Source: a virus. Taken from it: a DNA stretch of 31,512 nt. Under the pieces are notes generated by a model. That model made no database searches and was not told the DNA's origin. It worked only from the letters and a program-made list of their open reading frames with translations. The stretch is taken from IMG/VR virus record IMGVR_UViG_3300025648_000060, positions 1-31,512 of that record; one strand, given 5' to 3'. Position numbers and translations under genes: made by a program. Below, piece by piece: positions 1-31,512 of this stretch (its first letter is position 1; each line of letters starts with the position of its first letter).

Positions 1-306
1 TGTCAATAATGTAGCACCTAGAGTTACAGATATCTGATTTGTTCCTGCTGCTGCTGAAACTGTTGATACAGAAACTGCTAAGTGTTGATGATTAGCAACT
101 ATTGCTGGAGCTTGAACTAAAACACCTGACACAAGAGCAACTGTTCCATTTTGAACCAATGCTACTTCTCTACCATCTGATGTTAAGAACTTTTGTCCAA
201 CTGCTGTTGAAAGGTCAGGCTCTACGATACCTGTTCCTGTTGCATTAGATGTTCCTTGTGAGAATAATCCTATTGCTGTTGATTTGAAATCTGAAATATA
301 AGACAT
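1..306 (-). CDS. Head decoration-like protein downstream of capsid (partial, C-terminus off window)
   Basis: The open frame starts at ATG 306 and has no stop before the window edge, leaving 102 codons. The product is rich in Ala, Val, Thr and Gly and has no membrane segment. It contains GQKFLTSDGREVALVQNG followed by APAIVANHQHL. A small Ala/Val-rich protein of this style, with a (G)QxFxTxDGREx motif, is often found just after the major capsid gene in tailed phages, where it is thought to be a head decoration or head-fibre protein. That role is inference from position and style. The gap to the capsid exon is 27 bases, so the two are probably co-transcribed. Confidence 0.6.
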   Translation of the reverse strand, partial: MSYISDFKSTAIGLFSQGTSNATGTGIVEPDLSTAVGQKFLTSDGREVALVQNGTVALVSGVLVQAPAIVANHQHLAVSVSTVSAAAGTNQISVTLGATLLT

Positions 307-333
307 ATTTTTCTTTGATTATTTGTTGATAAA

Positions 334-1119
334 TTAGATACCTGCGATACCTGTTAATTTTCCATTTCTGAAAGGTGCAGTACAGATCATCTGTCCTCCT
401 AAAATCATGAAGCCATTAACAGCTGCTTGATTATAAGCCTTAACCATACCTGTCCATGTAAATGCTTTACCAGCATTTGATGGATTGTATTCATAAACAT
501 TTCCTTTGATTGTTTCACTCTTTAGAGAAACTGACTCTCCCTCCCAATAGTTTAGACCATAGAATGATAAGAATTTTGTATTCAAAAGGTATAAAGTACC
601 TGTTGCTACTTTCTTATCACGATAGATAGTTAAACCATTCCAGATCAAGCCTGATGATGCAAAACCTGCTCCTCCATCCATTTTGTCAAAGTTTGTATAT
701 GTATTTCTTTGGAATGATTGGATTAATTGTTCAATATATGACCATGTTGTATAGTCAGTTATTGCAAAGTCAGGTGCTACATTATCATCAGTGATACTGT
801 TTGCTAATTGTCTGATTGCTAATAGAGAAACTTTGTTTGAGGGTGCTGCTGTAACAGTAGCATTTAGACCTGCATAAGTTGCTCTTGAAAGTCCTCCAAA
901 AGTTGAAGCGACTGTTCCATCATCTACGATATTACCAAGACCATTAGGTGCTTTTCCACCATTTGCTGTTCCATCTGCTTGGAAAAGATTACCAATATCA
1001 TCAGCTGCATCTTGTGCTCTTGATGACATCATAGTCTTCATAAGATTTACTCTTTGTAGAGGAGTTTTATTAATAGACAAATCTGATCCTGATAGAGCAA
1101 CATTTGTTGCTACGAATGT
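334..1119 (-). CDS. Major capsid protein, exon 3 (C-terminal 261 residues)
   Basis: This is the last and largest exon of a split HK97-fold-type major capsid gene. Read alone it looks like a complete 262-residue ORF starting at ATG 1122, but that ATG is the last three bases of intron 2. The real exon begins with ACA TTC GTA at 1119. The residues VALSGSDLSINKT, AADDIGNLFQADGT and IVDDGT, and the C-terminal stretch ending GFMILGGQM, match the pattern of HK97-like phage capsid proteins (recognised by eye). Exon lengths of 55, 188 and 786 bases keep one frame and give 342 residues plus TAA. The exon forms the capsid shell with the scaffold and portal encoded just upstream. Confidence 0.85.
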   Translation of the reverse strand, partial: TFVATNVALSGSDLSINKTPLQRVNLMKTMMSSRAQDAADDIGNLFQADGTANGGKAPNGLGNIVDDGTVASTFGGLSRATYAGLNATVTAAPSNKVSLLAIRQLANSITDDNVAPDFAITDYTTWSYIEQLIQSFQRNTYTNFDKMDGGAGFASSGLIWNGLTIYRDKKVATGTLYLLNTKFLSFYGLNYWEGESVSLKSETIKGNVYEYNPSNAGKAFTWTGMVKAYNQAAVNGFMILGGQMICTAPFRNGKLTGIAGI

Positions 1120-1261
1120 CATTTTGTTACTACTCTTTCGAGCGGAGATACTGCTTCCGAGGAATGGATTATGAGTTCATTCGAGTATCTCTCTGTATAT
1201 TCCTATACAGTTCAGACTATTACATCATTCTTACGAATGTCTTTTCGTTTAGTCGTTGTTG

Positions 1262-1723
1262 CTAAACTTTTTCAATATAAGGAGTGTATTCTTTTTTAAG
1301 TTTTTTTAGTTCATCTTTAATTTTTGTTCTACCTTTAATTTCTTCATCTGATAGTTTCCTAAATCCTTGATGTCCTTTTAATGTATCTAAATAGTTACCT
1401 TTTGTATCTTCAAACTGTAAGGCAAGTTTTACTTGTTCTTTTTTTATTTGAAGATATGGATAAATATCTTTTAGAAACTTAATTGCAGATTTTGATGAAA
1501 TACTCCAACGATATATGTAATTGCTATTTCTAACTTCTTTTCTTACATAACCACCAAAGTTATTTTCAAGCCAGCTCATTACTTGTCCATCTTTTTGAGA
1601 GATAATAACTCTAACATAAAGAGAACGACTTTTACTGTTCTTAGAAAGAGTAGCTTGATAAATATCAATATACCCTTCTCCATCAAATAATCCTGCACCG
1701 TAAGCATAAATAGTTTTATTCAT
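1262..1723 (-). CDS. Intron-encoded LAGLIDADG homing endonuclease
   Basis: A 153-residue protein with one LAGLIDADG-type motif near the N-terminus (YGAGLFDGEGYIDIY, residues 8-22), including the acidic residue of the catalytic helix. A single motif suggests it acts as a homodimer. The rest is basic, with many lysines, as expected for a DNA-binding endonuclease. It would cut intron-lacking capsid alleles and drive intron homing. It lies wholly inside intron 2 and its stop (TAG) overlaps the conserved R/P7 block of the intron. It has its own consensus promoter, with six bases between the -10 box and the ATG, so its mRNA should be leaderless. No Shine-Dalgarno is present. Confidence 0.88.
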   Translation of the reverse strand: MNKTIYAYGAGLFDGEGYIDIYQATLSKNSKSRSLYVRVIISQKDGQVMSWLENNFGGYVRKEVRNSNYIYRWSISSKSAIKFLKDIYPYLQIKKEQVKLALQFEDTKGNYLDTLKGHQGFRKLSDEEIKGRTKIKDELKKLKKEYTPYIEKV

Positions 1724-1729
1724 ACTTAC

Positions 1730-1758
1730 ATTATATCCTACACATATTATATTGTCAA
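1730..1758 (-). promoter_or_regulatory. Perfect sigma70 promoter for the LAGLIDADG gene
   Basis: On the minus strand TTGACA (1758-1753) and TATAAT (1735-1730) are separated by exactly 17 bases. Six bases (GTAAGT) separate the -10 box from the ATG at 1723, so the predicted +1 is the A of the start codon. It lies inside the intron and gives the endonuclease expression independent of capsid transcription. Confidence 0.75.
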
Positions 1759-1881
1759 AGTTCTTGCAAGGCGTTGTCCACTTATCTCAGTTGGGAGTTT
1801 CGCCGTATATTAGAAAAGATTTTACTACCCCACATTTTCCAAAATCTTCATTGTATTGAAGTATGGAGAAACAATAAGTTT

Positions 1882-2069
1882 AGGGTAGAAAGTCATTGAA
1901 ACAGATACTGGAATTTGTGATGTAGGAAGTTGGTCAAAACCATTAAATGCTACTGAAGTAACACCTTTCTGATATTTAATCGGAAATTCCATATAAGCAC
2001 CATTCCATTCTTTTGTTTTTCCTAAGATTTCTCCGAAGAAAAAGTTACTACGAAGAACTGTATCTACCC
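1882..2069 (-). CDS. Major capsid protein, exon 2
   Basis: A 188-base internal exon. It begins with GG, which completes the Trp codon T|GG across intron 1, then encodes VDTVLRSNFFFGEILGK and continues to TFYP. The region with KxWNGxxMxFPIKYQKG, then FNGFDQL, is the N-terminal arm and early domain typical of HK97-like capsid proteins. It joins exon 3 as TFYP/TFVATNVALSGSDLS. Without splicing the frame runs on for 18 codons into intron 2 and stops. The exon is too short and lacks its own start, so it is easily missed by gene callers. Confidence 0.85.
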
Positions 2070-2309
2070 CAATCTGTTACTTTAATGACCACTTGTGTGG
2101 CGGAAAAGGTTCTTCTTTAAAGTGTTTTTACACTTGACCTCTTCTCTGTCGTTTCTTTTTGTTATTGCGACAGTTCAGACTATTACATACTTCTTTTATT
2201 GAAGCCCAATTCGTTTAGTCGTTGTAGGTGGTATTTCTACCTTCCTAGGCGTTATCCTCTTCAGGGTCTTCGCCGTATATTAGAATTGGTTTTACCAGCA
2301 CTGGTTAGT

Positions 2310-2960
2310 TTATCCTTTCTTTGAATTACAAGAGATACATAATGGTTGGATATTGCTAATATCATTTGTACCTCCGTTTTTTATAGATATAATATGGTCT
2401 TTAGATAATTTAATTTCAGGTTCTTTTCTTTTACAAAATAAACATTGATTATTGTGTGCTAATTTTAGATATTCCCATTGTTGTTTTGTATGAGTTCCTC
2501 CATTAGTTTTAATTCTATCTCGTCTAACTTGTTCTGCTTTTCTGAAATATTCTCCATCTTCATAACTTCTAGGAACATAATTCTCATTCCTATTTTTATG
2601 ATATTTAATCATTGAATTTCTTAATTTCTTTTTTGTTTCTACAGAAGGTGTTTTATTAAGATTTGCAATTCTTAATTTCTCAATAGTTTCAGGAGAATAA
2701 ATACCTGTCTTTCCTTTATTCCAAGGAGTTCTTCCTTTCATTGCTAAGCTAATATTTTTTCTAGCTTGTTCACTTCTAGGTTTTTTCATTTTAGCTATTG
2801 TTTCAGGACTATGTTTATAACCTATACGGGCTTTAGACATTCTTTCAAGAGTTTCTTTACTTCTCTTTTGTCCTCTTAATTTATTAGCTATTTGGATATA
2901 TTTTTCTTTAGTGTGATATGCGTTTGACATATCCATATTATATACTATTTCAAAGAACAT
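2310..2960 (-). CDS. Intron-encoded HNH homing endonuclease with NUMOD motifs
   Basis: A 216-residue basic protein with repeated NUMOD3-type DNA-binding segments ([22 protein letters not shown] and [19 protein letters not shown], roughly residues 38-105). A C-terminal HNH domain has the zinc pair CLFC and CISC flanking [11 protein letters not shown] and the N of NDISNIQPL. This is a GIY/HNH-style intron homing endonuclease architecture. It is encoded entirely in the P1 loop of intron 1. The first ATG is at 2960, but an ATG at 2930 (protein MSNAYHTK...) is preceded by TATAAT with a six-base gap, matching the leaderless promoters elsewhere in the window, so the shorter form may be the real product. 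Confidence 0.88.
2937..2942 (-). promoter_or_regulatory. Candidate -10 box for the HNH gene (leaderless at 2930)
   Basis: TATAAT on the minus strand is followed by six bases and then ATG at 2930. There is no clear -35 and no TGn extension. The match is supported mainly by having the same spacing as at 1730, 11763, 12381, 23649 and 28103. Confidence 0.4.
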
Positions 2961-2993
2961 TGCAATTTCTTGCGGTATAAACTATTTAATTTG

Positions 2994-3048
2994 ATGCTGG
3001 AGCTAGAAACTTTGTTGTTGTTGTAGTTACATTAACATTTGGTTGCAT
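2994..3048 (-). CDS. Major capsid protein, exon 1 (start codon exon)
   Basis: A 55-base exon beginning at ATG 3048. It encodes MQPNVNVTTTTTKFLAPA plus the first base of the next codon. Read without splicing it stops at TAA two codons later (2988-2986). It lies 17 bases after the scaffold stop and has only an A/T-rich leader, no Shine-Dalgarno. Splicing to exon 2 gives KFLAPAWVDTVLRSN, a sensible capsid N-terminus (a W about ten residues before the NxxFG region is common in this family). Too short for normal gene calling. Confidence 0.82.
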
Positions 3049-3065
3049 AAAATTATATTTAGTTA

Positions 3066-3848
3066 TTAATTACCATTTCTGATAAAGTTTTTTATTAAAT
3101 CGTCCACATTATCAAAAGTTGGTCTTTCATTTGAAACAGTTGCTGTCTCTCCTTGTCTTGACACTCCTTTTGATGCTAAGTCTTTCGCTCTAGCATTACT
3201 TGAAGTTTTTGTTCGTAATTGATTAAATGTTTCAAAAGCAGATAACATATCTGGAAAAGCAATAATCTCTCCCTCTCTGTCTTTAGGTGCAATTTTCTCT
3301 ACATACTTTAAGAAATCTTGTCTAGTCTTTCTTACTATCGGATCATTTGAAGTTAAATCTATATTAAATTCTTCTTCAATTTCATCAATAGAGTTTTCTA
3401 GTTCTTCTTGAGATTGAGATACTTCTATCTCTTCTCTGTTTCTTTCTGCTTGTAGTCTTTGAAATGCTTTCTCCTCTGCTATTTGTTGCATCTTTTCTTC
3501 ACGAACTTTTGCTTCTTTAATGAACGAGAGCTTTTCTGGTTTATCATCTCCGATGAGTCTTAACCAGAAGTCATCCTCATCTTTATTCTCACTTTTTTCT
3601 GAAACCTTATCTATCTTTCTTTCAAATTCTGCTAGTCTTTTATTAAGTTCTTTTTCAATAAACTTTTGGACTTTAGGGTCTTTTGCGAAAGGTATTCTTT
3701 CAGGTTTCTTTTCCTCACTTTCTCCCTCCTGTGTATTTTCAATTACTTTTTCAGTAACATCTAAGGGGTTTTTTTCAGGTTGTGCAAAATCATTATTTTC
3801 TTCTACATTTCCTAAAAATTCATCTAAAACATTGGTTTCTTTTGGCAT
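3066..3848 (-). CDS. Capsid scaffold protein
   Basis: A 260-residue, highly charged Glu/Lys-rich protein with predicted coiled-coil stretches (about residues 64-160) and no membrane segment or enzyme motif. It lies directly between portal and major capsid genes, the usual place of the scaffold, and has the acidic N-terminal half and basic C-terminal tail (ending IKNFIRNGN) expected for a scaffold whose C-terminus binds the capsid protein. No protease domain is evident. The capsid exon 1 starts 17 bases after its stop. Function is inferred from position and composition. Confidence 0.8.
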   Translation of the reverse strand: MPKETNVLDEFLGNVEENNDFAQPEKNPLDVTEKVIENTQEGESEEKKPERIPFAKDPKVQKFIEKELNKRLAEFERKIDKVSEKSENKDEDDFWLRLIGDDKPEKLSFIKEAKVREEKMQQIAEEKAFQRLQAERNREEIEVSQSQEELENSIDEIEEEFNIDLTSNDPIVRKTRQDFLKYVEKIAPKDREGEIIAFPDMLSAFETFNQLRTKTSSNARAKDLASKGVSRQGETATVSNERPTFDNVDDLIKNFIRNGN

Positions 3849-3960
3849 AATATTTTTTTACAAGTCGTTTCAGGTACGATCAGGAGAACCTATATTAGTT
3901 GTAAAGATTTACACAGGTTGTTATCTTTATACTCTGAACCGAGAAACAAGAGTTGTTTAT
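3849..3960 (-). other. Non-coding leader before the scaffold gene, possibly structured
   Basis: These 112 bases between two head genes contain no ORF and are less AT-rich than the surroundings. On the minus strand UAAAGAU (3929-3923) pairs with AUCUUUA (3908-3902). The loop of this hairpin holds AACCU, which could pair with AGGUU just downstream as a pseudoknot. It may be a regulatory leader or a processing site. No known family was recognised and no convincing promoter is present. Confidence 0.35.
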
Positions 3961-4149
3961 TTATTTTTTATAAACTTTAGAATCAGCACTTAAATAAGAG
4001 TCTTTTTTTCTGTCTGCTTTAGTTGCAAATCTTCCCTCTGCTTTACTATCTCTGTCATATAATTCTCTTTTAAGAACTTTAGAGAAAGAAGATTTTTTAG
4101 ACATTTCTTTATCTAATTTTTTATCTAATTTTGAATTTTCAAATTTCAT
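3961..4149 (-). CDS. Small basic protein between portal and scaffold, unknown
   Basis: A 62-residue Lys/Ser/Asp-rich protein (MKFENSKLDKKLDKEMSKK at the start, KDSYLSADSKVYKK at the end) with no recognisable domain or membrane segment. It starts 9 bases after the portal stop and follows an A-rich tract. Its place inside the head operon suggests a minor virion or assembly protein, but nothing in the sequence shows this directly. Confidence 0.65.
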   Translation of the reverse strand: MKFENSKLDKKLDKEMSKKSSFSKVLKRELYDRDSKAEGRFATKADRKKDSYLSADSKVYKK

Positions 4150-4157
4150 ATTTTTAT

Positions 4158-5978
4158 TTATTTTGGTAATGATGCACCTGTTGGTTCTAAGGGCACTTGT
4201 GAAAGTGCTGGTGAAGCAGGTGGTGCTCCTAAACTTCCCTCCCCTTGTGGTTGCACAGGAGGCATATTAAGAGGATTAGGATTTGCTCCTGGACCTATTA
4301 CTGGTTGGTTCTCAGGAAAGAATGTTTGCATATATAATTCAGGACTAACTTTGAATAATGTGACCATCTTTGCTGTTTCCATTGGGTTAGGATCATTTAA
4401 CTTTTTATATAGATTAATAGGATCTAACCATCCACTATTTGCTAAATTAATTGCTTGATTTTGTTCTGTAATCTCATCTTTAGGTGTCATTGAGTCAGGC
4501 ATTACAGTAACTACAAATTGTCTTTTAGGATCTGACATTTCTAGTTGAATATAATTTACTGCTGCACCGGTTCCTAAAACTGCTGCATAATGAGGTTCAT
4601 CATAAAATACATAATACATTTGTAATTGGAAATTAAAGATAGAGTCTGCTACTTGCTCTAAAGCACTACCAACTCCTCCTCCAATTCTTGTTGCATCATG
4701 GCTTTGATTTAATATCTGTCCTCTTGCTGTTGTATCTGTTGTTTGTCTATCTGTTGATAAACCTTGAACTCCAAATGTTGCTCTTAGACTATCTTTTGCT
4801 ACTTCCTGCGCTTCTAATATTCCACTTGGTAAAGCAGATGCTGGTATTCTAGTAACTCCTTTAGGATCTACTAAGACAGGATCTCCATTTTCTACTGCTT
4901 GTGCTACTTCCCTTGCTGTTTCTTGGTCTGCATAATTAGGATCTATAATCAAAGAGTTATTACCACTTCTTAAGTTCTTATCTACTTGATTATCTCTATC
5001 TGATATTCTCTCTTGGTTCTTGATATTTTGTTCTATCAAGTTTGTCATATCGTGAGGTGTTTCTTGTAAAGAGAATATACTTAAAAATGTATAAGGCATT
5101 TGAGGATGTGAAAAATGATTTATTCCATCTTTTTTAACTATTGTTTCTTCTCCATCTTCATCTATTCCTGCTTCTTCTGTTCCATAATTAAAGAACTCGT
5201 TTTTATGTTTCTCTAATACTTCTCCATTAAAAGTTGTAAAACAAAATTCATCTGTCCACCATTCTGTTCTAATACATTGTGTTCCTAATTTTCCAGCTAC
5301 TGATACTGTTATAAAATCTTTCTTATCTGGGAATAAAGCAATTAATTCTTTTGCTGTTGATGGTATCTTCTCTCCTAGAAATTCTCCTACAAAACATCCT
5401 TTTGCATCTATATATCCTTCAGGATCAAACATAAAGTTTTTAGGATTTCTAACTTTTAGAGTAATATCATTAGCTTTCTTATCCCATCCATGTTTTACAA
5501 TTCCTATAAAATATATACTCCAATGTCTTAACATTACTCCTAAAACTTTATTTAAAACTAGTTCGTCAGCATGGTATCTAAGCATTGTTTTTACTGCATC
5601 TGATGCTTGCTTTCCCTCTTCTGTATTATCTGAATAGACTACTGGTTCAGGATTTTGTGCTAAAGCTTGAGGTATAAAGGTTTCTTGTGACTCAAAAATT
5701 ACATTTGAACTTGTAGGAGCATTATCATCTTCATTTAAAATACCTGTATAATATTTTTTATTTCTTTTCTGTCTAGGTGTTATCTTTGCTTCATAAGGAC
5801 TATATTTAGTTCTCCAATTCTTATCAAGTTCTAAAAGTTCCTCATCTTTCATGTCTAAGGCATAAGTATCTTCTAAAGCACCTATATCATCACTAGAATT
5901 ACCACCAACAGTCTTATTTTCTCTTGATGATACTAAGTTATTTACTGCTTCAATATTAAGTTGGAATGGCTCGATCAT
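4158..5978 (-). CDS. Portal protein
   Basis: A 606-residue protein placed after terminase and before scaffold and capsid, the normal position of the portal. It has the features of a podovirus/P22-like portal: an N-terminal clip and wing region with TPRQKRNKKYYTGI, a segment ESQETFIPQALAQNPEPVV, RNPKNFMFDPEGY, then a helical core (ISDRDNQVDKNLRSGNNSL, TARGQILNQSHDATR), and a Pro/Gly-rich C-terminal tail (about residues 560-606). It would form the dodecameric ring for DNA packaging and tail attachment. It lies 86 bases downstream of a terminator-like hairpin region with its own upstream promoter candidate. Confidence 0.85.
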   Translation of the reverse strand: MIEPFQLNIEAVNNLVSSRENKTVGGNSSDDIGALEDTYALDMKDEELLELDKNWRTKYSPYEAKITPRQKRNKKYYTGILNEDDNAPTSSNVIFESQETFIPQALAQNPEPVVYSDNTEEGKQASDAVKTMLRYHADELVLNKVLGVMLRHWSIYFIGIVKHGWDKKANDITLKVRNPKNFMFDPEGYIDAKGCFVGEFLGEKIPSTAKELIALFPDKKDFITVSVAGKLGTQCIRTEWWTDEFCFTTFNGEVLEKHKNEFFNYGTEEAGIDEDGEETIVKKDGINHFSHPQMPYTFLSIFSLQETPHDMTNLIEQNIKNQERISDRDNQVDKNLRSGNNSLIIDPNYADQETAREVAQAVENGDPVLVDPKGVTRIPASALPSGILEAQEVAKDSLRATFGVQGLSTDRQTTDTTARGQILNQSHDATRIGGGVGSALEQVADSIFNFQLQMYYVFYDEPHYAAVLGTGAAVNYIQLEMSDPKRQFVVTVMPDSMTPKDEITEQNQAINLANSGWLDPINLYKKLNDPNPMETAKMVTLFKVSPELYMQTFFPENQPVIGPGANPNPLNMPPVQPQGEGSLGAPPASPALSQVPLEPTGASLPK

Positions 5979-5988
5979 AATTGTTTTT

Positions 5989-6029
5989 TAAAATAAAAAG
6001 AGAAATACCTATTTGTTTGGTATTCCTCT
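5989..6029 (-). terminator. Intrinsic terminator-like hairpin just before the portal gene
   Basis: On the minus strand AGAGGAAUACC (6029-6019) pairs with GGUAUUUCUCU (6009-5999), an 11-bp stem with one G.U, a 9-base loop, and then UUUUUAUUUU. It lies between the promoter candidate at 6066-6076 and the portal ATG at 5978. It either ends the upstream packaging transcript or acts as an attenuator for the portal-capsid operon. Confidence 0.65.
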
Positions 6030-6065
6030 GTATGTTCAGTTGGAATTTATTATTTACTTTTAATT

Positions 6066-6076
6066 AGTATAACACA
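6066..6076 (-). promoter_or_regulatory. Extended -10 promoter candidate for the portal/capsid operon
   Basis: TGTGTTATACT on the minus strand, one mismatch from the TGTGnTATAAT motif found at six other sites. TTGACT lies 13 bases further upstream, too close for a standard -35. The predicted transcript would start near 6059 and have a leader of about 80 bases containing the hairpin at 5999-6029. Confidence 0.5.
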
Positions 6077-6094
6077 TTTTTATAAGTCAAGTAT

Positions 6095-6292
6095 TTACTT
6101 CTTATATTTAATTTCTTCTATTGTTATATTTTGTAAAATATTTCCTGCATAATTCATTATTACTTTTCCATATCCAACATTAAATGCTCCACTACTATTT
6201 AATGCTTTTACAGTTTCATAATTTTCCATAAAGATTTTAAATAATTCAACATCTTCAGGATTTAGGAATATCTTTGTTTCTTCTTGTATCAT
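6095..6292 (-). CDS. Small protein after large terminase, unknown
   Basis: A 65-residue protein starting two bases after the large terminase stop, so probably co-translated with it. It is mostly helical, with a short motif GYGKVIMNYAGN in the middle and no membrane segment. No family was recognised. Small proteins in this slot are common in phage packaging operons, but a function cannot be assigned. Confidence 0.65.
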   Translation of the reverse strand: MIQEETKIFLNPEDVELFKIFMENYETVKALNSSGAFNVGYGKVIMNYAGNILQNITIEEIKYKK

Positions 6293-6294
6293 AA

Positions 6295-7935
6295 TTATAT
6301 ATTTACAGGATTATGTAATCCTCTATATTTTTTAGGAATTATTGGTTGTTTTCCTGCTACTGGAAAGGCTTGTGCATCTGATACTATTTCAGCCATATCT
6401 CCACCGAACCTATCTAAACCTATACGAGCATATACTGTTGCTAGGAATTTATGGTCTGGTCCTTTTCTTTTCCATACCCATCTCCAGTTATATTGTGGAT
6501 CTCCCTCTTGTCCTTGTTCTTCTCTTACTCTATATATATTTAAACAATGCTCAAAATAAGGAGTCCAGTCTTCAAGTGTTCCCCATATAGGAAATCTCTT
6601 TTCTTTTATCTCATCTACTATTACTTGCATTACTCTATTTCTATCTGCTAGGACTTTACCAAATTCTTCATTTTCTCCCCATCTTATTAAAGTCTTTGTT
6701 TTAGTTTCTTTTGTAAACCAACATAAGAATACTCTACCTTTATATTTGTTTTGTAGTTTTCTTATTCCTATTAAATCTCCTCCTTGATCTGCTACCATTA
6801 TACTTCTAGGAAATCTTTGCATTAGTCTATCTAGTTCATCATAAGGATCATAATTAGGTATTGGTCTTTCTGATTGTTCGTTTTCTTCTATTGAATTTAT
6901 ATATCCATGATAAAACAAGCCTTGTTTATTCATTAAAACATAATGGATATTATGGCCTGTATCCACTCCAATTATAATTCTACCTGTCTGGTCGTTTATT
7001 CTATTTACTAGATTATTCACTAATAGAGGCATTGATAGAGCATCATTAGTGTTTAAATAAGGTAGTCCTGCCACAAAGTTTGCAAAGTATTCAGCACTCT
7101 TTTCTCTCTTCATCTCGGCTATCTTGTGAGCTGACATCCAAGGGGCTATCCATAAAGGTATCCACCATCCAGACCATTGATATTTTTCATTCAATTTACC
7201 ATCCCATTTTCTATCATCTTTATCATACCAATTCCCTGCATTTCTTTCTTCATCTGTTATCTCTCCTAAACAGAAAGGACATTTATATATCTCCTTTTTA
7301 TAGTCTATACAACTTTCATCCATTATGAACCTTTTACCACAAGAATGAGTTATATTCCATTTCTTCTCATCTGATTTTTGATACCAAATATGCACTCCAA
7401 AGTCTGGTTTAGATGGATTGGAAAAGAAAGCTTTTTGTGGATCTGCTACTGATTGCAAACGACTATCATACTGTTCCACTATCTCTGGCTTACATCTATC
7501 ATATTCATCCACGATTAGTTTCTTAGCTGTAATCATCAATGCTACTCTTGTAGTCCAAGATCCTTGATAATAAATAGTATTATCTCCAAATTGTTTTTGT
7601 TCTATACTATCCTTATCTTTAGTCCATTCTTGCATTATAGGATTTTGTGCGAGTATTTTATTTGTTTTACCTCCTGAGAATTTATTAACATCATCTGCTG
7701 TAGGTAGAACATATATAATATCTATACCCTCATTTTTACATTGATGAGCTGATTTAAATATCTCATAAGTCGTGAAACCTATTTGCGCTGACTTCATACA
7801 AGTCATAAATCTAGACCTATCTGTATATATATCAAACATAAACCTATACTTTTTAAAGTCTAGTATATCTCCAGTTTCATTTTTAATCTGGTTATTTACT
7901 AGGAATGATAATAAGGATATTTGGTCTAGTTTCAT
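6295..7935 (-). CDS. terL: Large terminase subunit (GpA-like packaging ATPase-nuclease)
   Basis: A 546-residue protein of the phage lambda GpA type. The Walker A-like loop is KSAQIGFT (residues 48-55) and the Walker B is KLIVDEYD (139-146, D143 and E144). A Cys pair KCPFC and nearby HSCGKRF form the zinc-binding insert typical of GpA proteins. IIGVDTGHN in the C-terminal half begins the RNase H-like nuclease, with VADQGG as a later acidic motif. It cuts and pumps phage DNA through the portal. It starts one base after the small-terminase stop and has no Shine-Dalgarno. Confidence 0.9.
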   Translation of the reverse strand: MKLDQISLLSFLVNNQIKNETGDILDFKKYRFMFDIYTDRSRFMTCMKSAQIGFTTYEIFKSAHQCKNEGIDIIYVLPTADDVNKFSGGKTNKILAQNPIMQEWTKDKDSIEQKQFGDNTIYYQGSWTTRVALMITAKKLIVDEYDRCKPEIVEQYDSRLQSVADPQKAFFSNPSKPDFGVHIWYQKSDEKKWNITHSCGKRFIMDESCIDYKKEIYKCPFCLGEITDEERNAGNWYDKDDRKWDGKLNEKYQWSGWWIPLWIAPWMSAHKIAEMKREKSAEYFANFVAGLPYLNTNDALSMPLLVNNLVNRINDQTGRIIIGVDTGHNIHYVLMNKQGLFYHGYINSIEENEQSERPIPNYDPYDELDRLMQRFPRSIMVADQGGDLIGIRKLQNKYKGRVFLCWFTKETKTKTLIRWGENEEFGKVLADRNRVMQVIVDEIKEKRFPIWGTLEDWTPYFEHCLNIYRVREEQGQEGDPQYNWRWVWKRKGPDHKFLATVYARIGLDRFGGDMAEIVSDAQAFPVAGKQPIIPKKYRGLHNPVNI

Positions 7936-7936
7936 T

Positions 7937-8362
7937 TTATAATTTCTCTTTTAATTTCTGCTCATATTCATTTGCTATTTCTTTTACTTCTTCATTCATA
8001 ACTATCTTCTCTCCTTTGGTTGTAATATCAATATTCTTTTTATCTCCAAATTTATCATTCTGTCTATTCTTTAAGGTAAATTCACTAGCTTTATACTGAA
8101 TAATCTTTGCTCCTTTTTCTGGATCATCTAATAGTCCCTCAAGTGCTTTATCTAAGTTTTTATATGCTTTTTGTATTAATCTTGCATCCCCTATATTTTC
8201 CGATAGCCAATCTGGCATAAGACTTGTCAAGTTATCTGCATAATCTTCTGTATATCCTGCTAGTAAAGCAGATTGTTTAGCATTACTAAAAGTAGGAGAT
8301 TTAGGATTAGTATATCTTTCCAAGAATAGTTCTTGTTGTGGTGTTAATATCTTTTCTGCCAT
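7937..8362 (-). CDS. terS: Small terminase subunit
   Basis: A 141-residue protein beginning with LTPQQELFLERYTNP and SNAKQSALLAGYTEDYADN, the helix-turn-helix start usual for small terminases (T-x-x-Q-x-x-F ... A-x-x-A-G-Y). Its lysine-rich C-terminus fits interaction with the large subunit. The large terminase starts directly after it, which supports the call. It would recognise the packaging site and load DNA on the large subunit. Confidence 0.82.
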   Translation of the reverse strand: MAEKILTPQQELFLERYTNPKSPTFSNAKQSALLAGYTEDYADNLTSLMPDWLSENIGDARLIQKAYKNLDKALEGLLDDPEKGAKIIQYKASEFTLKNRQNDKFGDKKNIDITTKGEKIVMNEEVKEIANEYEQKLKEKL

Positions 8363-8370
8363 GTTTTATT

Positions 8371-8565
8371 TTAATTATTTTTACATTTAAAGCAAATTTC
8401 TTTTGGTAAATTTTTGTACATATCACTCCATATTTTACCATCTTCTTTACTAAATATTCCTTTTTCTATTTCTTCTCCATTTTTAATTAAAACTTTTCTA
8501 AACCATATATTAAAACATTTTGGACATTTTCTTATTTTTATTTTAGTTTTAACTTCTATTGTCAT
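8371..8565 (-). CDS. Small zinc-ribbon protein, unknown
   Basis: A 64-residue protein with two cysteine knuckles, CPKC near residue 14 and CFKC near residue 58, consistent with a single zinc ribbon. The middle is charged. It starts one base after the preceding stop (TAAAATG) and precedes the small terminase by 8 bases. Its function is unknown; a nucleic-acid-binding role is only a guess from the zinc knuckles. Confidence 0.65.
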   Translation of the reverse strand: MTIEVKTKIKIRKCPKCFNIWFRKVLIKNGEEIEKGIFSKEDGKIWSDMYKNLPKEICFKCKNN

Positions 8566-8566
8566 T

Positions 8567-8746
8567 TTATTTTAATAAATCATCTAGTTTTTTAGATGTT
8601 TCTTTATCTAGTATTACACTATCTAGAGTATAGTAATAATCATTTTCTCCTTTTCTCCAGTTTTTTTCTAGTTTTCCTAAATCAGTATTAAATATCATTT
8701 GAGATATTACTTTTACTTTTAGTGTTGTAAATAGGTTTTCATTCAT
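8567..8746 (-). CDS. Small protein, unknown
   Basis: A 59-residue ORF, MNENLFTTLKVKVISQMIF at the start, with WRKGENDYYYTLDSV in the middle and a KKLDDLLK end. It is packed between two other small genes with gaps of 1 and 4 bases, which is the main evidence that it is real. No family was recognised. Confidence 0.5.
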   Translation of the reverse strand: MNENLFTTLKVKVISQMIFNTDLGKLEKNWRKGENDYYYTLDSVILDKETSKKLDDLLK

Positions 8747-8750
8747 ATAT

Positions 8751-8870
8751 TTATTTTTTAAATAGTTTATTAATTTTTCCTGATAATTCTTTACTTTCTT
8801 TTTCTCTTGCTTTTAAAAATTCTTCTCTATTTTTTATTTTTATAAAATTATCTAATTTACTATTAAACAT
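8751..8870 (-). CDS. Very small charged protein, unknown
   Basis: A 39-residue, Lys/Glu-rich helical ORF (MFNSKLDNFIKIKN at the start, ending INKLFKK). It fills the space between neighbours with gaps of 2 and 4 bases and has the same A-rich start context. It could be a coiled-coil peptide; no function can be assigned. Confidence 0.42.
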   Translation of the reverse strand: MFNSKLDNFIKIKNREEFLKAREKESKELSGKINKLFKK

Positions 8871-8872
8871 AT

Positions 8873-9031
8873 TTATATTTTTTTTATTATTTCTAATGTT
8901 TTTTTATAACAACTTCTACACATCTTATTTAAACTTGTAATTGGTGCTTTTGATACTTGATCTGCATAAAACTTTCTTTGTTTTACAAACCATTTATCTT
9001 TTAAGCATACTTCACATTGTGTTTTTTTCAT
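8873..9031 (-). CDS. Small zinc-ribbon protein downstream of groEL
   Basis: A 52-residue protein with CEVC at residues 6-9 and CRSC at residues 38-41, forming a likely zinc ribbon. Its ATG follows the groEL stop by one base (TAATATG), so translation is probably by re-initiation. It resembles many uncharacterised phage zinc ribbons. No specific role is visible. Confidence 0.6.
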   Translation of the reverse strand: MKKTQCEVCLKDKWFVKQRKFYADQVSKAPITSLNKMCRSCYKKTLEIIKKI

Positions 9032-9032
9032 A

Positions 9033-10436
9033 TTATTCTTTGATTATAGGTAAAGCAGATCCTATTGTTAAAACAGTTGATGCTAAACCAATTGCATTTC
9101 TTACTGCTTGTTTTATTACATAAGCAGAGTCATAAATATTATCTATTTCTAAACTTTCTACTCCTGCATTTATACATAATTGTATATAAGGCTCTATAAG
9201 TGACTCTCTAAGTCCAAAATTGCTTTCTGGTAAGGTTTCTGCTACTTTTTTGAGTGTAATACCACTACCTAAAATAACTCCTCCTTTTAGAGCACTTTTA
9301 CAGGAATTTACTGCATCCTGACATTTCATTCTTTTATAATAAATATCTTGCTCACTATTTCCTCCTATTCTAATTTTTACTGTTTTATTTGATAACCAAT
9401 TTACTCTTAATAGACTTTCATTATCTCCTTTTTCTTTTAATTCGTTTATATGTTCTGATATATCTTGAATACCTAATAAAATAGTTTCTTCTTGGTCTGT
9501 GATTAATTTTTCACAAGTTCCTAAATATTCATCTTTTAATTTATCTAGAGAATATCCTAAACCTTTATCTATAATTGTTGATCCTGTACATTTTGCAAAA
9601 TCTTCAAATATTCCATCTTTCCATAATACTGGAGGTTTTAAAATAAGTATTTTTAATCTTTTTGCTACATGAGTATTAATTAACTTAATAGCAACTTCAT
9701 TGTCTATATCATTTGATAGGATAACTAGACTTTGATTAGTATTAGACAATCCATTTAAAAGACTTTCTATATCTTTTATAGAGTTTATCTTTTGTTTTGT
9801 TATTAAAATTCTAGGATTTTCATATACTGCTTTTTTACCATCATTTGCAAAAGCTGGTGTTATATATCCTAAATTCATAAATCTAGTTCCATTAATAAGA
9901 TTAAATGATGTTTCTGGTGTATTTGAGGCCTCTATCTCTATTACTCCATCTTGTCGTATCTCTGTATATACTTCTTGCAACATATTTGCTATCTCTTCAC
10001 TTTCACTTGATACTTTTGCTACTGAATAAATATCTTCAATAACCATCTCCTTTGTATAAGCATTAATCATTGAGTCTATATAATCTATTGCTGTATCTAA
10101 TTCTTTTTTTAATTGGATTTTAGGCATTTCTGAATTAAAAGAAATATCTAAAAGTTTATCTGCTATTATTGCTGTTGTTTTTCTTCCATCTCCTCCAATA
10201 GAATTTTGACGATCCATTAATTCTTTATATAGGTTTAATCCTAATATTTCAGTAGGATCTGTTGTATGTATATTTTTTATGATAGTAAAAGCATCATTAC
10301 TTATCATATTATATGGGTATTCATCAGTTCCTATTATTACATTTGTTCCATTTGGTCCATAAGTAGGTCTAATTAAATCACTAGCAAGTTTAATACCTGC
10401 TCTAACTCCATCTACTTTTGCTATATTATTTTGCAT
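9033..10436 (-). CDS. groEL: Phage-encoded GroEL-type chaperonin
   Basis: A 467-residue group I chaperonin, shorter than the roughly 548 of bacterial GroEL. The nucleotide-binding motifs are present: YGPNG (26-30), SNDAFTI with D48, GGDGRKTTA (81-89, D83), and MKCQDAV with D374 at the place of the ATP-hydrolysing Asp398 of E. coli. GGVILGSG (385-392) matches the conserved GVVxGGG. The apical domain has DGVIEIE and LGYITPAFAND, comparable to GYLSPYFIN. The C-terminus lacks the loop with GYNA and the usual GGM tail. It lies just downstream of a groES-like gene and upstream of terminase, portal and capsid, so a role in folding virion proteins is likely. Confidence 0.93.
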   Translation of the reverse strand: MQNNIAKVDGVRAGIKLASDLIRPTYGPNGTNVIIGTDEYPYNMISNDAFTIIKNIHTTDPTEILGLNLYKELMDRQNSIGGDGRKTTAIIADKLLDISFNSEMPKIQLKKELDTAIDYIDSMINAYTKEMVIEDIYSVAKVSSESEEIANMLQEVYTEIRQDGVIEIEASNTPETSFNLINGTRFMNLGYITPAFANDGKKAVYENPRILITKQKINSIKDIESLLNGLSNTNQSLVILSNDIDNEVAIKLINTHVAKRLKILILKPPVLWKDGIFEDFAKCTGSTIIDKGLGYSLDKLKDEYLGTCEKLITDQEETILLGIQDISEHINELKEKGDNESLLRVNWLSNKTVKIRIGGNSEQDIYYKRMKCQDAVNSCKSALKGGVILGSGITLKKVAETLPESNFGLRESLIEPYIQLCINAGVESLEIDNIYDSAYVIKQAVRNAIGLASTVLTIGSALPIIKE

Positions 10437-10671
10437 AATTTTTGTTGTATTCGTGCTTAAAATATGGATGTTGTGGGAATAAAAAATCTCTTTTGTGCCA
10501 GTTTAAATATTCCTCATTCTGTATTGTTCCATTTCTTACCGGAAAATAAACTCTTTCTTTACATCTTTCACAGATCTCTGCAACTCCTTGTGGTGTTTCT
10601 AAATATATATGAAATTTATGTAGCCAAGTTCCTATACATTGGCTTTTTCCCCAATAACTATTCATAAACAT
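10426..10671 (-). CDS. Cys-containing small protein overlapped between groES and groEL
   Basis: An 81-residue aromatic-rich protein (alternative start at Met3) with SYWGKSQCIGTWLHKFHI, then CERC, and RDFLFPQHPYFKHEY. The CERC knuckle with nearby Cys and His could bind zinc. It overlaps the end of groES by 14 bases and the start of groEL by 11 bases, so all three are likely translationally coupled. A chaperonin cofactor role is possible from its position only. Confidence 0.65.
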   Translation of the reverse strand: MFMNSYWGKSQCIGTWLHKFHIYLETPQGVAEICERCKERVYFPVRNGTIQNEEYLNWHKRDFLFPQHPYFKHEYNKNYAK

Positions 10672-10903
10672 TGCCTAGAATAAACTTATCATCTTCGTTT
10701 ATAAAATAATAAGTTTTATTATCTATTTCTATTTTATTTACTCCCCAGATAAGAAAAGCAATTACATCTCCTTTTTTAATCACTTCTACTTTATCTCCTA
10801 TTTCAACAACTGTTCCATATTCTAAAAGAGAGTTTTCGTCTTGAATGATACTTTCTTTTTTATGTGGTTCTATTAAAATCTGATTTCCAAATGGTTTTAT
10901 CAT
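10658..10903 (-). CDS. groES: Phage-encoded GroES-like co-chaperonin
   Basis: An 81-residue cpn10-like protein, shorter than the 97 of E. coli GroES. It starts IKPFGNQILIEP (compare RPLHDRVIVKR), has a shortened mobile loop around KKESIIQDENSLLEYG, then TVVEIGDKV, KKGDVIAF and a C-terminal strand. The roof hairpin between GDKV and KKGD is missing. The mobile loop has SII where GroES has GGIVL. It is followed by groEL with one overlapping gene between. The start is preceded by AAGGA, one of the few Shine-Dalgarno-like sequences in the window. Confidence 0.82.
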   Translation of the reverse strand: MIKPFGNQILIEPHKKESIIQDENSLLEYGTVVEIGDKVEVIKKGDVIAFLIWGVNKIEIDNKTYYFINEDDKFILGNVYE

Positions 10904-10951
10904 ATAATTCCTTTAAATATATCTACTGGTTTTTTAATAATAATAGCCTTT

Positions 10952-11182
10952 TTATTTTGTTTCTTCTCCTGTTGTTGTTTCTTCTTTTGGAATAGCCACA
11001 TATTTTGTATCTTGTAAAACCATTCTTAATTTAAAATTAAATCCTAAATTTCCATCTTTATCTTGCTCTCCTGCTTGGAAAAATGGAATTGATTGTAATA
11101 CTAATTGATTATCAGTTATAAATTTATTAACTGCTAAAATTCTCTCATCAATATCTTTTCTTTGTTCTGCTGTGTAGTTCAT
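10952..11182 (-). CDS. Small protein upstream of groES, unknown
   Basis: A 76-residue protein (MNYTAEQRKDIDERILAV at the start, then an acidic Thr/Glu-rich tail). The core LQSIPFFQAGEQDKDGNLG then FKLRMVLQDTKYV looks like a small mixed alpha/beta fold. It is the first gene after the promoter at 11243 and leads the groES-groEL operon. No family was recognised. Confidence 0.6.
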   Translation of the reverse strand: MNYTAEQRKDIDERILAVNKFITDNQLVLQSIPFFQAGEQDKDGNLGFNFKLRMVLQDTKYVAIPKEETTTGEETK

Positions 11183-11242
11183 AATTTTATTAATTATTCA
11201 TTATTTGATTAAATTATATAAAGTTATCTTTATATATTAGTT

Positions 11243-11253
11243 ATTATAACACA
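11243..11253 (-). promoter_or_regulatory. Extended -10 promoter upstream of the groES/groEL operon
   Basis: TGTGTTATAAT on the minus strand with no matching -35. The predicted start is near 11236, giving a roughly 55-base AT-rich leader before the 76-residue gene. A small hairpin (AAGTTAT/ATAACTT, 11274-11291) lies upstream. Confidence 0.6.
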
Positions 11254-11315
11254 TCCTTTCTTTGTTTTTACATAAGTTATCTGTATAACTTGGGGATATC
11301 TTTGTTTCTTTTTCA

Positions 11316-11756
11316 TTAATTTAGATTAATTAATCTCTTCGCTATTAAAAGGTGCTTTTTGTATGCTCCTGAAGTATATGCACACCAATTTGTTATTTTT
11401 AGAGTTTTAGCATAAGCCAATGTATGATCTAGGTTTCCATCTGGTTTATAATAAGCACTATTAATTTGTAGGATACCTCTATCAACTGTTCCATTTTTAT
11501 TATGATTAATAGCATTAGGATTAAAATAAGACTCTTGAAGTATTACTGCTACCATTATAGGGTCTTTATTAAAAGCATTAATAACCTTTTTCACTTCTGA
11601 ACAAGTATTTTTTATTCCTAGACTTGCCAGAGTCTTTTGGCAACTTTCCTCTTTTTTATACTCGGTTAAAATATTTGTAGAGTTTGCCGATATGGTTACT
11701 GCATTTGCTATCGTTAGCGAACTTAAAAGCAATAAGGTTGCTATGCTTTTCAACAT
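11316..11756 (-). CDS. Exported lytic transglycosylase
   Basis: A 146-residue protein with an N-terminal signal peptide (MLKSIATLLLLSSLTIANA, cleavage likely after ANA). The SLT-like domain has the catalytic Glu75 in ILQESYFNP, followed by GILQIN (94-99) and CAYTSGAYK. Two extra cysteines (39 and 52) may form a disulfide after export. It would cleave peptidoglycan in the cell wall space. It is far from the lysis cassette and has its own promoter, so it may act in entry, in wall remodelling during infection or in superinfection exclusion rather than final lysis. Confidence 0.82.
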   Translation of the reverse strand: MLKSIATLLLLSSLTIANAVTISANSTNILTEYKKEESCQKTLASLGIKNTCSEVKKVINAFNKDPIMVAVILQESYFNPNAINHNKNGTVDRGILQINSAYYKPDGNLDHTLAYAKTLKITNWCAYTSGAYKKHLLIAKRLINLN

Positions 11757-11762
11757 ATAGTT

Positions 11763-11771
11763 ATTATACCA
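11763..11771 (-). promoter_or_regulatory. Extended -10 promoter for the exported transglycosylase (leaderless)
   Basis: TGGTATAAT followed by exactly six bases (AACTAT) and then ATG at 11756. The predicted +1 is the start codon A. The box overlaps the 3' end of the preceding gene. No -35 is visible. Confidence 0.6.
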
Positions 11772-12081
11772 TTTTTTTTGCCTTTATTTTTGAATATGCC
11801 TCTTTACTCTTTGCTTTTAAATATGTTCTAATATTTGGGTTATTATGATAGAGATAATTACAATATGCACTATTTCCTGCTTTATATTTAGCCATTTCTT
11901 TTGTATCTTTCTTTCTCCATGCTTTCATATATAGACTATGCTGTGCTTTTAAATCAAATAACTTTAAATCTTCTATGAATTTATCACTACTCTTTTTGTA
12001 TATTTGTTTTTCTATTTTCATAGTTTGTTTATAAACTTGTTTCATATAAGTTTTAAAAATTGTAATACTGTCATTCCCCAT
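11764..12081 (-). CDS. Small basic protein, unknown
   Basis: A 105-residue Lys/Tyr-rich helical protein (MKQVYKQTMKIEKQIYKK; ends KSKEAYSKIKAKKMV). It overlaps the end of the HNH gene by 40 bases in another frame, so it may be translated by coupling. Its last codons include the -10 box of the next promoter. No known domain; high basic charge fits nucleic-acid binding, which is only a guess. Confidence 0.55.
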   Translation of the reverse strand: MGNDSITIFKTYMKQVYKQTMKIEKQIYKKSSDKFIEDLKLFDLKAQHSLYMKAWRKKDTKEMAKYKAGNSAYCNYLYHNNPNIRTYLKAKSKEAYSKIKAKKMV

Positions 12082-12374
12082 TTTTTAGCCATTAGTTTAA
12101 AAAAGTCTAGATCATTTTCTATTAGTTTATAGTCAGGTTGATTATCGTGTATATTCTTCCAAGTCTTTTTAATAAATGATATTTGTTCTGATTTACTCAT
12201 TGTTACTTTATCATGACATTTATAACAAAGATATATTCCATTGAATGGACTGTCTGATGTTCTCGAATTTATGTGGTGGAGAGAAAGCATTGCATTTGAG
12301 TTTTTACCACATTGACCACAATAAGGTTCTTTATATAACATTAATCTTGTTCCCTGACTAAATTCATAAGACAT
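12042..12374 (-). CDS. HNH-type nuclease-like protein
   Basis: A 110-residue protein from ATG 12374. It has the zinc pair CGQC and CYKC flanking LSLHHINSRTSD and SPFNGIYL, a typical HNH fold with the H-H and N residues. It is a free-standing nuclease gene, not inside an intron as far as is visible. The frame can be extended to a TTG at 12392, but the extension covers a TATAAT promoter box six bases before ATG 12374, so the shorter start is preferred and the mRNA is probably leaderless. It may be a homing endonuclease or a packaging-associated HNH protein. Confidence 0.75.
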   Translation of the reverse strand: MSYEFSQGTRLMLYKEPYCGQCGKNSNAMLSLHHINSRTSDSPFNGIYLCYKCHDKVTMSKSEQISFIKKTWKNIHDNQPDYKLIENDLDFFKLMAKKWGMTVLQFLKLI

Positions 12375-12380
12375 ATAATT

Positions 12381-12391
12381 ATTATAACACA
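12381..12391 (-). promoter_or_regulatory. Extended -10 promoter for the HNH gene (leaderless)
   Basis: TGTGTTATAAT with six bases between the -10 box and ATG 12374. The motif matches the sites at 11243, 15400, 18678, 23649 and (plus strand) 23946. Confidence 0.62.
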
Positions 12392-12392
12392 A

Positions 12393-12743
12393 TTAATTAC
12401 CTCTAATTGTTGTATCAACTAATCTTGCTTGTAATTTTGCAATATTAATCATTTCATAAACTTGTTTCAAAAGACTTTCTTGTATTCTCATTTCTCTATA
12501 TAAATCTGTGCTTTCTACTTCATTTTTAATATCTATTGCTTTTTCTATTCCTGATCTTTTTAAATCTACTTTCATTTGTGCGACTTGTTGTTCTAGTAAA
12601 GCAAGTTTTTTATATTCATCTTCTACTAAGATAACTAAATATTCGGACTCTCTCATATAATCTTGTGGAGATAAATTTATAGTTTTATCTTCACTTATCT
12701 TTCTAAGATTATCTATTATTGATCTAATTGTTCTTTCTTTCAT
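12393..12743 (-). CDS. Coiled-coil protein, unknown
   Basis: A 116-residue, almost entirely helical protein with heptad-like stretches (LVILVEDEYKKLALLEQQVA and beyond, residues 51-105) and no Cys or membrane segment. It lies between the ssDNA-binding-like gene and the HNH gene. It may be a replication or recombination accessory protein; no family was recognised. The ATG follows an A-rich stretch. Confidence 0.6.
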   Translation of the reverse strand: MKERTIRSIIDNLRKISEDKTINLSPQDYMRESEYLVILVEDEYKKLALLEQQVAQMKVDLKRSGIEKAIDIKNEVESTDLYREMRIQESLLKQVYEMINIAKLQARLVDTTIRGN

Positions 12744-12845
12744 ATTTTTATAATGTGCCTAAGCCTACTTAAATTAAGGCAAGTGATAGTTCTTGGTTTT
12801 TCCTTTAATCTAGGTAGGATTAGACACACTAAGTGTCTAAATTAT
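12744..12845 (-). other. Intergenic region with inverted repeats
   Basis: About 100 bases without a gene between the ssDNA-binding-like gene and the coiled-coil gene. They hold a perfect 8-bp hairpin TTAGACAC/GTGTCTAA (12820-12840), TAATC/GATTA (12805-12821) and a GCC...GGC element around 12763-12780. None is followed by a U-run, so these are not simple terminators. They may be a structured leader or a protein-binding site. Confidence 0.4.
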
Positions 12846-13421
12846 TTAGAAAGGTATATCTGAAGGATTAATCTCTTCTATATCTTCATCAGATACAGTT
12901 GCATAAGGTGTGTGGCCTGTATCTTCAGTCATTGGATATTCCCCTTCAAATAACTTTGATAAATCTACCTTACTATCTGTATATGCTTTTTGTATTTCTT
13001 CTTTTAAGGGTTCTTTTGGATTTGGAACTATTGTATATTCAGTTTCCATTTTTTCCCCTTTCTTTGTAATAGTTAAATCGTAGTTTTTTAAATCTCCCCA
13101 TTTTCCATTTGACTCTAAATTAAATAGAGTATTCATAATAGAAGTTTGAGTTAATTCTAAAACTTGTATTTGTTTATCATCATAATTCCAAACTACCATA
13201 GCCCAGAAGTATTTACGATTTGGTTTTCCGAAATTATCTAAATCTACTTCTTCTACTTTTATAGTGCAATCATTTCCTGCTCTTCTAAAAGGTTTTTTGT
13301 CTTTCCAGCCTTCCCATCCTGTTATAATGTCGCTTACAATTCTAAAATTGTTGTCTCCTTGCTTAAACTTCATAAATTGTGATTTTCCTGATGGAATTTG
13401 TGTGTTTTGTGGTATTGCCAT
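12846..13421 (-). CDS. Single-stranded DNA-binding-like protein with DIPF tail
   Basis: A 191-residue protein that begins with KGDNNFRIVSDI-like sequence (KQGDNNFRIVSDIITGWEGW, about residues 20-39), the pattern of phage ssDNA-binding proteins, with an OB-like beta-rich core. It ends with an acidic tail, EDIEEINPSDIPF, whose last four residues match the DIPF tip that bacterial SSB uses to recruit partners. This supports a replication or recombination role. The family match is by eye. Upstream, a short hairpin (ACGAC/GTCGT near 13454-13469) precedes the start; no Shine-Dalgarno is present. Confidence 0.72.
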   Translation of the reverse strand: MAIPQNTQIPSGKSQFMKFKQGDNNFRIVSDIITGWEGWKDKKPFRRAGNDCTIKVEEVDLDNFGKPNRKYFWAMVVWNYDDKQIQVLELTQTSIMNTLFNLESNGKWGDLKNYDLTITKKGEKMETEYTIVPNPKEPLKEEIQKAYTDSKVDLSKLFEGEYPMTEDTGHTPYATVSDEDIEEINPSDIPF

Positions 13422-13477
13422 AATTTTGTTTTAATTTTTGTTAATTGTAGTTTAACGACTTACAGGTCGTATAAATT

Positions 13478-14959
13478 TTATATTCTAAATCCTGATATTT
13501 CGAAAAATATATATGAATCAAAGTTTGGTAAATTTTTAATTTTTTCTATATCTTCTTTACTTGCATTTTTCATTGAATTAGTAAATGCTTCTTTATAATC
13601 TAACTTTTTCATATATCCTCCTGTATATTTTGAACTTCCTATCTCTTTTTTTTCTTTGTCTGTCATTTCTTCAAAAGGTATCCATTGATTTACACTAAAC
13701 ATTAAACAATAAGGTTTATCAGCTTTGTCCCATATTTCCTTACTACATAGTTTATTAAAGACTAATATTTCTTTTACTTCCTTTGTATTAAATGAACCTG
13801 TATTAAAATTTGTAGTGTTCCAGTGTCCAGTGTTACTGTGTCCAGTGTTCCTGTCTCCAGTGTTACTGTGTCCAGTGTTCCTGTCTCCAGTGTTACTGTC
13901 TCCAGTGTTACTGTGTCCAGTGTTCCTGTCTCCAGTGTTACTGTGTCCAGTGTTCCAGTGTCCAGTGTTACTGTGTCCAGTGTTCCTGTGTCCAGTGTTC
14001 CTGTCTCCAGTGTTACTGTGTCCAGTGTTACTGTGTCCAGTGTTACTGTGTCCAGTGTTCCAGTGTCCAGTGTTCCTGTCTCCAGTGTTACTGTGTCCAG
14101 TGTTCCAGTGTCCAGTGTTCCTGTCTCCAGTGTTACTGTGTCCAGTGTTACTGTCTCCAGTGTTACTGTGTCCAGTGTTCCAGTGTCCAGTGTTACTGTC
14201 TCCAGTGTTACTGTGTCCAGTGTTCCTGTCTCCAGTGTTACTGTGTCCAGTGTTCCAGTGTCCAGTGTTACTGTGTCCGAGATTATTTAAGCCATTATTA
14301 TTTAATTTTTCTTCTGCGTTTAACATTCTAACTATACGAATATGATTTGTTACTGATTTTTCTTGATTATCTTCATCGATAACTTCTCCTTCACTTTCTA
14401 TTTCACATACAATAGGATTTTCATATAAAGGATAATATTGATAGACATCTCCTAATGATTTACAAAAGTGAAATCCACTACTACACAAATCAATATCTCC
14501 TTCGTGATAAAAATCTTTACCAAACTCATATTGAAAATCTCTGCATTTTAATCCTTCTTTAAATGCTTTATAACCCTTAATAACTTTCCAACCTGCTGGC
14601 ATTATTATATTCTTTGGGCTTTCTCCTTTAAAAATATCTTTCATTTCTTCTTCTGTAAATCCAGCAATTCCACATCCGACTTTTGTTAGTAAAAATATTT
14701 TATCCTTATTTTCGTCTGCACATCTATAAAGTAAATCTCTTGAAATTTGTAAATCTTCTAAAGATACTTTTTGCATTTCTTTATTTAATGTTGGGAAAGC
14801 ATAACTTTGTCCTGTTAGTCCTTCTCCAACTCCTGTTTCTGCTCCAAACTTTTCGTGTGCTAATTTCGCAGCACCTCCTGCATGATTTCCATTTAAATTT
14901 GAACCGAAAACAAATATTTCATTTTCTTTTAAAAATTCTATTTTTTCTGGTGTTGTCAT
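13478..14959 (-). CDS. Macrodomain-like / DUF7666-like / pentapeptide-repeat fusion protein
   Basis: A 493-residue protein with four parts. Residues 12-124 resemble a macrodomain-like phage module: EIFVFGSNLNGNHAGGAAK, GEGLTGQSYAFPT, VGCGIAGF. Residues 127-212 resemble DUF7666: GYKAFKEGLKCRDFQYEFGK, CSSGFHFC, VCEIESEGEV. Residues 222-390 are about 31 five-residue units of the form [HD][SWR]NTG, the xNxGx (Pentapeptide_2) type of repeat. The C-terminal 100 residues form a separate domain with DKADKPYCLMFSVNQW. The repeat should form a right-handed beta-helix. Binding of ADP-ribose-type ligands is only a family-level guess. It might counter a host defence or act on NAD metabolism. Confidence 0.72.
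   Translation of the reverse strand: MTTPEKIEFLKENEIFVFGSNLNGNHAGGAAKLAHEKFGAETGVGEGLTGQSYAFPTLNKEMQKVSLEDLQISRDLLYRCADENKDKIFLLTKVGCGIAGFTEEEMKDIFKGESPKNIIMPAGWKVIKGYKAFKEGLKCRDFQYEFGKDFYHEGDIDLCSSGFHFCKSLGDVYQYYPLYENPIVCEIESEGEVIDEDNQEKSVTNHIRIVRMLNAEEKLNNNGLNNLGHSNTGHWNTGHSNTGDRNTGHSNTGDSNTGHWNTGHSNTGDSNTGHSNTGDRNTGHWNTGHSNTGDRNTGHWNTGHSNTGHSNTGHSNTGDRNTGHRNTGHSNTGHWNTGHSNTGDRNTGHSNTGDSNTGDRNTGHSNTGDRNTGHSNTGHWNTTNFNTGSFNTKEVKEILVFNKLCSKEIWDKADKPYCLMFSVNQWIPFEEMTDKEKKEIGSSKYTGGYMKKLDYKEAFTNSMKNASKEDIEKIKNLPNFDSYIFFEISGFRI
13814..14278 (-). repeat. 15-bp coding tandem repeat, about 31 copies
   Basis: Units of 15 bases built on plus-strand CCAGTGTTNCNGTNT-like sequence, encoding [HD][SWR]NTG on the minus strand. 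The 465 bases equal 31 units. Codon choice is nearly identical between units and variation is confined to a few positions, which indicates recent slippage or unequal recombination. Copy number should be unstable. Long plus-strand frames across it are artefacts of the period. Confidence 0.93.
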
Positions 14960-14960
14960 A

Positions 14961-15203
14961 CTAATTTTTATTATATTCTTTAATAAGTTCTGGATCTGTA
15001 TCAGGTGTTATTTTTAAAACATCTTTTACTTCATATCCATATCTTTTAACTCCTTTTACTCTTGGTTGTCTTTGATAAGTATTGAAAGTTCTTTCGTGTT
15101 CGTCTGAATATATAGGGTCTGCATATACATCAGTTGCTTCTCTTAAATATTCATCTAACTGGTCGTGTTGTTGCTCGTATTGAGATATTAAATCGTATTC
15201 CAT
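14961..15203 (-). CDS. Small acidic protein, unknown
   Basis: An 80-residue Tyr/Asp/Glu-rich protein (SQYEQQHDQLDEYLREATDV; then GVKRYGYEVKDVLKITPD). Its stop TAG is one base before the ATG of the macrodomain-like gene and its ATG is one base after the stop of the gene before it, so it is part of a re-initiation chain. No family was recognised. Confidence 0.6.
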   Translation of the reverse strand: MEYDLISQYEQQHDQLDEYLREATDVYADPIYSDEHERTFNTYQRQPRVKGVKRYGYEVKDVLKITPDTDPELIKEYNKN

Positions 15204-15204
15204 A

Positions 15205-15369
15205 TTAGTATAATCTTAATAGTGCTAATTTTTCCATTTCTTTTGATAAAGTATTGTGTGAAAATAATGTATAAGGAATTGGATGTATAACTCTTTTGTA
15301 AGCTTTTACATCTTCAACTCCACTAACTCCCCACATTTCTTCTACTTCGTTTAAATTATTTATTGTCAT
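15205..15369 (-). CDS. Small protein, unknown
   Basis: A 54-residue ORF (MTINNLNEVEEMWGVSGVED; ends MEKLALLRLY). It is preceded by an extended -10 promoter at 15400-15410 and followed by TAATATG into the next gene. Those two features support it as real. It begins the transcript that contains the macrodomain-like gene. Confidence 0.55.
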   Translation of the reverse strand: MTINNLNEVEEMWGVSGVEDVKAYKRVIHPIPYTLFSHNTLSKEMEKLALLRLY

Positions 15370-15399
15370 ATATTTTTTGTTATTTTTATTAATATAATT

Positions 15400-15410
15400 A
15401 TTATATCACA
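15400..15410 (-). promoter_or_regulatory. Extended -10 promoter for the 15369-13478 genes
   Basis: TGTGATATAAT on the minus strand, with an A/T-rich leader of about 24 bases before ATG 15369. No -35 match. Confidence 0.62.
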
Positions 15411-15428
15411 AGTAAAGATTTAATTCCA

Positions 15429-15824
15429 CTATTTTTGGTGGATAATTGGGGATAACTTTTGTCTTAGTTTTTCATCTACTTCTCTATGGTGTAAAGGACA
15501 AAGCCATATAATCTCAAGTGGTTTTGAATAATATTCGTGATGAGCTTGAGATCTCGGTTCTTTACATACTTTACAAGGTTCTTTTTTTATCTCTCCTTTT
15601 CTTAGTGCTTCTCTAAGTATCTTTCTTGCTTGTTCTTTTTCTGGGTATCTTTTAATACTGTTTAATTCATTATGATAACCATTTTCTTTTCTCCATTGTT
15701 TATTATATTCTCTGTTATATTCTCGGATATATAAACGATGATTATCTCTCCAGTTTTTATTATATAGCCTGATTTCTTCTTTATGGAGATCTCTATATAT
15801 TTGTGCTTTTTCTTTATTATACAT
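15429..15824 (-). CDS. HNH-type endonuclease-like protein
   Basis: A 131-residue protein with a basic, Tyr/Arg-rich helical N-terminal half (YNKNWRDNHRLYIREYNREY) and a C-terminal zinc-containing HNH-like module, CKVCKEPRSQAHHEYY with LCPLHHREV. It is of the type often found as stand-alone nicking or homing endonucleases among small early phage genes. It starts one base after the previous stop (TAATATG). Confidence 0.72.
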   Translation of the reverse strand: MYNKEKAQIYRDLHKEEIRLYNKNWRDNHRLYIREYNREYNKQWRKENGYHNELNSIKRYPEKEQARKILREALRKGEIKKEPCKVCKEPRSQAHHEYYSKPLEIIWLCPLHHREVDEKLRQKLSPIIHQK

Positions 15825-15825
15825 A

Positions 15826-15999
15826 TTAGTATTCTTTTTTTTCTAATTCTAATTCATTATCTATAACTTTTTCTAAACCATCAGGAATTGGTGGTAGTTT
15901 TAATCTTTTTTCTGCAAATTTAATCTCCTTTATTCTTTTTAGATGTCCTAATTTTTCTTTTAAATCTTTTATAAATTGTTGTTTTTCTACTTTGATCAT
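15826..15999 (-). CDS. Small charged helical protein, unknown
   Basis: A 57-residue Lys/Glu-rich ORF (MIKVEKQQFIKDLKEKLGHL; ends ELELEKKEY) with a short LKLPPIPDG segment. The next gene starts at TAATATG. It is supported by tight packing and the same codon use as its neighbours. Confidence 0.48.
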   Translation of the reverse strand: MIKVEKQQFIKDLKEKLGHLKRIKEIKFAEKRLKLPPIPDGLEKVIDNELELEKKEY

Positions 16000-16007
16000 A
16001 AATTTAT

Positions 16008-16319
16008 CTATTTCTTCATCTTATTTAATTCTCTATTGAGATAATGACATTTACTACATACAAATCTTCCATCATCTTCTTGCCAATAAACCATTTTCAT
16101 TGGTGCTGATACATTATCAAATAATCTTTGAGGGTGTAAATACCATCCACAATAGGCACATCTTTCGTGCATAAACTTCCATTCTTGGTAAGTTATCTTT
16201 ATAGCACTGATAAAGACAATGTAATATCTTTTATCAAAAAATCTTAACTTTCTATTATTGTAATTAGGATAGTCTCTAACTTGTTTAAATTTATTATATA
16301 GTTCTTTATATTTTTTCAT
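16008..16319 (-). CDS. Zinc-ribbon protein, possibly a degenerate HNH
   Basis: A 103-residue protein with CAYC at residues 54-57 and CSKC near residue 88. The space between lacks the H-H of a working HNH nuclease, so it is either a relic or a zinc-binding protein. The N-terminal half is basic and aromatic. It is part of the run of small early genes and its ATG follows the previous stop by one base. Confidence 0.55.
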   Translation of the reverse strand: MKKYKELYNKFKQVRDYPNYNNRKLRFFDKRYYIVFISAIKITYQEWKFMHERCAYCGWYLHPQRLFDNVSAPMKMVYWQEDDGRFVCSKCHYLNRELNKMKK

Positions 16320-16320
16320 A

Positions 16321-16509
16321 TTATTTCTTCATCTCTTTTATTGTTTGTAATAAATCTTCAATGTATTCTTTTTTATCCCAACCCTCAATTTCACATATAT
16401 TTAAATCAATTAATATATCAGATAACAATTTAGCTTTCATTTGCTCTCTAGCTAATTGATTTAATGTTTTTGCTGTTTCTTTATTTCCATCTAAAATAAT
16501 TCCACTCAT
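16321..16509 (-). CDS. Small protein, unknown
   Basis: A 62-residue helical protein (MSGIILDGNKETAKTLNQLA; ends DLLQTIKEMKK). It overlaps the previous gene's stop by four bases (ATGA), a clear coupling signal. The TIKEMKK end is like a stretch in the 170-residue neighbour (LQTIKELKK), suggesting a shared origin of a segment. Confidence 0.58.
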   Translation of the reverse strand: MSGIILDGNKETAKTLNQLAREQMKAKLLSDILIDLNICEIEGWDKKEYIEDLLQTIKEMKK

Positions 16510-17018
16510 ATTATTTCATTTAATGTAAATTGAACACCTCTTAAATTCAAATTTATCATATCTAATCTTTCTTGTTCTGATTTTCCCATAGTAATGGCTT
16601 TTAATTTCCATTTTGCATATTCTAATGCTTCCTCATAACCAACTTCTCTCCAACCATTGAATTTAGATTTAATTTCTATCATACTTTTTTTAAGTTCTTT
16701 TATTGTTTGTAAAAAGTCTCTAATAAATAAAAACAATTCATCACTATATTTTTTACCTTTTACTATTTCCCCTATCTTCTTCTCCACTTCTTCTAAGGTT
16801 TGGAGGCGAAGTTTATTTTCAATTCTTTTTGATACTTCATACTGTTGTCCTATTAATTCATATGCATCTTCCTTTCCTTTTTCGTATGCTTCTTTTAGTT
16901 TGGAGTGAACCCATTCTAAAATATCAGTAAAAGGTGCAACTCCACAAGCACCACATTCACAATAATTTAAGTTTCTAAATTCTTCTTTAAACTCCTCATC
17001 TATTTTATTTAAGTCCAT
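16506..17018 (-). CDS. Helical early protein with Cys cluster, unknown
   Basis: A 170-residue, Lys/Glu-rich protein with CECGAC near residue 20 and long helices after it. The stop is TGA inside ATGA, showing that TGA is a stop here. It carries LQTIKELKK, like the next gene. No family was recognised. Confidence 0.58.
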   Translation of the reverse strand: MDLNKIDEEFKEEFRNLNYCECGACGVAPFTDILEWVHSKLKEAYEKGKEDAYELIGQQYEVSKRIENKLRLQTLEEVEKKIGEIVKGKKYSDELFLFIRDFLQTIKELKKSMIEIKSKFNGWREVGYEEALEYAKWKLKAITMGKSEQERLDMINLNLRGVQFTLNEII

Positions 17019-17022
17019 AGTT

Positions 17023-17343
17023 TTATTTTAAATAATCTACAACTTCTTCTAATGCTTGGTTATATCCGTCTGTATGAAGAGAAAATTGACCTTTTTCCTC
17101 TTCAATAATAATTTCTCCTTCAAAATGTTCTCTTGTCTTCCTCCTCTCTTCTTCCCTTGCTTCTTGTTCTATACGAGAGATGAAGTTAAACATTATAGGT
17201 TCTACAGCTTTTATATATTCATCTAAACTAACTCTCATTACTTCATTACTTTCTTCTGTTGCCCATAAAGTTTCATTAAAGTTATCATCAAATATTTCTT
17301 GCATTTCTTCCTCCCATTTACTCTCTGTTTTGTTTTCTGACAT
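17023..17343 (-). CDS. Acidic early protein, unknown
   Basis: A 106-residue strongly acidic protein (EEEMQEIFDDNFNETLW; REEERRKTREHFEGEIIIEE) ending in NQALEEVVDYLK. No cysteines. It could be a DNA mimic by charge alone, but nothing more specific supports that. Preceded by an A-rich leader without Shine-Dalgarno. Confidence 0.55.
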   Translation of the reverse strand: MSENKTESKWEEEMQEIFDDNFNETLWATEESNEVMRVSLDEYIKAVEPIMFNFISRIEQEAREEERRKTREHFEGEIIIEEEKGQFSLHTDGYNQALEEVVDYLK

Positions 17344-17393
17344 ATTATTTTTTGTTATAATCTATACAACCAACAGTTATTAATCCAAAATTA

Positions 17394-17495
17394 TTACACT
17401 TCTCCATTTACTAAAGTATTGTGTTTTTTTATATTTTTCCATATATTACAATTTTTTTTATGTGGTGTATCTAAACAATTACATTTATATTTCAT
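17394..17495 (-). CDS. Tiny cysteine-containing protein, unknown
   Basis: A 33-residue ORF with CNCLDTPHKKNC, three cysteines and a histidine that could bind one zinc ion. Its ATG comes one base after the preceding gene's stop (TAATATG). Too short for standard gene calling. Confidence 0.45.
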   Translation of the reverse strand: MKYKCNCLDTPHKKNCNIWKNIKKHNTLVNGEV

Positions 17496-17496
17496 A

Positions 17497-17661
17497 TTAA
17501 TTTGAATAATCTAAGAATTGATACACTAAAATTGCAAATCCTATTATTAATACTACCAATGTAATTAGTATATAATTTGGATTATCTTTTGCTATTCCAA
17601 TCACTGAAAATGATGTTGATAATATCATTCCAAATATAGTAAATTTTATTATTTTTCTCAT
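17497..17661 (-). CDS. Small membrane protein with two transmembrane segments
   Basis: A 54-residue ORF with hydrophobic segments IIKFTIFGMILSTSFSVIGI and then ILITLVVLIIGFAILVY, separated by a short charged loop AKDNPN. This is the shape of a hairpin membrane protein. It may alter the host membrane during infection. It ends in TAATATG into the next tiny gene and sits 2 bases after the previous stop. Confidence 0.6.
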   Translation of the reverse strand: MRKIIKFTIFGMILSTSFSVIGIAKDNPNYILITLVVLIIGFAILVYQFLDYSN

Positions 17662-17663
17662 AG

Positions 17664-18173
17664 TTATTTAATGACTGGTGGAGTCGTTAGTTTAGTAAAT
17701 ATTATTTGTTTTGTAATAAGTTTTAAATTTTCATCAATTCCAATTACAGCAATTCCACTACAATCTCCATAATTAGTTGCTAACCATAAAGGTCTATCTT
17801 CTGTTATTAATACTTCTCCACCTTTATAACCATCTGTATATTTACCAATTAATGATTTTAATTGTTTTGCAAGTTCTTTAGGATTTGTTGAAAACTTTTC
17901 TATCGAAAAATTATCTTCTGTATCTACACAATTTCCAATATCTTTATCTTCTATTACAGAACCATATATACATTCAGTTCCTTCTGTTTCAGTTAATAGA
18001 GCCATATCTGAATAATAACCACGATATGCACCTATTCCTTTAAATTCTAAGTTCACCTCCTTATTTTCATTATTTTCTAATGCTTCTATAAGCTTTCCAA
18101 AAGTTAAATGATAATTATTTCTTTCTTTCATAGAAAGGTCAGACATTGTATCTAAAAATTTTTGTATATCCAT
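17664..18173 (-). CDS. Conserved phage protein, unknown
   Basis: A 169-residue protein with the linked motifs YHLTFGKLIEAL, GAYRGYYSDMALL and YTDGYKGGEVLITEDRPLW. I recognise this arrangement from small proteins in many unrelated phages, but their function is not known to me. No membrane segment. It is 4 bases after the preceding stop and has no Shine-Dalgarno. Confidence 0.65.
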   Translation of the reverse strand: MDIQKFLDTMSDLSMKERNNYHLTFGKLIEALENNENKEVNLEFKGIGAYRGYYSDMALLTETEGTECIYGSVIEDKDIGNCVDTEDNFSIEKFSTNPKELAKQLKSLIGKYTDGYKGGEVLITEDRPLWLATNYGDCSGIAVIGIDENLKLITKQIIFTKLTTPPVIK

Positions 18174-18177
18174 ATAT

Positions 18178-18657
18178 TTATATTATTTCTATTTCATCTT
18201 CATTAAGATTAAATTTATTTGCTATTTCTTTTTTTGTTAATTGTTTTTTTACTTTGAGAGGACGGATGTGTTTCCAATTTGATATAGCATAGACATCATT
18301 AATCAAATATGCTTCGTTATCAGAATACTCTACACAAACATAAGGTCTTTTATCTCCTTTTAACTCTCCTAAGTAAATTCTTTCTACCCAACCCATTATA
18401 TCTGCATGTTCACTCACTTCTACTAAATCACCTCTTTTGAATTGAGTTTCCTCTTCCAAAGGTTCTAAGTCATCTTCTGTGAAGCACTCTTGACAATCAA
18501 CTATAAGTTTTTTATCTTTATCTAAGATATTAAAATAATCAGTCCAATAAGCATCTTCTCCTAGATATTCTACAAAATGTCCCTTATCTTCAAACACACT
18601 ACACTTCCCCTCGTGTCCTTTTTTTACTTTATATATTTTGTTTATTTCTAATTTCAT
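18178..18657 (-). CDS. SH3-like early protein, unknown
   Basis: A 159-residue protein with two beta-rich segments (KIYKVKKGHEGKCSVFEDKG and FKRGDLVEVSEHADIMG) that look like SH3-type barrels. It has four cysteines and ends in a helix-turn-helix-like LTKKEIANKFNLNEDEIEII. It is the first gene after the promoter at 18678. Function unknown. Confidence 0.58.
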   Translation of the reverse strand: MKLEINKIYKVKKGHEGKCSVFEDKGHFVEYLGEDAYWTDYFNILDKDKKLIVDCQECFTEDDLEPLEEETQFKRGDLVEVSEHADIMGWVERIYLGELKGDKRPYVCVEYSDNEAYLINDVYAISNWKHIRPLKVKKQLTKKEIANKFNLNEDEIEII

Positions 18658-18677
18658 ATTTTTTTATTAATGTTTAT

Positions 18678-18688
18678 ATTATATCACA
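18678..18688 (-). promoter_or_regulatory. Extended -10 promoter for the 18657 transcript
   Basis: TGTGATATAAT on the minus strand. TTGCAA lies 14 bases upstream of the -10 box, an unusually short gap. The predicted leader is about 14 bases. It leads the run of small early genes from 18657. Confidence 0.6.
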
Positions 18689-18718
18689 TTTATTTATTTG
18701 CAAGTAGTTTATCCCCAA

Positions 18719-18865
18719 CTAATATTTATACTCATATATATCATTTTTAGTTTTATATATTTGTCTATATTTTTGTTTATACTTTCTATTATATTGTGAT
18801 ACTTTGTCTTTGTTTTTAGATCTCCATTCTTTTTGTTTTTTTAATATTTGTTCTTTTGTTCGCAT
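18719..18865 (-). CDS. Small basic protein, possible HNH N-terminal relic
   Basis: A 48-residue Lys/Tyr/Gln-rich ORF (KKQKEWRSKNKDKVSQYNRK). Its style matches the N-terminal half of the HNH protein at 15429-15824 (YNKNWRDNHRLYIREYNREY), but no zinc module follows. It may be the truncated remnant of such a gene or a real small protein. Its ATG follows the preceding stop by one base. Confidence 0.42.
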   Translation of the reverse strand: MRTKEQILKKQKEWRSKNKDKVSQYNRKYKQKYRQIYKTKNDIYEYKY

Positions 18866-18866
18866 T

Positions 18867-19376
18867 TTAATTTAGTAAATATCTATCATCTAACAAAAAT
18901 TTATTTTCTAATTCCTGTAATGATTGTGACTCTAAACAAAGATATTTTAATTCTTCTGATTTATCTCTAAGATATTTTGTAGTTTTACTATTATTTAAAT
19001 AATTCCAGTCTTCTGGTGTAGGTGTATATCCTCTATTCCAGCCTAAAGAGCTAGCATAATCTGGAAGAATAGAAATTATATCTTTTCCTCTAATTGCACC
19101 AACAGAAAAAACAGCATCTATTTTTTTTGTAAAAATATAATATGCTTTTGCTATTTCAGTTTCATCAATAATCAAATCTTCTGTATCATCATCAAAAGAC
19201 ATTCTAACTTTCCAGTAAAGTTTTGGTAGATCTTTTTTAATTTCTTCTTGTATTTTTGCAATTTCAATTCTATCTAAATTTTCTCCAAAAAATTCTTTAA
19301 CTTGTGAATCTGTATATTTTTCTGATGGATATTTTAATTTCTGTCCATCTTTTGTATAAATTATTTTGTATATCAT
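18867..19376 (-). CDS. Early protein, unknown
   Basis: A 169-residue protein (MIYKIIYTKDGQKLKYPSEK; GWNRGYTPTPEDWNYLNNSK) without cysteine clusters or membrane segments. It follows the replisome-organiser-like gene and is part of the same transcript. It may have a replication role by position only. Confidence 0.58.
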   Translation of the reverse strand: MIYKIIYTKDGQKLKYPSEKYTDSQVKEFFGENLDRIEIAKIQEEIKKDLPKLYWKVRMSFDDDTEDLIIDETEIAKAYYIFTKKIDAVFSVGAIRGKDIISILPDYASSLGWNRGYTPTPEDWNYLNNSKTTKYLRDKSEELKYLCLESQSLQELENKFLLDDRYLLN

Positions 19377-19380
19377 AAAT

Positions 19381-20115
19381 TTAAATTACTTCTATTTTGT
19401 TTTTACTTTGTTTTTTATAATATTCTCCCTGAATAATTCTAGTCCAGCTATTCATAAGTTGTTGTGGTGAAGTAGGTGGATTAAATATCTTTGTAAAATT
19501 ATTTTTGATCCAGTCAATCATTTTAATAACCTGTTCAAATTGATATTCTTCTATAAGAAATTTACAAGCTTCTCTTTGTGTAGTATTTCCATAATATCTT
19601 TTATTTATAGGATCTATTTCACACATTGCTTTAATAATTTCTGCTATCTCATCTTTTTTATTAGAGTCTGACCCCAGACTGTCCCCTGTCTGTTCTACTC
19701 TACTTAACTCTACTCTACTTAACTTAACCTTACTTAATATATTTTCTTTTAACTCTTTTCCTTTAGAAAAATATAAAGATTTAATTTCTTCTGGTATAGA
19801 ATTTATTATTCTTATAATACCTTCCTCAACACTAGGATTTAAAGATTGATTTTTTTTATGATTAATAATAATTATCCAATCTTTATCTTTTAAGATTTTA
19901 TTATCTCTAATAAATCTATTTAAGATATTTTCTACAACTTCCATATCAAGCCCAACTTCAAAAGCAAATCTTTTCGTTCTTATCTCATATACTCCAGCAA
20001 TATTACAAAGTGGATTTGTTAGAAGATAAAGAAAACATAATTTTTCTATTGGATCTAATTTTTCTATATATGGATCAGTCCAGAAACTATCATTTACATA
20101 TCTTTTTTTTGACAT
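19381..20115 (-). CDS. Replisome organiser / DnaD-like replication protein
   Basis: A 244-residue protein. The N-terminal part (SKKRYVNDSFWTDPYIEKLDPIEKLCFLYLLTNP, about residues 2-35, followed by YEIRTKRFAFEVGLD) is the winged-helix start of phage replication initiation proteins. A low-complexity linker, VKLSRVELSRVEQTGD, follows, as is common in this family. The C-terminal half (EACKFLIEEYQFEQVIKMIDWIK) is helical and could bind the helicase loader or ssDNA. It should recruit the host replication machinery. It has a structured 5' leader with its own promoter. Confidence 0.72.
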   Translation of the reverse strand: MSKKRYVNDSFWTDPYIEKLDPIEKLCFLYLLTNPLCNIAGVYEIRTKRFAFEVGLDMEVVENILNRFIRDNKILKDKDWIIIINHKKNQSLNPSVEEGIIRIINSIPEEIKSLYFSKGKELKENILSKVKLSRVELSRVEQTGDSLGSDSNKKDEIAEIIKAMCEIDPINKRYYGNTTQREACKFLIEEYQFEQVIKMIDWIKNNFTKIFNPPTSPQQLMNSWTRIIQGEYYKKQSKNKIEVI

Positions 20116-20131
20116 ATTTATTAAATTAAAA

Positions 20132-20239
20132 ACTAACGATTGTTAATCGCCGAAGTGTTTTAATGATTTTCCCTTTAATATATATCCCTCCTTGCGAGTG
20201 AGATATATATTAAAGGTCGCAAGAATAACCTTTCGGCTT
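20132..20239 (-). promoter_or_regulatory. Structured, pseudoknotted leader of the replication gene
   Basis: On the minus-strand transcript GCCGAA (20237-20232) pairs with UUCGGC (20154-20149), enclosing a perfect 15-bp hairpin CCUUUAAUAUAUAUC/GAUAUAUAUUAAAGG (20216-20202 with 20186-20172). The loop contains UCGCAAG (20197-20191), which is fully complementary to CUUGCGA (20223-20217) just 5' of the hairpin, giving a 7-bp pseudoknot. A short hairpin CGAU/AUCG (20149-20137) precedes the coding part. The transcript start predicted from 20246 begins at the first base of this structure. It resembles a cis-acting RNA; no known riboswitch class was recognised. Confidence 0.68.
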
Positions 20240-20245
20240 GATACT

Positions 20246-20254
20246 ATTATATCA
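20246..20254 (-). promoter_or_regulatory. Extended -10 promoter for the replication gene
   Basis: TGATATAAT on the minus strand. TTGACT (20269-20264) lies only 12 bases upstream. The predicted start is about 20239, exactly at the 5' edge of the structured leader. Confidence 0.6.
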
Positions 20255-20287
20255 TATAAAAAAAGTCAAATAAATAGTTTTCCCCAG

Positions 20288-20329
20288 AAAAAACAATATC
20301 CCCGATAGAGAGGATTTAAGGAGATATTG
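20288..20329 (-). terminator. Intrinsic terminator after the DUF1003-like gene
   Basis: On the minus strand CAAUAUC (20329-20323) pairs with GAUAUUG (20300-20294), extended by UCC/GGG, followed by UUUUUU. It ends transcripts from 20817 and shields the replication promoter at 20246. Confidence 0.72.
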
Positions 20330-20472
20330 CTTAAGGTGTGCTTTTACTAATTATTATATATATTTTTCTATTTAAAATTGTAGCCAATCTATAACTTATT
20401 ATAGCGAGGATATGGCGATCCTTTATGTAAAGAGCAATGAGATTTTGTCTATCAGTATAAATCTCAATATTA
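20330..20472 (-). other. Structured 3' untranslated region or possible small RNA
   Basis: Non-coding stretch between the DUF1003-like stop and its terminator. It contains a perfect 8-bp hairpin TGAGATTT/AAATCTCA (20466-20438), a 5-bp hairpin AGGAT/ATCCT (20422-20407) and a TATAAT at 20403-20398 without a TGn extension. It could be a stabilising 3' region or a short RNA ending at 20288. No ORF was found. Confidence 0.4.
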
Positions 20473-20817
20473 TTATAACATTTTTTTAATCTCTTTTATT
20501 TCTTTTAAGACTTTTTCAATATCTTTCTTTGCTTCTACATTTGTTTCGTAATCAAGATCACTTCTTATTTCTGAATGTTGTGACTCTAACTTCTGTCCTA
20601 CCATTATGATAGAGAGTAAAACTAATTGTATAAAGGTCTGTGAGATCCAAGATACAGTTGTAAATGCCCCACCTGATAATGCTTGTGGTAATGAGATAAG
20701 AGCCAATATAGCAAAGATAATAGCACAATACATTGTTCCTACTGCATTTGTTATCTTTACTGCTACTTTATCAAGGAAAGACATTTTTGATTTATGGATT
20801 ATATGTGATTTTTTCAT
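20473..20817 (-). CDS. DUF1003-like membrane protein
   Basis: A 114-residue protein with two transmembrane helices (about residues 29-49 and 60-79), joined by GGAFTTVSWISQ, then IIMVGQKLESQHSEIRSDLDYETNVEAK and a C-terminal coiled coil. The IIMxxQxxx...R..LDYxxNxxAxxxI pattern is that of the DUF1003 family. Such genes are common in bacterial, including Patescibacteria, genomes and uncommon in phages. It may be an acquired host gene acting at the membrane. Its promoter lies eight bases before the ATG. Confidence 0.72.
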   Translation of the reverse strand: MKKSHIIHKSKMSFLDKVAVKITNAVGTMYCAIIFAILALISLPQALSGGAFTTVSWISQTFIQLVLLSIIMVGQKLESQHSEIRSDLDYETNVEAKKDIEKVLKEIKEIKKML

Positions 20818-20825
20818 ATATTTTC

Positions 20826-20834
20826 ATTATAACA
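20826..20834 (-). promoter_or_regulatory. Extended -10 promoter for the DUF1003-like gene
   Basis: TGTTATAAT on the minus strand, with eight bases between the -10 box and ATG 20817, so the leader is one or two bases. It is divergent from the plus-strand promoter at 20871. Confidence 0.55.
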
Positions 20835-20870
20835 TATCTCTATTTTACTTAACTTTTCTTAACATTTTAA

Positions 20871-20899
20871 TTGACAGTATTATATCATTTTGATATAAT
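20871..20899 (+). promoter_or_regulatory. Perfect sigma70 promoter for a candidate small RNA
   Basis: TTGACA (20871-20876), 17 bases, TGA-TATAAT (20894-20899), a full consensus with an extended -10. The predicted start is about 20906. Nothing that looks like a start codon and long ORF follows; the transcript reaches the strong hairpin at 20976-21010. Confidence 0.8.
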
Positions 20900-20905
20900 G
20901 TGTTG

Positions 20906-21010
20906 ATAAAGTGTCCGAAACAGCCTTTTATAGACTGATAACATAAAGATACTTTCTCGAGTTTAATATATTAAATAAAAACACCCAAAATAACAAAAAG
21001 GGTGTTTTTA
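20906..21010 (+). ncRNA. Candidate ~105-nt small RNA
   Basis: The segment runs from a perfect promoter to a strong intrinsic terminator and holds no plausible ORF. The 5' part GTGTCCGAAACAGCC is less AT-rich than its surroundings. AAAG/CTTT and a TTTAATATATTAAA palindrome (20962-20975) could form hairpins. It is divergent from the DUF1003-like gene. No known RNA family was recognised. It could be a regulator of phage or host genes or a decoy. Confidence 0.6.
20976..21010. terminator. Bidirectional terminator
   Basis: TAAAAACACCC (20976-20986) pairs with GGGTGTTTTTA (21000-21010) as an 11-bp stem with a 13-base loop. A-runs and T-runs flank it on both strands. It ends the candidate small RNA and screens the plus-strand cassette from leftward and rightward transcription. 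Confidence 0.75.
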
Positions 21011-21011
21011 T

Positions 21012-21032
21012 ATGTTATTTAAAAAATAACAT
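21012..21032. repeat. 9-bp palindrome ATGTTATTT/AAATAACAT
   Basis: Perfect inverted repeat with a 3-base spacer just after the terminator. It could be a binding site for a dimeric regulator or part of the terminator. The remaining bases up to 21122 hold nothing else that was recognised. Confidence 0.45.
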
Positions 21033-21122
21033 TCAGGGTATATTTATAAAAATTTATGAAAAAATAATAAAATATCTTTTTTTGAAGTATTTCTACTTCC
21101 TAAATACTATACCATATTTTAA

Positions 21123-21131
21123 TGGTATAAT
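21123..21131 (+). promoter_or_regulatory. Extended -10 promoter for the plus-strand cassette
   Basis: TGGTATAAT on the plus strand, 41 bases before ATG 21173. No -35 match is present. Confidence 0.58.
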
Positions 21132-21172
21132 AAAGTCAGTAAATAAATTTTTTGATCTTTAAATTTTATGTA

Positions 21173-21430
21173 ATGAAAAGGAAAGAAAATTATCCTACCA
21201 AACATCATCGTAAATGTCGTTCAAATGGTGGAAACTCTGAAGCAAGAAATATCTCAATAGTTAGTAATAAACAACACGAAGCATGGCACACTTTATTTGA
21301 AAATAAAGACCCATACGAAATAGTTGCTATTATTAATAGAGTATGGATTGACCCAGACCTTGAATTTGTTTGTATTCCACGACATAATTATTCACTATTA
21401 AAAACAATTTACAATGAAAAAGGTAGATGA
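21173..21430 (+). CDS. HNH-like small protein in plus-strand cassette
   Basis: An 85-residue protein from ATG 21173 (a TTG at 21152 would add seven residues). TKHHRKCRSNGGNSEARNIS then NKQHEAWHTLF follows the HH...GG...N...H..WH arrangement of small HNH-like proteins seen widely in AT-rich and Patescibacteria genomes. It lacks the second zinc pair, so activity is uncertain. It ends in TGA and overlaps the next gene by 17 bases. Confidence 0.62.
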   Translation: MKRKENYPTKHHRKCRSNGGNSEARNISIVSNKQHEAWHTLFENKDPYEIVAIINRVWIDPDLEFVCIPRHNYSLLKTIYNEKGR

Positions 21431-21797
21431 CACAATCATTCTATCCAGAAGTTTATGGTGTCCAATTTGTTCAAGACTAGGAAGACCACATTCAGGAAAC
21501 TTATTTGCAGTTTGGCGACATGACCACGAAGATATGATAATTAAAACTTGTCATCAAGGTAATATAAGTGGAGTCACTCCTCATTTTATTATTTATGATA
21601 CCCCTTATAAAGTTATAGGAGGAAAAGTATTAATCACTCAAATTTGTGGTATGGATAATTGTGGTATTGAAATAGATACTACACAACCAAATGCAACAGT
21701 TAGATTTGTAAAAGAAAATCTTTTATGGCTACCTGAAAATGACTTTCTTGCTCTAGTAAACAAATGGCACGGAAACACTGGATACAACTTAATCTAA
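21414..21797 (+). CDS. Cys-rich protein of plus-strand cassette, unknown
   Basis: A 127-residue protein with WCPICSRLGRPHSG, then HDHEDM, CHQG, and CGMDNCGIE. The Cys and His residues suggest one or two zinc sites. It overlaps the upstream gene and is followed at once by a terminator, so the two genes form a closed unit. No family was recognised. It could be a moron gene with a host-directed role, by arrangement only. Confidence 0.6.
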   Translation: MKKVDDTIILSRSLWCPICSRLGRPHSGNLFAVWRHDHEDMIIKTCHQGNISGVTPHFIIYDTPYKVIGGKVLITQICGMDNCGIEIDTTQPNATVRFVKENLLWLPENDFLALVNKWHGNTGYNLI

Positions 21798-21823
21798 CAT
21801 CTTCAGAAATGGAGATGTTTTTA
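21796..21823 (+). terminator. Intrinsic terminator of the plus-strand cassette
   Basis: AACATCTTC (21796-21804) pairs with GGAGATGTT (21811-21819), 9 bp with one G.U, followed by TTTTA. It overlaps the stop codon of the second gene. Confidence 0.75.
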
Positions 21824-21894
21824 TACCCCTAGAAGCCAAAATTTGCCCCTACATTCAATTTAATTATAAAAGTTGATAAATCCCTCATATAGAT

Positions 21895-21926
21895 AAAAAA
21901 CTACTCATTTTATTGGGTAGTTTTTT
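21895..21926. terminator. Bidirectional terminator between RusA gene and cassette
   Basis: AAAAAACTACTC (21895-21906) pairs with GGGTAGTTTTTT (21915-21926) as a 12-bp stem (one T.G) with an 8-base loop. U-runs occur on both strands. It can stop leftward lysis/RusA transcripts. The bases 21824-21894 hold nothing recognised. Confidence 0.78.
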
Positions 21927-21965
21927 ACTGAGTTGGTATTTCTCACTCCTTATGGATTAATCTAA

Positions 21966-22313
21966 TTATACCACTTCTATTTCTATTTTAGTATTTTTAT
22001 CAACAATGAATGTATCATTAAAACTTTTTATATGTTTCATTGTATCATTTTCTAATATTCCAGCCTTTACCATTCCATCTAATAAAAACTTTTTAGCAAA
22101 AGCAATATTATCTGGATCTTTTCTGTAATCTTTTACATACCAAGTAATATTAATAGATACTGGATATTTTTCTACTTTACTTTTACGAGATAATTGTTTT
22201 ATAACTTCATCTGTATTTTTCTTTTTAATAGAAGCACCAAAAAATCTATTAGATCTTTCTGCTTTTATATAAGAATTAAGATCAGTTAATTCTCCTTGAA
22301 TAGTAAATTTCAT
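21966..22313 (-). CDS. rusA: RusA-family Holliday junction resolvase
   Basis: A 115-residue protein with the RusA pattern: RKDPDN (D66 and D68), LLDGMVKAGILEND (D79 and D90). These match the catalytic aspartates of E. coli RusA in RxDLDN...D...WLDD. The N-terminus IQGELTDLNSYIKAER is also typical (start of the RusA barrel). It would cut branched recombination intermediates before packaging. It begins directly at the lysozyme stop (TAAATG). Confidence 0.85.
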   Translation of the reverse strand: MKFTIQGELTDLNSYIKAERSNRFFGASIKKKNTDEVIKQLSRKSKVEKYPVSINITWYVKDYRKDPDNIAFAKKFLLDGMVKAGILENDTMKHIKSFNDTFIVDKNTKIEIEVV

Positions 22314-22904
22314 TTATATACTTATTTTAGTTAGAAATGCTATAACTTTTTTCCAGAAAGGATCATTTTTAACTGGACTATTTTCTACCATTGCAATTTG
22401 AGCAGGTGTATAAGTATCTACTGTTATAGGTTGATTAGTTATAGGGTTAAGTGGTGCTACAATAGTTTCCACTGGTGTAGTAAATAATTCCCATTCTTTA
22501 ACTCTACGATTATATAAACCTTGATTAAAAGCAATACCTATATGACAATATGCACACCATTCCTCCTTTGTTAGAATACCTAATTTAAAAGAGTCTAGTT
22601 GATGTTTTACATTTCCTAAATTCCATCTAGCAGATACTAAAGCATCAAATTGATTTTGATTAAGTTCTATATTCTGTGCTAGACAATAATTATTTATAGG
22701 ATCTTCATATTTAGGTAAAAGCAAATCAAATAAATCAAATGCTTTTTCTAAAGAAATATGATCTCCTTTTTCAACTGGAGAATTATCTAAATAATAAGTA
22801 TTACCAAAACCGATTGTCCATACTCCACCTTGATCTTGATAAGCAGTTAAAATACATCCCTCAAATTCCTGGATCAACTTCTTCCCATTATTTGAAGTTT
22901 TCAT
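22314..22904 (-). CDS. Phage lysozyme (GH24 endolysin)
   Basis: A 196-residue endolysin. The T4/P21-type active site is visible: E15 in EFEG, D24 in AYQDQGG, T30 in WTIGFG, with the E-x8-D-x5-T spacing. FNQGLYNRRVKEWELF closes the catalytic domain. A C-terminal extension (about residues 137-196) with TPAQIAMVENSPV and WKKVIAFLTKISI has no recognised cell-wall domain. No signal peptide, so it needs the holin to reach peptidoglycan. Confidence 0.9.
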   Translation of the reverse strand: MKTSNNGKKLIQEFEGCILTAYQDQGGVWTIGFGNTYYLDNSPVEKGDHISLEKAFDLFDLLLPKYEDPINNYCLAQNIELNQNQFDALVSARWNLGNVKHQLDSFKLGILTKEEWCAYCHIGIAFNQGLYNRRVKEWELFTTPVETIVAPLNPITNQPITVDTYTPAQIAMVENSPVKNDPFWKKVIAFLTKISI

Positions 22905-22907
22905 AGA

Positions 22908-23264
22908 TTACACTATTTCTTCTTTAGCAACGACTTCTGTATCAGGATTTGCTACTACAACTTCTCCCTCTGTTAAAGGTTCTACAGGTGCTTCAATATC
23001 TTTTAATTCTTCTGTTGCTACTGCTTGTGTATCTCCATTAAATCCTGCTTCTCCTGTATGTTCATCTTCTCCTTGAATAACTACATTAAGATTATCTGCT
23101 ACTCTTGTTTTAAGAGCTTCTGATACTGTTTTATTAGCATCTAACCAGATATTTTCTTGTTCTCCTGATAAAACTACATTTCCATTAACATCTTTTTCTT
23201 CTTGGAAGAAATTATAACTACCATCTGAATTTTTAACTATATTTGAAAAATAAACTGTATTCAT
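22908..23264 (-). CDS. Lysis-cassette protein, unknown
   Basis: A 118-residue acidic protein from ATG 23264, which comes one base after the holin stop (TAATATG). An ATG at 23288 would overlap the holin and add eight residues. SDGSYNFFQEEKDVNGNVVL then a Val/Glu-rich low-complexity tail. No family recognised. It may be a spanin-like or accessory gene by position only. Confidence 0.55.
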   Translation of the reverse strand: MNTVYFSNIVKNSDGSYNFFQEEKDVNGNVVLSGEQENIWLDANKTVSEALKTRVADNLNVVIQGEDEHTGEAGFNGDTQAVATEELKDIEAPVEPLTEGEVVVANPDTEVVAKEEIV

Positions 23265-23265
23265 A

Positions 23266-23508
23266 TTATTTATTATTATTTGCAACATCTGTTGCTGGTA
23301 TTTGTAAAGTTGCTATTACAGCATTAACATTTTGTGTTTCCCAAAGTCTTATAGATGCATAAAGAATACTACCAATAAAAGGTAATAAAAATTCATGTGT
23401 CCATTGAATTTGGACTCCACTTGATAAAGCAATACCTAATTGACTTATAAATATTGCTAGAAAACTTTTTATAAATCTACTTAAAATTGATTGATTAATC
23501 ATTGTCAT
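23266..23508 (-). CDS. Holin
   Basis: An 80-residue protein with two hydrophobic segments (ILSRFIKSFLAIFISQLGIA, about residues 8-27, and LLPFIGSILYASIRLW, about 41-56) and a short polar C-terminus ending AQNNNK-like. It sits immediately upstream of the lysozyme in the lysis cassette, which supports the call. It would form holes that release the lysozyme. Confidence 0.72.
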   Translation of the reverse strand: MTMINQSILSRFIKSFLAIFISQLGIALSSGVQIQWTHEFLLPFIGSILYASIRLWETQNVNAVIATLQIPATDVANNNK

Positions 23509-23510
23509 AT

Positions 23511-23642
23511 TTATTTATTTTTATAAAATTCTATTTCCCTTAATCTTTTAAGGGCTTTTGATTTTGATAAGTTTGATTTGGATAATTTTTTATCTCCATT
23601 CTCACTTAAAACCTCATAACCATTTTTTGTTTTTACTAACAT
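23511..23642 (-). CDS. Small conserved phage-type peptide, unknown
   Basis: A 43-residue ORF (MLVKTKNGYEVLSENGDKKL; ends ALKRLREIEFYKNK). The KAxKRLREIE(F/Y)xK end is a pattern that I recall from small phage proteins, function unknown. It has an extended -10 box six bases before its ATG, so it heads the lysis transcript and is likely leaderless. Confidence 0.58.
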   Translation of the reverse strand: MLVKTKNGYEVLSENGDKKLSKSNLSKSKALKRLREIEFYKNK

Positions 23643-23648
23643 AAAAAT

Positions 23649-23659
23649 ATTATAACACA
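23649..23659 (-). promoter_or_regulatory. Extended -10 promoter for the lysis transcript (leaderless)
   Basis: TGTGTTATAAT with six bases before ATG 23642. No -35. It begins the holin-lysozyme-RusA transcript. Confidence 0.62.
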
Positions 23660-23661
23660 AA

Positions 23662-23925
23662 TTATCCTTGAGTAAGACTTGTATGAACTTGCAAATCAGT
23701 TTTTAGAATTAAATAAATAAGGGCTGTTAAAACCAGTCCCATTATTATATATACTGCCCAAGAAATTGCTTTCTCTACCCAAACATCGGCTTTTTTCTCT
23801 AGTGCTTTATCTAATTTTTCTTCAAATTGATTAAATCTTTTTAATATATCATCTAATTTATCCATAAGTGTTTTATGGTTATTTTCTAACTGCAATATTC
23901 TTTCTCTTTCATTTAATTCTACCAT
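23662..23925 (-). CDS. XhlA-like lysis accessory protein
   Basis: An 87-residue protein with a coiled-coil N-terminal part (residues 5-50) and one transmembrane segment (AISWAVYIIMGLVLTALIYL, about 53-72). This matches hemolysin XhlA-type proteins that help the holin. It lies just upstream of the lysis promoter and may be expressed with the virion genes. Confidence 0.68.
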   Translation of the reverse strand: MVELNERERILQLENNHKTLMDKLDDILKRFNQFEEKLDKALEKKADVWVEKAISWAVYIIMGLVLTALIYLILKTDLQVHTSLTQG

Positions 23926-23945
23926 GCTTTTATTTTAATAATTTT

Positions 23946-23956
23946 TGTGATATAAT
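23946..23956 (+). promoter_or_regulatory. Extended -10 promoter on the plus strand
   Basis: TGTGATATAAT, identical to the motif used on the minus strand, with nine bases before ATG 23966. It points against the flow of the surrounding genes. Confidence 0.5.
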
Positions 23957-23965
23957 ACATTTATT

Positions 23966-24031
23966 ATGATTGAAATTTTAGGTTGGATATTTTTATTCTT
24001 AATAGTGTGGGGAATTTTAAGTCCTAGATAA
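23966..24031 (+). CDS. 21-residue membrane peptide on the opposite strand
   Basis: MIEILGWIFLFLIVWGILSPR is almost entirely one hydrophobic helix ended by a short basic tail. It has its own extended -10 promoter and sits in the lysis cassette between the XhlA-like and the transglycosylase gene. It may be a toxin-like or lysis-modulating peptide; alternatively it is chance in a short intergenic gap. Confidence 0.4.
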   Translation: MIEILGWIFLFLIVWGILSPR

Positions 24032-24034
24032 TTT

Positions 24035-26029
24035 TTATTTACCTAGACTTGATCCTGTTTTAATTGCACCTTTTCTTGCAATATCTTTTCCTATATTTCC
24101 TATTAATCCTACATTCTTTCCTGTAACTAATTCTCTACCAATACCCTCAGGATTTGCTAAAGTTTTTTTTGCTAAATATTTACCTCCATTTATTAACATA
24201 CCAAGAGAACCACCTCCTCCTGATATATTACCTTCTTTCCCTATTATTTTTTCAAATAAAGTTTTTTGTGCATCTGATCCAACACTATTTATTGCATGTT
24301 TAGCAAATACTGCATCTTTAATAAGATCAACTCCTGTAGCATCTTTTATTTTTCCAAATAGGTCTTGGACATCTCCACTTTTATCTCCTGAAAATACTCT
24401 TCTCATTAAAAGTTCTCCTCTATCTAATTTATTACCAGCCATATTTGCTATCTCATTTTCTAAGTTTTTATAACCTGAAAAGTTAGCATTTGCTTGTGCT
24501 AATTCAGGGGAAGTTTGATTTATAGTATTTCTAATACCTCCATCAGTTGTTTTTATTAAAGATTTTAAAGGATCAGTAGTTACTCCATAATCATCTTTAT
24601 TACTATAATCAATTAAATTACTTAAATTACCTGCTTCATCTGAAGCTTGTGCAATAGTTCCTGTTTTCAATTTATTTAAAGTATTAAATATTTCTGCTAA
24701 TCTATCCTCATCTTTAGAAGATAGTTTTACATTTCTACCTGATATATTTTTTTGTACTAAATTACCATTTTCATCATATTCAAATCTTCTTCCAAATGTT
24801 TCTTCTAATTGTTTATTAAAATTATCTATAACAGGTGTAATATCCTGTAAAGGTTGAGAACCTACAGGAGAATTTTTTATTTGACCTATAATACTACCTG
24901 CTGCTTTTCTTGCTTCAGTAACTTTTAATGCTGCATCATCAAGACTATTAGCAGCTGTTGTATATGCTGATGTTCCTCTTAAATGTTGATTAAAGTCTTT
25001 TGTAGCATTTATATATTTATTATATTGTGCTAAATTTTCAGGATTTTTTTCTAAAGCATAATCCTTAAGTTCATTCTCTATTTGTGGATCTATTCCTGAT
25101 AATGAAGTTCTTATACCTCCTAAATTATCTAATAAAGCAGAAGTTCCACCTCCTAAAACAGCACCACCTAAAGTATTTACATTTGGACCGACAGACTCTC
25201 CAATACTTTTTCCTTGAGATAAATTATTTGCTATACCTGCTCCATATCCTACTGCTGCATTTTTTACAATAGGATTTGCTATAAACTTTGATAAACCTGT
25301 TTTAGCAACTTGTTCTGCTCCTTGTCCTGCTAGTTCTGTGCCTAATTCTGCTGCTCTAACTCCTGCTTTAGCACCCTCTCCTACTTCTCCTAAACCTGGA
25401 ATAAAAGGTAATGCTGATAATGCTAAATCTCCTGTTTGTTGTAAAGCAGTTTTATTATTTTTACCTGTGAAATCATTATATATATCTCCTGCAATAGGAA
25501 ATAGAAAATTACCAAATTTTAAAACTGATGTTAAAGCATTATCCGGTTGATTTTGATTATCCTGTGTATCATCTCCTGAAGTTTGATTATTAGAATAAGG
25601 TGTTGGATTATATCCACCAATAATTTTTTGATAATTTTGTTTTACTTTTTGAACATATCCTGGAGTATCATAAGCAACCCCATATTGATTTACTCCACTA
25701 TGATTTTGCCAGTTATTAGGATCTCCACTATTCCATAAGGAAGCAATTTGTCCTGGATCATATCCTTGATCTTTTAATTTCTTTATCTTTGCATAAGCAA
25801 CTTTATCTTGTGTTGCTGGAGAAAAATCACTAGGATCAAAGCCTGCATCTTGTGCATCTTTTTCATAATTTCCAGGCATCCATTGATAAGCACCTTTTTC
25901 TCCACTAGCACCAACAGCATTATAATTAGGTTTTCCATTATCTCCTGTTTCAGATAAAGCAATAGCATGAGTTAAATTTAAAGCATCTTTATCTGTTCCT
26001 GTATTATTTTGTGTTTGTGTATTATCCAT
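24035..26029 (-). CDS. Virion protein with N-terminal lytic transglycosylase domain
   Basis: A 664-residue protein from ATG 26029 (ATG 26047 would add six residues and overlap the previous gene). The N-terminal domain has HAIALSETG with the catalytic Glu, GEKGAYQWMP and ASLWNSGDPNNW, typical of SLT-like wall hydrolases. A Gly/Ala-rich hydrophobic stretch (about residues 160-290) follows, then long helical regions. It looks like an internal/ejection protein that opens the cell wall during DNA entry. Confidence 0.8.
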   Translation of the reverse strand: MDNTQTQNNTGTDKDALNLTHAIALSETGDNGKPNYNAVGASGEKGAYQWMPGNYEKDAQDAGFDPSDFSPATQDKVAYAKIKKLKDQGYDPGQIASLWNSGDPNNWQNHSGVNQYGVAYDTPGYVQKVKQNYQKIIGGYNPTPYSNNQTSGDDTQDNQNQPDNALTSVLKFGNFLFPIAGDIYNDFTGKNNKTALQQTGDLALSALPFIPGLGEVGEGAKAGVRAAELGTELAGQGAEQVAKTGLSKFIANPIVKNAAVGYGAGIANNLSQGKSIGESVGPNVNTLGGAVLGGGTSALLDNLGGIRTSLSGIDPQIENELKDYALEKNPENLAQYNKYINATKDFNQHLRGTSAYTTAANSLDDAALKVTEARKAAGSIIGQIKNSPVGSQPLQDITPVIDNFNKQLEETFGRRFEYDENGNLVQKNISGRNVKLSSKDEDRLAEIFNTLNKLKTGTIAQASDEAGNLSNLIDYSNKDDYGVTTDPLKSLIKTTDGGIRNTINQTSPELAQANANFSGYKNLENEIANMAGNKLDRGELLMRRVFSGDKSGDVQDLFGKIKDATGVDLIKDAVFAKHAINSVGSDAQKTLFEKIIGKEGNISGGGGSLGMLINGGKYLAKKTLANPEGIGRELVTGKNVGLIGNIGKDIARKGAIKTGSSLGK

Positions 26030-26034
26030 ATTTT

Positions 26035-27192
26035 TTATCCATTCCATCCAAAACCTGAACCTCCTGTTGAAGTTCCTGTATTTGCATTATTAGTTGAGTT
26101 AATACCTGCATTAACTGCTTGTGCTTGATTTTTCCAAGCATTAATAACTTGGTCTATACTTTGTCCTGATTGTAAATTATTTAATGCTGTCTTTTCTAAT
26201 GTTGCTGCATCAGTTCCTAAAGGTCCTGCATATTGTGTTGCTATATTAGTTAAATAACTATTTAAAATAGGATAACTTGGATCATTTGTATTTGTTGCTA
26301 TAAATTGAACTGCTTTATTTATTCCTGAAATATCACTAGGATTAAGTTTATTATTTGAAACTAATAAATCTTTGAATTGTGAAGTTAAATTATCAGCCGA
26401 TTTTATTGCTGTTTGATTTGTTTGAGATTTTGCTCCTAACTCTGTTTGTGCTGCTACTTGTCCTGCTTGGAAAGGATTTGCAGATTGAATATATTTATTT
26501 TCTGCTGGAGAATATACTGCTGTTCCTGGATTAATTCCTGTTATTGGTTTAACTGCATTAACTCCTGCTGTTTGTCCTGCAATTTGATTTTGTTGAGCTG
26601 TTAGAGCAGATTGAACTTGTCCTTGTGCTTGTGCTTCTCTATTTGCGTATAAAGTATTTAAAGCATTAGCTTCTCCTGTTCCATAAGTTTTATCTGTTGG
26701 ACTATAATATAGATTTTTTCTAGCATTTAATTCATCATTATATACATTTTGAAGATTACTTTGTGCTGAAGCAACTGCTGGATTATTTGCATCTGTATTG
26801 ATTAAAGCTGTTGCTCCTTGATTAAATAAACCACTATTTCCTGTATTTACTGGAGATGAACTTATATATCCTGTATTGTTTCCTGTATTGTTTCCTGTAT
26901 TGTTTCCTGTATTGTTTCCTGTATTGTTTCCTGTATTGTTTCCTGTATTATTATAATTATTATTATTTGTATTTGAACCTGTATTAGAATTACCTGTATT
27001 AACTGTTGTTGGAATTGTAGGTGCTTGTGGTTGAACTACACTATTTTTAGCAGGATTATTTGCTCCTGTAAATCTATTTAAAAAACCTTGTAAAGCATTA
27101 GGTTGTGCTGTATTTGGTGCTGAATTTTGAGTATTACCAAAAATACTTTTTTGTTGTGTTGCTCCTTGATTTGTAAATGCTGATGATGCCAT
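26035..27192 (-). CDS. Asn/Gly/Gln-rich virion protein with NNTG repeats
   Basis: A 385-residue low-complexity protein, rich in Asn, Thr, Gln, Ala and Gly. A block of six or seven NNTG units lies near residue 85-108. The C-terminal half is helical and ends GGSGFGWNG. Position between the connector and the transglycosylase gene and composition suggest an internal virion or ejection protein. No catalytic motif. Confidence 0.65.
   Translation of the reverse strand: MASSAFTNQGATQQKSIFGNTQNSAPNTAQPNALQGFLNRFTGANNPAKNSVVQPQAPTIPTTVNTGNSNTGSNTNNNNYNNTGNNTGNNTGNNTGNNTGNNTGNNTGYISSSPVNTGNSGLFNQGATALINTDANNPAVASAQSNLQNVYNDELNARKNLYYSPTDKTYGTGEANALNTLYANREAQAQGQVQSALTAQQNQIAGQTAGVNAVKPITGINPGTAVYSPAENKYIQSANPFQAGQVAAQTELGAKSQTNQTAIKSADNLTSQFKDLLVSNNKLNPSDISGINKAVQFIATNTNDPSYPILNSYLTNIATQYAGPLGTDAATLEKTALNNLQSGQSIDQVINAWKNQAQAVNAGINSTNNANTGTSTGGSGFGWNG
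26870..26950 (-). repeat. 12-bp coding tandem repeat
   Basis: About six copies of a 12-base unit (plus strand GTATTGTTTCCT) encoding NNTG within the Asn-rich virion protein. Copies are identical, so the tract should vary between isolates. Confidence 0.9.
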
Positions 27193-27196
27193 ATTT

Positions 27197-28096
27197 TTAA
27201 TTTCCTATATTATTTTGATAAAGATTTGGATTTCGCCCAATATTTGGACTAGCCAAATTAACATTGAGAGATTTCTTTCCTACATAATCATCCATTAAGT
27301 CTGTAATTTCTTTTCTTCTTTCTTTATATTCTTCTGTTTTTACTTTGTCTATTGTTGAATAATAAGTTACTAGAGCATCAAAAACTAAAACATCGTGATA
27401 ATCTTCTAGTAATAAAGGCATTTGACCTATTATATATGAAGCTCCTGATACTGTTGTTTCTTGATAAGGATTTACTAAAGTTAATTGAGTATCACTTTGA
27501 ATACTTTGAATTTGATACCAAGTATCAAAACCTTTTGGAGGTGTTATTTTTATCCATAAATTTTTTAAAGTAACATCTCCTGCTGCTGGTAAGAATGTAG
27601 TTAAAAATGCTGTTCCAGATCCTGTCATTACTGCACTATTATTTGTCACTGATATTGTTCCTGTTGCATAATCTGCAATATTTAGATCTGGTGTTCTTCT
27701 TTTATAATTAAAAGTTATTGTATTTCCTGTTGTTGATGGTATTGGAAAGATGTTGAATTTACCCCCATAAATATAGTAATTATTAGGAATATCTGCATAT
27801 AATTGCATTGTATTTAAAATATCCCAATCTCTACGAGTTAATATTTCTGTTGGAGTCCATTTTAAAGAACCTATTGTAATTGTTCCTGTTTTTAATTGAG
27901 AAAAATCATAAGGTAAATTATATGATTGTTGTTGTGCTACTGTTAAAATTGTTGTAGAGTTTTCATTAAAAAAGTATTTTTCAAGAAATCTTCTGTGAGC
28001 ATCATTAATTAAACCTGTTCCACGAGTAACATTATCATTAGATTTATTTAAAGACTTATCTATATAGGAGTTTATGAGTGTTGTATAACTTTTCAT
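27197..28096 (-). CDS. Head-tail connector/adaptor-like protein
   Basis: A 299-residue protein with an N-terminal helical part (TLINSYIDKSLNKSNDNVTR, GLINDAHRRFLEKYF), then YNLPYDFSQLKTGTITIG, a repeated beta part, GKFNIFPIPSTTGNTITFNYK, and GSGTAF. The order (helices, YDLPxDF, a YPxP-like strand, a beta insertion, a C-terminal helix) is that of podovirus adaptor or tail-tube-A-like proteins, recognised by style. It should join portal and tail. Its promoter is leaderless. Confidence 0.7.
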   Translation of the reverse strand: MKSYTTLINSYIDKSLNKSNDNVTRGTGLINDAHRRFLEKYFFNENSTTILTVAQQQSYNLPYDFSQLKTGTITIGSLKWTPTEILTRRDWDILNTMQLYADIPNNYYIYGGKFNIFPIPSTTGNTITFNYKRRTPDLNIADYATGTISVTNNSAVMTGSGTAFLTTFLPAAGDVTLKNLWIKITPPKGFDTWYQIQSIQSDTQLTLVNPYQETTVSGASYIIGQMPLLLEDYHDVLVFDALVTYYSTIDKVKTEEYKERRKEITDLMDDYVGKKSLNVNLASPNIGRNPNLYQNNIGN

Positions 28097-28102
28097 ATTT
28101 TT

Positions 28103-28111
28103 ATTATAGCA
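28103..28111 (-). promoter_or_regulatory. Extended -10 promoter for the connector gene (leaderless)
   Basis: TGCTATAAT with exactly six bases before ATG 28096. No -35. Confidence 0.58.
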
Positions 28112-28120
28112 TGTTTTATT

Positions 28121-28648
28121 TTATGGGTTGATTATAGTATTTAAGAAAATTGATAAACCTTTTGGAACTGTTGCTCCTCCACCTGTTGGTATTGAAATAA
28201 CATTAAAAGTTAAAATATCTCCTATTGAAAAAGTATTGGAAGATATAATAGGTTGAGTTCCATTTGTTCTTGAAGTTGTTGCTCCTGATGCAATAGTTAT
28301 TTTAGTTGATAAAATACTTGTTCCATTCTTTTTTATATCTATAACAGTATTCCCACTACCTGATGTATCTGTAGTAGCCCCTAGACTTAAGATTTGCCCA
28401 TTATAAGGCATTACATAAGAATTAGGACTAGTTGATACAGTCAATGTAATTGAGCCATCCAAAGTCCTTATAACAGGTCTTTCTTGTATTCCTGAAAGAG
28501 AAGTCCAATTAAAAGAACCTATTAAATTACTTGCTTTTATTTTAGGACTATCTACACCATCGTGAATATGGAAAGGTATTTTAGACCCCCTAAATTGATT
28601 AGATTGTAAAGTTCTTTCTATTATATTTTGAACTTGTTGCTCATTCAT
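28121..28648 (-). CDS. Beta-rich tail or receptor-binding-like protein
   Basis: A 175-residue protein. The C-terminal 110 residues show a beta-sandwich pattern common in phage tail and capsid-attached proteins: NSYVMPYNGQILSLGATTD, VIDIKKNGTSIL, SIGDILTFNVISIPTGG. A DUF-type domain with this layout often mediates receptor or carbohydrate contact. The call rests on style. It follows the larger tail protein by 18 bases. Confidence 0.6.
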   Translation of the reverse strand: MNEQQVQNIIERTLQSNQFRGSKIPFHIHDGVDSPKIKASNLIGSFNWTSLSGIQERPVIRTLDGSITLTVSTSPNSYVMPYNGQILSLGATTDTSGSGNTVIDIKKNGTSILSTKITIASGATTSRTNGTQPIISSNTFSIGDILTFNVISIPTGGGATVPKGLSIFLNTIINP

Positions 28649-28666
28649 AATTTATTTTGTTCCATA

Positions 28667-30247
28667 TTATGGATTTATTCTTATTTCAGTTAAATGTCCA
28701 AAAGCATTTGTTCCTCCTGTTAAAACTGCTCTTAATTGTAGCCATTGAGATTTTTCAAAAGTAACACTTTCATAAGCACCTGATATTGAACCTGCTGGTA
28801 TTACTTTACTAGAGTCTAGATCTTGAAAAGCAGAATTAAAATCTTGTCTATATTGTAATTTAATTTGATTATCTGCAATAGTTGGTTGAGATACTTTAAA
28901 TTCAATAGTTCCTCCTGTTGTTGGATTAAAATATGTTCCTATTGGTATTAAATCAAAATCTATTGTTCCTGTTCCATATAAAACAGATTGTCCTACATCT
29001 ATACCATAACTACCTGCTCCATCTGACCATCCTGCTAAAAGTCCTGCTCCATTATTTGTTATTGATGTAGTTAAAACAGAAGCATAACCATTATATGTTC
29101 CATAAGATAATTGATTAGACATTCTTAGAGAAGTTGGAAGTGTTGAACCTGAAGCAAAGTTATAATTTTGACTTGATAAATCAATAGCCCATATACCACC
29201 ACAAGTTGTTATTGGTGTTCCACTATTTGTTGTAGTTAAAAATGAAAAGTATAATTGATTTTTAATTGATACAGCTCCTCCCCATTGATAATAAGGTTCT
29301 ACTGTTCCTGTTATATGGTCTGGTATCTTTTTATATAAATCAGCACGAGATCCATTTGTTATATATATTCTTCCTCTATTTCCCGCAAAAACATAAGTAT
29401 TAGTATTTACAGTTATCATATTATAAATACCTACTTCAGCTAAAACAATAGGAGTTTCATATAATGCTTGTAATGTTTGTCCTGTAATAGTGATAGTTCT
29501 ATCCCAAGGATAAATAATATTTCTACTACCTCCTATTAATAAAGTTGAACCTAAATATTGTAAACAAGTTGCTGTATCATTTTGAGGTATCACAGGATTT
29601 TCGCTATATATATAAGTTGAAGTATTTGATGGGTCAAAAGCTGTTGATGGATTTGTATTATTTTTTGCTAATTGTCCTATCCAATTTCCATCACAAAAAT
29701 ATAAAGTTCCATCAGTATAAACACAAGTTGAATGATTTGCTCCTGTTGTATTAACTTTAAATATGTTTATTGTTCCTGTTGATGATCCATCTGCTGGATT
29801 CCAGCCATAAAACCAAGTTATATTTCCTATTCCATCCACTTTTGCATAATCAATTTTATTTGCTGAAAAAACAAAGATATAAGAATAATTATTTATTCTA
29901 TCTTCAAAACAAGCAATACCATTTCCTGTTGAAAATCCTGAACCCTCTGGTGTATTTCCTTGATATGTATAAGTTCCTGAATTAGTCCTATCTCCCCATA
30001 CATAACCATTATTATCTACAATAAAATTACCTGCAAGAATAGAAGTGCAAGAATACATAGATTTACCCATTGCTGGACTTGTTCCTGATGATACTTTTGT
30101 CATTGAGAAATTTAAATTTCCCTCTTTAGGAATTGATACGATATTTATATTTCTCATATCAGCAATACCATCATAAGGATTATCTGCTATTCCATTCGCT
30201 ATACCATCTATTATAATTTCTCCACTTTTCTTATAGGTTACTGCCAT
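28667..30247 (-). CDS. Large beta-rich tail protein
   Basis: A 526-residue protein with repeated short beta-strand units spaced by Gly/Asn turns, like a beta-propeller or tail-tube-like structure. MAVTYKKSGEIIIDGIANGI is at the start, with FVFSANKIDYAKVDG and LYFCDGNWIGQLAK in the middle. No catalytic motif was seen. It may be a podovirus tail nozzle or hub protein. The call is by position and beta-rich pattern. Confidence 0.6.
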   Translation of the reverse strand: MAVTYKKSGEIIIDGIANGIADNPYDGIADMRNINIVSIPKEGNLNFSMTKVSSGTSPAMGKSMYSCTSILAGNFIVDNNGYVWGDRTNSGTYTYQGNTPEGSGFSTGNGIACFEDRINNYSYIFVFSANKIDYAKVDGIGNITWFYGWNPADGSSTGTINIFKVNTTGANHSTCVYTDGTLYFCDGNWIGQLAKNNTNPSTAFDPSNTSTYIYSENPVIPQNDTATCLQYLGSTLLIGGSRNIIYPWDRTITITGQTLQALYETPIVLAEVGIYNMITVNTNTYVFAGNRGRIYITNGSRADLYKKIPDHITGTVEPYYQWGGAVSIKNQLYFSFLTTTNSGTPITTCGGIWAIDLSSQNYNFASGSTLPTSLRMSNQLSYGTYNGYASVLTTSITNNGAGLLAGWSDGAGSYGIDVGQSVLYGTGTIDFDLIPIGTYFNPTTGGTIEFKVSQPTIADNQIKLQYRQDFNSAFQDLDSSKVIPAGSISGAYESVTFEKSQWLQLRAVLTGGTNAFGHLTEIRINP

Positions 30248-30295
30248 ATATTTGTTAGTACTGTACTGTTTGATGTAGTTGTTGGTTGCATAGTT

Positions 30296-31512
30296 TTATA
30301 GATTTATTAGATAAGCATGACCAGATTGTCCATCTCCTATTCCACCACCATTTCCTGCATTTCCTCCTGTTACTACTGTTGTATAAGTTGATGGTGTTGT
30401 ATCAGTTACATGGATTATTACTCCACCTCCACCACCTGTTGAGAAACTTGGACCTGCATCATTCCCTTTAGCTGATATTATTCCTGTGAATGTAGTTATA
30501 TGTCCTGCTAAGAATACACAACCACCTCCATTATTTGTTGTGCTTCCTCCAAATCCACTTGTATTACCATCTCCTCTTGCTCCACCAATTACTTGTGTAG
30601 GTATTGTTGAAGATACAGCAGAAGTTAAAGTATTAAAGTAAAGAATATCTTTGATTGTTGGTATTATAATAGTTTTAGGACCTGCAGTTGAACTACCATT
30701 ATTTCCTCCAAAACCTCCTCCATAAAATACAGGTGTTGTATATAAATTTACATCGGTAGTGTTTTCTTGTCTTTGTTGTCCCTCTCCATCAGCACTAATA
30801 GTTCCAGTTCCTGCTAAAGTTCCTGAATAATAAACTTTAAAATTATGAGTATTCAAAGTAACTCCAGAATTAATTGTAAGATTATGATAATACATATCAC
30901 GAGTTAAAGTTGTATTTGTTGATATGACTACATCTCCATCAGCACCTGAACCAAATTTACTAACTGTTCCTGAACCTGTATTAGTAATAGTAGTAGTTCC
31001 TCCTGTAGTATTAACTGATATACCTGTTCCTCCTGTTATAACTTGTGCTGCTGTTGTATCTCCATTTATAGAAGTGATACCTGCTGACCCTCCTGTATGA
31101 GCAACTAAAGGACTTGCTGGTGTTCCTGCTCCTGTTATTGTTGTTCCATCAACTGAAATTTTAACTATTGGTGTTGCTGGATTTGTATTATCTGTATTAA
31201 GTCCTGTGACTGAAGTTACTCCAGCAGATCCCCCTGTATGTGCTACTAAAGGATTACCTGATGAACCATCTCCTGTAATTGTTGTTCCATCTACACTAAC
31301 TGTTGTAGCTCCTGTTGTATTTATATTAGTTACTAAATTAGATACAAAAGTAGTATTTGAATTTAGATTTGTAATAAAATTACTATTATTTGCTATATCT
31401 GTTGTAAAAGTATTATTTCCCACTAGATTTGTAATAAATGAAGTATTACTTGCTAGATTTGCTGTATCTACACTTATTGATGGAAATGCTGCTGTATTAG
31501 GACTTGTTGTCG
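30296..31512 (-). CDS. Tail-fibre-like protein (partial, N-terminus off window)
   Basis: The frame stays open to the window edge, so the GTG at 31423 is not the start. It carries repeats typical of tail fibres: VSVDGTTITGDGSSGNPLVA (twice), GVTSVTGLNTD and TGGTGISVNTTGG. Upstream is a repeated NNSNFITNLNSNTTF-type segment. The C-terminus (about 220 residues) has LTINSGVTLNTHNFKVYY and Gly-rich turns ending in a beta-helix-like pattern. It should contact the host surface. Confidence 0.75.
   Translation of the reverse strand, partial: TTSPNTAAFPSISVDTANLASNTSFITNLVGNNTFTTDIANNSNFITNLNSNTTFVSNLVTNINTTGATTVSVDGTTITGDGSSGNPLVAHTGGSAGVTSVTGLNTDNTNPATPIVKISVDGTTITGAGTPASPLVAHTGGSAGITSINGDTTAAQVITGGTGISVNTTGGTTTITNTGSGTVSKFGSGADGDVVISTNTTLTRDMYYHNLTINSGVTLNTHNFKVYYSGTLAGTGTISADGEGQQRQENTTDVNLYTTPVFYGGGFGGNNGSSTAGPKTIIIPTIKDILYFNTLTSAVSSTIPTQVIGGARGDGNTSGFGGSTTNNGGGCVFLAGHITTFTGIISAKGNDAGPSFSTGGGGGVIIHVTDTTPSTYTTVVTGGNAGNGGGIGDGQSGHAYLINL

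Follow-up and report, generated by a model that had tools for sequence, protein, structure and literature searches.

The unit at positions 20871-21011 of this phage genome probably encodes a stand-alone small RNA which, judging by its transcription signals, would be of a known kind and has no known homologue. The window, by which we mean the whole stretch of DNA analysed, is a complete IMG/VR virus record of 31,512 bases. Its genes include those for a terminase, a major head protein, a GroEL-like chaperonin, a lysozyme, a RusA-like resolvase and a replication protein of the DnaD-like/replisome-organizer type. They lie on the minus strand nearly throughout, the plus-strand exceptions being two small genes at 21173-21797. 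The unit sits at the border of the lysis and replication genes. A different small RNA occupies this same border in three related phages, which argues that the window unit is probably a real regulatory RNA.

Predicted promoter, terminator and RNA body

The unit consists of the following features:

20871 to 20899, plus strand: promoter of the small RNA, TTGACA-17-TATAAT with a TG extension, 12/12
20879 to 20899, no strand: perfect inverted repeat, ATTATATCA-TTT-TGATATAAT, giving an extended -10 each way
20879 to 20906, minus strand: opposing promoter-like site, TCAACA-16-TATAAT with TG, 10/12, pointing towards the DUF1003 gene and rep
20906 to 21010, plus strand: predicted small RNA, about 105 nt, no ATG; z -3.6 for the whole RNA
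20975 to 21011, plus strand: predicted intrinsic terminator, symmetrical, with a 12-bp stem, a 13-nt loop and a T-rich 3' arm

The -35 hexamer TTGACA occupies 20871-20876 and TATAAT occupies 20894-20899, with a spacer of 17 nt, and the TG ahead of the latter completes an extended -10 element, TGATATAAT, at 20891-20899 on the plus strand. The perfect plus-strand promoter described in an earlier note on this DNA is thus confirmed. It is the only 12/12 promoter with a TG in the window; a second 12/12 promoter lies on the minus strand within a gene and lacks the TG, and 12/12 promoters with 16-18 nt spacing are expected 0.1 times per shuffled window. Weak promoter-like sites number 77 over the whole window against 77.3 by chance, so the weight falls entirely on the strength of the promoter at 20871-20899. 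The -10 word that it contains, TGNTATAAT, occurs 17 times in the window, compared with 4.9 expected (0 of 100 shuffles reached 17), and 13 of the 17 copies are intergenic, in DNA that makes up 10% of the sequence. This distribution identifies TGNTATAAT as the predicted promoter signature of the phage itself, which would drive other genes as well. Only the copy at 20891 has a full -35 hexamer at the proper distance.

About 75 nt downstream of the promoter begins a hairpin with a T-run, as the earlier note had proposed, with a perfect stem of 12 bp rather than 11 (20975-20986 paired with 21000-21011; dG -14.3, z -4.6). Among hairpins with a perfect stem of at least 9 bp, at least four G-C pairs and a T-rich 3' side, it is alone in 31.5 kb, where 0.03 are expected per shuffled window, and none of 60 shuffles placed a promoter and such a hairpin at most 160 nt apart. 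Because it is symmetrical, the hairpin could stop leftward transcription as well.

The description of the intervening 105 or so bases as free of a plausible ORF also holds: a transcript from the 20891 signature, with a predicted start at about 20906, meets no ATG ahead of the hairpin, and the plus strand has no ORF of at least 20 aa. The longest GTG or TTG frame in the predicted RNA is 11 aa, and the opposite strand at 20906-21010 carries no gene, just one 22-aa TTG frame. A stem near the 5' end, AAAGUGUC/GAUACUUU, is not significant by itself (z -0.85).

Neighbouring genes and possible overlapping promoters

The genes and signals on either side are:

19381 to 20115, minus strand: rep, replication protein (DnaD-like helicase loader/replisome organizer), PHROG 1701, E 3.7e-18
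20473 to 20817, minus strand: DUF1003 membrane protein, 114 aa, Pfam PF06210, E 6e-7, divergent from the small RNA
20826 to 20834, minus strand: extended -10 of the DUF1003 gene, TGTTATAAT, 8 nt ahead of the ATG
21123 to 21131, plus strand: extended -10 of the downstream operon, TGGTATAAT, separate from the small-RNA promoter
21173 to 21430, plus strand: HNH-like small protein, 86 aa, by motif only, no Pfam match, 46% identity to a homologue in the related record L024
21414 to 21797, plus strand: 127-aa cysteine-containing protein, zinc-ribbon-like by motif only

The unit had been described as divergent from surrounding minus-strand genes. That is true of the left side, where DUF1003 and rep lie, and not of the right, where both genes are on the plus strand with their own promoter.

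The inverted repeat at 20879-20899 has a single perfect copy in the window and is possibly an operator or a pair of overlapping back-to-back promoters. From the positions of the -10 elements, the predicted starts of the small-RNA promoter and of the opposing site at 20879-20906 lie about 34 bp apart. An 18-nt element, TTGAYASTATTATATCAT, is common to the promoters of rep (20238-20255) and of DUF1003/small RNA (20871-20888); sites resembling it with at most three mismatches number 3 against 0.74 expected, and it may be a common operator.

The leader of rep (20116-20254, minus strand) can form two long interlocking helices, TTCTTGCGA/TCGCAAGGA and CCTTTAATATATATCTC/GGGATATATATTAAAGG, with a score of 57 compared with at most 29.5 over 40 shuffles. 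The same topology, built from other sequences, is found upstream of rep in L024 and in a second related record, L008, and most of the other relatives tested do not stand out. No Rfam match was found for the leader in the window, L008 or L024. We regard it as a candidate pseudoknot or two-state switch RNA.

Small RNAs at the same border in related phages

Searches for relatives of the window RNA agree with the earlier impression that nothing known matches it: Rfam (15) gave no match to the region at the gathering cut-off, and when the limit was relaxed to E 10 its matches were at chance level. A BLAST search of the phage collection with the region was negative too, and DNA and model searches of about 100 related records yielded no secure homologue. 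The proposal that the RNA is previously undescribed therefore stands as far as the databases searched, with the qualification that phage-encoded small RNAs are themselves a well-known kind (review PMC12197685). DNA matches of 15-18 nt in two records (G017 and G044) fall inside coding sequence and were set aside as chance. The best match of a single-sequence covariance model was L008, at E 0.003-0.056 depending on the search, and G077 matched at E 0.018; with about 90 records searched, such E values are not significant. L008 was rejected as a homologue, as it leaves the top matches once the terminator is omitted. By eye, homologues of the DUF1003 gene (L001-L005 and L086) have no similar divergent gap.

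The different small RNAs at this border, reached through relatives of the replication protein and the lysozyme, are:

L277, 1575 to 1473, minus strand: family small RNA
L008, 4473 to 4361, minus strand: family small RNA
L024, 2410 to 2311, minus strand: family small RNA

Each is about 100-130 nt long, with promoter-like sequence, a terminator and no ORF seen, and each is encoded opposite to the early genes, where the lysis and replication genes meet. The three are mutually homologous, sharing a 5' hairpin, YAGG-UUAAU-CCUR, followed by ACU; read by eye, the alignment shows C-G as the outer pair of this hairpin in L277 and L024, and A-U in L008. A model built from the three RNAs gives its own members 92-104 bits; as it was trained on them, these scores are not independent evidence. 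The model yielded no convincing further members. When IMG/VR was scanned with a pattern of the L008/L024 5' hairpin, the other matches looked mostly like coding sequence and none was convincing by eye; L277 came separately. At the gathering cut-off Rfam matched neither the L008 nor the L024 RNA, and L277 had sub-threshold matches only. When the 4 kb upstream of rep were scanned in 52 relatives, five promoter-terminator units without an ORF were found, two of which are L008 (there L220) and L277.

The window RNA resembles this family in length, in being terminated, in having no ORF seen, in lying opposite to the early genes and in its place at the lysis/replication border, but it lacks the family's 5' hairpin and the ACU. 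The family model matches the window in the terminator part only, so we treat the window RNA as an analogue by place and architecture and not as a demonstrated member.

These phages also bear on the possibility of an attenuated 5' leader, in which the HNH/127-aa operon would begin with this transcript and the hairpin would be a regulated terminator, read through conditionally. The operon is on the same strand, the HNH gene starts about 160 nt past the hairpin, the L024 small RNA is likewise followed on its own strand by an HNH homologue, and the hairpin loop and 3' arm are partially duplicated at 21023-21048. However, the HNH operon owns the extended -10 at 21123, as the operon in L024 seems to own a separate promoter-like -10, and no competing anti-terminator is apparent in the fold. 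Moreover, past the terminators of the L008 and L277 RNAs the same strand carries no gene of 45-50 aa or more, which makes a leader or attenuator less likely there and, by analogy, in the window. We consider this explanation unlikely.

Relatives of the replication protein in four further records (L009 and L012-L014) belong to phages that seemingly read TGA as sense; L009 and L013 were aligned under code 25, and in the window TGA appears to serve as a stop. These relatives point, weakly, to hosts of the Absconditabacteria/Gracilibacteria type (Patescibacteria). A terminase search of genome contigs gave only matches to a bacterial MAG (40%) and to a contig from a Nanoarchaeota MAG (37%), and no host was assigned.

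Proposed action of the unit, and probable leaderless genes

As a whole, the evidence is in our judgement best explained, and with reasonable likelihood, by a stand-alone phage small RNA that most likely tunes the early/replication side of the genome. According to its signals, a host-type RNA polymerase would start at about 20906 and stop at about 21010, yielding a non-coding RNA of about 105 nt. The promoter overlaps, back to back, the minus-strand promoter-like site aimed at DUF1003 and rep, and from the geometry of polymerase footprints a polymerase on one of the two would exclude the other. Tuning might then work through promoter competition together with termination of leftward read-through, in the manner of lambda pO/oop beside gene O; alternatively, the RNA might base-pair in trans with an mRNA, possibly one of the host. 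A role as a replication primer RNA was considered too. The searches for a phage target gave no signal: among the phage translation starts covered, 88% of shuffled RNAs reach a best target equal to or better than that of the window RNA, and pairing with the leaders of rep, DUF1003 and HNH gave p values of 0.2-0.6 against shuffled RNAs; host targets or short seeds remain compatible with these values.

A second alternative, which we find quite unlikely, gives the hairpin the main role of a two-way terminator shielding the early genes from late leftward transcription, the short transcript being incidental and the RNA without a function of its own. It would account for the symmetry of the hairpin and its T-rich tails on both sides, for the back-to-back promoter words and for the arrangement to the right, where two plus-strand genes separate the hairpin from the next minus-strand gene, at 21966, with which the late operon ends. 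Yet such a role has no need of a 12/12 plus-strand promoter with a TG, and a terminator-like hairpin already stands between the convergent operons, at 21873-21929.

The stand-alone small RNA that we favour has a parallel in lambda, where pO is directed against the replication-gene transcript and has been proposed to tune, through polymerase interference, how much transcription reaches the origin (PMC3985674). Lambda oop is likewise a short RNA adjoining the origin and the replication genes, with a promoter opposing their transcript, and the window RNA is, like oop, opposite to and upstream of a replication gene, but here the DUF1003 gene intervenes and the replication protein matches the DnaD-like/replisome organizer type, not lambda O. 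Whereas oop is antisense to cII, the window RNA faces no annotated gene on the other strand, and the window yielded no cII-like gene. As to sequence, the comparison of oop with the window RNA consists of the absent Rfam match. Bidirectional sigma-70 promoters, as described in PMC10268837 (citing Warman et al. 2021), have symmetrical -10 elements and starts 7-25 bp apart. In the window, too, an inverted repeat supplies a -10 both ways, but as two whole elements back to back, and the spacing of the starts lies outside the 7-25 bp class; competition between two promoters is therefore the better description.

A broader proposal is that regulatory RNAs of a fast-evolving class occupy a fixed place in these phages, always opposite the early genes at the lysis/replication border, and act with the structured rep leader to time production of the replisome organizer, their sequences turning over while their position and architecture persist; we hold this to be unlikely. 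Most known phage small RNAs come from phages that infect a small number of cultivated bacteria (examples in PMC12197685). The window RNA and the three-member family come from uncultivated phages and mark a defined locus for a systematic search for regulatory RNAs, and their interest lies mainly in a possibly recurrent regulatory-RNA locus in such phages.

Elsewhere in the window, at 28111, 23657, 12389 and 11771 (minus strand), the -10 hexamer of TGNTATAAT ends exactly 6 nt before an ATG; in the copy at 20834, also on the minus strand, the distance is 8 nt. From this spacing the genes at the first four positions are probably leaderless. It also suggests that two genes start at an ATG downstream of the TTG starts given by the ORF caller, at 12392 and 23660. 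A signature so often found 6 nt ahead of an ATG lets gene starts and RNA genes be called in phages of this type. It is very improbable that the unit itself encodes a leaderless or near-leaderless micropeptide from the GTG at 20911 (MSETAFYRLIT), since the frame has just 11 codons and lies 11 nt after the -10, whereas the clear leaderless cases all have ATG at 6-8 nt. In favour of this reading are the apparent use of leaderless genes by the phage and a 21-codon frame that follows an extended -10, at 23967.

That 21-codon frame, MIEILGWIFLFLIVWGILSPR, is hydrophobic and lies at 23966-24031 on the plus strand, 9 nt behind TGTGATATAAT and between minus-strand genes. It is possibly a gene for a micro-membrane-protein.
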